A stretch of 58,968 bases of DNA from an uncultured Solirubrobacterales bacterium (lineage in GTDB: Bacteria; Actinomycetota; Thermoleophilia; Solirubrobacterales; Solirubrobacteraceae). The notes beneath the pieces were generated by a model. It was not told the DNA's origin. It saw only the letters and a program-made list of their open reading frames with translations, and made no database searches. A program made the translations under genes and the position numbers. Of this stretch, positions 1 to 58,968 are shown piece after piece (position 1 is the stretch's first letter; the number at the start of each line of letters is the position of its first letter). Location of the stretch: the NCBI GenBank assembly GCA_903821395.1, contig CAIJLJ010000037.1, positions 1-58,968 on the forward strand, read 5' to 3'.

Positions 1-1196
1 CGCTCGCGGCTCGCAACCCGACCGGCGGCTACCTCTTCTACGACTGCCAGACCGATGATTCGCGGCTCGTGCTGACAGTAATCGAGGAGGCGGAGCGGTT
101 CGGCGCGATCTGCGCTAACCGGCTCGAAGCTACAGGACTCGTCGAGCAGAATGGCCGTGCCCGTGGTGTCGCAGTACTTGACTCCGAAAGCGGCAGTGAG
201 TTCGAGATCCGCGCCGACAATGTGGTGAATGCCACTGGAGTGTGGGCCGATCGGCTTCGCCCCGACGAGTTGCACGACGATGCTGGTCTGCCTGTGATTC
301 GTCCAAGCAGAGGAACCCACATTACGATCGCTAGCGCGAAACTGCCGCTCAATGATGGTGTGATCGTGCCGGCAGGGGAGGGGCGTTCGATCTTCGCGCT
401 GCCGTGGCTTGGCTCCACCCTGATTGGGACGACCGACAACGACTACGACGAGAGCGACCTGGACCACATAAGCCCGGCTGCCTCCGACATTGAGTACTTG
501 CTAGATGCCACAAACGAGTTCTTCGCAACTGACTTTGGCGCGGACGACATCAGTGGCGCCTTCGCTGGAGTAAGGCCGCTGATCGCAACCGGCGACCCGA
601 AAAAATCGGTTGACATCTCGCGCCGAGCTGAGCTTTACGAAACCGGTAGCGGCATGATCACGATCACCGGCGGAAAGCTCACCACTTGGAGGCGGATGGC
701 GAGGATGGCGGTCGATCGGATTGTTGAGCGCGATTCGCGTGACGCGCCCTGTCGGACCGAGGAGATCCAGCTCGGCCAAGCGATTGACGCCAAAGATTTG
801 CCGCGGGTGGAGGGCGTCCCCGAGGAGGCCTATGGGCAGCTTGCCGACCGTTACGGCTACCGAGCCCGCGATGTTCTGGCCGTCGCCGCGGAGAGCGGTG
901 AGCTCGCGCAGCCGATCGTCGCCGATGGGCCCACGGACCTTCTTGCCGAGGTTGCGTTTGCTGCTCGCCACGAGCAGGCACGGAGCGTTGGTGACGCGTT
1001 GCTGCGACGCAGCCGGGTCGCGCTTCTCGCAGCTAGAGAGATGACCGCCGACGATGGTGCCGTTGCGCGCCGCGCTGCGCAGGCGATGGCGCGTGAGCTC
1101 GGATGGAGCGCGGCGCGGATCGATGATGAGATCGAGAAGTTCACCGTTGAGGCGGCAGCGGAGGGAATCGTCGCCAATGTCGCTCCGACTGCGTAG
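1..1196 (+). CDS. glpD: Glycerol-3-phosphate dehydrogenase, FAD-dependent (5' end cut by window)
   Basis: Oxidises glycerol 3-phosphate to dihydroxyacetone phosphate and passes electrons through FAD, usually at the membrane. The frame is open from base 3 with no start codon, and its first residues (GGYLFYDCQTDD) match an internal GlpD motif, so the N-terminal FAD-binding part lies outside the window. Visible family blocks are NATGVWAD, SRGTHI, LIGTTDNDY, AGVRPL and ITGGKLTTWRRMA, followed by the helical C-terminal domain of this family. The GTG at 69 is an internal codon, not the start. The stop at 1194-1196 overlaps the proposed start of the next gene. The family assignment is firm; a close paralogue with another sn-glycerol-phosphate role cannot be excluded. 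Confidence 0.93.
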   Translation, partial: LAARNPTGGYLFYDCQTDDSRLVLTVIEEAERFGAICANRLEATGLVEQNGRARGVAVLDSESGSEFEIRADNVVNATGVWADRLRPDELHDDAGLPVIRPSRGTHITIASAKLPLNDGVIVPAGEGRSIFALPWLGSTLIGTTDNDYDESDLDHISPAASDIEYLLDATNEFFATDFGADDISGAFAGVRPLIATGDPKKSVDISRRAELYETGSGMITITGGKLTTWRRMARMAVDRIVERDSRDAPCRTEEIQLGQAIDAKDLPRVEGVPEEAYGQLADRYGYRARDVLAVAAESGELAQPIVADGPTDLLAEVAFAARHEQARSVGDALLRRSRVALLAAREMTADDGAVARRAAQAMARELGWSAARIDDEIEKFTVEAAAEGIVANVAPTA

Positions 1197-3096
1197 CCTT
1201 TGCGCAGTGAAGTTTCCTCGGTCGAAGAGCGCGGTTCTCGCGGTCTGCTCGCTTGCGGTCGCAGCGCCGCTAACTTTCGCGGCCGTGGCAGCGGCCGATG
1301 GGTCGTTCTCTACCGCCATCCGGGCTGACGGTCCATCGACTGGCGTAGTAGCTCTCGGCGACGTCGAGATGGCGTTCGACAGCAGCGCCGCGCTGGCTTA
1401 TGTCCGCAGCGCCGAAGGCGCGAACCACGTGTACATCAGCAAGCTCGTTTCAGGAACCCCGCAGACCCCTGCGCGAGTTGATCAAGGTCAACCCGCCGTA
1501 ATCGGAAAGCCGGTTGTCGCAGTTGGCAATGGGGGAAGGATGGCGGTCCTATTCGCCAACAGCGCAGGCGTTTGGGCACGGGTCCAGACGGCGCCCGGAC
1601 AGGCATTCTCTAGCGCGCAGCGGCTAGGCGGGCCAGGGTCAAGCTCCCCATCCGTCGACATGGCTCCTTTGACCGGCACGGCATACGCGAGCTGGAGTGA
1701 GGGCGGTGCAGTCCGAGCCGCGTACTTGCCTCGGCATCTGAGCGCATTCAAGCTCTACTCCGGCTCACTGAACATCAACCCGGCGGCCAGCGCCGGTTCC
1801 ACGGCAGCGCTCGCTCCGAAGGTTGCGACCTCGGCCGACGGCACTGCGATCGTCGCGTTCGGCGAGAACGATGGGTCGACGACGCGAATAGGTCTGCGAC
1901 GCCTCGTTCGCGAACGGCTCTCGAGCGTCGTAATGAGCGCTGGTGTTGACACTCTCGATGGGCACGCCGGCGGCGCCGCCGATCATCCAGACGTTGTTAT
2001 CCAAGCCGACTCAAGCTTTGCTTGGGTCGTCTTCGCACAGAGTTTCGACGATGGAGTTCGCCGGGGAGTCATCCGGCGGGTTCGCACTTCGACGCTCGAA
2101 GCACCGCAAGTCCTTGCCGGTGGCGCGGCGATCGGGGACGCTGAGGGCCCAACCGTTTCGGGCAGCGATCGGGGATCTGGGATCGCTTCCGTACAGAGTG
2201 CCGACGGAACTATCTGGGCTTCAGTGATGCGGCGCGGCACCGTTGCGCCGCCCATCGCCTTGGCCAGTTCACCGGCTATGGGCGCAGATCCATCCAGCGC
2301 CTTTGCGGTCAGCCAGCTCGGCGTGAGCGCCTGGGGGCAGTCCCCGAGTGGAGACGTTTACGGACGCAGCGTCGCGGAGGACGATTCGCTCCCTGCCGTC
2401 CCGCCTTTTGCCGCGCAGACTCTGCTCTCCAACCCAAGCTTCGGCGCAGTCGACACCGCTGGTGGCCTAGGGCTTGCGACCGATCTCTTCGGCAATACCG
2501 TGATCGCGTTCACCCAAGGCCCAGTTGGCGCGCGCAGCGTCGTGGTTGCGTCGTTCTCGCTGCCGGCAGCGGCGGTGCGTCTCACTGGTCTTAGCCGCTG
2601 GCAGAAGAGCTCGCTGCCGAAGCTTACGTGGTGGACCGAATCGCAAGGCTGGCCGGCCCAGAGTTACCGCGTCTACATCGATGGGCAGCTGGCGGGGACT
2701 ACCGGAAAGACGAGCTTCGACCCGGTGAGTGCGCTCGGGGATGGCACGCACAAGTGTCGCGTTGAGAGTGTTGATCGGACTGGACATACCGTCGCTTCGG
2801 TGCTTAGCGACCTGAAGATCGATACGACGATTCCAAAACTCAAGGTGCGGCTCGTAGGCTCCGGAATCGCAACCATTGTGGTGGGCACCGCCAGCGATAC
2901 AAAAGCGCCCCAAGGCTCTGGGCTGGCTGCTGTTCGCGTTAACTTCGGTGATGGGTCGCCGATTGTGGTTGTGCGAGGCCCAGCTTTCAGGTTAAGCCAC
3001 GCGTTCACTCGCTCGGGGCGGCTGGCCGTGACCGTTACGGCGATCGACGGCGCCGGCAACAGCAACGTCTTCAGTGGCAACGTCACAGCGGGTTGA
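1177..3096 (+). CDS. Secreted protein with beta-rich repeats and C-terminal PKD/Ig-like domains
   Basis: A 639-residue protein of unknown function, probably exported. With ATG 1177 (a GGAGGG lies about 12 bases upstream) it begins with a basic stretch and a hydrophobic signal segment (AVLAVCSLAVAAPLTFAA) ending near AAAD. GTG 1207 would give a shorter signal peptide and avoid the overlap with glpD, and is a fair alternative. Residues of about 50-480 are rich in Gly, Ser, Ala and Val and resemble a beta-propeller-like repeat region. The last 160 residues contain two Ig/PKD-like modules (YRVYIDGQLAG; VNFGDGSP with AIDGAGN). No catalytic motif was recognised. It may be a cell-surface or matrix protein; the role is not inferred beyond export. 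Confidence 0.75.
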   Translation: MSLRLRSLCAVKFPRSKSAVLAVCSLAVAAPLTFAAVAAADGSFSTAIRADGPSTGVVALGDVEMAFDSSAALAYVRSAEGANHVYISKLVSGTPQTPARVDQGQPAVIGKPVVAVGNGGRMAVLFANSAGVWARVQTAPGQAFSSAQRLGGPGSSSPSVDMAPLTGTAYASWSEGGAVRAAYLPRHLSAFKLYSGSLNINPAASAGSTAALAPKVATSADGTAIVAFGENDGSTTRIGLRRLVRERLSSVVMSAGVDTLDGHAGGAADHPDVVIQADSSFAWVVFAQSFDDGVRRGVIRRVRTSTLEAPQVLAGGAAIGDAEGPTVSGSDRGSGIASVQSADGTIWASVMRRGTVAPPIALASSPAMGADPSSAFAVSQLGVSAWGQSPSGDVYGRSVAEDDSLPAVPPFAAQTLLSNPSFGAVDTAGGLGLATDLFGNTVIAFTQGPVGARSVVVASFSLPAAAVRLTGLSRWQKSSLPKLTWWTESQGWPAQSYRVYIDGQLAGTTGKTSFDPVSALGDGTHKCRVESVDRTGHTVASVLSDLKIDTTIPKLKVRLVGSGIATIVVGTASDTKAPQGSGLAAVRVNFGDGSPIVVVRGPAFRLSHAFTRSGRLAVTVTAIDGAGNSNVFSGNVTAG

Positions 3097-3111
3097 GTGC
3101 GCTAAGTCGCG

Positions 3112-3117
3112 TAGCAT
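3112..3117 (+). promoter_or_regulatory. -10 hexamer TAGCAT of the pyrimidine reductase gene
   Basis: TAGCAT ends 7 bases before the GTG at 3125 and no Shine-Dalgarno site precedes that start, so the transcript probably begins at or next to the start codon. Confidence 0.5.
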
Positions 3118-3124
3118 CGCGGAC

Positions 3125-3880
3125 GTGGCCGATCAATTCGAGACCCTCACTCCGACTGGCGAGGGAGCAAATGAAGCGTCGGAGCTGGTCGCGCAGCTCA
3201 ACCTAGGGGCGCCTGCGACCGGTGACCGGCCACGCCTTGTCGCTGCGATGATCGCGTCGGCCGATGGCCGGGCGGCCGTTGACGGGCGCGCGGGTGGTCT
3301 AGGTAGTCCCCCTGACAGAGCAATCCTTCGTGAGCTGCGCTGCGCGATGGACGCGGTTCTGGTTGGTCCAACGACTCTGATTGAAGAGCGCTATTCGTCG
3401 CTCCTCGATGACGAGCACCGCGAACGCCGTCTTTCTAGCGGACGGCCAGCCGAACCGATCACGGCAACGATCTCGCGCAAACTTGACCCGCGACTGGAAG
3501 AACTAAATCTCTTCGCCACCCCTGATCAGCCGATCGTGATCTATACGGAGTCAGCCAACGAGATGACGAGCCACGGCGCTGATATCCAGGTTCAGCGGTT
3601 GGAGCCTGGGCAGCTGAGTTTGGCCGGATGCCTAGAAGATCTGCACGCCAATCATGGTGTTCAGACTCTGCTGAGCGAAGGAGGACCAACCTTGCTCCGG
3701 GCGCTTGTCAGCGAGGGGCTAGTTGACGACTTCGTCTTCACCGTCTCACCTCTGCTCGTTTCCGGCTCGGGTACAAACCTGATCAGTGGAGACACGTTCG
3801 ATCCGCCGGTCGGGCTCGATCTGCAGAACGTCTGGAAGAGCCAGAACTTCCTCTTCCTTCACTACACGCGTCAGCGCTGA
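3125..3880 (+). CDS. Pyrimidine reductase family protein (RibD C-terminal / DHFR-like fold)
   Basis: About 251 residues of the RibD_C reductase fold, which uses NADPH to reduce a ribosylamino-pyrimidine in riboflavin synthesis or related substrates. Landmarks are AAMIASADGRAAVDG near the N-terminus, the VLVGPTTLIEE strand-helix and the conserved LLSEGGPTLLRALVSEGLVD segment. There is no deaminase domain. A full two-domain RibD is encoded at 47771, so this is a paralogue, of the stand-alone type common in actinobacteria. GTG 3125 is chosen because it clears the previous gene and sits 7 bases after a TAGCAT hexamer; the longer frame to 3074 would overlap the secreted-protein gene. The substrate cannot be read from the sequence. 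Confidence 0.8.
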   Translation: MADQFETLTPTGEGANEASELVAQLNLGAPATGDRPRLVAAMIASADGRAAVDGRAGGLGSPPDRAILRELRCAMDAVLVGPTTLIEERYSSLLDDEHRERRLSSGRPAEPITATISRKLDPRLEELNLFATPDQPIVIYTESANEMTSHGADIQVQRLEPGQLSLAGCLEDLHANHGVQTLLSEGGPTLLRALVSEGLVDDFVFTVSPLLVSGSGTNLISGDTFDPPVGLDLQNVWKSQNFLFLHYTRQR

Positions 3881-3971
3881 GCGCTACTGTTGGGATCGCA
3901 AAGGATCGCTGGCCGCTGTCACTACGCGGCTGGAGTGCCAACCGATTCGCATTCAACCGAAGGAGTAATAA

Positions 3972-5186
3972 ATGTCTGTTTTTTCCCGTGACGCCCTTGA
4001 GGGCAGTCCGCTCGCCGATCTACACGCGATCGCTTCCGAGCTTGGTATTGAAGGCTTCCGCCGTATGCGTAAGGCCGATCTTGTAAAGGCGATCATCATT
4101 GACCAGGGCGGCGACCCCGGTCCGGACCCTGAGCCCGAGCCGGTTGATGACGACGCCGGTGATGAGGCAGCCGAGAAGCCAGCGCGCTCCCGCTCGCGGC
4201 GAAGCGGCTCCGGTGGTTCACGCAGCGGCGGCCGCGAAAGCGGCGGCTCGCGCGGTGGAAGTTCGTCGCGCTCAGAAGGCGGCCGCGGCGGTGGGCGCGG
4301 TGGTTCACGTTCTGATCGTGGCTCCGAAGGTGCCGAGAGTGAGGTCGAAGGTACGATCGAGGTGCTCGGTAACGGCTCAGCTTTCGTCCGAGTAAACCCA
4401 CCAGGGCAGAGTGACGAAGATGTCTACGTCTCGGCCGCTCAGGTTCGACGCTGTGAGCTGAAGTCGGGCGACAAAGTAGCCGGCCCGGCGCGTCCTGCGC
4501 GTCGTTCCGAGCGCTACCCGTCGCTTGTTCGAGTCGTGACGATCAACGGCAGCTCAGCAGATGAGGTTTCTGTCGGAACGCCTTTCGACAAGCTTGAGGC
4601 CGGTTTCCCGACTCAGCGAATCGGGTTCTCTTCGAAGAACTCGACCTTGAAGACAATTTCATCGGCCGCGCCGTTCGGGCGTGGATCGCGCGTCAGCGTG
4701 ATTGGCCCGTTCGGTAGCGGTCGCAGCACCACGCTGCGAATGCTGGCCGCCGAACTTGCCGCAATCGAAGACATTGAGCTTTCGGTTGTGCTGGCAGGCG
4801 TCCGACCCGAGGAGCGTGCCGAGTGGGCTGCCGCAGGGATCGAGCCAGCGGGAGTCGAGTTGCTAGGCGCCTCGTCGGATTCGCAGGCCAAGGCGATCGA
4901 GAGAGTTGTCGAGTCAGCGCGCAAGGTAACCGCGAGGGGGGGGCACAGCGCAGTCGTGATCGACTCGCTCGACGGCCTCGATGGCGCGGCGGCTCGCAAG
5001 GTCACAGGCGCCGCCCGCAACGTGCCGGGCGCTGGTTCGCTAACCGTAATCGTCGCCCTCCGCGATCCGGTTGGTGGCGAAACTACTTCGATCTATCTTG
5101 TCTCGCAGGACGGCGGCAAGGTCGGCGATCCAGCCGTCGACAAGACTAAGAGCAAGACGCTGCGCAGCAACCTGCTTGGCGCTTAA
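3972..5186 (+). CDS. Rho-like protein with degenerate ATPase site
   Basis: 404 residues with the layout of transcription terminator Rho but a damaged motor. Residues 12-42 look like the Rho N-terminal helical (SAP-like) domain. Residues 45-125 are a Pro/Asp then Ser/Arg/Gly-rich linker. Residues 126-190 are the cold-shock-like RNA-binding domain. A RecA-like core follows. The P-loop reads GPFGSGRST (245-253), with Arg251 where the nucleotide-binding Lys belongs. The usual DERPEE block is AGVRPEE (275-281), so the catalytic acid is missing. Walker B Asp331 is kept, but only 15 residues separate it from GAARN (346), so the Q-loop is absent. The C-terminus lacks the R-loop and arginine finger. 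A strong site (GGAG) precedes ATG 3972. It probably binds RNA without ATP-driven translocation. Confidence 0.8.
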   Translation: MSVFSRDALEGSPLADLHAIASELGIEGFRRMRKADLVKAIIIDQGGDPGPDPEPEPVDDDAGDEAAEKPARSRSRRSGSGGSRSGGRESGGSRGGSSSRSEGGRGGGRGGSRSDRGSEGAESEVEGTIEVLGNGSAFVRVNPPGQSDEDVYVSAAQVRRCELKSGDKVAGPARPARRSERYPSLVRVVTINGSSADEVSVGTPFDKLEAGFPTQRIGFSSKNSTLKTISSAAPFGRGSRVSVIGPFGSGRSTTLRMLAAELAAIEDIELSVVLAGVRPEERAEWAAAGIEPAGVELLGASSDSQAKAIERVVESARKVTARGGHSAVVIDSLDGLDGAAARKVTGAARNVPGAGSLTVIVALRDPVGGETTSIYLVSQDGGKVGDPAVDKTKSKTLRSNLLGA

Positions 5187-5659
5187 GGAGCGGCGGAGCG
5201 CGGGATGTAGGCGACGCGGCCCCAGGAGGGCTCAGGCGCTAGCTCGACCGGTTCGTCGTCACGGTCGGGCTGCACATAGGTGAAAGACCGAGCCTGCTCG
5301 TCGTAACGGACGTCGAGCTCGCCCTCCATCACGCGCTGGTCAAGCCAAGCGGAGCGGAAGATTAGGCGTCGCAGCCAATGAACGAGTGAGCGGTCAGCTG
5401 GGCCAACAAGCTCTGGCCAGCAGTCATTGACGTGCTCGCCGAGATCGGACGCTGGCTGCTGAATCTCACCGTTGACCGCGAGGTTTACTAGATCTTCTAG
5501 CTCGTTCTCGTCGAGCGTTCCCGCGACGAAGCCGAGGCGGTGGGCAGCCTGCTGACTGCGCTCGGAGAAGTCGCGCTCGTTGAAGGTGAAGCGCAGCTCA
5601 CCGTACTCGAGGACGAAGTCTTCGCCGGAGTCATAGTTTCCGCGGATTGAGGGGTTCAT
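5183..5659 (-). CDS. Hypothetical acidic protein, 158 residues
   Basis: Not recognised. The protein is soluble and acidic, with no membrane segment and no Cys or His cluster. The N-terminal part (FVLEYGELRFTF) looks like beta strands and the centre (LVHWLRRLIFRSAWLDQRVM) like an amphipathic helix. ATG at 5659 is preferred; GTG at 5668 would add three residues. It faces the Rho-like gene tail to tail and the two stop codons overlap by four bases (5183-5186) at a CTTAAG palindrome, so the reading is confined by both neighbours. Codon use resembles the surrounding genes, which supports a real gene. Confidence 0.7.
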   Translation of the reverse strand: MNPSIRGNYDSGEDFVLEYGELRFTFNERDFSERSQQAAHRLGFVAGTLDENELEDLVNLAVNGEIQQPASDLGEHVNDCWPELVGPADRSLVHWLRRLIFRSAWLDQRVMEGELDVRYDEQARSFTYVQPDRDDEPVELAPEPSWGRVAYIPRSAAP

Positions 5660-5677
5660 TGAGTCCACAAATAGAAG

Positions 5678-5704
5678 GGGTCCAAGCCGGAGGGCTAAGG
5701 ACCC
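5678..5704. other. Inverted repeat (hairpin) upstream of the 5659 minus-strand gene
   Basis: GGGTCC (5678-5683) pairs with GGACCC (5699-5704), and inside it AGCC (5685-5688) pairs with GGCT (5693-5696) around a four-base loop. It lies 19 bases upstream of the minus-strand start at 5659, inside its likely leader. No T-run follows on either strand, so it is not a standard terminator. Confidence 0.45.
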
Positions 5705-5763
5705 GTCGGGATCCTACGACCGATCCCTGTAATACGCCCCTGCTGAACGGGATATTTCAGATT

Positions 5764-5782
5764 TTCCCGCATAGAGCGGGAA
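5764..5782. other. Perfect palindrome TTCCCGC-N5-GCGGGAA
   Basis: A 7-bp perfect inverted repeat with a 5-base centre (ATAGA) in the 158-base gap between two minus-strand genes. It could be an operator or a weak terminator behind the 5818 gene. Only short A/T runs flank it, so terminator function is doubtful. Confidence 0.4.
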
Positions 5783-5817
5783 TTTGGCCAGCACTGCGGG
5801 TCTTGATTTAGCGGCGT

Positions 5818-6387
5818 CTACTCGAAGTCTGCGTCGTCCCAGACGCCGCGGCGGCTGGGCTGGTGCGATGGCTCTCTGCGCTCGGCTGGCTTCGATGGCG
5901 CCGCGGCCGGTGACGCCGGTTGCTGCGGGGTTCCGTGCTGGGCGTAATCAAAGCTCAGGTAACCGCCAACCATGATCAGCAGCGTCGAGAGAGCGCCTAG
6001 CCAGGCAATCGGCTGCACATCAACTAGGTCCGTAGGTTGAGGGCCGCTGAGTATGTGGAGTAGTACCTGCAGCGTTCCGATCGCACCGATGGCCAGCAAG
6101 CCGGCTGCAATGCCAATTGAGCGCGCTCCGCGGACGATCAGCATGATCGCTATTGCGATCGACCCAACAATCACAACGAGCATCACGAGGTCGCTCGTAA
6201 TCCCCCATGGTTCCCAAGCGTTAGCGGAAGTAGCGAGATCGGCCTGTTTCGCATACTGCGCGGCAAACTTTGCGCCGACCGAGATCTTGCTCAGATCAAC
6301 TTGGTACCAAGTCATTAGTGAAACGACGAAGTAAGCGATCGCGCCCACCATTGCCATCAGGGGACCAAGGAGGCGGTGATTACGCAC
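5818..6387 (-). CDS. Membrane protein with four predicted transmembrane segments
   Basis: 189 residues, function unknown. Hydrophobic stretches of about 20 residues lie near positions 8-28, 65-86, 90-110 and 127-147, with a polar loop (residues 30-63) between the first two. The C-terminal 40 residues are a Pro/Ala/Arg-rich cytoplasmic-type tail ending in DDADFE. The start is GTG at 6387, with TAGGAT 6 bases upstream and no Shine-Dalgarno site. It is divergent from the response-regulator gene. No enzyme motif is visible. Confidence 0.8.
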   Translation of the reverse strand: MRNHRLLGPLMAMVGAIAYFVVSLMTWYQVDLSKISVGAKFAAQYAKQADLATSANAWEPWGITSDLVMLVVIVGSIAIAIMLIVRGARSIGIAAGLLAIGAIGTLQVLLHILSGPQPTDLVDVQPIAWLGALSTLLIMVGGYLSFDYAQHGTPQQPASPAAAPSKPAERREPSHQPSRRGVWDDADFE

Positions 6388-6393
6388 CGGGCA

Positions 6394-6399
6394 ATCCTA
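6394..6399 (-). promoter_or_regulatory. -10 hexamer TAGGAT of the membrane protein gene
   Basis: On the minus strand TAGGAT ends 6 bases before the GTG at 6387, the spacing expected for a leaderless transcript. Confidence 0.5.
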
Positions 6400-6474
6400 G
6401 GCACTTGGGCGGTTGTCATGCGTGTGGACAGTGATGTGGGGGGGAAGAGTTACGCGCCGCGCCCTATAGGAGGC

Positions 6475-7236
6475 ATGATCAATCGAGACCGAGCCACAAT
6501 CCTGCTAATCGAAGAAGACGATGCCACGCGCACCTTCCTCGCCGACCACCTCACCGCCGATGGTTACGACATGCTCGTTGCCGACTCCGCGAGGGACGGA
6601 ATTCGACACCTAGAGACGAGTTACCCCGACCTCGCCCTGGTTGACGTCAATCTTCCCGATTCGTCGGGGCTCGACCTCGTGAGTCATGTGCGAGAGGCTG
6701 ACGGAGTTGCGAGTCGGATCGACCCGCAGGTGCCACTGATGTTGCTGAGCGAGCGGTGCGGTGAGCTCGACCGCGTAAGAGGCTTTGAGCGCGGCGCCGA
6801 CGATGTAGTTGAGAAACCATTCAGTTATCGCGAGCTCCGCTGCCGTGTCGAGGCGCTGCTGCGCCGCGCCGACCGCAGTCGCTCCGGCGGGCGCCTACGG
6901 GTCGCCGACATCGAGCTCGATACGGCATCGCGCACTGCCCTACTTGGCGGCTCGGTGCTCGAGCTCAGTGCGAAAGAGTTCGCGCTGCTGCGCGTTCTGG
7001 CTGCCGACCCGACGCGCGTATTCACCAAGGCCGAACTACTTCGAACCGTTTGGGGACGGCGCACGGTTGGAACCACCCGCACCCTGGATTCGCATGCTTG
7101 CCGGCTTCGTCGCAAGCTCGGCGCTGAGGGTGGACGCTACGTCGTGAATGTATGGGGGGTCGGGTACCGCCTTGTTGACGCGCCGGCGTTGGTTGACGAG
7201 CGCGCGCTCCGCGAGGAGCTTGTGCTCGCAGCGTGA
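6475..7236 (+). CDS. OmpR/PhoB-type response regulator, orphan
   Basis: 253-residue DNA-binding response regulator. The receiver domain starts at ILLIEEDD, with acidic pocket residues there, phospho-acceptor Asp57 (LALVDVNLPD) and the conserved Lys114 (VVEKPFS). The C-terminal half is a winged-helix trans_reg_C domain (LSAKEFALLRVLA, DSHACRLRRKL, VNVWGVGYRL). No histidine kinase is adjacent. ATG 6475 is chosen because the receiver domain follows directly. An AGGAGG lies only one base upstream, too close for normal use, so start and leader are uncertain; in-frame codons reach back to 6376. Its stop overlaps the cpaB start by four bases, so it is probably co-translated with the pilus genes and may regulate them. 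Confidence 0.9.
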   Translation: MINRDRATILLIEEDDATRTFLADHLTADGYDMLVADSARDGIRHLETSYPDLALVDVNLPDSSGLDLVSHVREADGVASRIDPQVPLMLLSERCGELDRVRGFERGADDVVEKPFSYRELRCRVEALLRRADRSRSGGRLRVADIELDTASRTALLGGSVLELSAKEFALLRVLAADPTRVFTKAELLRTVWGRRTVGTTRTLDSHACRLRRKLGAEGGRYVVNVWGVGYRLVDAPALVDERALREELVLAA

Positions 7237-7889
7237 GCCGCCGTCGCCGCGCGTTGGTGCTCGCAGGGCTCGCGTTGGTGCTCGGAGCGCTCTCTGCCTC
7301 CGAAGTCGCTAGCCGCGAAGCGGAGATTGAGCAGCGCATCGGAGGTTCGGTTGGCGTTGTTGTCGCGGTCAAGGCAATTAATAGGGGCCGCCGGATCGAT
7401 GCCTCCGTGCTTGGGCTGCGCGACGTGCCAGCCAAGTTCGCGCCAGCGCAGTCATTCGCGACTGCCGGTCAACTGATCGGGGCTCGCGCTGCGGTTGCGA
7501 TTCGCGCTGGCACGGACCTTCAGCCGTCGCTATTGGAAGGCTCTCAGGCCGGTCCCGACGGAGCACTTTCGTTAGCCGGAGCCGACGAGAGAATTGTTCG
7601 CGTAATCGCCGTTGGCGATGCCGCCGAAGTGACGCCGGGGAGCCGCGTTGACCTGCTGATAACTCGTGACGGTGCTAGCGGTCGGACGAGCACGGTCGTC
7701 GGTCTGCGCGACGCCGAGGTGATCGGCTCGGGCCCTGCAGCTGCCGTGGCAGACGGGGCTGGCGCTGGGCTGCCTCGGGTCGCGATGGCGCTCCGAGTCA
7801 GTCTCAATCAAGCCGTGCTTCTAGCCGAGGCGCAGAATTCGGCGCGCGAGCTGCGAGCGCTCCCTCGGCCACCATCGGCGGCGAGGTAG
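7233..7889 (+). CDS. cpaB: Flp pilus assembly protein CpaB (SAF domain)
   Basis: 218 residues. An N-terminal signal anchor (RALVLAGLALVLGAL) is followed by an SAF domain (VVVAVKAINRGRRIDASVL, then the RDVPAKF segment) and a RcpC/CpaB-like C-terminal part (VTPGSRVDLLITRDG). CpaB belongs to the Tad/Flp pilus machine, where it acts outside the inner membrane. Its GTG overlaps the stop of the response regulator (GTGA), and cpaF follows after five bases. The neighbouring ATPase and platform proteins support this identification; alone, an SAF protein could be ambiguous. Confidence 0.85.
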   Translation: MSRRRRALVLAGLALVLGALSASEVASREAEIEQRIGGSVGVVVAVKAINRGRRIDASVLGLRDVPAKFAPAQSFATAGQLIGARAAVAIRAGTDLQPSLLEGSQAGPDGALSLAGADERIVRVIAVGDAAEVTPGSRVDLLITRDGASGRTSTVVGLRDAEVIGSGPAAAVADGAGAGLPRVAMALRVSLNQAVLLAEAQNSARELRALPRPPSAAR

Positions 7890-7894
7890 GCGAG

Positions 7895-9034
7895 GTGCGC
7901 GAGCAAGGTGTTGACGAAGACGTCATTGGTCAGATCGTGACGCGACTCCACTCGCAGCTACTGGAACAGGCCCAGGACGGATCAACTTCCACCAATCTCG
8001 CGACCCGCCTGATCGAATTTGTTGACCGCAATGCTGGGTCTCTTAGTGAGCAGAGTCGAGCCCTGATCACTCAACGAATTATCGAGCGCACACTCGGCGC
8101 AGGGCCCCTCGAAGCCCTCCTACGAGATCCGACTGTTGACGAGATTCTTGTCAGCGGGCTGGCGCCGGTCTGGGTTGAGCGGGCCGGGCGTCTCATCGAG
8201 ACAGCAGTGCAGTTTGAAAGCGAGGATGTGCTCCGGCTAGCAATTGAGCGGCTGCTGGCGCCGGCAGGTCGCCGCGTCGACGAGGCCGAACCGCTATGTG
8301 ATGCGAGACTCCCGGACGGGTCTCGGATCAACGTCGCACTCCCACCGCTGGCAGTGGATGGTCCCGCGCTGAGTATCAGGCGGTTTCGCCCGCAAGGTCT
8401 CACCGCAGCACAGCTCGTCGAGTCGGGCTCATGGACGCCGCAGCTCGCCGATCTACTTAGCGAGGCGGTCGGTGCGCGCAAGAACATCATGATCTGCGGT
8501 GGAACCGGGTCGGGCAAGACCACAACACTCGCTGCGATAGCTGGGCTGTTTGCGGCCCATGAGCGGATCGTGACAATCGAAGACACCGCCGAGCTCAACC
8601 TAAACCTCTCTCACGTCGTGCGACTCGAAGGCCGACCGGCCAGCATCGAGGGGCGAGGTGAGGTGACAATCAGGCGGCTGCTGCGCAACGCGCTGCGGAT
8701 GCGGCCGGACCGGATTATCGTAGGTGAGGTTCGTGGCGCCGAAGCGCTGGACATGCTCGCCGCACTTTCGACCGGTCACGATGGCTCGATCACGACGATT
8801 CATGCTGGCTCCCCAGCGGAGGCGCTCGCGCGGCTTGAGACCCTTGCCCTTATGGCCGAAGTTGGCTTGCCGCACAGCGCAATTCGCGAGCAGGTCGCGG
8901 CCGCAATCGACCTTGTCGTCCTGCAGGTCCGCGACGCGTCCGGCGCGCGCCGCATAACACGGGTCGATCAAGTGGTCGGCATCGGCGAAGCGGTTCGCAC
9001 GGTTGAGCTGTACTCGACCGACGGGCCGAAATGA
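7895..9034 (+). CDS. cpaF: Tad/Flp pilus assembly ATPase (CpaF/TadA)
   Basis: 379-residue type II/IV secretion ATPase that powers assembly of Flp-type pili on the cytoplasmic face of the membrane. The N-terminal domain contains [22 protein letters not shown], typical of CpaF. The Walker A is [10 protein letters not shown] with Lys208, followed by the Asp box ([10 protein letters not shown]), Walker B ([17 protein letters not shown]) and His box ([11 protein letters not shown]). The start is GTG 7895. Stop and tadB start overlap by four bases (ATGA). The usual CpaE/TadZ and pilin genes are not present in the window. Confidence 0.93.
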
Positions 9035-9891
9035 TGACCTTGGCCGTGCTGATGGCCTGGGCTGCCGGCGCGTTTGTCGCCATCGTCGGCTGGGAGTTGC
9101 TAGCTAGCTTTGAGCGACTCGCAGCGATGCGCGCGATCGCCGAAGCGCTGGCTCCAGCACGCGCCGCCGGCAGCGACGGCCGCGATGCCAGTGCACCTGA
9201 CCGCCGACGCCTTACGACGCTGGCAATCGCGGTGGCGGCTGCACTGGGCTGGTCATCGCTCGGGCCCGCTGCGGCGGTCGCCCTAGCGGCACTTGGGCCC
9301 TTCGCAGCGGTGGTCGTAATTCGCCTGCGTCAGCGGCGATGGAGATCCCAGGTCAATCGCGACGCGGCCGCAGCATCGCGCGCAATCGCCGATCTTCTAA
9401 GTTCAGGTCATTCTTTGAGCGGCTCGATTGCGGGCGCAGCGCGCGAGGGTGCCGTCGCCCCACAGACACGAGCCATGCTTGACGAAGCGGCCGCGGCGAT
9501 TGCCGTGGGTCTCAGCCCAGATGATGCGCTCGAGCACCTTCGCGTCCGGTGCAAGGAGGGGCCGTGGGAATCGATCGTTGCCGCTATACAAATGCAGCGC
9601 CAGTCCGGCGGAGACCTCGCGGGCCTACTGAGGGAGCTGTCTGCTGATCTCGACACGACCGCTAGGGCTCAGCGCGAGGCACGCGCGGCCAGCGCGCAAG
9701 CTCGGTTAACGGCGCGGATTGTCTTAGCCATGCCAATTGTCGGCGCGGCAATTTTTGGGGTGGCCGCGCCTACCGCGCTCGGTCAGCTCCTGAGCGAACC
9801 GCTGCCGCGAGCGCTTTTGCTTCTGGCAGTGCTGCTCCAGGTCGTCGCCGTCGTCGCCGTGAGGCGTGTCGCCCGGACCGGGCGTGATTAG
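9031..9891 (+). CDS. tadB: Tad/Flp pilus platform protein TadB
   Basis: 286-residue inner-membrane protein of the T2SSF (GspF) family. Hydrophobic segments lie near the N-terminus, at about residues 65-95 and in the last 60 residues. The cytoplasmic domain between them carries the helical hairpin pattern of T2SSF (SGHSLSGSIAGAAREG; LSPDDALEHL; MQRQSGGDLAGLLRELS). Together with TadC it forms the platform that couples the CpaF ATPase to pilin insertion. Overlaps cpaF by four bases and tadC by eight. Confidence 0.88.
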   Translation: MMTLAVLMAWAAGAFVAIVGWELLASFERLAAMRAIAEALAPARAAGSDGRDASAPDRRRLTTLAIAVAAALGWSSLGPAAAVALAALGPFAAVVVIRLRQRRWRSQVNRDAAAASRAIADLLSSGHSLSGSIAGAAREGAVAPQTRAMLDEAAAAIAVGLSPDDALEHLRVRCKEGPWESIVAAIQMQRQSGGDLAGLLRELSADLDTTARAQREARAASAQARLTARIVLAMPIVGAAIFGVAAPTALGQLLSEPLPRALLLLAVLLQVVAVVAVRRVARTGRD

Positions 9892-10738
9892 CACCGCGGC
9901 AGTCGCTGCCGGTGGCGCAATCGGCTTATCGGTCTGGTCGATCGGGGAGGCGCTGGGAACGCATTACCAGCGGCGTGCGCTAGCGCAGGCTGATGGTGGG
10001 CTGGAGGTCGGCCGACGAGCAGGCAGGTTGCGGCCCCTGATTGCGAGGTGGCGGGGCCCCGAGGCTCCTGGTGACCTCGCCGCGCTCATAGATGCAGCAG
10101 GTGGGGCTGGCGGCTACAGCGCGGGGGACCTGATGAAGATTAAGCTCGCTCTGGCTGCCGGCGCGTTGGTGGTCGCGCTCGGATCGGCGCCGGTAATCAA
10201 TCCAGCTAGGCAGTGGCCGCTGATGATCATCGTTGCTCCGGCTATTGGCTTCCTGTTCCCCGACGTTGTACTTCGCCGCCGCGCGGCGCGACGACGACGA
10301 TCGATCGAGCGTGAATTGCCGGCCGTCGTCGATCGGGTCCTTCTGGCGGTCCGCGCCGGCCTTCCGCTTAGCCGCGCGCTCTCCGGTGCCGCCGCGCATG
10401 GGCGAGGGCTCCTCTCGGCCGAGCTTCGTCTGGCAAACACGCAGATCGAGCTCGGTCTATCGCGCGGCGCTGCATTAGAGCGGCTCAGTCGTAGTTGCCC
10501 CGTTCCGGCCGTGATCGCTTTGGTCGCGGCGATCCGGCGAGCAGACCGCCATGGCGTTGCGCTCGAGCCGTTGCTGCGTGCACTGGCTTCCGGCGCGCGC
10601 ACCGATAACCACCGCAGAATTACTGAGCAGGCTCAAGGCGCGGCGCCAAAGATCCAGCTGATCGTGGCTCTTTTGCTCGTCCCGGCGGCAATTTGTTGCG
10701 TTGCGGCAGGAATGATTGCCGGGCTCGGCGGTAGCTGA
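9884..10738 (+). CDS. tadC: Tad/Flp pilus platform protein TadC
   Basis: 284-residue T2SSF-family membrane protein, second half of the pilus platform. It has an N-terminal membrane segment, a paired segment near residues 90-125, the cytoplasmic domain (VLLAVRAGLPLSRALSGAAAHG and LIELGLSRG-like helices) and a final membrane helix. GTG 9884 is preferred, because it overlaps tadB least; an in-frame GTG at 9866 is possible. It is the last gene before the dcw cluster, and its stop is followed by a 220-base regulatory region. No flp, tadE or prepilin peptidase gene follows. Confidence 0.85.
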   Translation: MISTAAVAAGGAIGLSVWSIGEALGTHYQRRALAQADGGLEVGRRAGRLRPLIARWRGPEAPGDLAALIDAAGGAGGYSAGDLMKIKLALAAGALVVALGSAPVINPARQWPLMIIVAPAIGFLFPDVVLRRRAARRRRSIERELPAVVDRVLLAVRAGLPLSRALSGAAAHGRGLLSAELRLANTQIELGLSRGAALERLSRSCPVPAVIALVAAIRRADRHGVALEPLLRALASGARTDNHRRITEQAQGAAPKIQLIVALLLVPAAICCVAAGMIAGLGGS

Positions 10739-10758
10739 TAATCGCTTATAAACGCACT

Positions 10759-10786
10759 GTTTACGGCTCTTTTCGGTCGTTTACGG
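10759..10786 (+). repeat. Direct repeat GTTTACGG x2, 20-bp spacing
   Basis: GTTTACGG occurs at 10759-10766 and 10779-10786, exactly 20 bases apart. The first copy is also the right arm of a TAAAC-N5-GTTTA inverted repeat at 10749-10763. The site lies about 55 bases upstream of the -35 box of the mraZ promoter, on one face of the helix, and looks like a regulator site. The protein that binds is unknown. Confidence 0.4.
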
Positions 10787-10816
10787 TGGATTAGAGGGGA
10801 GCAGTGCGATTGCTTA

Positions 10817-10863
10817 GTGGGAAATAATGTGCATTTGGGGTTGACAGGTGGGGTGAAGTGGGT
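10817..10863 (+). promoter_or_regulatory. Candidate MraZ operator: GTGGG repeats
   Basis: GTGGG occurs at 10817, 10848 and 10858. The last two are 10 bp apart (one helical turn) and the first lies 31 bp upstream (about three turns). The close pair fills the spacer between the -35 and -10 boxes of the mraZ promoter. MraZ is known to bind TGGGN direct repeats at its own promoter, so autoregulation is the likely role. Confidence 0.65.
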
Positions 10864-10868
10864 AGTAT
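10841..10868 (+). promoter_or_regulatory. Sigma-70-type promoter of the dcw cluster
   Basis: Consensus -35 TTGACA (10841-10846) and -10 TAGTAT (10863-10868) with a 16-base spacer, the best classical promoter seen in the window. Transcription should start near 10875, giving a leader of about 84 bases before mraZ. Confidence 0.75.
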
Positions 10869-10878
10869 GCGAGTCGCA

Positions 10879-10919
10879 GGCCGGGGTGGAGGGGTTCCTC
10901 CCACTCCTCCACCACGGCC
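10879..10919 (+). ncRNA. Leader hairpin of mraZ, candidate mraW-type RNA motif
   Basis: GGCCG (10879-10883) and GGTGGAGG (10885-10892) pair with CCTCCACC (10906-10913) and CGGCC (10915-10919), 13 bp with one G.A mismatch. The 13-base loop is pyrimidine-rich with TTCCTCCC. It sits in the 5' leader of mraZ-rsmH(mraW). A single-hairpin 'mraW RNA motif' with a pyrimidine-rich loop is known upstream of this operon in actinobacteria; membership is inferred, not tested. Confidence 0.5.
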
Positions 10920-10958
10920 CGCAACTACTTATCTCGCTGGCGACAGGCGAGGCACCAA

Positions 10959-11393
10959 ATGGCATTTAGAGGAACTTTCGACCACACATTCGACGCGAAG
11001 AACCGGCTTACGGTGCCGGTCAAGTTCCGTGCATCGCTGAGCGACGGCGTAGTGGTGGCGAAGGGCGTGGAGCGCTGCGTCTCGGTTTGGACGCCAGACG
11101 AGTACGAAGCCTTCGTCGCTTCGGCGCTCGGCCAGCTCAACCCGCTCTCGCCGCAGGCGCGAGATCTTCAGCGCTACTTCTCAGCCAACGCGGTTGAGAC
11201 CGAGCTCGATGCAGCCGGCCGCGTAATGGTGCCGCCGTTCCTGCTCGAGCACGGCTCGCTAAGCAAAGAGGTCGTTGTCACCGGCGCTGGTCCTTGCATT
11301 GAGATCTGGGACCGCGCCGCATGGGCGACCGAGAACGCCAAGCTCGCCGCCGACGTGCTCGACATCACCGCGACCCTTGGCCAGGCCAACTGA
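10959..11393 (+). CDS. mraZ: Transcriptional regulator MraZ
   Basis: 144-residue DNA-binding regulator that opens the dcw cluster. It has two SpoVT/AbrB-like halves: residues 4-50 (GTFDHTFDAKNRLTVPVKFR) and about 75-125 (VETELDAAGRVMVPPFL), each with the DxxGR/DxKNR-type turn. MraZ forms a ring and represses or tunes the division operon through TGGGN repeats, which are present upstream. A GAGG six bases before ATG 10959 serves as ribosome site. rsmH starts two bases after the stop. Length is normal for the family. Confidence 0.96.
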   Translation: MAFRGTFDHTFDAKNRLTVPVKFRASLSDGVVVAKGVERCVSVWTPDEYEAFVASALGQLNPLSPQARDLQRYFSANAVETELDAAGRVMVPPFLLEHGSLSKEVVVTGAGPCIEIWDRAAWATENAKLAADVLDITATLGQAN

Positions 11394-11394
11394 G

Positions 11395-12350
11395 ATGCTG
11401 CTGATGCGCACCGACCACGTTCCCGTTCTTGCCAATGAGCTGGTCGCCGTGCTCGATCCTCGCGCAGGCGAAGTAGCCGTAGACGCAACCTTCGGCGCCG
11501 GGGGGCACAGCCGCGAGATCGCCGAAAAGCTAGGTCCCGACGGCCTCTTGGTGGCTATTGACCGCGATCCAGAGGCACGCGAACGCTACGACGAGCTCGC
11601 CAGTGAGATGCCTTGTCAGACGCGCTTCATTGAGGCATCGTTCGCTGAGGCGCTAGCTGAACTAGCTAGAGAAGGGCTGCCGGTCGACCTGATCTGGTTC
11701 GACCTTGGCGTTTCCTCGATGCAGATCGACACTCCCGAGCGTGGCTTCTCCTACTCAGCAGATGCACCGCTCGACATGCGGATGGACCCATCAGAGGGCA
11801 TCACCGCAGCGGAGATCGTTGCCGAATGGGACGAGCGCCGCCTTGCCCGCACGTTCCGCGAATACGGCGAGGAGCGCTACGCGACAAGATCGCACGCTCA
11901 ATCGTGCGCGAACGCGAACGTCGCCCAATTGAAACGACGACGGAGCTCGTTGAGATCGTGACGATGGCGATTCCGACCCCGGCGCGCTTTGGTGCCGGCC
12001 ACCCGGCCAAGCGCGTATTTCAGGCGCTGCGGATAGCCGTCAACAACGAACTTGAAGAGATCGACGCGGCACTGCCGCTGGCTTGGGAGCTACTACGCGA
12101 AAATGGCCGGTTTGCAGGGATTTCTTTCCACTCCCTAGAAGATCGGCGCGTGAAGCAGTTTCTCGCTGGATTGGCCCGCGAATGTGTCTGTCCTCCAGGC
12201 CTCCCAATCTGTCGATGCGGCCACGTGGCCGAGGCAACGTTGCTGACGCGCGGTGGCATCACACCGACTGAAGCTGAGACCGATGAGAACCCACGCGCTC
12301 GCTCGGCACGGTTGCGCGCTGCCTTGAAGATTGCGGTGGCGCCACAATGA
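11395..12350 (+). pseudogene. rsmH: 16S rRNA (cytosine-N4) methyltransferase RsmH/MraW, frameshifted
   Basis: Methylates C1402 of 16S rRNA on N4. The first part reads from ATG 11395: MRTDHVPVLANELVAVL, the SAM site DATFGAGGHS, LIWFDLGVSS. It reaches REYGEERYA, where the frame then runs off to a stop at 11959. The rest (DKIARSIVRERERRPIETT, ARFGAGHPAKRVFQALRI, ISFHSLEDRRVKQF, the Cys-rich CVCPPGLPICRCG) lies in another frame from about 11880 to 12350. One base is missing near 11878-11884; a CC reduced to C after TAC would restore the protein (about 318 residues). No slippery heptamer is seen. Either a sequencing indel or a recent lesion; all other parts are intact and under normal codon use. 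Confidence 0.88.
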
Positions 12351-13015
12351 CGCCTCCGCCTACAGCTGCATCGGCCACCGCAGGGCGGATCGCAAGCCCA
12401 AGGCCACTGCGCCGTGGCCGCTCGATACCGCGGCCATCACGCGACTCGATTGGTCGCGCTGGCGCTGCTTCCGGAGGGTTGGTCGCGCGTCTGTTCATCG
12501 GGCGACGACTGATCGGTGTTCTCGCAGTCGCCTTGATCGGCCTCGTCTTCGTCCAGGTGTCGCTGCTGAAGCTGAACACGCGCATCAGCGCTGACGTAGA
12601 GCGCAGCCAGCTACTCGTTCGTCAAAACGCCGAGCTTCAAGCGCTGTTGGCTCGCCTTGATGGCGCTCAGCGGGTCACCGGGGCCGCAGGCAACCTTGGC
12701 CTCGTTATGCCAGCGCCTGACGCGGTCTGTTACCTCAACGCGGCCGATCGGCAGGCCTGCACCGTCAGCGGCGCTACGACCGATCCCGGGCTCGGGCAAC
12801 CGGTTGACCCCAACGCAACGACAACGGACCAAACCACGCTCGCAACAGACCCGAATGCCGCTCAAAACGGCCAGGGCACCACGACGCTTGATCAAACAGG
12901 CGCCGGCCAGCAAACCGGCGCAACCGGCGCAACCGGCCAAGGCATAACGCAGACCACCGGGAATCCCCAAGCCACCACCGATTCCGGCGGGATGGCAGCG
13001 GGAGCCGGAAACTAG
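12347..13015 (+). CDS. ftsL: FtsL-like septum protein with long low-complexity tail
   Basis: 222-residue bitopic membrane protein at the ftsL position between rsmH and ftsI. Residues 1-50 are a basic Pro/Ser/Arg cytoplasmic tail, 54-74 the single membrane helix (IGVLAVALIGLVFVQVSLL) and 78-108 a short coiled coil (ISADVERSQLLVRQNAELQ), as in FtsL, which holds FtsQ and activates FtsWI. Two cysteines (128, 138) follow. The last 80 residues are a Thr/Gln/Gly/Asn-rich extracytoplasmic tail with tandem GAT units, longer than usual FtsL. Start ATG overlaps the rsmH stop by four bases. Sequence identity in this family is always weak, so the call rests on topology and position. Confidence 0.75.
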   Translation: MTPPPTAASATAGRIASPRPLRRGRSIPRPSRDSIGRAGAASGGLVARLFIGRRLIGVLAVALIGLVFVQVSLLKLNTRISADVERSQLLVRQNAELQALLARLDGAQRVTGAAGNLGLVMPAPDAVCYLNAADRQACTVSGATTDPGLGQPVDPNATTTDQTTLATDPNAAQNGQGTTTLDQTGAGQQTGATGATGQGITQTTGNPQATTDSGGMAAGAGN

Positions 13016-13017
13016 CG

Positions 13018-14679
13018 ATGATTCTGGTCGAGAGAAGAATCGGACTGCTGTTCGCTTCTTTCTTGGCACTGCTGGCGCTCGCTGGAGTGCGCGTCCTCTA
13101 TCTAGGGTTGGTCAAGGGTTCGGGGCTCTCGAACGCAGCCACAGCTCAGCAAGTCGCGGTAACGAAGCTCCCGGCTGAGCGAGGGATGATCACCGATCGC
13201 AAGGGCGTTCCGCTCGCCGCGTCAATCCCAGCCGACGATGTCTCGGCAACGCCTTACTTGATCAAGGATCCAGTAGCGACCGCGAACCGGCTCTCACCGC
13301 TAATCGGCGTTCCCGCGGACAAGCTCGTTAGCGAGCTAGCGCGCCGTGACACCGGCTTCGTCTACCTCGCTCGCCGTCTGCCGGCCGACGCAGCCGATCG
13401 CGTTAGGGCCCTGAAGATCGACGGAATCGACTTTGCTCCCGGCGCACTTCGCACCTACCCGCGAGGCGCTTTGGCCGCCCAAGTTCTTGGCGCTGTTGGA
13501 ATTGACGGCAACGGGCTATTCGGTCTTGAGTACGCGCACGACAAGGTTCTTCGCGGTAGCGATGGCGAGCAGCGCCGCGTACTCGATGGCGGCCGACAGG
13601 CAATCGAGACGCGCGACCTTAAAGCCGCTGTCCCTGGCGGTGCGATGGCCCTGACGATCGACGCGGAGATTCAGCAGCGGACCGAAGATGTTCTTCAGGG
13701 GGTCGCTGACGAATACCACCCTAAGGGTGCGACCGCGATCGTAATGAACCCGAAGACCGGTGCCGTGCTGGCGATGGCTAACTGGCCGAAGGTCGATGCA
13801 AACAATCCAGGTGCCGCGCCTCCTGACGCAACGGAGAATCGCGCGCTCGGGATGACCTACGAGCCCGGCTCGACTTTTAAGTCGATAACTGTTGCCGCGG
13901 CGCTTCAGGACAAGAAAGTCACACCTACGACGTCGTTCAACCTAGCGCCATCAATTCAGGTTGCCGACCGCGTCATCAACGAGTCGCACGCGCGCGGCTG
14001 GGAAACACTCGACACCGCCGCAATTCTTGCTCAGTCGAGCAACGTTGGAGCGATCACGATTGGTCAGCGCCTAGGTGCCACGCGCTTCAGCAAGTGGGTT
14101 GATCGCTTTGGCTTTGGGCAACGGAGTGGGGTCGACCTCCCAGGCGAGGAGCGAGGCCTAATCACTCCGCTCGCGAAATACTCAGGATCCTCGATGGGCA
14201 ACATGCCAATGGGTCAGGGTGAGCTAGTTACGCCGATGCAGATGATGTCTGCCTACGGCGTAATCGCAAACGGTGGAACGCTGCTGAAGCCGCACGTCGT
14301 TAGCTCAGTCAACGGCAAAGCAACAAGTCCGAGCGCCGGCACCCAGATCATCAGCGCAGAGAACGCCGCGTCAGTCAGAAAGATGCTGACCGGCGTGTTC
14401 CAGCCCGGTGGTACAGCGAGCGAGGTCTCGATCCCTGGCTACGAGCTGGCCGGCAAGACGGGAACAGCGAACAAGATTGACCCAACCACTGGCAAATACT
14501 CCGATTCGAAGTACGTCGCCTCGTTCATTGGCATGGCCCCGGCAGCTGACCCTCAGTTGCTCGTTGGTGTCGTAGTGGATGAGCCCCAAGGCGATATCTA
14601 CGGTGGCTCCGTTGCCGCACCTGCGTTCGGCAAGATCACTTCATTCGCGCTGCCATACCTACGAATCGCGCCGAAGTAA
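13018..14679 (+). CDS. ftsI: Penicillin-binding protein, septal transpeptidase FtsI (PBP3)
   Basis: 553 residues. Cross-links septal peptidoglycan in partnership with FtsW. One N-terminal membrane anchor (LLFASFLALLALAGVRVLYL), a dimerisation/pedestal domain (ERGMITDRKGVPLA) and the transpeptidase domain. The catalytic motifs are STFK with nucleophile Ser285, SSN at 340-342 and KTGT at 480-483. No PASTA domain is present. It starts two bases after the ftsL stop. All motifs are intact and the length is typical. Confidence 0.96.
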   Translation: MILVERRIGLLFASFLALLALAGVRVLYLGLVKGSGLSNAATAQQVAVTKLPAERGMITDRKGVPLAASIPADDVSATPYLIKDPVATANRLSPLIGVPADKLVSELARRDTGFVYLARRLPADAADRVRALKIDGIDFAPGALRTYPRGALAAQVLGAVGIDGNGLFGLEYAHDKVLRGSDGEQRRVLDGGRQAIETRDLKAAVPGGAMALTIDAEIQQRTEDVLQGVADEYHPKGATAIVMNPKTGAVLAMANWPKVDANNPGAAPPDATENRALGMTYEPGSTFKSITVAAALQDKKVTPTTSFNLAPSIQVADRVINESHARGWETLDTAAILAQSSNVGAITIGQRLGATRFSKWVDRFGFGQRSGVDLPGEERGLITPLAKYSGSSMGNMPMGQGELVTPMQMMSAYGVIANGGTLLKPHVVSSVNGKATSPSAGTQIISAENAASVRKMLTGVFQPGGTASEVSIPGYELAGKTGTANKIDPTTGKYSDSKYVASFIGMAPAADPQLLVGVVVDEPQGDIYGGSVAAPAFGKITSFALPYLRIAPK

Positions 14680-14695
14680 GAGCCGGAAGGCTCGT

Positions 14696-14701
14696 TACTC
14701 T
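14696..14701 (+). promoter_or_regulatory. -10 hexamer TACTCT, internal dcw promoter for murE
   Basis: TACTCT ends 6 bases before the murE ATG at 14708, in the 28-base ftsI-murE gap. It would give a leaderless murE transcript separate from the mraZ promoter. Confidence 0.5.
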
Positions 14702-14707
14702 GCCGCC

Positions 14708-16138
14708 ATGCGGCTGGATCAGCTATTCGATGGTCTCGGTGAGGTTCTGCCCGACGTCGAAATCAGTGCGATGGCGCTCGACGACCGCGTGGTCGCCCCC
14801 GGAACGCTTTTCTGTTGCGTGCCTGGATTCGAACGTGATGGCCATGACTTCGCGGCCAGCGCGGTGGCTCACGGAGCGTCAGCTTTGCTCGCCGAGCGAT
14901 CGCTGGACCTTGGTGTACCCGAGGTTGTTGTCGAAGATGTTCGTTCTGCGATCGCGCCGGCGGCCGCGAAACTGAACGGTGACCCCACCGGAACGTTGCA
15001 GATGGCTGGCATCACCGGCACCAACGGCAAGACCACGACCGCTTTCTTGACGCGGGCGCTGTTGGAGGCCGACGGGCACTCAACGGGGCTACTTGGGACT
15101 GTGGAGCAGATTGTTGGCGGCGCGCGCGAGGCGACGGTACGGACGACCCCCGAGGCGATCGAGCTGCAGCGGTGTTTCGCTCAGATGGTGGCCGCAGGCG
15201 ACGAGGCGTGCGTGATGGAGGTCTCCTCGCACGCGATCGCGCTGCACCGTTCCGATGCGATTGAGTGGGACGTAACAGTCTTCACCAACCTAAGCCGCGA
15301 GCACCTCGACTTTCATGCGGACATGGACGAATACTTCGCAGTTAAGTCCCAACTACTGGCTGAAAGTGCTGCACCGAGCGTCGTAAATATTGATGACGAA
15401 TACGGCCGAAGTCTGGCCGCCGCTCTGCCTCACGTAGTTACGGTGGGAATCGCGAGCGACGATGCTGATCTGAGGGCAAGCTCGATCGTTAGCGATTCGT
15501 CGGGCACCAGCTTCACCGCGGACGGTCTCGAGCTCCGCGTCCCACTCCCTGGTGACTTCAACGTGCTGAACGCGCTCTGCGCTGTTGCAGCCGCACGGCT
15601 ACTCGGGGTTGGTGATGCGGTCATACCTGCCGCCTTGGCGGGCGCCGAAGTAGCCCCCGGCCGCTTTGAGCCGATTGAGGCCGGGCAGGGCTTCGCGGCG
15701 ATTGTCGACTACGCCCATACGCCTGATTCGCTCGAGAATGCTTTGCGCGCAGCCCGCGCGTTGACAAATTCCCGCCTCATAGTCGTGTTTGGAGCGGGCG
15801 GCGATCGCGACAGCGGCAAACGCCCTCAGATGGGTCGCGTGGCCAGCGAGCTCGCCGATCTGGTGATCGTCACATCTGACAACCCGCGTTCAGAAGATCC
15901 GGCTGTGATCATCGACGCGATTGTCGGCGGCGCGGTCGAGGTCGGCGGAGCTGAGCTTGAAGTGATTGCTGATCGCGCCGATGCGATCAGTAGGGCTGTC
16001 GTCCGCGCCGAGGCGGGAGATGTTGTACTCGTCGCCGGCAAAGGCCACGAACAAGGTCAGCAGCTCGCCGACGGGCTCGTGATCGAGTTCGACGATGCCA
16101 CCGTCTTGCGCGCGGCCCTAGAAGCGAGCGCCAAGTGA
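14708..16138 (+). CDS. murE: UDP-MurNAc-tripeptide synthetase MurE (meso-diaminopimelate type)
   Basis: 476 residues. Adds the third amino acid to UDP-MurNAc-L-Ala-D-Glu in the cytoplasm. The ATP site is GTNGKTTT (104-111), the central domain carries MEVSSHAI and TNLSREHLDFH, and the C-terminal domain has DNPRSEDP starting at residue 391. DNPR is the signature that selects meso-diaminopimelate over lysine, so the cell wall is probably DAP-type. ATG 14708 is chosen because the family N-terminus starts here and a -10 hexamer lies 6 bases upstream; the frame itself extends into ftsI. The stop overlaps murF by four bases. Confidence 0.96.
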   Translation: MRLDQLFDGLGEVLPDVEISAMALDDRVVAPGTLFCCVPGFERDGHDFAASAVAHGASALLAERSLDLGVPEVVVEDVRSAIAPAAAKLNGDPTGTLQMAGITGTNGKTTTAFLTRALLEADGHSTGLLGTVEQIVGGAREATVRTTPEAIELQRCFAQMVAAGDEACVMEVSSHAIALHRSDAIEWDVTVFTNLSREHLDFHADMDEYFAVKSQLLAESAAPSVVNIDDEYGRSLAAALPHVVTVGIASDDADLRASSIVSDSSGTSFTADGLELRVPLPGDFNVLNALCAVAAARLLGVGDAVIPAALAGAEVAPGRFEPIEAGQGFAAIVDYAHTPDSLENALRAARALTNSRLIVVFGAGGDRDSGKRPQMGRVASELADLVIVTSDNPRSEDPAVIIDAIVGGAVEVGGAELEVIADRADAISRAVVRAEAGDVVLVAGKGHEQGQQLADGLVIEFDDATVLRAALEASAK

Positions 16139-17463
16139 ATGAACGTTGGGATGCAGCCGCGGTCGCTGGCCATGCCGGCGGGCGCCTCGTTACCGGTGAT
16201 CCCGCTTTAGCAGGGCCTAGCTCGGTCACAATTGACTCGCGTGACGCTGCGCCCGGCGCGCTTTTCGTTGGGCTTGCCGGCTCGCAGCAGGACGGCGGAG
16301 CCTTCGCTGGCGACGCGCTGGCTGCCGGTGCCTGGGGCGTAATCGTCGGAGAGGGCCACGCAGCGGAACTAGCCGCCACGGCCGATGGGGTCGTAGTCGC
16401 GGTAGACGATCCGCTCCGAGCGCTCGCCGATCTCGCGCGGGCTTGGCGACGGGAGCTCGGCTGCGCTGTGATCGCGATCACTGGCTCGACCGGAAAGACG
16501 TCAACAAAGGACATCATCGCTGGCATGCTCGCTCCGTCGCGGAGGACTGCAGCGACGGTGGAGAATTTCAATACTGAGATTGGAGTTCCGCTCACGATTC
16601 TCGCCGCCCCGGATGACACTGAGGTGCTGGTAGTAGAGATGGCGATGCGCGGTGAGGGTCAGATCGCTGAGCTGACGCGGATCGCCGAGCCCGATGTCGG
16701 GGTGATCGTCAACGTTGGCCCAGTACACCTCGAGCTGCTGGGAACGGTTGAAGCGATTGCGGCGGCGAAAGCCGAATTGGTGGCAGGGTTGGGCCCCGAT
16801 GCGGTCGCCGTGATGCCAGCCAACAGTCCCCTGCTTGAGCCCCACGTCCGCGGCGACATCCGTACGATCCGCTTCGGCCCGGGCGGTGAGCTGGAGCGAC
16901 TTCCAGAGTCGATCGAGCTGCCGTTTGCGTCGGCTCACATGCGCCTCAACGCGCTTGCCGCGCTGGCGGCTGTGCGCGCGCTTGGGGTCGAGCCGAGCGG
17001 CGTTGTCGAGGTCAAACTTTCAAAACTGCGGGGCCAACGCCTGCTCTTAGAGAACAATGTCGTAGTTATCAACGACTGTTACAACGCAAACCCGATGTCG
17101 ATGCGCGCTGCGCTGGACGATCTTGCCGACTCGGCCGCCGGTCGAAAGGTCGCAGTGTTAGGCGACATGCGCGAGCTCGGGCCCGATCAGCGGCGGTTCC
17201 ACGCGGAGCTGGGCGCGCACGTGCGGGAGGTTGGCGTAGACGTTCTCGTGACGGTCGGCGAGTTGGCCCGCGACGCCGGCCCTCCATTCGGCGGCGAGAA
17301 TCTTCACTCGATGGAGAGCGCTCGGCAGGCCGCAGAACAGATCGCTTCGATAGTCGAGCCAGGCGACACGGTGCTAATCAAGGGCTCACGTGGCATCGGG
17401 TTGGAGGTCGTCGCTGCGGCGCTATGCGAGGCGCTGCCGCCGGCTGCCGGGGGAGGCAGCTGA
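16135..17463 (+). CDS. murF: UDP-MurNAc-tripeptide--D-Ala-D-Ala ligase MurF
   Basis: 442 residues. Adds the D-Ala-D-Ala dipeptide, the last cytoplasmic step of the UDP-MurNAc-pentapeptide. The N-terminal Mur ligase domain (VTIDSRDAAPGALFVGL), ATP site GSTGKTSTKD, central motif NVGPVHLELLG and the C-terminal NDCYNANPMSM / AVLGDMRELG blocks are all present. GTG 16135 overlaps the murE stop (GTGA), and the stop shares a base with the mraY ATG, so murE-murF-mraY are translationally coupled. Confidence 0.96.
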   Translation: MNERWDAAAVAGHAGGRLVTGDPALAGPSSVTIDSRDAAPGALFVGLAGSQQDGGAFAGDALAAGAWGVIVGEGHAAELAATADGVVVAVDDPLRALADLARAWRRELGCAVIAITGSTGKTSTKDIIAGMLAPSRRTAATVENFNTEIGVPLTILAAPDDTEVLVVEMAMRGEGQIAELTRIAEPDVGVIVNVGPVHLELLGTVEAIAAAKAELVAGLGPDAVAVMPANSPLLEPHVRGDIRTIRFGPGGELERLPESIELPFASAHMRLNALAALAAVRALGVEPSGVVEVKLSKLRGQRLLLENNVVVINDCYNANPMSMRAALDDLADSAAGRKVAVLGDMRELGPDQRRFHAELGAHVREVGVDVLVTVGELARDAGPPFGGENLHSMESARQAAEQIASIVEPGDTVLIKGSRGIGLEVVAAALCEALPPAAGGGS

Positions 17464-18431
17464 TGGGCGAGGTCCTGATTGGAGGTACCTGTGCGCTGCT
17501 GATCTGTGTCTTCGCTGCTCCAAGGCTTATCACTTACCTGCGCGGCCGCGAGTTCGGGCAGCAAATCCGCGAAGAAGGCCCCGCTGGTCACCACGCGAAG
17601 GCGGGGACGCCAACGATGGGCGGTGTCTTGATCTTCATCTCGATCGCCGTGCCGTTCCTCGTCTTGAGCGACTATGACTGGCGCGCAGTCGCCGTCTTCG
17701 TCACCGCGGTCGCTTGCGCACTGTTGGGGTTCGCTGACGACTACTCGAAGATTGTCCGGCGCCGCTCGCTCGGGCTCCGCGGGCGTACAAAGATGCTCGT
17801 GCTGCTGGTGATCTCGCTTGGGCTGTGGTGGGTGGCTACCCACAAAGCCGGACTCTCGACGACGATTCAGCTGCGCTTTGTCGACGTCAGTCTCGACCTC
17901 GGTTTCTTCTTCCCGATCTTCATCTTCCTTGTGATTGCTGGATCGACCAACGCCGTCAATCTCAGCGACGGGCTCGACGGGCTCGCGGCCGGCTGCGTCG
18001 CGATTGTGATGCTGGCGTACGTCGCAATCACTTTCATCACCACCGGTGACCGTGACCTAGCTTTGCTCAGCGGCTGCATTGTTGGAGCCTGCGTTGGATT
18101 CCTTTGGTTCAACGCGTTTCCGGCGACGATATTTATGGGTGACACCGGGTCGCTCGGGTTGGGCGGCGCGATCGGTGCGATGGCGGTAATGACCGACACG
18201 ATGCTGTTGCTCGTTCTGATCGGCGGCATCTTCGTGATCGAAGCGCTGAGCGTGATCATTCAGGTTGGCGCCTTCCAAAGCTTCCGTAAGCGCGTCTTCC
18301 TGATGGCGCCGATCCACCACCATTTCGAGATGCGCGGTTGGTCGGAGACGAAGATAATCCTGCGCTTTTGGATCATCGCCGCCGTCTGCTCAGCGATTGG
18401 GTTCACGCTCTACCAAGCCAACATCGTTTAA
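17463..18431 (+). CDS. mraY: Phospho-MurNAc-pentapeptide translocase MraY
   Basis: 322-residue polytopic membrane enzyme that transfers phospho-MurNAc-pentapeptide to undecaprenyl phosphate, making lipid I. About ten membrane helices. Signature blocks are GTPTMGGVLIF, the Mg-binding DDYSK, NAVNLSDGLDGLAAG, FMGDTGSLGLGG and the HHHFE cluster (APIHHHFEMRGWSE). ATG 17463 shares its A with the murF TGA. The longer frame to 17424 runs inside murF and is not needed. Confidence 0.96.
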   Translation: MGEVLIGGTCALLICVFAAPRLITYLRGREFGQQIREEGPAGHHAKAGTPTMGGVLIFISIAVPFLVLSDYDWRAVAVFVTAVACALLGFADDYSKIVRRRSLGLRGRTKMLVLLVISLGLWWVATHKAGLSTTIQLRFVDVSLDLGFFFPIFIFLVIAGSTNAVNLSDGLDGLAAGCVAIVMLAYVAITFITTGDRDLALLSGCIVGACVGFLWFNAFPATIFMGDTGSLGLGGAIGAMAVMTDTMLLLVLIGGIFVIEALSVIIQVGAFQSFRKRVFLMAPIHHHFEMRGWSETKIILRFWIIAAVCSAIGFTLYQANIV

Positions 18432-18440
18432 GCGGCGGCG

Positions 18441-18446
18441 TATCGT
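18441..18446 (+). promoter_or_regulatory. -10 hexamer TATCGT, internal dcw promoter for murD
   Basis: TATCGT ends 7 bases before the murD ATG at 18454, in the 22-base gap after mraY. No Shine-Dalgarno site is present, in keeping with a leaderless start. Confidence 0.5.
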
Positions 18447-18453
18447 TGGCGCA

Positions 18454-19803
18454 ATGGATGTAGAGATTCGACCGCCAATTCCGCCTGGGCCATGGCTCGT
18501 CGTCGGGCTTGAGCGCTCCGGCGCTGCCTGTGCCAGGGCACTCTGGAGTCGAGGTGAGCCTGTAATCGGCGTGGACAGCACAGAGCCCGCGCAGGCGCAA
18601 GCGCTGCGCCAAGAGGGAATTGAGATCGTCACGGCAACCGACGGGGTCGAGGAGCTAGGCCGTGCTCGCGCGGTCGTTCGCAGCCCTGGTGTTCCAAACG
18701 AAGCTGCGGTGCTAGTCGCTGCGCGCGCCGCAGGGATCCCGATCTATAGCGAACTCGAGCTGGGCTGGCGAATGCTGGAGTCCCCGTTCGTCGCGGTCAC
18801 CGGAACCAATGGCAAGACGACGACGGTTGAACTACTTGGCGAGATCTGGCGGGCCGCGGGCCAGCCGGTGGCAGTAGCTGGGAACGTCGGGACGGCGGTC
18901 AGCTCACTCGTTGGCCAGATCGGGCCGGAGACCACGGTGATCTGCGAGGCGAGCTCGTTTCAGCTCGAGAATTCGGTGGCTTTCGCTCCCGAAGCGGCGG
19001 TCTTCTTGAACATTGCGCCCGACCATCTTGATCGCCATGGCGACTTTGAGTCATACCGCCTCGCGAAGCTAAATCTTTTTGCGTTTCAAGGGCCCGATGA
19101 GGTCGCGATTGGGCCGCCTTCGCTGCTCGAGCAGGCCGGTGGTGGAGCGCGGCGCATCAGCGTCACTAGCGATGCTGCCGTCAGCGCCGATCTCGAGCTG
19201 CGCGACGGGCTTATCTGTTGGCAGGGAACGGCACTGATGCCCGCTGGCGAGGTACGGCTCCGAGGTGCGCACAATCTCGATAACGCCCTCAGTGCGGCGG
19301 CCGCCGCGCTAAGCAGCGGGATCGACGCAAAGGCAGTGGTCACCACACTTCGCAAGTTCACGGGGGTTGAGCATCGCCTCGAAGAGCTCGGCGTGAGCGG
19401 GGGAGTGCTTTGGGTAAATGACTCGAAGGCGACCAACGTCGCTTCGGCCGTAGTCGCACTCGCCGCCTTCGACCAGCCCGTCGTCCTGATCGCGGGAGGT
19501 CAGGCAAAAGGCCAAGAGTTCTCGGCACTCTGCGAGGCTGCGGCAGCGAGTGTGCGTGCCGCGTTTCTGATCGGGAGCGACGCCGATCAGATTGCATCAG
19601 CCTTCGACGGGGAGGTCGAATACAGCCGCTGCGCGAACCTCGAGGAGGCCATCAGCTCGGCAAACGCGGCCGCGCTGGAGGGCGACGTCGTACTACTTTC
19701 ACCAGCGTGCGCCAGCTTCGATCAGTTCCCGGGGGGCTTTGAGCAAAGAGGCGCCGAATTTCGGCGGATTGTTCAGTCTTTACCGGGCTTTTTGAGCGCT
19801 TAG
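18454..19803 (+). CDS. murD: UDP-MurNAc-L-Ala--D-Glu ligase MurD
   Basis: 449 residues. Adds D-glutamate to UDP-MurNAc-L-Ala. N-terminal Rossmann-like domain (WLVVGLERSGAACARAL), ATP site GTNGKTTTVELL, the ICEASSFQLE block, NIAPDHLDRHG, and the C-terminal NDSKATN and LLSPACASFDQF motifs are all intact. The frame extends 19 codons upstream into mraY, but ATG 18454 follows a TATCGT hexamer by 7 bases and gives the expected N-terminus. Confidence 0.96.
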   Translation: MDVEIRPPIPPGPWLVVGLERSGAACARALWSRGEPVIGVDSTEPAQAQALRQEGIEIVTATDGVEELGRARAVVRSPGVPNEAAVLVAARAAGIPIYSELELGWRMLESPFVAVTGTNGKTTTVELLGEIWRAAGQPVAVAGNVGTAVSSLVGQIGPETTVICEASSFQLENSVAFAPEAAVFLNIAPDHLDRHGDFESYRLAKLNLFAFQGPDEVAIGPPSLLEQAGGGARRISVTSDAAVSADLELRDGLICWQGTALMPAGEVRLRGAHNLDNALSAAAAALSSGIDAKAVVTTLRKFTGVEHRLEELGVSGGVLWVNDSKATNVASAVVALAAFDQPVVLIAGGQAKGQEFSALCEAAAASVRAAFLIGSDADQIASAFDGEVEYSRCANLEEAISSANAAALEGDVVLLSPACASFDQFPGGFEQRGAEFRRIVQSLPGFLSA

Positions 19804-19849
19804 AATTTCCGAGAAGGAGTTTCCGCTTTAGGGCCGAAGAAGAGTCAGA

Positions 19850-21133
19850 ATGGCCCGAGCGAGCGCAGCTACGCAGAATCCGCCCGCTGCTCGTGCAACT
19901 CCACGTGCGCGCTCGATCGAAGAGGATGTCCTGCTCACGGCCGTCTTCTGCCTCGTCGCATTCGGCGCGGTGATGGTCTACAGCGCTTCGTCGGCGACCG
20001 CCGTGATTGCCGGCAACGGCGACGGCACCGGTCTGCTTGTCCGTTATCTGATCTTCGCGGCGGTTGGCTTCGTCGGCCTCAGCGCGGCAATTCGCTTTCC
20101 ACTGGCGAAGCTGATTCAGCTCACCGGGCCGCTACTCGGCGCTTCGTTCGTTCTGCTCGTCGCTGTGAAGCTTCCCGGCATCGGTGTTTCCGTCAACGGC
20201 GCCCAGCGCTGGATCGGATTCGGCGTAGTTCAGTTCCAGCCGAGCGAGCTAGCGAAGCTCGCGCTCGTGCTTTACACCGCGCGCTTTCTCGCCGAGCGAC
20301 CTCGCGGTTTCAAGCGTTCAGGTGAGCTGCTCCCGCTGGCGCTAATCGTTGGCGGAGCGATGTTGCTCGTCGTCACGCAGCCTGACCTCGGCACCGCCCT
20401 CGTCGTTGCGTTCACCTGCGCAGCGATGCTTGTGGCGAGCGGTATACCGCTGCGCTGGCTAGCTGGGTATGCAGGAGTTGGCTCCGTTCTCGTTCTGCTC
20501 TACTCGATGAGCGCCCCTTACCGGCGTGCACGACTGACCTCGTTCCTTGACCCCTGGCACCACGCCAGCAGCACTGGCTTTCAGGCCGTGCAGGGGCAGA
20601 TTGCAATCGGTTCGGGCGGCGTCTTTGGCCGGGGACTAGGTCAATCGGTGCAGAAGATCTTCTACCTACCCGAAGCTCATACCGACTTCATCCTGGCGAT
20701 CATCGGCGAGGAGTTGGGCATCATCGGTCTCTTCGGGCTGTTGGTGCTTTACGCAGCTGTCGCTTGGGCCGGTCTTCGCATAGCGCAGTCGGCAACTGGT
20801 CGCTACGCGAAGCTGTTGGCCGCCGGCGTCACATCACTAATCCTTTGCCAAGCACTGCTCAACCTGTTTGCGGTGCTAGGTATCGCGCCTCTGACCGGAG
20901 TGCCGCTTCCATTCCTCTCCTACGGGTCGACCAGCCTTGTGACATTGCTGATCGCCGTTGGATTGCTGCTGAACATCGCCCGAGGTGGCTGCGTGAAGGC
21001 GCAGAAGACCTCCGACGAGCCCGATGCGCGACGATCTGAGGATCAGTATGCCGACGACCTACCTGATCGCAGCCGGCGGGACCGCCGGCCACGTAGTGCC
21101 AGCACTCGCAGTCGCCGACGCGCTGCGCACTGA
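19850..21133 (+). CDS. ftsW: SEDS-family peptidoglycan glycosyltransferase FtsW
   Basis: 427 residues, about ten membrane helices. Polymerises lipid II at the septum with FtsI. Family blocks: VMVYSASSATA, GAQRWIGFGVVQFQPSELAKLALVLY, TQPDLGTALV, GGVFGRGLGQSVQKIFYLPEAHTDFI (key Glu/His/Asp of the SEDS loop) and PLPFLSYGSTSLV. The first 23 residues are a polar cytoplasmic tail. The last 37 or so are very basic (RRDRRPRSASTRSRRR) and come from the second frame of murG, which it overlaps by 86 bases. An original stop near the end of the last helix may have been lost. Confidence 0.95.
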   Translation: MARASAATQNPPAARATPRARSIEEDVLLTAVFCLVAFGAVMVYSASSATAVIAGNGDGTGLLVRYLIFAAVGFVGLSAAIRFPLAKLIQLTGPLLGASFVLLVAVKLPGIGVSVNGAQRWIGFGVVQFQPSELAKLALVLYTARFLAERPRGFKRSGELLPLALIVGGAMLLVVTQPDLGTALVVAFTCAAMLVASGIPLRWLAGYAGVGSVLVLLYSMSAPYRRARLTSFLDPWHHASSTGFQAVQGQIAIGSGGVFGRGLGQSVQKIFYLPEAHTDFILAIIGEELGIIGLFGLLVLYAAVAWAGLRIAQSATGRYAKLLAAGVTSLILCQALLNLFAVLGIAPLTGVPLPFLSYGSTSLVTLLIAVGLLLNIARGGCVKAQKTSDEPDARRSEDQYADDLPDRSRRDRRPRSASTRSRRRAAH

Positions 21134-22109
21134 CGGCGCGCGCGTAATTTTTGTTGGCGGTGACCGCGCCGAAGCCGATCTGGTGCCGCGCGCGGGCTAC
21201 GAGTTTCAGCAGCTGTCGCTAGAAGGGCTCGACCGACGCAACCCACTGCGCGCTCTGCGAGCCATTGCGAAGTCGTTTGCGGCGACGGTTGCGGCGTGGA
21301 AGCTGATTGGACGGCTGCGTCCAGCCGCCGTCCTCGGCGGCGGCGGCTACGTAGCTGGCCCCGTCGGTGCCGCTGCAGTACTGAGGCGCGTGCCGTTGGT
21401 CCTTACTGAGGCCGATTCACACTTTGGCTTGACCAATCGTCTGCTGGCGCGATTTGCTCGCCGTGTCTGTCTCGCATTCCCAATCGAAGGGCTGAGCGGA
21501 GCGCGGTATTTAGTTACCGGCCGCCCAATCCCTCCGCCATCGACCGATCGTGACGCTGCGCGCGCCCGCTTTGGCCTGGGCGCTAGCGACAGCGTAATTG
21601 TCGTCGTTGGTGGTTCTCTTGGTGCGCGTTCGATCAACCAAGCCGCGATCGAGGCGTTCGCCGCGCGGCCACAGCTGCACGTGCTTCACGCCGCTGGCGA
21701 GCGAGATCTTGAGAGCTTGGACCAGGTACCGCGTGGTTCGAGCTACCAGCTATTCGGGTTCCTCGATTCGTTCGCCGAAGCTCTACTGGCGGCCGATCTG
21801 GTTGTTTCACGATCCGGCGGGTCGGTCTTCGAGATCGCGGCGGCCGGTCGGCCAGCGATCCTCGTCCCGTACCCGCACGCAGCGGCCGATCATCAAGCCG
21901 GGAACGCGCGCTGGATGGAGCAGGCGGGGGCTGCTGTCGTGATTCCAGACGAGCAGCTGACGGCTGAGCGGCTCTCGAGCGAAGTAGACCGTCTTCTAGG
22001 CGACAGCACTCGTCTGGCCGCGATGGCGGCCGCATCGGCATCGATAGCGAAGCCTGACGCCACTCTTGCGGTTGCCGCTGAGCTTCGCGCGGCTGGGGGA
22101 GCTAGATGA
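21048..22109 (+). CDS. murG: Lipid II-forming N-acetylglucosamine transferase MurG
   Basis: 353-residue GT28 enzyme at the inner membrane face. Adds GlcNAc to lipid I. The N-terminal lipid-facing loop AAGGTAGHVVPALAVA, GGGGYVAGPVGAAA, the C-terminal VVVGGSLGARSINQA, and the UDP-binding SRSGGSVFEIAAAGRPAILVPYPHAAADHQ are present. ATG 21048 is preferred: a GAGG lies a few bases upstream and the family N-terminus begins here; ATG 21024 is an in-frame alternative. The stop overlaps the murC ATG by four bases. Confidence 0.95.
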   Translation: MPTTYLIAAGGTAGHVVPALAVADALRTDGARVIFVGGDRAEADLVPRAGYEFQQLSLEGLDRRNPLRALRAIAKSFAATVAAWKLIGRLRPAAVLGGGGYVAGPVGAAAVLRRVPLVLTEADSHFGLTNRLLARFARRVCLAFPIEGLSGARYLVTGRPIPPPSTDRDAARARFGLGASDSVIVVVGGSLGARSINQAAIEAFAARPQLHVLHAAGERDLESLDQVPRGSSYQLFGFLDSFAEALLAADLVVSRSGGSVFEIAAAGRPAILVPYPHAAADHQAGNARWMEQAGAAVVIPDEQLTAERLSSEVDRLLGDSTRLAAMAAASASIAKPDATLAVAAELRAAGGAR

Positions 22110-23449
22110 GCGGCGCGTCGGACTGGAGCGACCGCCAGCTGCACTTCGTCGGAATCGGCGGAGCCGGGATGAGTGGCTGGGCGACGGTGGCCGCGGAGCT
22201 CGGCGCATCGGTCTCGGGTAGCGATGCGAACGACTCAGCGGTGCTGGAGGCGCTCGCTTCGAGGGGCATCGCGGTCGCGAGCGGGCACGACGCGGCAAAC
22301 CTTCCAGCAGGTTCCGGTCTAGAGGTCGTCAGATCGAGCGCGATCGCCGATGGCAACGTTGAACTGGTCGCCGCCCGGGAGCGTGGCCTTCGTGTGATGG
22401 AACGGGCTGAGCTGTTAGACGAGCTAACTGCGTTGCGGTCGACGATCGCAGTCGCTGGCGCGCACGGAAAGACAACAACGACCAGCATGGCAGCGCAGAT
22501 TTTGATCGAGTGCGGGCGCGACCCCGGCTATCTAATTGGCGGCGAGCTCCGCAGTACCGGTCGTAATGCAGCGTGGGGCAGTGGCGATTGGTTGATAGTC
22601 GAAGCCGACGAGTCTGACCGCTCGATGCTGTCGATCAACGCCGACGTTGCCGTGGTCACGAACATCGAGCTTGACCACCACGCCAACTACGGCTCACTCT
22701 CCGAACTTCGAGAAGTATTTCGCGAGTTTCTAAGCAAGCCGGAGCAGGTCGTAATCCCAGACGCGGCTGAGATCTTGGAGCTGCGGGGAGGACTGCCTGC
22801 CATCGCATTCAAGGTTGATTCGCTCGAGCTGTTGCCGGGCGGGTCGAAGTTCCAATGGCGCGGTGAGCAAGTTCAGCTGCGTGTGCCCGGGGCTCACAAC
22901 GCCGCCAACGCAGTTGCGGCGCTTGAGGCCGCGTTATTAGCTGGCGTTGAGCCCGCAGAGGCGGCAGCAGCGATTGGCTCATTCACAGGCGCTGGGCGCC
23001 GCTTTGAGCTGCTGGGAAAAACCAGCTCGGGAGCGGTGGTCATTGACGACTACGCCCATCATCCCACTGAGGTGGCAGCGACGATTGCGGCGGCTCGGAC
23101 GCTCGAGCCGGAGCGTCTCGTCGCGGTCTTTCAGCCTCACCTGTTCTCGCGCACCGAACGGCTCGCAGGCGAGTTTGGCCGCGCGCTAGCCGAGGCGGAT
23201 CTGATCTGTGTGGTCGATATCTACGAGGCCCGGGAGCGAGCGGAAGACTTCCCAGGGGTTGACGGGCGCTTGATCGCCGCCGCCGCCGCTGACGCCGCCA
23301 ACGGGCGCGAGGTGCTCTGGCTGCCCGGTCTAGCGCTCGCCCGAGAGCAGCTTGGCACTCGTCTTCGGCGCGGCGACGTCTGTCTAGTTCTTGGCGCGGG
23401 CGACGTCCGCAGTCTCGGCGAAGATCTCGCTGTTGAGCCGAGCAGCTGA
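22106..23449 (+). CDS. murC: UDP-MurNAc--L-alanine ligase MurC
   Basis: 447 residues. First amino-acid-adding step of the peptidoglycan pathway. N-terminal HFVGIGGAGMSGWA, ATP site GAHGKTTTTSM, the EADESDRSML block, TNIELDHHANY, the DDYAHHPTEV motif and FQPHLFSRTE identify MurC rather than Mpl. The order murD-ftsW-murG-murC-ftsQ-ftsZ is typical of actinobacteria. ATG overlaps the murG stop. No murB or ddl follows. Confidence 0.96.
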   Translation: MSGASDWSDRQLHFVGIGGAGMSGWATVAAELGASVSGSDANDSAVLEALASRGIAVASGHDAANLPAGSGLEVVRSSAIADGNVELVAARERGLRVMERAELLDELTALRSTIAVAGAHGKTTTTSMAAQILIECGRDPGYLIGGELRSTGRNAAWGSGDWLIVEADESDRSMLSINADVAVVTNIELDHHANYGSLSELREVFREFLSKPEQVVIPDAAEILELRGGLPAIAFKVDSLELLPGGSKFQWRGEQVQLRVPGAHNAANAVAALEAALLAGVEPAEAAAAIGSFTGAGRRFELLGKTSSGAVVIDDYAHHPTEVAATIAAARTLEPERLVAVFQPHLFSRTERLAGEFGRALAEADLICVVDIYEARERAEDFPGVDGRLIAAAAADAANGREVLWLPGLALAREQLGTRLRRGDVCLVLGAGDVRSLGEDLAVEPSS

Positions 23450-23489
23450 GAATGAAGGAGAGCACCGCTCACGCGCGAAGAGAGGCTTG

Positions 23490-24305
23490 ATGCCCAGCTG
23501 GCCGAACGCGCTCCCACGCGGCCCCCGTTTCACCGCGATCGCGCGGCCGAGGCACCTGCCGCGATTTCGCAGGCCGTCGTTAACTCTGATCGTCGCGCTG
23601 CTCGTGACAGCGGCGCTTCTTAGTGGCGGGTGGGTCTGGCTTAGGGATTCTTCGCTGGTGGCCGTTCAAAATGTGGCCGTCAGCGGCGCTACTGGGCTAG
23701 GAGCGCCCGCTGTCCGCTCAGCGCTCACCGGCACAGCTCAGCAGATGACAACGCTCCACGTCGACCGCGCTGCCTTGGACGACGCCGTCGCCCGGTTCCC
23801 GCTGGTTAAGAGCCTGACGGTCACAACGAAGTTCCCGCACGGTATGACGATTGAAGTCCACGAACGCCAGCCTGTTGCGGCCTTGACCGCACCGGGCGGC
23901 ACCGTCGCAGTCGCCTCCGACGGGGTAATTCTCTCCGGCATTCCGACATCAGGCCTACCTGCCGTGTCGGCGACCAGTCTGGTCTCGGGGCCACGCGTCG
24001 TCGATCCAACAATGGCCTCTGAGGTCGCACTTTTGGCGCTCGCTCCGAAGGAGATCTTCACTCGCATCGCCGGTGTGAGTTCGGCTGCCGACGGGCTAAC
24101 AGTGACTTTGCGATCGGGCCCCCTGTTGCGCTTCGGCGACGGCGAGCGTCTAAGGGCAAAGTGGGTGGCCGCTAACCGCGTCTTGGCCGACCCGCAGGCC
24201 GCTGGTGCTGGATACATCGACGTGTCAATTCCGGAGCGGCCAGCTTCGGGGCCACTCGCGGCTGCATCTTCGGCTGCAGATCCAAGCCAAACTGCGACAC
24301 AGTGA
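23490..24305 (+). CDS. ftsQ: Cell division protein FtsQ
   Basis: 271 residues, bitopic. A basic, Pro-rich cytoplasmic tail (1-30) is followed by a membrane helix (SLTLIVALLVTAALLSGGWVWL), then the POTRA domain (VAVQNVAVSGATGLGAPAVRSAL ... FPLVKSLTVTTKFPHGMTIEVHERQPVAAL) and the FtsQ beta domain, ending in a polar tail. FtsQ recruits FtsL and FtsB and holds the divisome inactive until septation. ATG 23490 has AGAGG about five bases upstream; the frame extending back into murC is not needed. Confidence 0.92.
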   Translation: MPSWPNALPRGPRFTAIARPRHLPRFRRPSLTLIVALLVTAALLSGGWVWLRDSSLVAVQNVAVSGATGLGAPAVRSALTGTAQQMTTLHVDRAALDDAVARFPLVKSLTVTTKFPHGMTIEVHERQPVAALTAPGGTVAVASDGVILSGIPTSGLPAVSATSLVSGPRVVDPTMASEVALLALAPKEIFTRIAGVSSAADGLTVTLRSGPLLRFGDGERLRAKWVAANRVLADPQAAGAGYIDVSIPERPASGPLAAASSAADPSQTATQ

Positions 24306-24508
24306 CAAAGGCGACTCTAAAGTAGAAGGTAAGGGTTATTTAGCACAGAAGTCTAAACCCAAGGTTTAGGGATTTACGCTGCAATCGGGCTTGCTTCTCT
24401 AGACTGTCGTTGACAAGGGCCTCTTTCACTGCCACCGTTGCGTTCGTTCGTTGGCAGAAATTGACGCCGAGAACAGTGAAACGATCAGACGAGGGTCGGA
24501 CAGGATCT
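24306..24508 (+). promoter_or_regulatory. ftsQ-ftsZ intergenic region, likely ftsZ promoter
   Basis: 203 bases without a gene, unusual in this packed cluster. Besides the half-site cluster it holds TAGACT (24400-24405) as a possible -10 and a consensus TTGACA (24410-24415) without a convincing -10 at 17 bases. A separate ftsZ promoter is likely here, but its exact position is not resolved. Confidence 0.4.
24317..24369. promoter_or_regulatory. CTAAA/TTTAG half-site cluster in the ftsQ-ftsZ spacer
   Basis: Two inverted pairs: CTAAA (24317-24321) with TTTAG (24339-24343), and CTAAACC (24353-24359) with GGTTTAG (24363-24369) around a CAA loop. The region is more AT-rich than its surroundings. 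It lies 140-190 bases before ftsZ and looks like an operator. A T-poor flank argues against a terminator. Confidence 0.4.
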
Positions 24509-25600
24509 ATGACTGACTATCAAGCCGGTAGCTATCTCGCAGTAATCAAAGTCGTCGGAGTCGGCGGCGGAGGAACTAACGCGGTCAACCGGATGGTTGA
24601 CGCTGGCCTGCGAGGTGTCGAGTTCATCGCCACCAACACCGACTCGCAAGCGCTCGACGCTTGCGATGCCGATATCAAGCTGAACATCGGCCACGAACTG
24701 ACGCGCGGCCTTGGCGCCGGCGCAGACCCTCAAGTCGGCTTCGGCGCTGCAGCTGAATCCCGCGACGACATCAAAGAGGCGCTCAAGGGCGCCGACATGG
24801 TCTTCGTAACCGCTGGCGAAGGCGGTGGCACTGGAACCGGCGCGGCCCCGGTCATCGCAGAGATCGCCAAGGCTGAAATCGGCGCGCTGACCGTTGGAGT
24901 CGTAACGCGGCCATTTGAGTTCGAAGGTGCGCAGCGGATGCGCGCAGCCGACGAAGGCATCGCCCGCCTGCGTGAGGTAGTCGACACGCTGATCGTCATT
25001 CCGAACGAGCGCCTGCTCGCCACGGTTGAGAAGCGCACAACGGTTCTCGAGGCTTTCCGCGAGGCCGACAACGTGCTTCGCCAAGGTGTTCAAGGGATCA
25101 CAGACCTAATCACGATCCCTGGCCTGATCAACCTCGACTTCGCCGACGTGCGCACCGTCATGTCCGACGCTGGCTCAGCGATGATGGGGATCGGTGCCTC
25201 GACCGGTGAGTCGCGTGCCGTCGATGCCGCCAAGGCCGCGATCGAGAGCCCGCTGCTAGAGGACACGATTGAGGGCGCAACCGGGATCCTGCTCAACATC
25301 ACTGGCGGCAGCGAGCTCGGCCTCTTCGAGGTCAACGATGCTGCAGAGATTGTCCACACCGCAGCTGACAAGAACGCAAACATCATCTTCGGAGCAGTCC
25401 TTGACGAGTCGATGGGCGACGAGGTTCGCGTAACGGTGATCGCGACCGGCTTCGACCAGGCGTCTGGCCGTAGCCGTCCGCGCGCTGCACGGGCTGAAAC
25501 GAGCGATCGTGCGCCGCGCCGTGATCGTGCGCCCCGTCCGGTGTCGTCTGAGCTGAAGGTCAGCGATGACGATCTCGACATCCCGTCATTCTTGAAGTAG
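24509..25600 (+). CDS. ftsZ: Cell division tubulin homologue FtsZ
   Basis: 363 residues. GTPase that polymerises into the Z ring. N-terminal [17 protein letters not shown], tubulin signature [10 protein letters not shown] (106-115), T7 loop region [11 protein letters not shown] with the catalytic Asp, and a C-terminal peptide [11 protein letters not shown] that binds partner proteins. A short Arg/Pro/Ala-rich linker precedes it. ATG 24509 is chosen because upstream in-frame codons are not FtsZ-like. ftsA and sepF are not next to it; gcvH follows after 13 bases. Confidence 0.97.
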
Positions 25601-25613
25601 CGTCGGGCGGCGG

Positions 25614-26000
25614 ATGGTCGCGGGCAATTATCCAACTGAGCTGCTCTATCACCGCGAGCACGGCTGGGCTCTGATCGAGGGCGATCTAGCGACGCTCGGG
25701 ATCAGTTGGTTTGCTCAGAATTCCCTCGGCGAGGTGGTATTCGTCGATCCTCCACAGCTAGGCAGCTCGTTGGTCGCCGGCCAGCCTTACGGCGAAGTTG
25801 AATCGCTGAAGGCTGTTAGCGATCTGATTGCACCGCTTAGCGGCGCGATAATCGAGATCAATGAGCGCTTGGCCGACGACGCCGAATTGGTCAACGCCGA
25901 GCCGTATGGCGCGGGATGGGTGGTGAAGATCCGACTCGCCGACGTTGGCGAAGCAGAACTGCTGCTTAGCGCGGACGCCTACGAGTCAACACTCGCCTAG
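25614..26000 (+). CDS. gcvH: Glycine cleavage system H protein (lipoyl carrier)
   Basis: 128 residues. Carries the aminomethyl group on lipoyl-lysine between the P, T and L proteins of glycine cleavage. The lipoylation site is the Lys in EVESLKAVSDLIAPLSG. The N-terminal YHREHGWALIEGDLATLGISWFAQ and C-terminal GAGWVVKIRL blocks are typical. No gcvT or gcvP is near, so it may work with unlinked partners or as a lipoate carrier. A TAGCGT overlaps the ftsZ stop 10 bases before the ATG and could drive it separately. Confidence 0.93.
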   Translation: MVAGNYPTELLYHREHGWALIEGDLATLGISWFAQNSLGEVVFVDPPQLGSSLVAGQPYGEVESLKAVSDLIAPLSGAIIEINERLADDAELVNAEPYGAGWVVKIRLADVGEAELLLSADAYESTLA

Positions 26001-26032
26001 GTGTCGCAGCCCTAAACCGTCCGCTTCGGCGG

Positions 26033-26038
26033 TAGCCT
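26033..26038 (+). promoter_or_regulatory. -10 hexamer TAGCCT of trpS
   Basis: TAGCCT ends 8 bases before the trpS ATG at 26047 and no Shine-Dalgarno site is visible. Confidence 0.45.
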
Positions 26039-26046
26039 CGCCTTAC

Positions 26047-27066
26047 ATGCGCATCTTTTCTGGCATCCAGCCGACCGGCCGCAAACACCTCGGCAACTAC
26101 ATCGGCGCGATCCGACAGTACGTCGACGGTCAGCAGCGCGCGGCGGCAGGGGATGGCCTGGCGATCTTCTGCATCGTCGATCTGCACGCGATCACTGTGG
26201 CGTACGACCCAGCCGAGCTCCGCGAGCGCACCTACGACACAACCGCGCTACTGATTGCGGCCGGTCTCGATCCAGAGAGCTGCATCCTTTTCCGCCAGTC
26301 CGACGTGCCGGAGCAAACCGAGCTCTGCTGGCTGCTCGCCTCGGTCACCGCGCACGGTGATCTAAATCGAATGCACCAGTTCAAGGAGAAGTCGGAGGTG
26401 CAGCGAGAGCTGATCTCGGCCGGACTCTTCTTCTATCCCGTACTGCAGGCTGCCGACGTGCTCGCCTACCGCTGCGACGAAGTGCCGGTCGGGGAGGACC
26501 AGCGCCAGCACATCGAACTGATGCGCGACATCGCTGAGCGATTCAACTCGCGGTTTGCCGATGGTCGCGAGCTCCTCGTGACGCCCGAACACCGGATTCC
26601 GGAGGTTGGGGCAAGAATCATGGACCTGCAAGACCCAGATTCGAAGATGTCGACTACGTCGGAGTCTGAGGAGGGCACGATCTACGTGCTCGACGAGCCT
26701 GAGATGATCAAACGCAAGCTGAATCGTGCAGTCACAGATTCTGATGACCCGCCGCTGATCGCCGCCGGGCCAGAGAAGGCAGGGGTCACCAACCTCCTCG
26801 ACATCCTCGCTGCCTGCGGCGGAATCACTCCGACCGAGGCCGCCGCAGGGCTGGCCGATGCGCGCGGCTACGGAGACCTCAAAAGTGCCGTCAGCGACGC
26901 GGTTATAGAGATGCTCGCGCCGGTCCGCGAGCGCTACGAGCAGCTCCGCGGCGATGAAGCGGCGCTCGAGATGATTCTCCTCCGCGGTGCTGAACAGGCG
27001 CGGGAGATCGCCGCGGTGACGCTCGCCGATGTGCGTAGCGCGATGGGCGTCGGCCCCGTGGGTTGA
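26047..27066 (+). CDS. trpS: Tryptophanyl-tRNA synthetase
   Basis: 339-residue class I synthetase that charges tRNA-Trp. The HIGH-like motif is in IFSGIQPTGRKHLGNYIGA and the KMSKS-like motif in DPDSKMSTTS. The family blocks FRQSDVPEQTELCWLL, ADVLAYRCDEVPVGEDQRQHIEL and NLLDILAACGG are present. ATG 26047 follows a -10 hexamer by 8 bases; the upstream frame overlaps gcvH. Its stop overlaps a possible TTG start of the transporter gene. Confidence 0.96.
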   Translation: MRIFSGIQPTGRKHLGNYIGAIRQYVDGQQRAAAGDGLAIFCIVDLHAITVAYDPAELRERTYDTTALLIAAGLDPESCILFRQSDVPEQTELCWLLASVTAHGDLNRMHQFKEKSEVQRELISAGLFFYPVLQAADVLAYRCDEVPVGEDQRQHIELMRDIAERFNSRFADGRELLVTPEHRIPEVGARIMDLQDPDSKMSTTSESEEGTIYVLDEPEMIKRKLNRAVTDSDDPPLIAAGPEKAGVTNLLDILAACGGITPTEAAAGLADARGYGDLKSAVSDAVIEMLAPVRERYEQLRGDEAALEMILLRGAEQAREIAAVTLADVRSAMGVGPVG

Positions 27067-27071
27067 AGCGA

Positions 27072-28226
27072 GTGAACCGTCGGCTAGTAATCCTGGTCGG
27101 GTCGGTGGTGTTGCTCGACACCCTTTTCTATGCTGCGCTCGCGCCGCTGCTCCCGTCGCTTTCAACGCAGTTTGGTCTAGACAAGGGTGGCGCTGGGCTG
27201 CTCGTCGGCATTTACCCGATCGGGACTTTTATCGGTGCGGTACCCGCTGGCTGGGCGACCGCACGTTATGGCTCTCGGCCAACGGTGCTGGTCTCGCTCT
27301 TCGTAATGGCCGCGGCGGCGCTCGTCTTCGCCTTTGGACAGACGATCGGCGTGCTCTACGTTGGCCGCTTCTTGCAAGGCATTGCGGGCGCCGCCTCCTG
27401 GACAGCCGGACTTGCTTGGTTGGTGCAGGGGACGAGCAAAGCGCGGCGCGGCGAGGCGCTCGGGTTCGGCATCGGGGCGGGGGTCGTCGGAGCGCAGCTA
27501 GGGCCAGTACTCGGTTCCGTTGCGCACCTAATTGGGAGGGGCCCCGCTTTCGCGGGTACCGCGATGGCCGCGGGCGTAATAGCCGCTTTCGCGATGCGGA
27601 TGCCGGAGGCCCAAGTGAGCCTGGACTCAAACCGCACATCGCCGTGGGCGCTGCTGCGCAACTCTCGGTACCTAGTAGCGCTGATGATCTTCGTAATTCC
27701 GTCGATGGCATTCGGCGTGATCGAAGTATTGGCACCGCTCCGCTTGAGCGAGCTCGGTGCTAGCGCCGAGCTGATCGGGCTGATCTTCTTCCTAGCGGGA
27801 ACAGCTGAAGCGGTGATTAGCCCGGTTATCGGTCGCCTGAGCGACAGCATCGGCGTTCTCGCAATCGTGCGCTCCGGAATGATTCTCGCTGCCGTACTGC
27901 TGCTGTCGCTTTACTTCCCGACGACCGTGCTCATACTTGGGCTTGCTCTGGTCTGCTGCTCAGCCGCGATTGGGATGCTCTGGGTGCCCGCAGGCAAGCT
28001 CGTCTCGCTCGCGGCAGAGCGGCTGGAAGTGGACCAAGGATGGGCGTTTGCGATCCAAAACAGCACTTGGTCGCTAGCGATTGGCGCCGGAGCGACGCTA
28101 GGGGGTGTATTGGCAGCGATCGGCGGTGACTTGCTGGCATACGGCTCTGCTGCTGCGCTCTGTGCGCTTGTCGGAATGGTGATGTTTGGGCGCCGACCGG
28201 CTGCCGCTGTAACTTCCGACCCGTGA
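27072..28226 (+). CDS. Major facilitator superfamily transporter
   Basis: About 384 residues with twelve predicted membrane helices. The MFS loop 2-3 motif appears as GWATARYGSRPTVLVSL and the second half has RLSDSIGVLAIVRSG. Proton-driven efflux or uptake; the sugar/drug-type families cannot be told apart by eye. GTG 27072 is used; TTG 27063, which overlaps the trpS stop, is possible. The stop overlaps scpA by four bases, so it is in one transcription unit with trpS and scpAB. Confidence 0.88.
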   Translation: MNRRLVILVGSVVLLDTLFYAALAPLLPSLSTQFGLDKGGAGLLVGIYPIGTFIGAVPAGWATARYGSRPTVLVSLFVMAAAALVFAFGQTIGVLYVGRFLQGIAGAASWTAGLAWLVQGTSKARRGEALGFGIGAGVVGAQLGPVLGSVAHLIGRGPAFAGTAMAAGVIAAFAMRMPEAQVSLDSNRTSPWALLRNSRYLVALMIFVIPSMAFGVIEVLAPLRLSELGASAELIGLIFFLAGTAEAVISPVIGRLSDSIGVLAIVRSGMILAAVLLLSLYFPTTVLILGLALVCCSAAIGMLWVPAGKLVSLAAERLEVDQGWAFAIQNSTWSLAIGAGATLGGVLAAIGGDLLAYGSAAALCALVGMVMFGRRPAAAVTSDP

Positions 28227-28984
28227 TCGCCGCCGAGATCGAGCTGGACCTCGAGCTCTTTACGGGCCCATTCGACCTGCTGCTGACTCTCGTATTGCGG
28301 GAGGAGGTCGAGCTGCTCGACCTCGATCTCGCTGAAATCGTCATCTCCTACATCGATCTACTCGAGGCTCGCGGCGAACTCGACTTGGAAATGGCAACTG
28401 AGTTCATCGTCTTGATCGCAGCCCTGCTTGAACTGAAGTCGCGCCTGATGTTGTCGGCCGGCGAGATCGATGAGCTCGGTGAGCTAGAGCCCGGCGAAGC
28501 GGCCGAAGAGCTGCTCGCGCGGATGCTCGACGCGCGCCGTTATCGGCAGGCCGCAGAGCACCTAGCCGATCTGCTCGGCGAGCAGCGCGGTTACCACTAC
28601 CGTGAGGCGCCGCTCCCGGGGTTTGTCAAGCAAGTTACGCTTGAAAACGCAGAGAAGGTCTATGCCGCAAGCCAGCTCGGTGAGGCGATCGGGGGGCTCC
28701 TCCGCCTGCCGCCGCAAATCTCGCTTGCGCACCTGCGTACCTCGTCGGTCACGGTCCCCTCGCGACTCGCGCACTTGCGCAAGATTCTGCTGCGCGGAAG
28801 CTGCTCGTTCGACGAGGCGGTTGCTGGCGCCGATCGCATGACAGTCGCCGTAACTCTCTTTGCGCTTCTCGAGCTCTACAAGCAGGGCGAGGCGACCTGG
28901 GATCAGCCGGCGCCGTTCGCGCCAATCACGATCGCCGCCGTGGAACAGGCCGCTCGGCCGTATCTGATCGAAGGAGCCGCATGA
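28223..28984 (+). CDS. scpA: Segregation and condensation protein ScpA
   Basis: 253-residue kleisin that bridges the SMC heads in the condensin complex. The N-terminal LFTGPFDLLLTLVLREEVELLDLDLAEI and ATEFIVLIAALLELKSRLML blocks are diagnostic; the C-terminal winged helix (VTLFALLELYKQGEATWDQ) is present. GTG start overlaps the transporter stop; the stop overlaps scpB (ATGA). SMC itself is not in the window. Confidence 0.94.
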   Translation: MIAAEIELDLELFTGPFDLLLTLVLREEVELLDLDLAEIVISYIDLLEARGELDLEMATEFIVLIAALLELKSRLMLSAGEIDELGELEPGEAAEELLARMLDARRYRQAAEHLADLLGEQRGYHYREAPLPGFVKQVTLENAEKVYAASQLGEAIGGLLRLPPQISLAHLRTSSVTVPSRLAHLRKILLRGSCSFDEAVAGADRMTVAVTLFALLELYKQGEATWDQPAPFAPITIAAVEQAARPYLIEGAA

Positions 28985-29664
28985 ACCAACCAGCCAAGAT
29001 GATTGAAGCGTTGCTCTTCCTCAGCCCAGAACCCGTTAACGAGGACGATCTAGCCGAGGCGATCGGCTGTAGCGCTGAGGACGTTACCTCAGGCCTAGAA
29101 GAGCTGGCTGCGGCTTGGGCCGAAGGCGAGCGGGGGATGGTCCTCAAGCATGTCGCTGGCGGCTACACGCTCGCTAGCGCCGCTGAGAACGATGAAGCGG
29201 CCCGGCGCCTACTCTCAAAGCCACGGACGCCACCACTCACGCCTGCGCAGGCCGAGACGCTCGCGATCGTGGCCTACCTGCAGCCGGTGTCAAGGCCTGA
29301 AATCACGCGCATCCGTGGCGTCAGCGCCGACTCTGCAAGCGGCACGCTGTTGGAGCGTGGCCTAATCGAGGAATCCGGTCGCTCGCAGTTTGGCGCGATC
29401 TGCTTTCGAACGACCGAGCTCTTCCTGCGGTTGTTCGGTCTCAACTCAATTGGCGATCTGCCTCCGATCGCGGAGTGGGACCCAACTCCCGAGGAGCAAT
29501 CCGACCTGCGCGAGCGTCTGATGGCGGCTGGCGGCGCCCGGCTCGGCGAAACTCCAACCGCTGAAGGCGAAGAGTCGGCGCAGGAGCCGCTGCCGCAGAT
29601 CGAAGACGAAGACGCCGGCGACTCAGAGGGCGATCAGCCCGCGAGCGCGTTCGCAGCCAACTGA
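28981..29664 (+). CDS. scpB: Segregation and condensation protein ScpB
   Basis: 227 residues. Two winged-helix domains that bind ScpA as a dimer. Blocks: MIEALLFLSPEPVNEDDLAEA, GYTLAS, TPAQAETLAIVAYLQPVSRPEITRIRGVSADSASGTLLERGLIEE and RTTELFLRLFGLNS. The acidic C-terminal tail (residues 190-227) is of the kind often seen in actinobacteria. The last 31 bases overlap the 3' end of rlmN on the other strand. Confidence 0.94.
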   Translation: MNQPAKMIEALLFLSPEPVNEDDLAEAIGCSAEDVTSGLEELAAAWAEGERGMVLKHVAGGYTLASAAENDEAARRLLSKPRTPPLTPAQAETLAIVAYLQPVSRPEITRIRGVSADSASGTLLERGLIEESGRSQFGAICFRTTELFLRLFGLNSIGDLPPIAEWDPTPEEQSDLRERLMAAGGARLGETPTAEGEESAQEPLPQIEDEDAGDSEGDQPASAFAAN

Positions 29665-30623
29665 CCGCACGCTGCCGCGATGTCCTGGCCGCGCGTGAGC
29701 CGCACTGTCGCACCTATCCCGTTTGCTTCAAGCGTGCTCTTGAATGCGTCGATAGCCGCCCGAGACGACCCCTCGTAAGGTGAGCCGGTCGGGTTGTAAG
29801 GAATCAGGTTGATCTTGTAGCGCTTCGGGTCGAGCAGCTCGGCCAGTTCGACGGCTTGCTCGTAACGATCGTTGACGCCAGCCAGCATCACGTATTCGAT
29901 GAACGTCATCCGGCGACGCGCCTCATAGTGGCGGTCGCAGGCGGCTAGCACTTCGGCGATCGGGTAGCGGTCGTTGACGGCCATGATCTCACTGCGCAGC
30001 GCATCATTGGGAGCGTGTAGCGATAGGGCGAGGCGGATTGGCCGGGACTGCTGCGCAAGTTCGTCAATGCCAGGTGCCCAGCCGACTGTCGAGATCGCCG
30101 TTCGGCGGCTCGTGATTCCAAGATCGGGCAGTAGTTCGCATGCGGCGAGAACGTTGTCTAGGTTCATCATCGGCTCGCCCATTCCCATGAAGACGCAGTG
30201 GTTGACGTCACCAAGGCGGCGGAAATGGAGCGCCTGGTCGACGATTTCGGCCGCGGTCAGGTTGCGACCGAACTTCATCGTGCCCGTCGCGCAAAAGGTG
30301 CAGCTCAATGGGCAGCCGGATTGCGACGAGAGGCAGAGCGAGCGCCGTCCGTCGCGGTAGGTCATCAGGACCGCTTCGACGGGGCGGCCATCGGCAGTGC
30401 TGAAGAGAACCTTGATAGTGCCGTCAACCGAGACCGCTTCGTTCTCGACCTTCAGGGTCGAGAACGGAACCGCATCGGCCAGCCGCGCTCTGAGCGGCGC
30501 AGGCAGGTCGCTCATCGCTTCCCAGTCGGCTGCGCCGCGCGCTTGCCACGCCCATGCTTGGTCATAGCGGTAGCCCGGCTCACCGGCCTCATTGAGAGTT
30601 GTACGCAGCAGTTCGAGATCCAT
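29634..30623 (-). CDS. rlmN: Dual-specificity rRNA/tRNA adenine C2-methyltransferase RlmN
   Basis: 329-residue radical SAM enzyme. Methylates A2503 of 23S rRNA and A37 of some tRNAs. The 4Fe-4S cluster motif is CPLSCTFCATG; GMGEPMMNL, SLHAPND and FIEYVMLAGVND are further family blocks. The C-terminal catalytic Cys is in AAACGQLA. An AGGGGG sits a few bases before the minus-strand ATG. Inserted in antisense between scpB and the pseudouridine synthase gene, overlapping scpB by 31 bases and leaving only 26 bases to the divergent neighbour. Confidence 0.95.
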   Translation of the reverse strand: MDLELLRTTLNEAGEPGYRYDQAWAWQARGAADWEAMSDLPAPLRARLADAVPFSTLKVENEAVSVDGTIKVLFSTADGRPVEAVLMTYRDGRRSLCLSSQSGCPLSCTFCATGTMKFGRNLTAAEIVDQALHFRRLGDVNHCVFMGMGEPMMNLDNVLAACELLPDLGITSRRTAISTVGWAPGIDELAQQSRPIRLALSLHAPNDALRSEIMAVNDRYPIAEVLAACDRHYEARRRMTFIEYVMLAGVNDRYEQAVELAELLDPKRYKINLIPYNPTGSPYEGSSRAAIDAFKSTLEANGIGATVRLTRGQDIAAACGQLAANALAG

Positions 30624-30630
30624 CGCCCCC

Positions 30631-30636
30631 TATCGT
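30631..30636 (+). promoter_or_regulatory. Possible -10 hexamer TATCGT of the pseudouridine synthase gene
   Basis: TATCGT ends 13 bases before ATG 30650 in the 26-base divergent gap. This would give a leader of about six bases, so it fits less well than the other hexamers in the window. Confidence 0.35.
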
Positions 30637-30649
30637 GGCAGCCAAGACG

Positions 30650-31369
30650 ATGAGACTTGGCAAGTATTTAGCCCACGCAGGAATTGCCTCGCGCCGCGGC
30701 AGCGAGGCGCTGGTCGTAAGCGGGCGCATTAGCGTCGACGGCGAGATCGTTTTCGACCCTGCATTGGACGTTGATTCGCGCAACAAAATCCTCTTCGACG
30801 GAGAGCGGGTTGGTAGCGGCCCGGAGGTGAGGGTCGTTTACGCGCTGAACAAACCGCCCGGCGTCGTATCTACTGCTGCCGACACGCACGGCAGGCCAAC
30901 CGTCGTTGAGATGGTGCGCAGCGGCGCTGCCAGCTCGCGGCGCCTTTACCCAGTTGGTCGACTCGATGTTGAATCAACCGGGTTGATCCTGCTGACCGAC
31001 GACGGTGATCTCGCCCATCGGCTCACGCACCCAAGCTTTGAGGTGCCAAAGCGATACATCGCTCGAGTGACCGGCGGCGCGTTGAGCGAGCGTGCTCTGC
31101 AGGCGCTGCGTGACGGAATCATTTTGGAGGATGGCAAGACGGCTCCGGCGAAAGTGAGGCAGATCGCGGCCGGCCACATCGAGCTGACAATTCACGAAGG
31201 CCGCAAGCGCCAGGTGAGGAGAATGTGCGAGGCGGTTGGCCACCCGGTTCGTGAGCTCAAACGGATCGCCTTTGGCTCTCTTGAGCTCGGTCCTCTCGCG
31301 GAGGGCAGCTCACGGCGACTAAATCTCGCAGAGATCGAATCGCTGCTCGAGCCCACGGATCAGAGCTGA
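30650..31369 (+). CDS. rluB: rRNA pseudouridine synthase, RluB/RsuA family
   Basis: 239 residues. Isomerises uridine to pseudouridine in rRNA. S4 RNA-binding domain first (MRLGKYLAHAGIASRRGSEALV), then the catalytic domain with the Asp-containing motif PVGRLDVESTGLILLTDDGDL and the EGRKRQVRRMCEAVGHPV block. These mark the RsuA/RluB/RluE branch; the position next to scpAB favours RluB. ATG 30650 is used; GTG 30635 is in frame but overlaps the promoter hexamer. Confidence 0.9.
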   Translation: MRLGKYLAHAGIASRRGSEALVVSGRISVDGEIVFDPALDVDSRNKILFDGERVGSGPEVRVVYALNKPPGVVSTAADTHGRPTVVEMVRSGAASSRRLYPVGRLDVESTGLILLTDDGDLAHRLTHPSFEVPKRYIARVTGGALSERALQALRDGIILEDGKTAPAKVRQIAAGHIELTIHEGRKRQVRRMCEAVGHPVRELKRIAFGSLELGPLAEGSSRRLNLAEIESLLEPTDQS

Positions 31370-31388
31370 GTGGCATGATTGGGCGGCG

Positions 31389-31754
31389 ATGAACGTCTAC
31401 GGCCTACGCGGCGCCATAACAGTCGACAGCAACGAGCGGGAAGCAATTCTCGGCGCTACGCGCGAGCTGCTCGAGGCGCTGATCGAGCTGAACGGTCTCG
31501 AGCAGGCCGACATTGTCAGTTGCATCCTCTCTATGACCGACGATCTCAACGCCGAGTTTCCTGCTGTAGCGGCTCGTGAGATGGGTCTCGATCAGGTGCC
31601 ACTTCTCTGCGTACGCGAGATCGATGTGCCCGGTTCGATGCAGCGCGTCATCCGGGCCCTCGTCCACTACCGCGCTGCCGATGGTCACAAAGCACACCAC
31701 GTATACCTGCGCGATGCCAAGAGTCTGCGCAGCGACATATCCGGCGCCCAGTAG
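31389..31754 (+). CDS. aroH: Chorismate mutase, AroH class
   Basis: 121-residue monofunctional chorismate mutase (AroH trimer type), converting chorismate to prephenate. RGAITVDSNEREAILGATRELL, SCILSMTDDLNAEFPA, REIDVPGSMQRVIRALVHY and HVYLRDAKSLRSDI match the family; the usual C-terminal LRPD is LRSD here. It stands 19 bases after the pseudouridine synthase gene and directly before DAHP synthase, so it probably feeds tyrA two genes on. Confidence 0.92.
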   Translation: MNVYGLRGAITVDSNEREAILGATRELLEALIELNGLEQADIVSCILSMTDDLNAEFPAVAAREMGLDQVPLLCVREIDVPGSMQRVIRALVHYRAADGHKAHHVYLRDAKSLRSDISGAQ

Positions 31755-31797
31755 CGCAAGCCAGCGTCCAGTGTTCTGCCTAGCCAGACGCGCCCGC

Positions 31798-31803
31798 TAA
31801 AGT
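31798..31803 (+). promoter_or_regulatory. -10 hexamer TAAAGT of the DAHP synthase gene
   Basis: TAAAGT ends 7 bases before the ATG at 31811. It heads the aroF-tyrA-aroA unit. Confidence 0.5.
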
Positions 31804-31810
31804 TGTCGCG

Positions 31811-32863
31811 ATGCTAGTCGTGATGAGCCCTGAGGCCACAGAAGATCAAGTTCAAGCGGTAATTGACCGGATTGAGTCGGTTGGTGGTACCGCGCACCCA
31901 AGTCGAGGCGCCGAGTTGACGTTGATTGGAGCGATCGGTGACGCCGACACTGAACTGCGTGTGAGCGAGCTCGAGCTCGGGGCGCTGGCTGGCGTGAGCA
32001 AGATCGTTCCAATTCTCAAGCCCTACAAGCTTGCTGCGCTGGAGGCGCGCCACGGCAATCCTTCGGTCTTTGAAATCGGCGGGGCAAAGATCGGCGGCGA
32101 CAACTTCGCATTGATCGCTGGGCCCTGCACCGTCGAGTCACGCGACCAGCTGCTCGATACCGCGGCGCTCGTGAAGTCCTGCGGCGCATCGATGCTGCGC
32201 GGCGGCGCCTACAAGCCCCGTACCTCGCCTTACTCCTTCCAGGGCCTCGGAGTCGAAGGGCTGAAGCTACTCGCCGAAGCACGCGAGCAGACTGGCCTGC
32301 CAATCGTCACGGAACTGATGGACGCCCGCGATATTGAACCGGTGCTCGAAGTTGCCGACCTAATTCAGGTTGGCGCCCGCAACATGCAGAACTATGGGCT
32401 ACTGACTGAGCTCGGACGAGCAGGCCGCCCGGTGCTGCTCAAACGCGGTCTGTCGGCAACGCTTGAAGAGTTTGTGATGGCCGCCGAGTACATCCTCAAG
32501 GAAGGCAACGAGCACGTGATCCTGTGCGAGCGCGGAATTCGCACGTTCGAGACTGCGTACCGATTCACGCTCGACCTGATGGCCGTTCCGGTCCTAAAAG
32601 AGATGACTCACCTTCCGATTGTGATCGACCCAAGCCATGCGGCCGGACGACGCGTGCTGGTTCAACCTCTCTCGCTGGCGGCCGCGGCGGTCGGCGCTGA
32701 CGGAATAATCGTTGAGGTCCATCCAGAGCCAGAAGAGGCGATCTGCGACGGCCCACAGGCACTGCGCAGCGAAGAGTTCGAGCAGTATGCGCAGGCGGTA
32801 GATCAGGCGGCCCAGCTGGCTGGCAAAGCGTCCTTCCTTCACACCCAGGCGCGCTCGGCTTGA
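31811..32863 (+). CDS. aroF: 3-deoxy-7-phosphoheptulonate (DAHP) synthase with N-terminal ferredoxin-like domain
   Basis: 350 residues. First step of the shikimate pathway: condenses phosphoenolpyruvate with erythrose 4-phosphate. Residues 1-70 form a ferredoxin-like regulatory domain ([20 protein letters not shown]), the rest a type I-beta barrel with [53 protein letters not shown] and [13 protein letters not shown]. The N-terminal domain is likely the site of feedback control by aromatic products. The stop overlaps the TTG start of tyrA. Confidence 0.95.
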
Positions 32864-33909
32864 AGCTCACGGTCGTCGGTGTCGGCCTGATCGGCGGGTC
32901 TTTTGCACTCGCCGCTCGGCGCCGCGTCGGGGCCCACGTTCGAGGAGTGGGGCCCGAGGCCGACAAAGCACTCGAGCTAGAACTGATCGACGAGGCCTGC
33001 CTGGGGCTCGAGAAGTCGTTGGTCGACGCAGACGTCGTTGTTGTCGCCGTCCCTGCCGATCGGCTGGTCGAAGTGACCGAGCAGGTGCTCGCAGCTGCGC
33101 CGCTCGACTGCGCGATCACCGATGTCGGTTCAATCAAGCGGCAGGTTGTTGATGCCGCTTCGCACGACCAGCGTTTCGTTGGTGGCCACCCGCTCGCCGG
33201 AACGGCCAACTCTGGCGTCGTCAACGCGCGCGAAGACCTGTTCGATGAAGCAACTTGGTACCTGACTCCGACCGAAATCACCAGCGGCGTGATGCTCGAG
33301 CGCGTCCACAACCTGCTGACTGCGATCGGCGCCAAGCCGACAATCGTTGGTGTCGATGATCACGACCGAATGATGGCCGCCGTCTCGCAGCTGCCGCACG
33401 TGCTCGCAAACGTGCTCGTGCTGCAAGCTGACGTTGCGCTCGAAGAACGCAAGATTCCGGTGACCGGCCCGAGCTTCCGTGACGCTACTCGCGTTGCTGG
33501 AGCCAACCCTGAAATGTGGACAGCGATCTACCTGGCCAATCGAGCTGCGCTAGTTCAGGAGCTCGACGGTGCAATCGAGCGTTTGACCGCTGCGCGCGCG
33601 GCGATCAGCGGCGGCGACGCTGCATGGCTTAACGAGTGGCAGCTACTCGCGGCGGAGCGGCGCGAGGCGTTGACTGAGGCAGGGCTCTCGGGCGGCGTTC
33701 TGGCTGAGCTGAGGGTTCCAGTGCCAAATCGACCCGGGGTGCTCGCACAGATCGCGCTTGGGCTCTGTGAGGCCGACATCAACATCGTTGACATGGCGCT
33801 GAGCCCATCGCCCGACGGGCAAGAGGGCGTTGTTGCCCTATGGGTTGCCGATGGCTCGGCCGCCGCGGCCAGCGAGTGCCTTGATCAGCTTGGGCTGCCG
33901 GTCCTGTGA
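32860..33909 (+). CDS. tyrA: Prephenate dehydrogenase TyrA with C-terminal ACT domain
   Basis: 349 residues. Oxidises prephenate (or arogenate) on the way to tyrosine. NAD site VVGVGLIGGSFALAARR, DVGSIK, GGHPLAGTANSGV, and the helical SQLPHVLANVL block. Residues from about 285 form an ACT domain (VPNRPGVLAQIALGLCEADINIVDM), usually the tyrosine sensor. The start is TTG 32860 (TTGA overlap with the DAHP synthase gene), and the stop overlaps the aroA GTG. Confidence 0.94.
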   Translation: MKLTVVGVGLIGGSFALAARRRVGAHVRGVGPEADKALELELIDEACLGLEKSLVDADVVVVAVPADRLVEVTEQVLAAAPLDCAITDVGSIKRQVVDAASHDQRFVGGHPLAGTANSGVVNAREDLFDEATWYLTPTEITSGVMLERVHNLLTAIGAKPTIVGVDDHDRMMAAVSQLPHVLANVLVLQADVALEERKIPVTGPSFRDATRVAGANPEMWTAIYLANRAALVQELDGAIERLTAARAAISGGDAAWLNEWQLLAAERREALTEAGLSGGVLAELRVPVPNRPGVLAQIALGLCEADINIVDMALSPSPDGQEGVVALWVADGSAAAASECLDQLGLPVL

Positions 33910-35207
33910 AGGCGCTAATCGAGCCGGCCGCGCGGATTAAGGGAAGGCTGGTCGCTCCCGCTGATAAGTCGATTTCACATCGCGCCGCGATCTTGGCCGC
34001 GATGGCAGACGAGCCGGTACTGGTAACGAACTATTTGGAAGCGGCCGACACGCTCTCGACGCTTGCTGCAATTGAGCAGCTCGGAGCGCTGGTCGAACGG
34101 CGTACCGATGGGGTGATGATCAGGGGCGTTGGGCTTCGCAATGCTGCCGTCCCGAAAGGAGCGATAGATGTCGGCAACGCTGGCACGCTGATCCGCCTTC
34201 TCCCTGGCTGGCTAGCGGGGCAGGACGGATCGAGTTTCGAACTCGACGGTGACGACTCGATTCGGCGCCGACCAATCGACCGCGTTGCCGAGCCGCTCGA
34301 GCTAATGGGTGCGGAGATCGACGCGACTAAAGCCCGCTTCGCTCCGTTCACAATCCACGGCGCTCGGCTCCATGGAATCGAATACACACTCCCGGTCGCA
34401 AGCGCGCAGGTGAAGTCGTGCGTCGCCCTGGCAGCGCTACTTGCGGAAGGCGAAACGACAATTGTTGAACCGGACGCAAGTCGTGACCACACCGAGCGCA
34501 TGCTGGCAAAGGCCGGAGTGAAGATCTCACGCGACGGCAGCGATCTGACGATCTTCCCGACCGATGAGCTGACACTTCCCGACCGGATCGATATCCCAAG
34601 CGATCCATCTTCGGCGGCATTTGCGATCGCGGCTGCGGTTCTCGTACCTGGTTCGCGGCTATTGGTGGAAGGGTGTTCGGTCAACTGGACGCGGAGCGGG
34701 TTCATTGAGATCGCTCAGCGGATGGGGGCTGTGATCATCACCGATCTCGAACCCCGCCCCGAGGGCAGCGAGATTAGTCACGATGAACCGGTCAGCGACA
34801 TCGACGTAACCGCCGGCCCATTAAAGCCGGCGACAGTGACCGCGGGGGAAGTTCCACTGGCAGTCGACGAGCTTCCGTTGATTGCGCTGATGGCTTGCTT
34901 TGCGGAGGGTGAGACGCGGATTGAAGGTGCCGCCGAACTGAGGCTGAAGGAATCAGACCGAATCGCCTCGGTTGTAACCGCGCTAAACGACCTTGGCGCA
35001 GAGGTTGAAGCGACCGACGATGGCTTGATCGTGAATGGCCACGGCTCGCTGCGAGGCGGGCGGGTCGATGCCGGAGGGGACCACCGGATCGCGATGCTCG
35101 GTGCTGTCGCGGGGCTTGCGTCGCAAGAGGGCGTCGAAGTTGACGGCATCGAGGCTGCGGCCGTCTCATACCCGAACTTCCTTGACGACATCGCAGCGCT
35201 GCGCTGA
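33906..35207 (+). CDS. aroA: EPSP synthase (3-phosphoshikimate 1-carboxyvinyltransferase)
   Basis: 433 residues. Joins shikimate 3-phosphate and phosphoenolpyruvate. Motifs: APADKSISHRAAIL, GNAGTLIRLLPGWLAGQ, ASAQVKSCVALAAL, SRDHTERML, VDELPLIALMACFAEGETRI and LRLKESDRIASV, in the order expected for the enzyme. GTG start overlaps the tyrA stop (GTGA). cmk follows after 28 bases. Confidence 0.96.
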   Translation: MKALIEPAARIKGRLVAPADKSISHRAAILAAMADEPVLVTNYLEAADTLSTLAAIEQLGALVERRTDGVMIRGVGLRNAAVPKGAIDVGNAGTLIRLLPGWLAGQDGSSFELDGDDSIRRRPIDRVAEPLELMGAEIDATKARFAPFTIHGARLHGIEYTLPVASAQVKSCVALAALLAEGETTIVEPDASRDHTERMLAKAGVKISRDGSDLTIFPTDELTLPDRIDIPSDPSSAAFAIAAAVLVPGSRLLVEGCSVNWTRSGFIEIAQRMGAVIITDLEPRPEGSEISHDEPVSDIDVTAGPLKPATVTAGEVPLAVDELPLIALMACFAEGETRIEGAAELRLKESDRIASVVTALNDLGAEVEATDDGLIVNGHGSLRGGRVDAGGDHRIAMLGAVAGLASQEGVEVDGIEAAAVSYPNFLDDIAALR

Positions 35208-35222
35208 GAATCGCCAGCCCGC

Positions 35223-35228
35223 TACGTT
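35223..35228 (+). promoter_or_regulatory. -10 hexamer TACGTT of cmk
   Basis: TACGTT ends 7 bases before the cmk ATG at 35236, in the short gap after aroA. Confidence 0.5.
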
Positions 35229-35235
35229 CAGTCGG

Positions 35236-35853
35236 ATGATTGTGGCGATCGACGGACCCGCAGGGGCCGGCAAATCGACGGTTGCGCGCGCTGCCGCGCA
35301 GGCGCTGGGTTTCACCTACCTCGATACAGGGGCGATGTACCGATGCGTTGCACTAGCTCGTTTGCGGGACTCCGAGTCCGACCCGGCCACACTAGAAATC
35401 GTGCTGGCTGGCAATGTGATGCTGGGCGGCGAAGACGTCAGCGACGAGATTCGCTCTCCTGCCGTCACCGAACTAGCATCTGAGGTCGCCGCCGAGTCGC
35501 AAGTGCGCGCCGCGATGGCGGCCCGCCAGCAGCAGATGCTCGCGAGCGGGGATTGGGTTGCCGAGGGGCGGGACATCGGCACCGTAATCGCTCCGCACGC
35601 TGAGCTGAAGATCTTTCTTACCGCCGACCCTGCCGAGCGTGCGCGTCGGCGCGCCGAGCAGACAGGACGACCGGTAAGCGATGTTCTCGCTGAGCAGCAG
35701 GAACGCGACCGCCGCGATGGCGAACGCGACCTCTCGCCGCTCTTGGCCGCCGCTGATGCCGTGCAACTCGACACAACGACCCTTAGCGCAGACGACGTGA
35801 TCGCCGAGATCGTCCAGCTCGCCGCCCGGCGCTCGGATGGCGATAGCCAATGA
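35236..35853 (+). CDS. cmk: Cytidylate kinase
   Basis: 205 residues. Phosphorylates CMP and dCMP with ATP. P-loop [17 protein letters not shown], substrate site [21 protein letters not shown] and the lid segment [16 protein letters not shown] 35236 gives the normal N-terminus and is 7 bases after TACGTT; the frame extends far upstream inside aroA. Stop overlaps der (ATGA). Confidence 0.95.
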
Positions 35854-37181
35854 GTCGCCCGCGCGTAGCGATCGTTGGTTACCCGAACGTCGGTAAGAGT
35901 TCGCTCGTCAACCGCCTGAGCGGCTCGCGCGAGGCCGTCGTGGATGAGAGAGCCGGGGTGACGCGTGATCGCAAGGAGCTTGACTGCGAATGGAATGGGC
36001 GCCAGTTCACACTCGTTGATACCGGCGGGATGGACCTGCTCGATCCAGACCCAATCGCTGGCTCAATCCGCGACCAAGCTACCGCGGCGCTTTCTGAGGC
36101 GCAGCTTGCAGTGCTCGTCGTTGATGTGAAAGGTGGGCTGCGGCCAGGCGATGAGGAGATGGCCGACTTACTCCGCCGCAGTGGCCTACCGGTCCTTGTC
36201 GCCGCGAACAAGTCGGACGTCCTCTCTGACATCCCGCTGGCCGGTGAATTTCACCGCCTTGGACTCGGCGAGCCGATCTCAGTCTCCGCCGCGCAGGGGC
36301 TAGGTAGCGGCGACCTGCTCGACCGCATCGTCGCGATGCTGCCCGACGCCGCCGAAAACGAAGGTGAGCAGCTCGAGCAGCCAATCCGCCTCGCGATCAT
36401 TGGCCGCCCTAACGTCGGTAAGTCCACGCTGATGAACAAGATCGTCGGCTCCGAGCGCACAATCGTCAGCGATATTGCAGGCACCACGCGCGATGCGATC
36501 GACATGCCGATCGAGGTCGCTGGCCGCAAGGTCACGCTGATCGATACGGCAGGGATGAGGCGGCAGTCAAAGCTCTCAGACAGTCTTGAGTACTACACCG
36601 TCCTGCGGTCACAGCGAGCAGTTGAACGCGCCGACGTTGCCCTTGTGATCTGCGACGCAGCCGACGGGGTCACGTCGCAGGACATGAGGATCGCCGAGCT
36701 AGCGATGCAGGAGGGCTGCGCGACCTTGATGGCGCTGAATAAGTGGGACCTAACGCCACTCGACGAGGATGCGCTGGACCATGAGCGCGCCAAGGTCACC
36801 AAGAAGCTGCGGCTGCGGCCAAAGCTAATGACAATTAGCGCCAAGGATGGCCGTCATGTAGGCCGCGTGCTCGACGAGGCGGTTGCGCTCGGCGATCGGC
36901 GAGCGGAGCGGATTCCGACGCCTCAGCTGAACCGATTCCTCGCCGAGGTTGTCGCCGAGCGCCAGCCGCCGGCGCGTCAAGGGAAGCGACTTAAGCTCCT
37001 CTATCTCGCTCAGATTGAGGACTCGCCGCCGCGCTTTTCGCTTCAAGTCAACCGGCGAAACCGGGTCACGCGGGACTACACCTACTTCATCGAGAACCGG
37101 ATGCGTGCGCGCTACGGCCTTGACGGGGTGCCGCTGATCATCGACATCCATGAGCGCAAGCAGCGCCGCTCCGAACGCTAG
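35850..37181 (+). CDS. der: Ribosome assembly GTPase Der (EngA)
   Basis: 443 residues with two tandem G domains and a C-terminal KH-like domain, required for 50S maturation. First domain: [26 protein letters not shown]. Second: [29 protein letters not shown]. The KH-like part ends in [14 protein letters not shown]. The cmk-der pairing with a four-base overlap is common in actinobacteria. Confidence 0.96.
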
Positions 37182-37230
37182 TCGCAGAGGCCAATGCAGG
37201 GCGACGTTCCTCGAGAGCATTAGTCCCCGC

Positions 37231-37236
37231 TACGCT
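37231..37236 (+). promoter_or_regulatory. -10 hexamer TACGCT of metK
   Basis: TACGCT ends 9 bases before the metK ATG at 37246. The 64-base gap after der holds no SAM riboswitch and no other obvious structure. Confidence 0.45.
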
Positions 37237-37245
37237 GCGGTACCT

Positions 37246-38457
37246 ATGAGCCAAGAAAACAGCTTCCTCTTCACATCCGAGTCGGTCACCGAGGGTCACC
37301 CCGACAAGGTCGCCGACCAGATCTCTGACGCGATCCTCGACGCAATTCTGGCGCAGGATTCGTTCGCAAAGGTGGCTTGCGAAACGCTCGTCAACACCAA
37401 TCTCGTCGTCATCGCTGGCGAGACCTCGTTCGATACTTCGCAAATCAACGTTGACCAGATCGTTCGTGACACGATCCGTGAGATTGGTTACGTCGGCTTC
37501 GATAAAGAGTTTGATGCCGACGAGGTAGTGATCCTCGATCATCTCGGCGGCCAGTCGGCCGACATCGCGCAGGGCGTTGACGAAGCGAAGGAGGCTCGTG
37601 AAGGTGACGAGGATCCGCTCGACAAGGCCGGCGCTGGCGACCAGGGAATGATGTTTGGCTACGCGACCAACGAAACAGAGTCCATGATGCCGCTGCCGGT
37701 TCATCTCGCCCATCGTCTTGCGGAGCGACTGACCGCAGTCCGCAAGGACGGCACGCTCGACTACCTGCGCCCCGACGGCAAGACACAAGTCAGCGTCCGC
37801 TACGTGGACGACCGCCCGGTAGCGATCGAGCGTGTTCTTATCTCCACCCAGCACGACGAGGGCGCCGACACCCCGGCAGGGCGAATTGCCGATGACCTTT
37901 GGGAGCACGTCGTCGTGCCAGTGCTACCGAGCGAGATGTACGACGCGGAGCAGCTACGAGGAGATCTGCTCGTCAACCCGACCGGCAACTTTGTGATCGG
38001 CGGCCCGGTAGGCGATTGTGGCCTCACAGGCCGCAAGATCATCGTTGACACCTATGGAGGCAAAGCTCGCCACGGCGGCGGCGCATTCTCCGGCAAGGAT
38101 CCGTCAAAGGTCGACCGCTCGGCCGCATATGCAGCTCGCTACGTCGCCAAGAACATCGTCGCCGCAGGCCTCGCCGAGCGTGCCGAGGTTCAGGTTGCGT
38201 ACGCAATCGGAGTTGCCCACCCAGTTTCAGTGATGGTTGACACGTTCGGAACCGAGACGATCCCGCGCGCTCGTATTGAGGAGCTTGTCGCCGAGAACTT
38301 TGATCTGCGGCCGGCCGCTTTCCGCGAGTACCTGAGCCTGCACAGCCCGATCTACGCCGCGACCGCGGCGTACGGGCACTTCGGTCGCAACGAGAAGCAG
38401 TTCACGTGGGAGCGGACAGACCGCGCCGACGCGCTGCGCGCCGCCGCTGCGCAGTAG
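37246..38457 (+). CDS. metK: S-adenosylmethionine synthetase
   Basis: 403 residues. Makes S-adenosylmethionine from methionine and ATP. Motifs: [68 protein letters not shown] and [22 protein letters not shown] 37246 follows a -10 hexamer by 9 bases. The usual priA gene lies downstream, with a broken gene in between on the other strand that touches the metK stop. Confidence 0.97.
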
Positions 38458-38678
38458 CTAAGGCCCGTCGTTAGAGCTGCCGGGGCGCTGCAGCTTCTCA
38501 GCATGGAGGCGCTGGGCGTCGTCGATCGCCGCAGCTACAGCGGGCGGGTCATCGACACCTTCGGAGCGTAGATTGCCGCTGTCGCTACCAGCTGCGTCGA
38601 AGTCAACTGTGCCGACCTTGAATAGTCGATCAAGCGCTGACCGCTGTAGATGATCTCCTCGCCAGGGTGCAGATCGAT
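38458..38678 (-). pseudogene. Remnant of a bacterial PH-domain (bPH2/DUF304) membrane protein
   Basis: Two pieces in two frames. The upstream piece reads IDLHPGEEIIYSG, the usual opening of bPH2 proteins, but an ATC stands where their ATG is expected (complement of 38676-38678). The downstream piece, shifted in frame, reads LDRLFKVGTVDFDAAGSDSG then EGVDDPPAVAAAIDDAQ, the end of a bPH2 domain, and stops against the metK stop. The membrane helices and the middle of the domain (about 90 codons or more) are missing, so an internal deletion with frame change is likely. The longest frame (85 codons from GTG 38715) could be called a hypothetical gene, but the remnant explains more. Confidence 0.6.
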
Positions 38679-38738
38679 TAGTCGAAAACTCGCGGCCGAC
38701 GGTCGAACCTTCCACTTCGACCCATCCCGCGCGCGCTC

Positions 38739-38744
38739 TATCGT
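38739..38744 (+). promoter_or_regulatory. -10 hexamer TATCGT of priA
   Basis: TATCGT ends 7 bases before the GTG at 38752. The hexamer decides the priA start, since the frame stays open upstream. Confidence 0.5.
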
Positions 38745-38751
38745 CGCCGCT

Positions 38752-40788
38752 GTGCCGAAAGTCGCTCAGGTCGAGCCGATCACGACGGCCCGCGTCCTGC
38801 GCGGCCCGTTCGATTACGTCTGCCCGGGCGGCGCGACGGTTGGTTCGGTGATGACCGTGCCGTTCGGTGGCCGCGACCTGCTGGCGATCGTCACGGCCCT
38901 AAAGGATTCGTCCGAACACGAGCTCAGTGAAGCTAAAGAACTGCTCCCGTTTTCGCTGCCGGAAGACCTCGTTGCGTTAGGCCCATGGCTCGCTGATGAA
39001 TACTGCTCAACGCCGGCACGCGCTTACTCTCTGATGTTGCCTCCACGCGGCGTGAAGGAGCGTTCGGTCCAGTTTGCAACGGCTGGCCGGGCGCCGGACG
39101 AAGGTGAGCGTTTGACCGCGAATCAGCGTGAGCTATTGGCGACGCTGCCGCGCCCCGCGGGGAGCGACCTTGCGGCGCTGCGGCGGCTTGAGAAGCGCGG
39201 CCTCGTGGTCCTCGAGGCGCAGTCGCAGCGAAGGGCTCCGCAGCACTCCGAGGTAGGAAAGCCTTCGGGTGCGAGCGGCCCGCCGCTGACGAGTGACCAG
39301 GCCGCGGCGCTAGAGCAACTGCTGACGGCGGTTCCGGGGGAACAGCTGCTCCTCCATGGCGTGACTGGATCCGGCAAGACTGAGGTTTATCTACGTGCCG
39401 CGGCAGAGGTTCTCGGGAGCGGAAAGACGGTGCTCGTACTGGTGCCGGAGATCGCGCTGACACCGCAAATCATCTCTCGCTTCAGCGAGCGTTTCGGCGA
39501 GACGGTTGCGGTGATCCACTCGAAGCTCACGCCGGGGGAGCGATTCGACGAATGGACGCGAATTCGTAGCGGGGAAGCACGGATCTGTATCGGTGCGCGG
39601 TCAGCTGTTTTCGCGCCGCTCAGCGACATTGGGCTGATCGTCGTCGATGAGGAACACGACAGCAGTTATAAGAACGACGGTGACCCTCGGTATGACGCGC
39701 GCCACGTCGCGGCTCGTCGTGCCACCGACCACGGAGCAGTACTAGTCGCCGGGAGTGCTACGCCGCGCGCTGAGAGCTGGCAGCGACTGCGGCGGATCAG
39801 CCTGCCGATGCGGGTTGACCAGATGCCGCTGCCGGAGGTCGAGATCATCGATCTGCGGGGTGCAAGTGGCTCGCTCCATCCGGCGACCTTTCAAGCGCTC
39901 GTTGATTCGCGCAAGTCGATCGTGCTGCTCAACCGACGCGGCTGGTCGAACTACCTCAGCTGCTCGAGCTGCGGCTATGCGTGGGAGTGCCCTCAGTGCG
40001 ATGTAACGCTCGTGCTACATCGCGCCAGCGGTTCGATCTCTTGCCACCACTGCGGGCACCGCGAACGTGTGCCGGAGTGCTGTGTGGAGTGCGGCTCGGT
40101 CTCGATAGCGCGCCATGGGACCGGCACCGAACGGCTCGAGAGCGAACTGCCAGGGAAAGTCTTCCGGCTGGACGGCGACGCCGCCGACGCGGGCGTCGTC
40201 CTTCGAGCATTCGAGCAGGCTGAGGAGGGGATTCTGCTCGGCACCCAGGTCGTGGCTAAAGGCCACGATTTCCCCGACGTCGAGCTTGGCGTCGTAGTCG
40301 ACGCCGACCAGACGCTGCGCTTCCCCGATTTTCGCGCCGAAGAACGGACCTTCTCGCTCGTGACGCAGCTGGCGGGGCGTAGCGGCCGCGGCAGCGAGCG
40401 GGGGAGGGTAATCGTCCAGACCTTGACTCCTGACGCCCCAGCGCTAGTCCTGGCGGCCGCTCACGACGCGCCAGCCTTCCTCGCCGACGAGCTCGCGCGT
40501 CGCGAAGCGCTGCGGTATCCGCCTTTCTCGACGTTGATCCGGATCATCTGCTCGTCGCCGCAGGCCGGGGCGGCACAACAGGCAGCAACTGAGATAGCTG
40601 AACAGTTGCCGGGTTCACTCGGGCCGGCGCCACTCTTCCGCCTGCGCGGCCGCGAACGCTCGCAGGTCGTGATCAAAGCCGAAGACCGGCGCCAGGCGGT
40701 CGAGGCCGTCAACCTTGCGGTTGGCCGCGTTGCTAAGGCTGCAGGCCGCAAGTCGGTCGCAATCGCCGTAGACGTGGAACCGCAGTAG
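38752..40788 (+). CDS. priA: Primosomal protein N' (replication restart helicase PriA)
   Basis: 678 residues. Reloads the replicative helicase at stalled forks. N-terminal 3'-DNA-binding domain (VLRGPFDYVCPGGATVGSVMTVPFGGR), helicase with Walker A GVTGSGKTEVYL (Lys209) and DEEHD, and a zinc-binding insert with paired CxxC motifs (CSSCGYAWECPQC, CHHCG, CCVECGS). Many actinobacterial PriA proteins have lost the Walker A; here it is intact, so ATPase activity is expected. GTG 38752 follows a -10 hexamer by 7 bases and starts just before the domain. Confidence 0.94.
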   Translation: MPKVAQVEPITTARVLRGPFDYVCPGGATVGSVMTVPFGGRDLLAIVTALKDSSEHELSEAKELLPFSLPEDLVALGPWLADEYCSTPARAYSLMLPPRGVKERSVQFATAGRAPDEGERLTANQRELLATLPRPAGSDLAALRRLEKRGLVVLEAQSQRRAPQHSEVGKPSGASGPPLTSDQAAALEQLLTAVPGEQLLLHGVTGSGKTEVYLRAAAEVLGSGKTVLVLVPEIALTPQIISRFSERFGETVAVIHSKLTPGERFDEWTRIRSGEARICIGARSAVFAPLSDIGLIVVDEEHDSSYKNDGDPRYDARHVAARRATDHGAVLVAGSATPRAESWQRLRRISLPMRVDQMPLPEVEIIDLRGASGSLHPATFQALVDSRKSIVLLNRRGWSNYLSCSSCGYAWECPQCDVTLVLHRASGSISCHHCGHRERVPECCVECGSVSIARHGTGTERLESELPGKVFRLDGDAADAGVVLRAFEQAEEGILLGTQVVAKGHDFPDVELGVVVDADQTLRFPDFRAEERTFSLVTQLAGRSGRGSERGRVIVQTLTPDAPALVLAAAHDAPAFLADELARREALRYPPFSTLIRIICSSPQAGAAQQAATEIAEQLPGSLGPAPLFRLRGRERSQVVIKAEDRRQAVEAVNLAVGRVAKAAGRKSVAIAVDVEPQ

Positions 40789-40823
40789 CGCCCCGTGCCA
40801 CCTCTAGAATCTGCAACTCGACG

Positions 40824-41408
40824 ATGACCGATGAGAGCCAAACAGAAGAAGAGGAGCTGCGGCGAGAGCCGCCCGAGCTAGATCCCGAGATGCTGGCCCG
40901 CCGCGAGGCGGCTCTGCGCCATGTTCGAAAGTTTGGCGATCCGGTCCTGAAGTCACGCGCGGTCGAAGTAGAGCAGTTCGATGATGGGCTGCGAAACGAG
41001 ATCGCGCGAATGGGCCTGCTGATGGAGGACGCCATTGGTGTTGGCTTGGCGGCGAATCAGGTCGGGCTCCTGCGCCGCTTCTTTGTTTACCGAGTTTCTG
41101 AAGACGATCCTCTACAGGCCATCGTCAATCCAGTGATCGACTGGAGCTCCGAGGAGGAGGAGACATTCGAGGAGGGTTGCCTGAGCTTGCCGCAGGTAGT
41201 CGTCGAAGTGACCCGTCCAGCCCAGATCCGTGTCAGCGCGCAGGATCGTTTCGGCGAGCCGATCGAAATTGAAGCCGACGGGTTAGAGGCGCGCGTCATT
41301 CAACACGAGCTCGACCATCTCGACGGTGTCCTGATCATCGACCGTGCAAGTCGAGGTCAGCGCCGCGAAGCGATGCGCACCCTGCGCGAGCTCGAACAAG
41401 GTTTTTAG
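40824..41408 (+). CDS. def: Peptide deformylase with acidic N-terminal extension
   Basis: 194 residues. Removes the formyl group from nascent proteins. Three catalytic motifs are intact: GVGLAANQVG, EEGCLSLP (metal Cys) and IQHELDHLDG (metal His pair and Glu). About 30 acidic residues (TEEEELRREPPELDPEML) precede the normal start of the fold (RHVRKFGDPVLKSRA). TAGAAT 13 bases upstream is a possible -10. fmt follows after eight bases. Confidence 0.95.
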   Translation: MTDESQTEEEELRREPPELDPEMLARREAALRHVRKFGDPVLKSRAVEVEQFDDGLRNEIARMGLLMEDAIGVGLAANQVGLLRRFFVYRVSEDDPLQAIVNPVIDWSSEEEETFEEGCLSLPQVVVEVTRPAQIRVSAQDRFGEPIEIEADGLEARVIQHELDHLDGVLIIDRASRGQRREAMRTLRELEQGF

Positions 41409-41416
41409 AGCTGTCG

Positions 41417-42238
41417 ATGACCTCGGTCTATCTCGGAACGGCACAGTTTGCTGCCGGCGTTTTACGCCACCTCGTCGATGCAGGCGCCGCGCCAAGCCTT
41501 GTGATCACTAGACCCGATCGGCCAGCCGGTAGAGGACGCAAGTTGACCGCGCCGCCGGTTGCCGACGTTGCGCGCGAACTAGCGATACCGGTTGTCCAGC
41601 CGGAGGACGTGAACAGCGATGCGGGTCGCCAGCTGATCTCTGATGCGAGTCCTGACGTGCTGCTGGTGTGCGCATACGGCGATCTAATCCGCGAGCCACT
41701 GCTTTCAAGCTATGAGATTCTCAACCTCCACCCTTCACTGCTGCCGCGCTGGCGCGGTGCTGCTCCAATCGAGCGAGCGATAATTGCCGGCGACAGCGAG
41801 ACAGGTGTTTCGATCATGAAGCTGACGGAGGGGCTCGATAGCGGTCCGGTCTGCGCGGTAGTGCGAGAGCCGATCCATCCCGACGACACCTTTGGGTCGC
41901 TCGCTGAGCGGCTCGAGCAACGTGGCGCTCAGCTACTAGTCGGGGCGACCGAAGGTCCACAGAGTTTCGTCGCTCAAGACGACGCGGCCGCGACTTATGC
42001 CGAGAAGATCACCGCTGCCGATCGGCTTCTTGACGGGCAGGCGAGCGCGGAACAGCAAGATCGAGTTGTGCGCGCTCTCTCTCCACACATCGGCGCGCGG
42101 GCCGAGCTCGATGACGGAACGGTTATCGGGGTTCGCAGCGCGCACCTTGAGGGCGGAAGCCTGATTTACGACGAGGTTGTCCCTCCGGGTGGTCGCGCCA
42201 TGAGCTGGGACGATTACCTGCGCGGGCGCGGCGAATGA
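41417..42238 (+). CDS. fmt: Methionyl-tRNA formyltransferase (short form)
   Basis: 273 residues. Formylates Met-tRNA(fMet) with 10-formyl-tetrahydrofolate. VITRPDRPAGRGRKL, DVLLVCAYGDLI, the catalytic NLHPSLLPRWRGAAPIERAI and GVSIMKLTEGLDSGPV are present. The C-terminal tRNA-binding domain is reduced; most Fmt proteins are about 310 residues. The order priA-def-fmt is conserved; rsmB, which often follows, is absent here. Confidence 0.93.
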   Translation: MTSVYLGTAQFAAGVLRHLVDAGAAPSLVITRPDRPAGRGRKLTAPPVADVARELAIPVVQPEDVNSDAGRQLISDASPDVLLVCAYGDLIREPLLSSYEILNLHPSLLPRWRGAAPIERAIIAGDSETGVSIMKLTEGLDSGPVCAVVREPIHPDDTFGSLAERLEQRGAQLLVGATEGPQSFVAQDDAAATYAEKITAADRLLDGQASAEQQDRVVRALSPHIGARAELDDGTVIGVRSAHLEGGSLIYDEVVPPGGRAMSWDDYLRGRGE

Positions 42239-42268
42239 TCTTGTTCGCTTTTCAGGGGCGCCGCGTTC

Positions 42269-42274
42269 TATTGT
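42269..42274 (+). promoter_or_regulatory. -10 hexamer TATTGT of the zinc-ribbon gene
   Basis: TATTGT ends 7 bases before the ATG at 42282. The gap after fmt is 43 bases and holds no ribosome site. Confidence 0.5.
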
Positions 42275-42281
42275 CAGCGCG

Positions 42282-42503
42282 ATGGCAGAAAAGTCGGTTG
42301 GATTGGAGTGCCCGTCATGCCACGAGCCGTGGCTGCGGCCTACGACCGTGCCCGGCCGTTACCGCTGCGTCTACTGCCTCCATAGGTACGAACTACGCTC
42401 GGTCTGTCCAGGTTGCGGGGAGCACCAAACAATTGTCCGGATGTCGAGCACCGCGACGACTGAATGCTCACACTGCGGGACCTCGATGTTGGTGGAGGTC
42501 TGA
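42282..42503 (+). CDS. Small zinc-ribbon protein with four CxxC motifs
   Basis: 73 residues, function unknown. Cys pairs at 10/13, 29/32, 42/45 and 62/65 form two probable zinc ribbons back to back (ECPSCHE ... RCVYCLHRYEL; VCPGCGEHQ ... ECSHCGTSM). It resembles small nucleic-acid- or protein-binding zinc ribbons. It stands between fmt and rpe, where rsmB is often found, and rpe starts two bases after its stop, so it is in the same unit. No catalytic motif. Confidence 0.85.
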   Translation: MAEKSVGLECPSCHEPWLRPTTVPGRYRCVYCLHRYELRSVCPGCGEHQTIVRMSSTATTECSHCGTSMLVEV

Positions 42504-42505
42504 CC

Positions 42506-43156
42506 ATGACGGTTGAAATCGCGCCCTCAATTCTGGCCGCTGATTTTGGTGCTCTGCGCGACCAAGTTGGTTTGGTCAAGGGCGCCGGCGCCTCAATCAT
42601 CCACGTTGATGTAATGGACGGACAGTTCGTCCCGCCTCTATCGATGGGGCCACAAGTCTGCGAGGCGCTGCGTGACCTCGGACTCCACCTCGAGGTCCAT
42701 CTGATGGTCGATCGCCCTGAGACGATCCAAGTTGAGTCTTTCGCCAAGGCTGGTGCCGGCACGATCATCATTCACGCCGAAGCGACACCGGCGGTTGATT
42801 ACGCACTCGACTTAATCCGCTCGCACGGCTGCCACGCCGGGCTCGCCGTCAACCCGGCGACTCCACTCGCGATTTACGAAGAGGTGTCTCCAGACCTGGC
42901 CCTTTGCATGACAGTTAACCCAGGCTGGGGTGGGCAGAGCTTCATCCCAAGCTCGGTCGCGAAGATTGAGCGGCTGCGGGCGATCGTTGGACCCGACGTC
43001 GTCGTTGAGGTGGATGGTGGAGTCGACGTTGCGACCGCAGCTTCCTGTGTTGCCGCGGGAGCCGACCGGCTTGTTGCCGGGTCAGCGATCTTCGGCGAGG
43101 ATGATCCCGTCCGCGCCTTCAACAACATCCTCCACGCTGCGACGAACCGGAACTAG
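42506..43156 (+). CDS. rpe: Ribulose-phosphate 3-epimerase
   Basis: 216-residue TIM barrel of the pentose phosphate pathway, interconverting ribulose 5-phosphate and xylulose 5-phosphate. APSILAADFGALRDQV, IHVDVMDGQFVPPLSMGP, MTVNPGWGGQSFI and EVDGGVD carry the metal ligands and catalytic Asp residues. A clear GGAGG (42494-42498) seven bases before ATG 42506 fixes the start. The last 75 bases overlap the 3' end of the flippase gene on the other strand. Confidence 0.95.
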   Translation: MTVEIAPSILAADFGALRDQVGLVKGAGASIIHVDVMDGQFVPPLSMGPQVCEALRDLGLHLEVHLMVDRPETIQVESFAKAGAGTIIIHAEATPAVDYALDLIRSHGCHAGLAVNPATPLAIYEEVSPDLALCMTVNPGWGGQSFIPSSVAKIERLRAIVGPDVVVEVDGGVDVATAASCVAAGADRLVAGSAIFGEDDPVRAFNNILHAATNRN

Positions 43157-44455
43157 CTCGTCGCTGGCGCTGGGGCGCCTCCGGTAGAGCAGCCACAGCA
43201 GCGCGCACAGCACCGCAGCAGCTGAGCTGTACCCAACCTCGGCACGGAGAAGAACCTCGCTCACCAGCGGTACAAACATCCAGCCGACGAAAGCCAGCGC
43301 GACTGTGATCCAGATAACGCCAGCGGCAGTCGCGCGGCCGCGCGCGAGCGCAGCCTGATTAAGCGTTCCAGCCATCAGATGAAAGCCCATTCCAAGCGCG
43401 ACGATCGCCAGTCCCCAGCGCCCGTAGCTAGTTTCGCTACCGAAGAATGCGCTCATTAGCGCGGGCCCGATCAGCACCATCGCTAAGGCGGCGACGGCAG
43501 CGAAGGCAGCGACCGCTCGAACGGTCACGGTTATCGCGCGAGCGAACTCTTCGCCACCTTCGGCGGCCTCAAGTCCGGCTAGGTGCGGTAGCAACGTCGT
43601 TTGTATCGACTGAAAGAGTTGGAGCGGTGCGCGCGTGATCAGCAGAACGCTGAAGATCGCGCCGGCGGTGGCTGCTCCAGCGACTGAGTCGGCGACAATC
43701 ACGCCGGCGTTCAACAGCGTCTGTTCGCCCAGCTGGACGACAGCAACGGAGATCGCGAAGCCGACGCTGCTCTGGAGTACTGGACTTAGGTCGGGCGGTG
43801 GCGCCTCGCGGTCGAGCCGCGTGTGGCGCGCAATTGCCCACGGGATAACAAGCAGCGAGGCCAGCGGTGCGGCCGCGATGCCAGCAGCGATCTCATCTTG
43901 ACCGCTGCCGATACCGACCAGAACAGCCAGCGGGAAGCAGATCCGCGAGCTGGCCTCGAACAGCACCAATCCGCCGTAAAGCATGAACCACTGATGGCCG
44001 GCAAAGTAACCGCGTGCGAAGTAACTCGCCGCATAGGCGATCGTCGCGCCGACAAAAATCCAGTAGAGCGTTGCCGAGCCGCCGAAGAGCGCCTCAAGCT
44101 GGGGGCGGAAGATCAGCGCAAGCGCCAAGAATCCGAGCGCGAAGCCGAGTTGGATCAGCATTGAGCCACGCAGCGGATGGCTGTGGTGGGCGCCTCGTGC
44201 ACGGCGGTCGGCGATCGTTCGCGAGAGCAGCTGCTCGACTGGGCGGTAGATCACTGAGATCACAATGAAGAGCGTCGACCAGAGGACGCTGAGCTCTCCG
44301 TACTGGCTGGCAGAAAGAAGGTGAGAGGAGAGCGCGAAGTAGGCGAACGTCAGTAGTCCTGTTGCGCCTATCCCAACGGCGAGGACGCGCGCGCCGTGTC
44401 CATAGCCAGCATCCGACTCAGCAGCGCCAGGTGGCTCTGTTGAGACGTCAGCCAC
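43082..44455 (-). CDS. Polysaccharide flippase (MOP/Wzx-like)
   Basis: 457 residues with about twelve to fourteen membrane helices. Related to O-antigen/polysaccharide and MurJ-type flippases (GELSVLWSTLFIVISVIYRPVEQLLSR; GVIVADSVAGAATAGAIFSVLLITRAPLQLF). Likely flips a lipid-linked glycan. GTG at 44455 is used: it overlaps the methyltransferase stop by eight bases; the frame extending further upstream would lie inside that gene. It forms an operon with the methyltransferase and glycosyltransferase and converges on rpe, overlapping it by 75 bases. Confidence 0.82.
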   Translation of the reverse strand: MADVSTEPPGAAESDAGYGHGARVLAVGIGATGLLTFAYFALSSHLLSASQYGELSVLWSTLFIVISVIYRPVEQLLSRTIADRRARGAHHSHPLRGSMLIQLGFALGFLALALIFRPQLEALFGGSATLYWIFVGATIAYAASYFARGYFAGHQWFMLYGGLVLFEASSRICFPLAVLVGIGSGQDEIAAGIAAAPLASLLVIPWAIARHTRLDREAPPPDLSPVLQSSVGFAISVAVVQLGEQTLLNAGVIVADSVAGAATAGAIFSVLLITRAPLQLFQSIQTTLLPHLAGLEAAEGGEEFARAITVTVRAVAAFAAVAALAMVLIGPALMSAFFGSETSYGRWGLAIVALGMGFHLMAGTLNQAALARGRATAAGVIWITVALAFVGWMFVPLVSEVLLRAEVGYSSAAAVLCALLWLLYRRRPSASDELVPVRRSVEDVVEGADGIILAEDR

Positions 44456-45080
44456 CGATGCGGACGACCGACATGATCCACGGGAACGGGTGACGGAGTT
44501 CGACCACGGAGCCATAGCGGGAGAGGAGCTTTGTGAATGCTGCGCTTGACCAATGGTTGACGTGCCCGGGCGTGTTCCCGAGCTGTCCCCAGTACGCGCC
44601 ACGGGCCATGTTCGTGATCCTCCAGAGTGGCTCCCGCGGCACCGACACAATCAGCCAGCGTTCGGCGCAGCGCGCCATCTCCGAGAGCACCATCTCAGGG
44701 TCGGTCACGTGTTCGAGCACTTCGATCGCAGTCGACGTGTCGAACTCGTTGTCAGCGAAATCGAGCCGCTCGCCCTTCATTACTCGGTATTCGAGGTTTG
44801 GGGCCTTGCGCTGCTCCCATTGAGCATGAAGGAGCGGATCGTCTAGGTCAACGCCGACGATTCGACCGTCACCGAGGCGACCAGCCCATTCGTGTGTCAA
44901 GACTCCTTCGCCGCAGCCAATGTCCAAGATTGAGGTTGGGGCAGCGAGCGAATAACAGGCGTCGAGGTCGCGGTGGAAACGACTCATCAGACGGCGTACG
45001 ACTGGGTTTTCCGAGCCGTACTTGTCGAACGTGTTGCCGGTTACGGTGCCTTCGCTATCGATCGTGACGTTGGAGCTCAT
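44448..45080 (-). CDS. Class I SAM-dependent methyltransferase
   Basis: 210 residues. SAM site ILDIGCGEGVLTHEWA, acidic residue after strand 2 (IVGVDLDDP), motif around FDTSTAIEVLEHVTDPEMVLSEM (Methyltransf_11 type) and a C-terminal block with PGHVNHWSSAAF. The substrate is unknown; the setting between a flippase and a glycosyltransferase suggests glycan or lipid methylation. ATG at 45080 overlaps the glycosyltransferase stop by four bases. Confidence 0.85.
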   Translation of the reverse strand: MSSNVTIDSEGTVTGNTFDKYGSENPVVRRLMSRFHRDLDACYSLAAPTSILDIGCGEGVLTHEWAGRLGDGRIVGVDLDDPLLHAQWEQRKAPNLEYRVMKGERLDFADNEFDTSTAIEVLEHVTDPEMVLSEMARCAERWLIVSVPREPLWRITNMARGAYWGQLGNTPGHVNHWSSAAFTKLLSRYGSVVELRHPFPWIMSVVRIGG

Positions 45081-46150
45081 GAGGTGATTGCTTCCCGCTC
45101 ACTATCGCCGCCGCGCTGGCTGGTTGATGGCGGTGCTGCTGCGTGGGCGCCGGTCGTCGGCGCCTGCCCTGTCGGGTGCGCGCCTGGCTCGTAGTGCGAA
45201 GGCGGCACTCCAAGTTCCAGCTCAACTCGCCGAACGCGCTCAAAAATCCTCTGACTCATAATTCTCTGGGCGTGCATCAGATCGCCAATGACGGCCAGTG
45301 CGCCCATCACGACGGCGGCGTTGAAGAGCACGGCGCCGAAGATGAGCGACTGCACGTGGCCCGCGCCATCGCCGCTGACCCAAGCGACAAAGAAGAGCGT
45401 GAAAGGAACTAGCGCGGCGACGAAGAGCACGATCGCGGCCGTGAAGAAGACACGCATCGGTTCGTACTGGGAGTAGATGCGGAAGATTGAAATGCTGTTG
45501 CGCCGCACGTACGACCAGGTCGACGGGAACAGTCTCGATTCGCGCGTCTTCGGGTTGGTGCGAACCGGGACGTCCTCGACCGCGACTAGCAACTTGCCAG
45601 CCTGGATGATCGTTTCGAGCGTGTAGGTGAAGCGAGAGACGACCGCCATCTGAAGCGCGGCCTCGCGGTTGTATGCGCGGAATCCCGAGGTCGTGTCAGG
45701 GACGTCGGTCTCCGATGCCTGACGGACGACCCACGACCCGAGTTTCTGGAGGCGCTTTTTGATCGGTGAGAAGTGTTCGATCGTGTCGGTCTGGCGATCG
45801 CCCACGACCATGTCGGCGCGGCCAGCCAGGATCGGTTCGACGAGCAGAGCGATGTCGGCGCCGTAGTACTGGTTGTCGGCGTCGGTATTGACGATCACGT
45901 CGGCGCCCAGCTTGAGGCACGCATCGAGACCGGCTTGGAAGCCCGCGGCAAGGCCGCGATTGTTGGTCAGGCGCACAATGTGGTCAACGCCGTTACTGCG
46001 CGCGACGTCCACCGTGGCGTCGGTTGAACCGTCGTCAATGACCAGCCACTCGACGCTGTCGATGCCGTCAATCTCACGCGGCAGGTCGGCAAGGGTCGCT
46101 GGCAAAGTTGCCTCTTCGTTGAGGCAGGGGATTTGAATGATCAGTTTCAT
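45077..46150 (-). CDS. Family 2 glycosyltransferase, dolichol/polyprenyl-phosphate type
   Basis: 357 residues. GT-A domain with IIQIPCLNEEATLPATLADLP, WLVIDDGSTDATVDVA, GLAAGFQAGLDACLKLGADVIVNTDADNQY (DxD metal site) and DTTSGFRAYNREAAL. Two membrane helices follow (VFFTAAIVLFVAALVPFTLFF and the SLIFGAVLFNAAVVMGALAVIG region), then a Pro/Ala-rich tail. Such enzymes transfer a sugar from a nucleotide donor to polyprenyl phosphate. ATG 46150 is used, with TACGAT nine bases upstream. Divergent from the GT-C gene. Confidence 0.87.
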   Translation of the reverse strand: MKLIIQIPCLNEEATLPATLADLPREIDGIDSVEWLVIDDGSTDATVDVARSNGVDHIVRLTNNRGLAAGFQAGLDACLKLGADVIVNTDADNQYYGADIALLVEPILAGRADMVVGDRQTDTIEHFSPIKKRLQKLGSWVVRQASETDVPDTTSGFRAYNREAALQMAVVSRFTYTLETIIQAGKLLVAVEDVPVRTNPKTRESRLFPSTWSYVRRNSISIFRIYSQYEPMRVFFTAAIVLFVAALVPFTLFFVAWVSGDGAGHVQSLIFGAVLFNAAVVMGALAVIGDLMHAQRIMSQRIFERVRRVELELGVPPSHYEPGAHPTGQAPTTGAHAAAPPSTSQRGGDSEREAITS

Positions 46151-46159
46151 CCGCTGCCA

Positions 46160-46165
46160 ATCGTA
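46160..46165 (-). promoter_or_regulatory. -10 hexamer TACGAT of the minus-strand glycan operon
   Basis: TACGAT on the minus strand ends 9 bases before ATG 46150 and no Shine-Dalgarno site is present. Confidence 0.45.
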
Positions 46166-46213
46166 CGCGCCCGACGGGTCGGGGCTGAAAGTGGCCGACC
46201 ATAGAGGGTGATT

Positions 46214-46227
46214 GCGGCCCAAGCCGC
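46214..46227. other. Small hairpin GCGGC-CCAA-GCCGC in the divergent region
   Basis: A perfect 5-bp stem with a four-base loop in the 125-base gap between the two glycosyltransferase genes, next to TACTAT (46229-46234), a possible -10 for the plus-strand gene. Short enough to be chance; recorded for its position. Confidence 0.25.
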
Positions 46228-46275
46228 GTACTATCGGCCTGTCGCGGCAATCCTCGTTGCGGCGGCCCGTTAATC

Positions 46276-47739
46276 GTGACTACAGCCTCCTCTCCGATCA
46301 CCAAACGAGTTGCCGCGTTTCCGTGGCCGGGCGCTCTGTTCGGTCTGCTGATCGCACTCGTTGTGATTGGCGAGCTGATCTTCCCGACGTACACGAGCTA
46401 CGACGCCACCTACTCGCTGCTCTGGGGCCGAGAGATTATCCACGGTCAGCTGCCCGATTTCATGGCATACCGGGCGCCCACTGAGCACCCGCTGGGGCTG
46501 CTGTTCGGAGCATTTTTCGCGCTCTTCGGACTTGCTGGCGATCGGATGCTAGTTATCGCGACGCTGATTTCGTTCCTTGTTCTCGTAGCCGGGCTTTACC
46601 AGCTCGGCCGCCGCTCGTTCACGCCGCTAGTTGGGATCGTCGTTGGGCTGATCATCTGTACGCGTTTCGATTTTCCGTTTCTGGCGGCGCGCGGCTACGT
46701 CGATATTCCCTACCTCGCACTCGTGATCTGGGCCGCAGCGCTCGAGGCTTCAAAAGCGCGGCGCGGGACAGTGGTGCTCGCACTGCTCGCACTCGCTGGA
46801 TTGCTCCGTCCCGAGGCGTGGGTTCTCAGCGGGCTCTACTGGCTCTGGCTCTTTCCGACGCTTTCATGGCGCGCGCGATTTTCGACCGCAGCTCTGGTCG
46901 CCAGCGCGCCGCTGATTTGGGCGGGCGTTGACTTTGTCGTTACCGGTGACCCGCTCTTCTCCCAAAGTCATACCAGTGGCCTTGCCGAGGAACTCGGTCG
47001 TCAGCAGGGGATCGCCCAGGTGCCTAGCGCAATGGTCACCTTCATCAGCCTGCTCGTAAAGGTGCCGCTGGCAATCGCGGGTCTGTTCGGAATCGTGCTC
47101 GCATGCATACTCGTCCCAACGCGCGTCCGCGTGCCCCTAGCGCTCTTTATCGTTGGTCTCGGGACCTTCCTCCTAGTTGGTCTCGGCGGGTTCTCGGTAA
47201 TCAATCGCTACCTGCTCGTGCCATCGATGGCGCTGATGCTCTTCGCGGCGTTCGCCGTTGCCGGTTTTAGCGTCTTGGAGTCTGGCCGGGTCCGATCGCT
47301 TTGGATCGGTGCTTCTGGGGTGGGGGTAGTCGCCGTCCTAATCTGGTCGCTGCTCCGAGTTGATCTCGGTGGCCTCATTTCGGAGGTCCGCTTCCGCGGC
47401 GACTCAGAGCAGGCCCTCACGTCGCTTCTCAACCAACCAAATGTGCGTCGTGAAGCTGCCTGCGGCTCGGTATTAACAAGCAACCATCGCCTCGTGCCCA
47501 GCGTTCGCTGGATCATGAACCTTCCCGCGTCAAGAGTGGTGGCGCGCAGCGACGTTGCCGCTGCAGCGAAGGTCTCTAACGGAATCGTTCTTCTCGCTGG
47601 TGGACGCACAGTCTTTCTGCGCGTAGGGATTGATGCTGGGAACACGAATTCAGCCGACGCGCTTAGGAACCTGCCGCCAGCGGGGTACCGGCCGATTGCG
47701 GCCAACGAGCTTTACGCCGTGTATGGCCGCTGCCAATGA
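46276..47739 (+). CDS. Membrane glycosyltransferase, GT-C fold (PMT/GT39-like)
   Basis: 487 residues, about eleven membrane helices. The first periplasmic loop holds an acidic site (FPTYTSYDATYSLLWGREI, then HGQLPDFMAYRAPTEHPLG), the layout of GT-C enzymes that use polyprenyl-phosphate sugars as donors. The C-terminal 110 residues are a soluble extracytoplasmic domain. GTG 46276 is taken as start. It probably uses the lipid-linked sugar made by the divergent family 2 enzyme; the acceptor is unknown. ribD starts 31 bases after its stop. Confidence 0.8.
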   Translation: MTTASSPITKRVAAFPWPGALFGLLIALVVIGELIFPTYTSYDATYSLLWGREIIHGQLPDFMAYRAPTEHPLGLLFGAFFALFGLAGDRMLVIATLISFLVLVAGLYQLGRRSFTPLVGIVVGLIICTRFDFPFLAARGYVDIPYLALVIWAAALEASKARRGTVVLALLALAGLLRPEAWVLSGLYWLWLFPTLSWRARFSTAALVASAPLIWAGVDFVVTGDPLFSQSHTSGLAEELGRQQGIAQVPSAMVTFISLLVKVPLAIAGLFGIVLACILVPTRVRVPLALFIVGLGTFLLVGLGGFSVINRYLLVPSMALMLFAAFAVAGFSVLESGRVRSLWIGASGVGVVAVLIWSLLRVDLGGLISEVRFRGDSEQALTSLLNQPNVRREAACGSVLTSNHRLVPSVRWIMNLPASRVVARSDVAAAAKVSNGIVLLAGGRTVFLRVGIDAGNTNSADALRNLPPAGYRPIAANELYAVYGRCQ

Positions 47740-47756
47740 GATTGCGTCGCCGACCC

Positions 47757-47762
47757 TATCCT
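47757..47762 (+). promoter_or_regulatory. -10 hexamer TATCCT of the riboflavin operon
   Basis: TATCCT ends 8 bases before ATG 47771, leaving no room for a 5' leader. Confidence 0.5.
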
Positions 47763-47770
47763 CGGTGCTG

Positions 47771-48901
47771 ATGGATTCCTCCGTCTCAACACGCGATCAA
47801 GAGTTACTGGCCCGCGCGATCGATCTAGGTCGCAATGGGATCGGGAAGGTCAGCCCAAACCCTCAGGTTGGGGCCGTCATCGCGCGCGACGGTGAGGTGC
47901 TCGGCGAGGGTTGGCATCAGCAGTACGGCGAGGCTCACGCCGAGGTCAACGCGATCGCGGCATGCGGCGGGGTTGATCTAGCTGGTTCAACGCTCTACGT
48001 CTCGCTCGAGCCGTGTTGTCACGAGGGTCGCCAGCCTCCCTGTACCGACGCGATCGTTGCGGCCGGCATCGGGCGCGTAGTCGTGGCTAGTGACGACCCG
48101 ACCGAGAAGGCGAGTGGGCGAGGGCTTGGAATCTTGCGTGACGAAGGAATCGAGGTCGACCTCGCAAGTGGCGAGCTGGCCGCGACCGCGCGGCTCGAGA
48201 ACCAAGCCTTCCGCAAGCACGCGCGCAGCGGCAAACCATGGATTCTGTTCAAGTCGGCGATGAGCATCGACGGCAAGGTCGCGACGCGCGAAGGCGATTC
48301 GCAGTGGATCTCTGACGCCAGCAGCCGTCAATTAGTTCACGAGTGGCGCACCGAAGTCGACGCCGTCGCTGTCGGAATTGGAACCGCTCTAGCCGATGAC
48401 CCTCAGCTGACTGCGCGGATTCCAGGAGCGCAAAAGCAGCCGCGAGTGATCGTCTTCGACTCCGCCGCGCGGCTAGGGCTCGACTCGCAGCTGGTCGCGC
48501 AATCCTCCGAGGTTGAGCTGATTGTGGTTGCTTCGCGCGCCGCACCCCGTAGCGCCGTTGAGGCGCTCGAGTCGGCCGGTGCTCAGGTGCTAATCGCAAG
48601 CGGAGAGAATGAACCTTTGCGCGTTAGTGACGCGCTCAGTCAACTCGGAGCCCTTGACCCGCCTGTCACGGCGCTGCTGCTCGAAGGAGGACCTCACCTT
48701 GCCGGCGCGTTTTTCGACGCAGGCGAGATTGACGAGGTCAGGCTCTTCATCGCACCGCTTGTACTCGGCGGCGCTAGCGCCCGCGACCCGGTCGAAGGGA
48801 TGGGCGCGACGCTGATTGCAGATGCCACTCGCGCGATCTCGTTGACCGCCGAGCGCGTTGCCGACGACATCCTACTCACGGCCCGACTGCGAGAGTGGTA
48901 G
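47771..48901 (+). CDS. ribD: Bifunctional riboflavin deaminase/reductase RibD
   Basis: 376 residues. Deaminates and then reduces the pyrimidine intermediate of riboflavin synthesis. Deaminase domain: GKVSPNPQVGAVI, the zinc site HAEVNAI and PCCHEGRQPPCTDAI. Reductase domain: FKSAMSIDGKVATREGDSQWIS, AVAVGIGTALADDPQLTAR and LLLEGGPHLAGAFFDAGEIDEV. ATG 47771 is chosen because of the -10 hexamer 8 bases upstream. The first gene of ribD-ribE-ribBA-ribH. Confidence 0.96.
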   Translation: MDSSVSTRDQELLARAIDLGRNGIGKVSPNPQVGAVIARDGEVLGEGWHQQYGEAHAEVNAIAACGGVDLAGSTLYVSLEPCCHEGRQPPCTDAIVAAGIGRVVVASDDPTEKASGRGLGILRDEGIEVDLASGELAATARLENQAFRKHARSGKPWILFKSAMSIDGKVATREGDSQWISDASSRQLVHEWRTEVDAVAVGIGTALADDPQLTARIPGAQKQPRVIVFDSAARLGLDSQLVAQSSEVELIVVASRAAPRSAVEALESAGAQVLIASGENEPLRVSDALSQLGALDPPVTALLLEGGPHLAGAFFDAGEIDEVRLFIAPLVLGGASARDPVEGMGATLIADATRAISLTAERVADDILLTARLREW

Positions 48902-48903
48902 CG

Positions 48904-49494
48904 ATGTTTACCGGACTAATCGAAGATGTCGGCGAGCTCCTCGCACTTGATGGCAACAAGCTGGGTGCCCGGCTAACGATCCGTACTTCTCTGGCAGTGC
49001 AGCTATCTGAGGGTGATTCGGTTGCTGTCAATGGTGTCTGCTTGACGGCGACCGAGGTCGGTGGCGATAGCTTCTCGGCCGACGCGATGAACGAGACTCT
49101 CAGCCGAAGCTCACTCGGTGGAGCGACGCCTGGCACGCAGCTAAATCTTGAGCTGCCGGTTCGCGCAAATGGACACTTGGGCGGCCACATCGTTCAGGGT
49201 CATGTCGACGGGGTCGGCACGGTCGCAGCTGCGACAGAGGACGGCATAGCGCTGGTTCTGAACGTGTCAGTCGATAGCGACGTGCTCCGCTACATCGTCG
49301 AGAAAGGTTCCGTCGCCGTCGATGGGATTTCGCTAACGGTCGCGCGCGTGGACGAGAGCGGCTTCGACGTGTGGCTGATTCCCGAAACTGTTGAGCGGAC
49401 TAACCTTGCTGGCGCGCAGCCGGGCCGCACCGTCAACATCGAAGTTGACATTCTCGCCAAATACGTCGAGCGCTTGGTCGCTCCAAAACAATGA
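48904..49494 (+). CDS. ribE: Riboflavin synthase alpha chain
   Basis: 196 residues. Dismutates two lumazines to riboflavin. Two similar barrel halves: [12 protein letters not shown] with [11 protein letters not shown], and [14 protein letters not shown] with [14 protein letters not shown] 48904 gives the family N-terminus; GTG 48895 is an in-frame alternative inside ribD. Its stop overlaps ribBA. Confidence 0.95.
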
Positions 49495-50792
49495 CGAACT
49501 CCGCCGAAACCGATTTCCGTTTTGCAACCGTCGATGAGGCGCTGGCTGAAATTGCCGCTGGTCGGATGATCGTCGTTGTCGACGACGAGGATCGCGAGAA
49601 TGAAGGCGACCTCGTGATGGCGGCCGAGCACGTGACGCCTGAGGCGATCAACTTCATGGCCACTAACGCGCGCGGCTGGATCTGCCTAGCACTCACTCCC
49701 GAGCGCTGCGGCGAACTCGACCTCGAACTGATGACATCGAAGAACGAGACTCCTTACGAGACTCCGTTCACGGTCACAATCGAAGCTCGCGAGGGTGTCA
49801 CCACCGGTATCAGTGCCGCCGATCGCGCGCAGACGATTCGCGTTGCCAGCGATCCCAACAACGGCCCAGAGGCGATCGTCAAGGGCGGCCATGTCAATCC
49901 GTTGAAAGCCAAGCCCGGCGGAGTTCTGGAGCGCACCGGCCACACTGAAGCCAGCGTTGATCTGGCGCGGCTTGCCGGCTGCACACCGGCCGGTGTGATC
50001 TGCGAAATCATGAACGACGATGGCTCGATGGCCCGCGTCGACGACCTCAAGGGATACTGCGAGCGGCATCAGCTCAAGATGCTGACGATCGCCGATCTGA
50101 TCGCATACCGACGCAAGAATGATCAGCTCGTCGAGCGCGTCGTTTCGACAACGATGCCAACCGCCTTTGGCGACTTTATGGTCGTCGGCTACCGCTCGCT
50201 TGTCGACGACAAGCACCACGTCGCGCTAGTAAAGGGCGAGGTTTCCGGGCAGCCCGACGTGATCGTCCGTGTGCACTCCGAATGTTTGACCGGCGACGTT
50301 TTTCATTCGCTGCGGTGTGACTGCGGTGATCAGCTGGCCGCAGCGCTGGCGATCATCGAGGAACGTGGCCAGGGAGTTCTGCTCTATCTCGCTCAAGAAG
50401 GAAGAGGAATTGGGCTGCTCAACAAGCTGAAGGCTTACAAGCTGCAAGAGGAGGGCTACGACACCGTCGACGCCAACTTGAAGTTAGGCCTTCCGGCCGA
50501 CCTTCGCGATTATGGGATCGGCGCCCAAATCCTCGTTGACCTCGGCTTAAGTTCGATCCGCATCCTGACCAACAACCCAAAGAAGATCCACGGCCTCGAG
50601 GGCTACGGACTGTCGGTTAGCGAACAGATCCCAATCGAGCAAGTCGCCAACTCACACAACGCCGAATATCTCGAAACGAAGCGGCGGCGAATGGGGCACA
50701 CGCTGCACCACCAAGGGCTGAACCTTGACGAAGAGATGATTCACGCCGAACGCGAGCAGGATCGCCTCGCGGGGGAACCGAACGATGAGTGA
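49491..50792 (+). CDS. ribBA: Bifunctional DHBP synthase / GTP cyclohydrolase II RibBA
   Basis: 433 residues. The N-terminal half makes 3,4-dihydroxy-2-butanone 4-phosphate ([28 protein letters not shown]). The C-terminal half opens GTP (zinc ligands in [41 protein letters not shown]). Both halves keep their active-site residues. Supplies both precursors for the pathway. Overlaps ribE by four and ribH by eight bases. Confidence 0.97.
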
Positions 50793-51213
50793 CCGCTACG
50801 CGATCGTCTGTGCCCAGTTCTATCCGGAGCTAGCCGAGCGCTTGATCGCAAGCGCTCAAGCAGCCTTCGATCAGGCGGGCTGCGAGCCGGCCGAGTGCTT
50901 CGAAGTGCCGGGCGCGTTCGAGCTGCCGGCAGCAGCGAAGTTCTGCGCGCAATCAGGAAGGTTCAAAGGCGTCGTCTGCCTCGGCGCTGTCATACGCGGC
51001 GAGACCGATCACTACGACTACGTATGCGCAGAGGCTGCACGCGGGATCCAGAGCGTGTCGCTTGAGACCGGTGTCCCGTGTTCATTCGGGGTGTTGACGG
51101 TCGACACGCTCGACCAAGCCCTTGAACGCTCCGGCGGAGGGGTTCGCGATGCGGGCCGTAACGCGGCAGAGGCGGTTCTCGCGCTCGAGCGTGTTCGCGC
51201 TGAGCTGAGCTGA
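50785..51213 (+). CDS. ribH: 6,7-dimethyl-8-ribityllumazine synthase
   Basis: 142 residues. Condenses the dihydroxybutanone phosphate and the pyrimidine to lumazine. EVPGAFELPAAAKFCA, VCLGAVIRGETDHYDYVC (with catalytic His) and GVLTVDTLDQALER match the family. Ends the rib operon. A four-fold CTGAG-type pentamer repeat runs across its stop codon. Confidence 0.96.
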   Translation: MSDRYAIVCAQFYPELAERLIASAQAAFDQAGCEPAECFEVPGAFELPAAAKFCAQSGRFKGVVCLGAVIRGETDHYDYVCAEAARGIQSVSLETGVPCSFGVLTVDTLDQALERSGGGVRDAGRNAAEAVLALERVRAELS

Positions 51214-51219
51214 GCTGAG
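51200..51219 (+). repeat. Short tandem repeat CTGAG x4 across the ribH stop
   Basis: Four copies of a CTGAG pentamer at the end of ribH; the stop TGA lies within them. Copy-number change would move the reading frame near the C-terminus only. Confidence 0.5.
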
Positions 51220-51255
51220 GCAAGCGGCTAGCTCGCGAAGGATCGCTTGCCAAGG

Positions 51256-51261
51256 TAACCT
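51256..51261 (+). promoter_or_regulatory. -10 hexamer TAACCT of the small membrane protein gene
   Basis: TAACCT ends 8 bases before ATG 51270. Confidence 0.45.
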
Positions 51262-51269
51262 CCTAGGTG

Positions 51270-51593
51270 ATGACTGCTCAGCAGGTCGCGATTCTGATTA
51301 CCGGGCTCTCGCACGTAGGTGCTGCCGCGGTTTTGCTGCTGATGCTCGTACGGCTCGGGGGCTCACGGCCAGAGGATCAGCGCGGGTGGTGGGACAGCGA
51401 TGGTGGGTCGGGAGATAGCCCGGTTGACGGCCCCGACAAAGGGCCGCGAGGGGGCGGGCTCCCGCTCCCCGATGCAGAGCCAAGTTCCACGCGTCTTCGG
51501 GGCCCTGGGACGATTGCCCCGTCGCCCGGCGCTAGGCGCGGCGCTCCGCATAAGCGGCCACTCCCCGAGCGTGACTCTGAACCGAGCAGCTGA
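51270..51593 (+). CDS. Small single-pass membrane protein with Pro/Gly-rich tail
   Basis: 107 residues, not recognised. One hydrophobic segment (VAILITGLSHVGAAAVLLLMLVRL) near the N-terminus; the rest is a disordered Gly/Pro/Asp/Arg-rich cytoplasmic tail (GSGDSPVDGPDKGPRGGG). ATG 51270 is 8 bases after TAACCT; GTG 51267 is adjacent and in frame. It lies between ribH and rpmB. Could be a regulatory or structural membrane peptide. Confidence 0.6.
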   Translation: MTAQQVAILITGLSHVGAAAVLLLMLVRLGGSRPEDQRGWWDSDGGSGDSPVDGPDKGPRGGGLPLPDAEPSSTRLRGPGTIAPSPGARRGAPHKRPLPERDSEPSS

Positions 51594-51597
51594 CCGC

Positions 51598-51603
51598 TAC
51601 ACT
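51598..51603 (+). promoter_or_regulatory. -10 hexamer TACACT of rpmB
   Basis: TACACT ends 10 bases before the rpmB ATG at 51614. Confidence 0.4.
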
Positions 51604-51613
51604 GCTGGACGCA

Positions 51614-51805
51614 ATGGCCAAGGTATGTCACAGCTGCGGTAAGGGACCGGCATTCGGCAACAGCCGTAGCCACTCGATGGTCGCTACGCGCCGCCGTTTT
51701 AACCCCAATCTGCAACGAGTGCGGATTGTTGTTGACGGCGCACCACGCCGTGAATACGTCTGTACGCGCTGCCTCAAGGCCGACAAGGTCCAGAAGGCCC
51801 TTTAG
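51614..51805 (+). CDS. rpmB: 50S ribosomal protein L28 (zinc-binding form)
   Basis: 63 residues. CHSCGKGPAFGNSRSHS at the N-terminus and YVCTRCLKADK near the end give two Cys pairs (5/8 and 50/53), so this is the C+ form that binds zinc. The RRRFNPNLQRVRI core is typical of L28. The DAK2 gene starts 13 bases after the stop. Confidence 0.96.
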   Translation: MAKVCHSCGKGPAFGNSRSHSMVATRRRFNPNLQRVRIVVDGAPRREYVCTRCLKADKVQKAL

Positions 51806-51808
51806 GCT
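51803..51808 (+). promoter_or_regulatory. -10 hexamer TAGGCT of the DAK2-domain gene
   Basis: TAGGCT overlaps the rpmB stop codon and ends 10 bases before GTG 51819. Confidence 0.35.
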
Positions 51809-51818
51809 CCGCGGCACG

Positions 51819-53486
51819 GTGCCGCAATCAAATTCCAATACGAGCCTGCTGCGCTTCCGCGCAATCCTCGCTGGCGCACTCGTCGCGCTTGAGGAACGGC
51901 GCTCTGAAATCAACGACCTGAACGTCTTCCCCGTTGCCGACGGCGACACCGGCGACAACATGGTCTTGACGATAGAGGGCTGCCTCGCTGAGCTCGATCG
52001 CCTCGCCGAAGAATCGGGCGAGAGGTCGCTCGATGAGATCGGGCGCGAGGAGATAGTTGATCTTGTCGCGCGTGCTGCGCTGCTGAGCGCGCGGGGCAAC
52101 AGCGGCGTGATCATCTCGCAGCTGATCCGCGGTGCTGCTGAAGAGCTGATCTCGCGGCCCGGTGTTCTGGTCGATCCCGTCCTAATCGCGCTCGCGATGC
52201 AGCGAGCTGCCGAACGGGCCTATGCGTCAGTGCGCGAGCCGGCCGAGGGAACGATCCTGACCGTCATGGCCGACATGGCAACGGCAGTCACTGCTGCGTT
52301 AACTGAGCTCGATCCGATGCCGCCCGACGCAACTCCCGATGAGCAGAACGCGCGGATTGCCGATCTGCTTGAGGTGGCCGTGATTGCGGGAGAAGAGTCT
52401 GTTCGTCGCGGCCCCGAACTGCTGCCGGTCCTGAAAGCTGCCGGCGTGGTTGATTCCGGCGGATACGGAGTAGTGGTTCTGTTTGCTGGATGTGTCGCTG
52501 CGCTGCGCGGGGAGCATGGACTCTCGGTCGCGCGCCACGTCGCTCCAGCGCGCTCGAGCGAACCGCAGCATGAATCCTCGACCTTTCGCTTCTGCACCAA
52601 CTTCGCCGTGACCGCTAGTGGCAGTAACCGGCTTGGCGAGTCAGAGAGCTACATCCAGCAGTTAGAGCAGATCGGTGATTCGGTACTCGTTGTTGGCGAC
52701 CAGGTCACGCTGAGGGTGCACGTCCATACCGACGAGCCCGAGGCTGCAACCGCGCTGTTCGAAGATCAGGGCCAGGTGTCGCGGCTCGATGTCGCCGACA
52801 TGGTTGCGCAGATTGCCGACCGCGACGAGAGAATCGAAAATGAAGCTTCGGTCCATCAGCGCTGTGGGACGCTGGCAATAGTCGTCGGCGATGGAATTGC
52901 TCAGCTTTACCGCTCTCTCGGTGCGCACGTCCTAAATGGTGGCGAAACCCTAAATCCTTCGACCTACGAAATTCTCGCCGGGATCCACAGCGTTCCTGCC
53001 GACGAGGTCGTCGTGCTACCGAACAGTCGCAACGTCTTCATGGCGGCGCAGGCGGCCGCTGAGATGTCAGAACGCATCGTTCATGTGGCGCAGTCGAGTG
53101 AGATGCAAGCTGGGCTCGCAGCCCTAGTCGCTGTAACCGCTGACAGCTCGGCGGCCGAGAACGTCGCCGAGATGGATCGGCTGCTGGCGGGAGTGCGCAG
53201 TGGCAGCGTTGCCCCAGCAGCGCGGCCCGACTCCGAAGGCCGCTTCGTTGAAGGCGACGCAATCGGCTACGTCGATGACGAACTAATTGCCTGGGGTGGG
53301 CCTTCCGAAACGTTGAAAGCCGTTGTCGACGCGCTCAGCGACGGGAGTGAACTGCTGACCGTGATTTCTGGCGTTGGCGCCCCAATCGATGCCGCGGGAA
53401 TTGAAGCTCTTGTTCCCGAGAATGTTGAGCTCGAGCTGCACGAAGGCGGGCAACCAAGCCGCTGGTGGCTCTTGTCCGCCGAGTAG
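51819..53486 (+). CDS. DAK2-domain protein, fatty acid kinase FakA/YloV-like
   Basis: 555 residues. DAK2 (dihydroxyacetone kinase C-terminal type) ATP-binding domain with the metal motif NVFPVADGDTGDNM and LLSARGNSGVIISQLIRG, then DegV-like C-terminal regions (VHVHTDEPEAA; LPNSRNVFMAAQAAAE). The family phosphorylates fatty acids bound to a FakB (DegV) partner, which is not in the window. rpmB-DAK2-recG is a widespread order. GTG 51819 is used because the frame upstream lies inside rpmB. Confidence 0.88.
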   Translation: MPQSNSNTSLLRFRAILAGALVALEERRSEINDLNVFPVADGDTGDNMVLTIEGCLAELDRLAEESGERSLDEIGREEIVDLVARAALLSARGNSGVIISQLIRGAAEELISRPGVLVDPVLIALAMQRAAERAYASVREPAEGTILTVMADMATAVTAALTELDPMPPDATPDEQNARIADLLEVAVIAGEESVRRGPELLPVLKAAGVVDSGGYGVVVLFAGCVAALRGEHGLSVARHVAPARSSEPQHESSTFRFCTNFAVTASGSNRLGESESYIQQLEQIGDSVLVVGDQVTLRVHVHTDEPEAATALFEDQGQVSRLDVADMVAQIADRDERIENEASVHQRCGTLAIVVGDGIAQLYRSLGAHVLNGGETLNPSTYEILAGIHSVPADEVVVLPNSRNVFMAAQAAAEMSERIVHVAQSSEMQAGLAALVAVTADSSAAENVAEMDRLLAGVRSGSVAPAARPDSEGRFVEGDAIGYVDDELIAWGGPSETLKAVVDALSDGSELLTVISGVGAPIDAAGIEALVPENVELELHEGGQPSRWWLLSAE

Positions 53487-53500
53487 TTGACGATTAGACG

Positions 53501-55636
53501 GTGGATTTCACGCCTCGCGGAATTGGCGACGGCGCGCCGCTCGGTCATGAGCAGCTGATCGGCGCACCGATTCGCTGGCCTTCAGAGACGGCGCTCGCCG
53601 AGCGCCCTTCGTTCGGTGGCCGCAAAGCTAATGAGGGCGCTGAGCAGCTTGGGCTAACAAGCGTCGGGGCGCTCTTGGAGCACCTGCCTCGGGATCGGCG
53701 CGAGGCGCGAACCGTTGCCGCTCTCGTCGCCGGGGAGCAGGCGACCGTTGTGGTTGAGGTTCGTTCGATCAGCTCAAGGCCGGTCCGTCGCCGCGGCATG
53801 CGCCCGCTCGTCGAGGCACTTGTCTTCGACCAGACGGGGCCGCTTCAGGTGACGTTCTTCAACCAGCCTTGGCTCGTCAAGAAATACCCGCCGGGAACTC
53901 GGCTCGTCTTGCACGGAACATACGAGGCGCGAAATCGCTTCCGAGTCAGCTCGCACGCGCCTACGGCCGATGAGCTTGGCGCCGGCGATGAAGTCGCGCA
54001 CTACCCGGCCGCCGAGGGTCTCTCGTCAACACAGATCCTTGCCGTCGTGCGCGAGCATCTTGCCGCTGCCAGGCTCGCGCCCGACCCGCTGCCCGGGCGA
54101 CTGCGCGCCCGTCACCGCCTGCCTGACATGCCGTCGGCGCTACTTGCCGGTCACGCTGGTCAGTTGGAGCCGGCGCGCCAGCGCCTCGCGTTCGATGAAC
54201 TGCTTTACGTGCAGCTCGACCTGCTCCGCCGCAGGGCTCGACGCGCGGAGGAGGTTGGTGCACCGGCGCTACCGAACGCCGATGACGCTGGCGGTTCTCG
54301 GCTTGTCAGCAATTGGATTGACGAACAGCTCCCATTTGAACTGACCGGAGATCAGCAGCGCGCCGTAGCAGTCGTGCTGGCCGATCTCGCGCGCGGCCAT
54401 CCGATGCAGCGGCTGCTGATGGGGGAGGTCGGCTCGGGTAAGACTGTCGTCGCGCTGGCCGCGATGCTGCGCGCGGTCGAGCACGGCTACCAAGCCGCGC
54501 TGATGGCGCCGACCGAGACTCTTGCCAACCAACATTTCGCAACGCTTGAAAAGCTGATGCCTGGGCAGGCTGTTCCGATGGCTCTGCTGACCGGCTCGAC
54601 GACGGCGGCGCGTAGGCGCGACGTGCTCGGCAAGCTCGCCTCCGGGCAGCTCGGCATCATCGTTGGCACCCACGCCTTGATCGAAGACGACGTGCAGTTC
54701 GATCGCCTTGCAATCGTAGTCGTTGATGAGCAACACCGCTTCGGTGTTAAACAGAGGACAGCCCTAGATGCCAAGGCCGACGGCGACGGAGCAGCAAACG
54801 CGCCCCACGTGCTCCACATGACGGCGACGCCGATCCCGCGCACGCTTGCACTGCTTGGCTACGGCGACCTCGACGTGACCGAACTGCGCGAGCTGCCTAA
54901 GGGTCGTGAGCCAATCGCTACCCACCTAGCGTCAGGCGATCGTGATCGCGCGCGGGCCTATGAGCGAATTCGTGAGGAACTGCGGGCAGGCAGGCAGGCT
55001 TACGTCGTCTGCCCGCTCGTTGAGGAGTCAGAGGCACTGGCGGCGCGCGCGGCCACGGCCGAGTACGAACGGCTCAGCAGCGATGAGTTTGAGGACTTCC
55101 GCGTAGCTCTTATCCACGGTCAAATGCCGTCGGCTAAGAAGGCCGAGGCAATGCGCAGCTTCTCCGCTGGCGAGGTTGACGTCCTAGTTGCGACGACTGT
55201 TATCGAGGTCGGGGTAGACGTCCCAAACGCGACGGTGATGCTGATTGAGAATGCTGAGCGCTACGGCCTCTCACAGCTACATCAGCTCAGAGGGCGCATC
55301 GGCCGCGGCGAACACGCTTCCGTCTGCATCTGTTTTGGACCTAAAGAGTCTGAACGGCTGGCCGCGTTCTCAACTTGGAACGACGGGTTTAAACTGGCCG
55401 AGGTAGATCTAAGGATTCGCGGCGAAGGTGAGCTGACCGGAACTCGCCAATCGGGGATGGCTGCGTTCCGCTTTGCGACGATGCCCGAGGACGGTGAGCT
55501 GCTCGAGCGAGCGCGGCTAAGTGCCCGCGAGATTCTCGAACTCGACCCTGAGCTGGCGTTGGCAGAGCATCGTCCGCTCCGCGAAGCGCTGGAGCGAGCG
55601 CGCGGTTCGCTTTTGGCGTTGGCGATCGCTGCCTGA
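53501..55636 (+). CDS. recG: ATP-dependent DNA helicase RecG
   Basis: 711 residues. Remodels branched DNA and reverses forks. N-terminal OB-fold wedge domain (VGALLEHLPRDRREART; DQTGPLQVTFFNQPWL), Walker A MGEVGSGKTVVALAAML (Lys314), DEQHRFGVKQR, MTATPIPRTLAL, then the second RecA domain (ATTVIEVGVDVPNATVMLIENAERYGLSQLHQLRGRIGRG). GTG 53501 is the likely start. Its TGA shares a base with the rsmD ATG. Confidence 0.95.
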   Translation: MDFTPRGIGDGAPLGHEQLIGAPIRWPSETALAERPSFGGRKANEGAEQLGLTSVGALLEHLPRDRREARTVAALVAGEQATVVVEVRSISSRPVRRRGMRPLVEALVFDQTGPLQVTFFNQPWLVKKYPPGTRLVLHGTYEARNRFRVSSHAPTADELGAGDEVAHYPAAEGLSSTQILAVVREHLAAARLAPDPLPGRLRARHRLPDMPSALLAGHAGQLEPARQRLAFDELLYVQLDLLRRRARRAEEVGAPALPNADDAGGSRLVSNWIDEQLPFELTGDQQRAVAVVLADLARGHPMQRLLMGEVGSGKTVVALAAMLRAVEHGYQAALMAPTETLANQHFATLEKLMPGQAVPMALLTGSTTAARRRDVLGKLASGQLGIIVGTHALIEDDVQFDRLAIVVVDEQHRFGVKQRTALDAKADGDGAANAPHVLHMTATPIPRTLALLGYGDLDVTELRELPKGREPIATHLASGDRDRARAYERIREELRAGRQAYVVCPLVEESEALAARAATAEYERLSSDEFEDFRVALIHGQMPSAKKAEAMRSFSAGEVDVLVATTVIEVGVDVPNATVMLIENAERYGLSQLHQLRGRIGRGEHASVCICFGPKESERLAAFSTWNDGFKLAEVDLRIRGEGELTGTRQSGMAAFRFATMPEDGELLERARLSAREILELDPELALAEHRPLREALERARGSLLALAIAA

Positions 55637-56175
55637 TGCGCGTCATCGCTGGCAGGCTCGGTGGCCGCAGGCTGCAAGCGCCGAGTAGTTCGGTGACGCG
55701 CCCAACTGGCGACCGCGTTCGCGAGTCGGTCTTCGCCACGCTCGGGGATATCAATGGGGCCGTCGTGCTTGATCTCTTTGCGGGCTCTGGTGCGATGGCG
55801 ATTGAGGCGCTCTCGCGCGGTGCCTCTCGAGCGGTGCTAGTTGAGCGCGACCGTAACGCCGCGAAGGTGATCGAAGCGAACCTTGAAGCGCTCGAGCTGG
55901 CCGATCCTGAAGCCGTGCTTATTCGCGGCAATGCGCTCAGGGCGCTCGAGATCGCATCAAAATCGGGGGAGACGTACGATCTAGTCTTCTTAGACCCTCC
56001 ATACCGCCAGCCTGCGATGCTCGGCGCCGACCCTGCGAAGCTGATTGGAACAATTCTCGCGCCAGCTGCGAGAGTGGTAACCGAAAGCGACCGGCGTCAG
56101 CCGCTTGAGATTGAACTTCCACTGATTGACGAACGCCGCTACGGCGACACCGTGATACGAATCCACCAACAATGA
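55636..56175 (+). CDS. rsmD: 16S rRNA (guanine966-N2)-methyltransferase RsmD
   Basis: 179 residues. IAGRLGGRRLQAP and TRPTGDRVRESVFATLG at the N-terminus, SAM site VLDLFAGSGAMAIEALSRGA, VERDRNA, and catalytic motif LDPPYRQP. Methylates G966 of 16S rRNA. rsmD-coaD is a conserved pair and the two overlap by four bases. Confidence 0.95.
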   Translation: MRVIAGRLGGRRLQAPSSSVTRPTGDRVRESVFATLGDINGAVVLDLFAGSGAMAIEALSRGASRAVLVERDRNAAKVIEANLEALELADPEAVLIRGNALRALEIASKSGETYDLVFLDPPYRQPAMLGADPAKLIGTILAPAARVVTESDRRQPLEIELPLIDERRYGDTVIRIHQQ

Positions 56176-56669
56176 CTAATCCCAAGAAGATCGCCGTCTG
56201 CCCCGGTTCCTACGACCCGATCACTCGAGGGCACGTTGATGTGGTTGCTCGTGCAGCTGAAATATTCGATGAGGTTGTCGTTGCTGTCGTGAACCACCCC
56301 GTCAGAAAAGGCTCAACGCTCTTCAGTCTCGAGGAGCGAATCGCGTTCATCGAGGATGCGACAGCAGCGCTGGACAACGTTCGCGCCGCTTCGTTTGACA
56401 CGCTAATCGTCGACTTCGCTCGCGAGGTCGGCGCAAAGACAATCGTCAAGGGTCTACGCGCAATCTCTGACTTTGAATACGAAACCGAAATGAACCAGCT
56501 AAACCGCCAGCAGGCTCCCGATGTAGAGTCGCTCTACATGATGGCCAGCCCGCAATTCAGCTTCTTGAGCTCAAGTGGTATTAAGGAACTGGCGATCTTC
56601 GGTGGGAATATCGACGAACTCGTCACACCAAAAGTTGCAGCCCGACTGAAGGAAGAACTCGCTCGCTAG
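56172..56669 (+). CDS. coaD: Phosphopantetheine adenylyltransferase
   Basis: 165 residues. Fourth step of CoA synthesis: adenylates 4'-phosphopantetheine. Nucleotidyltransferase motif CPGSYDPITRGHVDVVARA, HPVRKGSTLFSLEERI, KGLRAISDFEYETEMNQLNR, and the adenylate site SFLSSSGIKELA. ATG overlaps the rsmD stop. Confidence 0.97.
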   Translation: MTNPKKIAVCPGSYDPITRGHVDVVARAAEIFDEVVVAVVNHPVRKGSTLFSLEERIAFIEDATAALDNVRAASFDTLIVDFAREVGAKTIVKGLRAISDFEYETEMNQLNRQQAPDVESLYMMASPQFSFLSSSGIKELAIFGGNIDELVTPKVAARLKEELAR

Positions 56670-56685
56670 CGAAAGGCACCGTGCT

Positions 56686-57153
56686 ATGGACGTTCTCGTA
56701 CTAATCGACAAGCTTGATGATCTGATTCACAACGCCAAGCCGGTGCCGCTCACCGACCAGGTTCGCGTGGACAAAGAGGAGATCTACGACATCCTCGATC
56801 AGATGCGTGCCACGATCCCGGAAGAGATCAAGCAGGCCCGCTGGATCGTCAAAGAACGCCAAGAGATGCTTGCCGAAGCGAAGCGCGAAGCCGAGCGTGT
56901 GATCAAGGAAGGTCACGAGAAGCAGGCTCAGCTGATCGCCGGCGAAGCAGTAACGCGCGAGGCTGAGCGCGCCGCCGACGACATCATGGAAGAGGCGAAG
57001 GTCCGCGAGCGCGAGATCCGCCTCGGCGCAGAGGATTACGCTGACGAAATTCTTGGCACGCTCGAAACGAACCTTTCGAAGTTCATCTCCGCCGTGCAGC
57101 GTGGGCGTGATCGTCTCGCCGGTGCGGACGACGAAGCATCTGACGACCGCTGA
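56686..57153 (+). CDS. Coiled-coil protein, DivIVA/SepIVA-like
   Basis: 155 residues, highly charged and almost entirely helical after residue 40 (IKQARWIVKERQEMLAEAKREAERVIKEGHEKQ). The first 25 residues resemble the N-terminal membrane-targeting part of DivIVA/SepIVA proteins (LVLIDKLDDLIHNAKPVPL). Such proteins organise polar growth or septation in actinobacteria; an ATP-synthase-b-like helix pattern is an alternative reading. A weak AAAGG precedes ATG 56686. Usually yceD, rpmF or rnc genes follow here; in this window the next gene is on the other strand. Confidence 0.7.
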   Translation: MDVLVLIDKLDDLIHNAKPVPLTDQVRVDKEEIYDILDQMRATIPEEIKQARWIVKERQEMLAEAKREAERVIKEGHEKQAQLIAGEAVTREAERAADDIMEEAKVREREIRLGAEDYADEILGTLETNLSKFISAVQRGRDRLAGADDEASDDR

Positions 57154-57161
57154 GCTGAGCG

Positions 57162-58460
57162 CTAGTCGTCTTCGTCGGTTGCAGGGTTTGTCAGCGCGGC
57201 GATCTCGTCGAGTTGCTCGCGGACGGAGTTGGCAAGGTCGTCAACGGTCTCTGACGTCTTAAGAATCTGGTTGCTGGCTGCGGTAAGCGAGCTTTTGATC
57301 CCGGAAACCTTCTTCAGGAGATCGAGTGCTCGGCCGGCCGCTTGTCTCACTGCAACCGCGTCGATCTCTTCGCCTTCAGGGCTGGACATCAGAACGCGAG
57401 CCCGCGCGAGCAGGTAGCCGGTTTCAAGCACGAGAGTGGAGTCGGTCTCAGGGTTGAAGGTGACGACGATCTTGTTGCCGTGCAGCTCTTCAAGCGGATT
57501 GAACTTCGCCGGCGCATGCTCGTCGCTGGGGACGACCAGAACGGCATAACCGGCGCTCCGCTGCGAGCGAGCTTCGTCGAGCGTCGCGATCGCGTCGTTC
57601 CGGCTCAGCCGCGAATTCTTTGCTTCGAATGCAATCCGTCCGCGGGCCGGGCCGCCTTGGGCTTCGATCTCGACGACGACGTCGCCCTTCTTGCCGCCGC
57701 CTTCGGTCTTCTCGCCGACCGCCTCTGCGCTGTCGCCCCGGCCCTGCGCGATCGCCGCGATAGCTTCGGCGACCTGCTCTTCGTAGCTGCGACCCTTCGC
57801 GGTGCCGCGTGCTTCTGCCTCAGCGAGCTTTTCAGCCCCTTCGGCTTCGGCCTCTGAGCCGGCGATCGTCTTCTGCATCTCGGTGATCGTCCGGTTCATC
57901 TCAAGCAGCTGTTTGGCTTGGTTCTCCGAGGCCTGCTTGATGATCTCGGTCGTCAGCTTCTGGAACTGGTTCAGTGGGTTGCTCTCGTCATCGGCGGTGA
58001 ATTGCTTTGTTAACGCCTCTCGGTGAGCCCGCAGCATCTCCTCGACCAGTGCTTTGACTTGGTTCTGAACGGCGCTGCTGGAGTTCTCTCCGAAGTGTTG
58101 ATCGAGCAGCTTCGGCAGAAGACCGGCGTCGGCGTCGAAGGTCGCGTCAATCTGTGTCTTGAAGCCATCCGTGACCTTCTTCGCGCTCTCGCTGAACTGC
58201 TGTTCAACCTCGTGCGCTTGGCGTTCGAACTCAGCCTTGACGAAATCAGTGTCGGAGGCAGTCTGTTCACGTTGCAGAATCCGGGCGCCGATCTCGATCG
58301 CCTGGCTGACGAGCGCATCCAAACTTTCGCCAGCGGCCTCACGTTCGCGTGCGAGCGCGATCGTGGCCTCGTCATCGACGGTGAGCCCGTCGATGAGCAG
58401 CTGGTCGCCGAGCAGTCTTACCTGCTCGGCCGCGATTGGAGTGATTGGTTCCACTGACAC
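57162..58460 (-). CDS. Coiled-coil protein with PD-(D/E)XK-like nuclease domain
   Basis: 432 residues. Residues 1-215 are mostly coiled coil (FERQAHEVEQQFSESAKKV; IIKQASENQAKQLLEMN). Residues of about 225-360 look like a restriction-endonuclease fold: SYEEQVAEAI (Glu227 or 228), GDVVVEIEA (Asp260), FEAKN (Glu279, Lys281), then YAVLVVPSDEH and the NKIVVTF strand. This order of acid, Asp and ExK matches PD-(D/E)XK enzymes and resembles DUF2130/RmuC-like proteins. A short helical tail follows. GTG at 58460 is preferred, with TACGGT nine bases upstream; a TTG at 58499 is possible. The function is unknown. Confidence 0.75.
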   Translation of the reverse strand: MSVEPITPIAAEQVRLLGDQLLIDGLTVDDEATIALAREREAAGESLDALVSQAIEIGARILQREQTASDTDFVKAEFERQAHEVEQQFSESAKKVTDGFKTQIDATFDADAGLLPKLLDQHFGENSSSAVQNQVKALVEEMLRAHREALTKQFTADDESNPLNQFQKLTTEIIKQASENQAKQLLEMNRTITEMQKTIAGSEAEAEGAEKLAEAEARGTAKGRSYEEQVAEAIAAIAQGRGDSAEAVGEKTEGGGKKGDVVVEIEAQGGPARGRIAFEAKNSRLSRNDAIATLDEARSQRSAGYAVLVVPSDEHAPAKFNPLEELHGNKIVVTFNPETDSTLVLETGYLLARARVLMSSPEGEEIDAVAVRQAAGRALDLLKKVSGIKSSLTAASNQILKTSETVDDLANSVREQLDEIAALTNPATDEDD

Positions 58461-58469
58461 TTCAGTTGC

Positions 58470-58475
58470 ACCGTA
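58470..58475 (-). promoter_or_regulatory. -10 hexamer TACGGT of the coiled-coil nuclease-like gene
   Basis: On the minus strand TACGGT ends 9 bases before GTG 58460. Confidence 0.4.
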
Positions 58476-58540
58476 CGCGCCGCTTCTGACAGACCGCAAG
58501 TCGAGCTGCGCCGGTGAGTCGTGCGTTATCAGCTTCGATG

Positions 58541-58546
58541 TAGGAT
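58541..58546 (+). promoter_or_regulatory. -10 hexamer TAGGAT of the acyl-CoA synthetase gene
   Basis: TAGGAT ends 7 bases before ATG 58554, with no Shine-Dalgarno site. Confidence 0.5.
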
Positions 58547-58553
58547 TAGTTTG

Positions 58554-58968
58554 ATGCGGGAAAAGCTCGATGAAGCAGTCTTTGTACCGCGAACTTTTGC
58601 CCGCGCGGGGCTGATCAGGCCGACAAACCCGATTCGGCTGCTCAAGTGGTTCGGCGTCATGCGCCGCTGGGGAACCTCTATCGCCGGCGGTTACGCCGGC
58701 GCTGCCGTCCGGCAGCCTGACTCAATTTCGATCATCGAAGATGCTGGATCGCTTACCTACGCCGAAGTTGACCAGCGTGCCAATGCCGTTGCTCGCGGTT
58801 TCGCCGCCGCCGGGATAGGCCCTGGAGACGGGATCGCCGTCCTCTGCCGTAATCATCGCCACTTCGTCGAGGTGATAATCGCGGCCGATCGGATTGGCGC
58901 AAACCTAGTGCTTCTCAACACGATGTTCGCCGAGCCGCAGGTGAGTGAGGTTTGCGACCAAGAGAGCC
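58554..58968 (+). CDS. Acyl-CoA synthetase / AMP-binding enzyme (3' end cut by window)
   Basis: The first 138 residues of an ANL-superfamily ligase, probably a fatty-acyl-CoA synthetase (FadD-like). SIIEDAGSLTYAEVDQRANAVARGFAAAGIGPGDGIAVLCRNHRHFVEVIIAADRIGA is the usual N-terminal block; the AMP-binding and catalytic motifs lie beyond the edge. ATG 58554 follows TAGGAT by 7 bases. The chain length of the substrate cannot be told from this part. Confidence 0.85.
   Translation, partial: MREKLDEAVFVPRTFARAGLIRPTNPIRLLKWFGVMRRWGTSIAGGYAGAAVRQPDSISIIEDAGSLTYAEVDQRANAVARGFAAAGIGPGDGIAVLCRNHRHFVEVIIAADRIGANLVLLNTMFAEPQVSEVCDQES

What the first reader, a model, noticed from the sequence alone, without database searches (positions are those of the whole stretch)
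3972..5186. Rho-like protein that has lost its ATPase motor but kept its RNA-binding half
The gene has a good ribosome site, intact frame, an intact Rho N-terminal helical domain, a Ser/Arg/Gly linker and the cold-shock RNA-binding domain. In the ATPase part the P-loop Lys is Arg251, the catalytic acid block DERPEE is AGVRPEE, the Q-loop is deleted and the C-terminal R-loop and arginine finger are gone. In established Rho biochemistry each of these is needed for ATP-driven translocation. The inference is a pseudo-ATPase: an RNA-binding competitor, modulator or adaptor of true Rho, or a storage/condensate protein through its RG-rich linker. I know of no described role for such a paralogue.
Basis: partly seen in the sequence, partly recalled or inferred. 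Interest (0 to 1): 0.8.

Follow-up and report, generated by a model that had tools for sequence, protein, structure and literature searches.

The report
Order-wide Rho with a dead motor
A whole order of bacteria carries, as its only copy of the near-universal transcription-terminating motor Rho, a version whose motor parts are broken or deleted but which is still preserved by natural selection, so these bacteria probably use a Rho remnant for something other than motor-driven termination.

Summary
The 404-aa ORF at 3972-5186 is Rho-derived: Rho N-domain, disordered Arg/Gly/Ser linker, RNA-binding fold, RecA-like core. Walker-A Lys184 is Arg251, catalytic Glu211 is Val277, Arg-finger Arg366 is Leu397, and the Q- and R-loops are deleted. 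Two corrections: one RNA-stacking aromatic (Phe62) is also lost (Ser136), and it is not a paralogue beside a true Rho. The genome has no intact rho, nor does any of 232 genomes of the order. Instead 108 of 120 near-complete genomes carry exactly one such ORF, at the same locus in all four families examined. Q-loop deletion and Arg-finger loss are universal (52/52 sequences); Lys184 and Glu211 went lineage by lineage. Within the genus dN/dS is 0.06-0.19, so the gene is selected. Five genomes of two genera that seemed to lack it carry an ORF there with the RNA-binding domain deleted but N-domain and dead core kept. Another family (f34) and one f19 genome show similar motor decay. Best reading: a motor-less Rho derivative acting without ATP-driven translocation, in most lineages by binding RNA. 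Motor loss is sequence-certain; the present role is inferred. I found no description of such a family, but a key survey was unavailable.

The parts
3960..3965 (+). Shine-Dalgarno-like AAGGAG, 6 nt before the ATG
   Evidence: read directly
3972..5186 (+). motor-dead Rho derivative, 404 aa (P0001)
3996..4097 (+). Rho_N helical domain, aa 9-42
   Evidence: Pfam PF07498 E 4e-10; lowest dN/dS of the gene with the CSD
4113..4337 (+). disordered linker aa 48-122, 27% Gly, 20% Ser, 16% Arg
   Evidence: composition; low pLDDT 57-119; variable length and composition in relatives
4344..4559 (+). Rho RNA-binding (cold-shock/OB) domain aa 125-196; F64, R66, D78, Y80, E108, Y110 kept, F62 to S136, F89 to C161
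   Evidence: Pfam PF07497 E 9e-21
4704..4730 (+). Walker A remnant GPFGSGRST aa 245-253; K184 = R251
4794..4814 (+). former catalytic block AGVRPEE aa 275-281; D210-E211 = G276-V277, R212 kept
4953..4970 (+). Walker B VVIDSL aa 328-333; D265 kept (D331)
4989..4994 (+). site of the Q-loop deletion (about aa 340/341)
   Evidence: alignment, deleted in 52 of 52 order members
5058..5078 (+). site of the R-loop deletion (LRDPVGG, aa 363-369)
   Evidence: alignment, deleted in all f1, f2 and f4 members
5151..5165 (+). former Arg-finger motif: SGTRK has become SKTLR (aa 394-398); R366 = L397
5183..5668 (-). 161-aa unknown protein, convergent, stop codon overlapping the rho-derived stop; conserved neighbour, not a functional partner by occurrence
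   Evidence: no Pfam or NCBIfam match; neighbour in f1-f4; also in rho-less and intact-rho families of the class
3074..3880 (+). upstream RibD_C-domain reductase, neighbour in several f1 genomes
   Evidence: Pfam PF01872 E 1e-22; synteny

Best explanation
This is the only Rho-derived gene of its genome and order (the order of Solirubrobacteraceae, presumably Solirubrobacterales). Shown: the ATP-driven RNA motor has been dismantled. The Q-loop is deleted and Arg366 lost in all members examined, the R-loop is deleted or destroyed, Glu211 is lost in three of four families and Lys184 in most lineages. Shown: the gene stays open, syntenic and under purifying selection, most tightly in the Rho_N and RNA-binding domains but also in the dead RecA core. 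Inferred: it cannot thread RNA or terminate transcription by translocation. It works as an ATP-independent RNA-associated protein that captures RNA through the retained primary-site residues and its basic disordered linker, and uses the RecA-like core as a structural or partner-binding module. The role could be RNA chaperoning or protection, or a translocation-independent effect on elongating RNA polymerase.
For: No intact rho in the own genome, in 41 relatives or in 232 genomes of the order, of which 112 are at least 90% complete and at most 5% contaminated; controls ring and intact rho is common in the phylum, 74 of 80. One Rho_RNA_bind ORF per genome, no stops, in 108 of 120. Conserved locus glpD-(ribD_C)-rho'-orf161 in loci of all four families. 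Motor losses counted on 52 sequences. Primary-site residues F64 47/48, Y80 47/48, E108 48/48 in f1-f3. dN/dS 0.06-0.19; N-domain 0.00-0.09 and CSD 0.02-0.14 below the motor-like part 0.08-0.25. Fold search returns Rho first, E 5e-19. Similar motor decay with the CSD kept in f34 and one f19 genome.
Against: RNA binding is not universal to the family: f4 has lost F64, Y80 and E108 and the five examined g137/g139 genomes have deleted the CSD, so the common core function may not be RNA binding. F62 is Ser or Thr in all 38 f1 and f2 sequences, which should weaken the classical cytosine pocket. Lys184 is kept in 16 of 26 f1 sequences, so nucleotide binding may persist there. Residues were lost differently by lineage, as expected under relaxed selection. 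No biochemical data exist; oligomeric state, RNA affinity and partners are untested. The structure model is only moderately confident (pLDDT 64).
Confidence: 0.6

Rival explanations
1. The retained job is protein-protein, not RNA binding: the Rho_N domain, basic linker and dead RecA core form a scaffold or adaptor (for example on RNA polymerase or another complex), and the RNA-binding domain is an accessory that some lineages dropped.
For: The N-domain and dead core are what all examined members share, including g137/g139 without a CSD and f4 with a ruined CSD. Core dN/dS is below 1 in both settings. NusG is present in the own genome.
Against: In f1-f3 the primary-site residues are almost invariant and the CSD is more constrained than the core within the genus. 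No partner is known; the only fixed neighbour, orf161, occurs without rho.
Confidence: 0.2
2. A relic on its way out: Rho became dispensable in the order's ancestor and the gene is decaying slowly, with little function left.
For: Different catalytic residues are lost in different families; f4 and g137/g139 are stripped further; families f5, f7 and f10 of the class have no detectable Rho; dN/dS in g137/g139 is higher, 0.16-0.45 in the core.
Against: One open frame without stops in 108 of 120 near-complete genomes over 37 of 39 genera; dN/dS 0.06-0.19 in the window's genus; order-specific fixed changes such as F89 to Cys in 48/48 of f1-f3.
Confidence: 0.13
3. It is still an ATPase and terminator with rearranged catalysis, as the kept R212, Walker B, occasional GKT/GKS Walker A and shifted Arg (TLR) might allow.
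For: R212 51/52, D265 52/52, K184 16/26 in f1, E211 9/10 in f3, Arg at position 367 in 23/26 f1 and 10/12 f2.
Against: No member has the full set; the Q-loop is absent everywhere and the Arg finger everywhere replaced; the window protein has neither K184 nor E211. [quoted passage not shown]
Confidence: 0.04
4. A competitor, modulator or adaptor of a true Rho in the same cell.
For: Domain make-up alone would suit such a role.
Against: No true Rho is present: own genome, 0 of 232 order genomes; the rpmE-prfA cluster in the own genome has no rho beside it.
Confidence: 0.01
5. Assembly artefact or misassembly of a normal rho.
For: The window comes from a draft genome in 180 contigs, 94% complete.
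Against: The same losses in many independent genomes, including single-contig ones (G024, G025, G205).
Confidence: 0.01

Closest known systems
Transcription termination factor Rho (TIGR00767 / PRK09376; E. coli Rho, PDB 3ICE, 1PV4, 8PTG)
   Same: Domain order Rho_N, OB/cold-shock RNA-binding domain, RecA-like core; primary-site residues F64, R66, D78, Y80, E108, Y110; R212 and D265; fold search returns Rho first.
   Different: No Walker-A Lys, catalytic Glu, Q-loop, R-loop or Arg finger in place; score 124 against cut-off 509 bits; C-terminal helices after E. coli ~372 missing.
Actinobacterial Rho with an N-terminal insertion (M. tuberculosis Rho, PDB 7OQH)
   Same: Long charged insertion between Rho_N and the RNA-binding domain; poor motor activity in M. 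tuberculosis (PMC8828861).
   Different: M. tuberculosis Rho keeps the catalytic residues and both RNA-translocating loops (PMC8828861), and its depletion causes rapid death (PMC5379054).
Phase-separating Rho of Bacteroides thetaiotaomicron
   Same: Disordered region in a Rho protein, shown there to drive condensates (PMC10284900, PMC13269538).
   Different: BtRho is described as an active terminator whose activity rises on condensation; here the motor is dead and condensation untested.
Short-form Rho paralogue (NCBIfam NF041509, paralog_Rho2)
   Same: A named deviant Rho family; second copies in G131 and G155 seen here.
   Different: The examined second copies are the mirror image, motor kept and RNA-binding aromatics lost; P0001 scores 86 against a cut-off of 628.
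Degenerate Rho of family f34 and of G400 (f19), same phylum, found here
   Same: Sub-cut-off Rho with broken Walker A and altered motor, CSD aromatics kept; single Rho match in each genome.
   Different: Residual Q-loop sequence and other losses (Walker B Asp to His in G146); other branch of the phylum.

Membership tests
Transcription termination factor Rho | Score above the curated equivalog cut-off (TIGR00767, PRK09376) | tested here: not met
   124 vs 509 and 134 vs 315 bits
Transcription termination factor Rho | Rho_N helical domain | tested here: met
   PF07498, 40 bits vs cut-off 24.9
Transcription termination factor Rho | OB/cold-shock primary RNA-binding domain | tested here: met
   PF07497, 74 bits vs cut-off 27; most primary-site residues kept, F62 lost
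Transcription termination factor Rho | Walker A GKT (K184) | tested here: not met
   R251
Transcription termination factor Rho | Catalytic Glu211 | tested here: not met
   V277
Transcription termination factor Rho | Arg valve R212 and Walker B D265 | tested here: met
   R278 and D331
Transcription termination factor Rho | Q-loop and R-loop (secondary RNA site) | tested here: not met
   both deleted
Transcription termination factor Rho | Arg finger R366 | tested here: not met
   L397, with R398 next to it
Transcription termination factor Rho | RNA-dependent ATPase, hexameric ring, termination activity | not testable with these tools
   needs purified protein
Short-form Rho paralogue (NF041509) | Score above the curated cut-off | tested here: not met
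   86 vs 628 bits
Pseudogene of rho | Frame disrupted or neutral evolution | tested here: not met
   no stops inside; dN/dS 0.06-0.19

The most novel reading that the evidence does not exclude
A motor-less Rho that still engages nascent RNA and the elongation complex and stalls, releases or protects RNA polymerase without translocating: natural evidence that part of Rho's biology does not need its motor. The order, plus f34 and G400, would be natural separation-of-function variants.
Probability: 0.15. Interest if true: 0.9.

Novelty: new variant of a known kind. Interest (0 to 1): 0.7.

Why it matters
Rho is treated as one of the most conserved bacterial motors. Here an order of 54 sampled genera lacks an intact copy and most of them keep a rho-derived gene whose motor is gone, with similar decay elsewhere in the phylum and complete loss in other families of the class. 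That raises two directly testable questions: what Rho's non-motor parts do (the long debate over whether Rho acts by translocation or by allosterically inactivating polymerase; from my own knowledge), and how these high-GC bacteria end transcripts with neither a working Rho nor, in a small crude sample, an excess of classical hairpin-T terminators at gene ends.

Tried and rejected
Literature: ten full-text searches found no description of motor-dead Rho or of Rho in Solirubrobacterales/Thermoleophilia. The main survey of Rho variants (Moreira et al. 2024, NAR, cited in PMC13323073) is not held, so prior mention cannot be excluded. Compensation by intrinsic terminators: hairpin + T-tract and hairpin strength at gene ends in 160-kb samples of ten genomes plus the window showed no clear excess in degenerate-rho or rho-less genomes; gene calls were crude and numbers small, so inconclusive. 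A first rpoB tree used antisense ORFs for some rows and was redone. A first per-family residue count mixed group labels and was redone. Orf161 as a functional partner: rejected, it occurs without rho. True absence of rho in f3 g137/g139: rejected for the five genomes examined, a CSD-less ORF sits there. Absence in f5, f7 and f10: the orf161 loci examined there hold no convincing rho remnant, but a strongly reduced copy elsewhere would have been missed. The Rho tree groups f34 with the order at 94% SH-aLRT; long branches make this doubtful, and f34 belongs to another branch of the phylum by the tool's kinship labels and was used as outgroup in the rpoB tree, so independent origin of the f34 case is likely, not proven.

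Full report
What is there. The ORF at 3972-5186 (+) encodes 404 aa with a good ribosome site (AAGGAG at 3960-3965, six bases before the ATG). Pfam finds Rho_N (aa 9-42) and Rho_RNA_bind (aa 125-196) above cut-off and the ATPase family only weakly; NCBI's Rho models score it far below their cut-offs (124 vs 509, 134 vs 315). The best solved relatives are all Rho, and the AlphaFold model (pLDDT 64 overall, about 70-89 in most of the domains) finds Rho first in the PDB at E 5e-19, with low TM-scores, probably because domain orientation is uncertain.

Residue check. On an alignment of 52 order members with 28 intact Rhos including E. coli: K184 = R251, D210-E211 = G276-V277, R366 = L397; Q-loop and R-loop deleted; R212 (R278) and D265 (D331) kept. 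In the RNA-binding domain F64, R66, D78, Y80, E108 and Y110 are kept, but F62 is Ser136 and F89 is Cys161.

Not a paralogue. The own genome (1.98 Mb, 94% complete) has no other Rho; the other TIGR00767 hits lie on contig C99 with much weaker scores, over the ATPase part only, as expected of F1-type ATPase subunits (my reading). None of 41 relatives and none of 232 genomes of the order, 112 of them at least 90% complete and at most 5% contaminated, in 54 genera, has a Rho match at E 1e-85 or over the cut-off, while the control genomes ring. In the phylum 74 of 80 genomes have an intact Rho. Within the class, f6, f8 and f9 have intact Rho, f1-f4 (the order) the degenerate form, f5, f7 and f10 none detectable. 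Record titles place three close matches in Solirubrobacteraceae; the order name is inferred.

Order-wide retention. 108 of 120 genomes at least 90% complete have exactly one Rho_RNA_bind ORF with no internal stop. In the loci examined from all four families the gene lies between glpD and the convergent orf161, often with a RibD_C gene, and near a response regulator, cpaB/cpaF and mraZ; the intact Rho of f6, f8, f9 and f24 has other neighbours. The own genome's rpmE-prfA cluster has no rho beside it. An rpoB tree supports the order as one clade (100/100).

Pattern of loss. Q-loop deleted 52/52; R366 lost 52/52; R-loop deleted in all f1, f2 and f4 and scrambled in f3; E211 0/42 in f1, f2 and f4 but 9/10 in f3; K184 kept in 16/26 f1, otherwise Arg, Ala, Thr, Val or Gly; R212 51/52; D265 52/52. 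Primary RNA-site residues: F64 47/48, Y80 47/48, E108 48/48 in f1-f3; f4 has lost all three (4/4). F89 to Cys in 48/48 of f1-f3 is an order-specific fixed change. The shared Q-loop deletion and Arg-finger loss point to an ancestral motor loss, followed by lineage-specific erosion.

Selection. Nei-Gojobori estimates among seven sequences of the window's genus give dN/dS 0.06-0.19 for the gene; Rho_N 0.00-0.09, RNA-binding domain 0.02-0.14, motor-like part 0.08-0.25. Synonymous sites are near saturation (dS roughly 0.6-1.4), so values are approximate, but neutral decay is excluded for this genus.

Complication. Twelve of the 120 genomes gave no RNA-binding-domain hit; nine are of f3 genera g137 and g139. 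In five examined genomes of these genera (G220, G211, G213, G224, G226) the same locus holds an ORF with Rho_N, a very Arg-rich linker and a dead RecA core (no P-loop; LLIDPSPEEL; LVDSLTRL; GSLTVVA) but no RNA-binding domain (Rho_N E 8e-7; in G211 the contig end cuts off the N-domain). Core dN/dS there is 0.16-0.45. So the RNA-binding half is not the universally retained part; the N-domain and dead core are. The other three genomes (G012, G248, G309) were not examined.

Other cases. All five sampled genomes of f34, elsewhere in the phylum, have a sub-cut-off single Rho with broken Walker A (GRT, or no Lys) and altered loops but perfect CSD aromatics; G400 (f19) shows an earlier stage among intact relatives. 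G400 is clearly separate from the order; f34 very probably is.

Mechanism. Shown: translocation machinery absent. [quoted passage not shown] Q- and R-loops translocate RNA; PMC8828861): no ATP-driven translocation, hence no classical Rho termination. Inferred: in f1-f3 an RNA-associated role through the primary site and basic linker; the dead core as scaffold. NusG is present. I favour an ATP-independent RNA-binding protein, with a protein scaffold as the main rival and slow relic decay as the next. A translocation-independent effect on polymerase is the most novel reading not excluded.

Novelty. I found no paper describing this, but the key survey of Rho variants was not readable here. I class it as a new variant of a known kind: a Rho-derived pseudo-ATPase family standing in the place of Rho in a whole order.

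Noticed in passing
L295:9210-10070 (-), L296:9646-10302 (-), L297:5548-6240 (-), L298:5615-6475 (-), L306:180-986 (-): f3 genera g137/g139 carry a Rho derivative with the RNA-binding domain deleted, keeping Rho_N, a poly-Arg linker and a dead RecA core at the same locus.
   Followed up: yes
L149, L203-L206 (family f34) and L207 (G400, f19): Apparently separate motor decay of Rho in other lineages of the phylum, with the RNA-binding aromatics kept.
   Followed up: partly
L150 (G131), L151 (G155): Second Rho copies with the opposite pattern: motor motifs largely intact, RNA-binding aromatics lost.
   Followed up: no
window 5183-5668 (-): 161-aa protein without any Pfam/NCBIfam match, 100% identical to the copy in L094 although the neighbouring rho-derived protein is 87% identical; present in much of the class.
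   Followed up: partly
G041, G046, G048, G043, G054 and other f5, f7, f10 genomes: Three families of the class have no detectable Rho in genomes at least 90% complete.
   Followed up: partly
L208-L247: T-runs (TTTT) are almost absent downstream of convergent gene ends in rho-less and dead-rho genomes with 70% GC or more, with no clear excess of hairpin terminators; how they end transcripts is unexplained.
   Followed up: partly
L095, L096: Public MAG records titled Bifidobacterium breve carry close relatives of this gene and locus and look mislabelled.
   Followed up: no
window 1054-3096 (+): 680-aa ORF with weak PKD/Ig-like domain matches between glpD and the RibD_C gene, syntenic in several f1 genomes but less conserved than its neighbours.
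   Followed up: no
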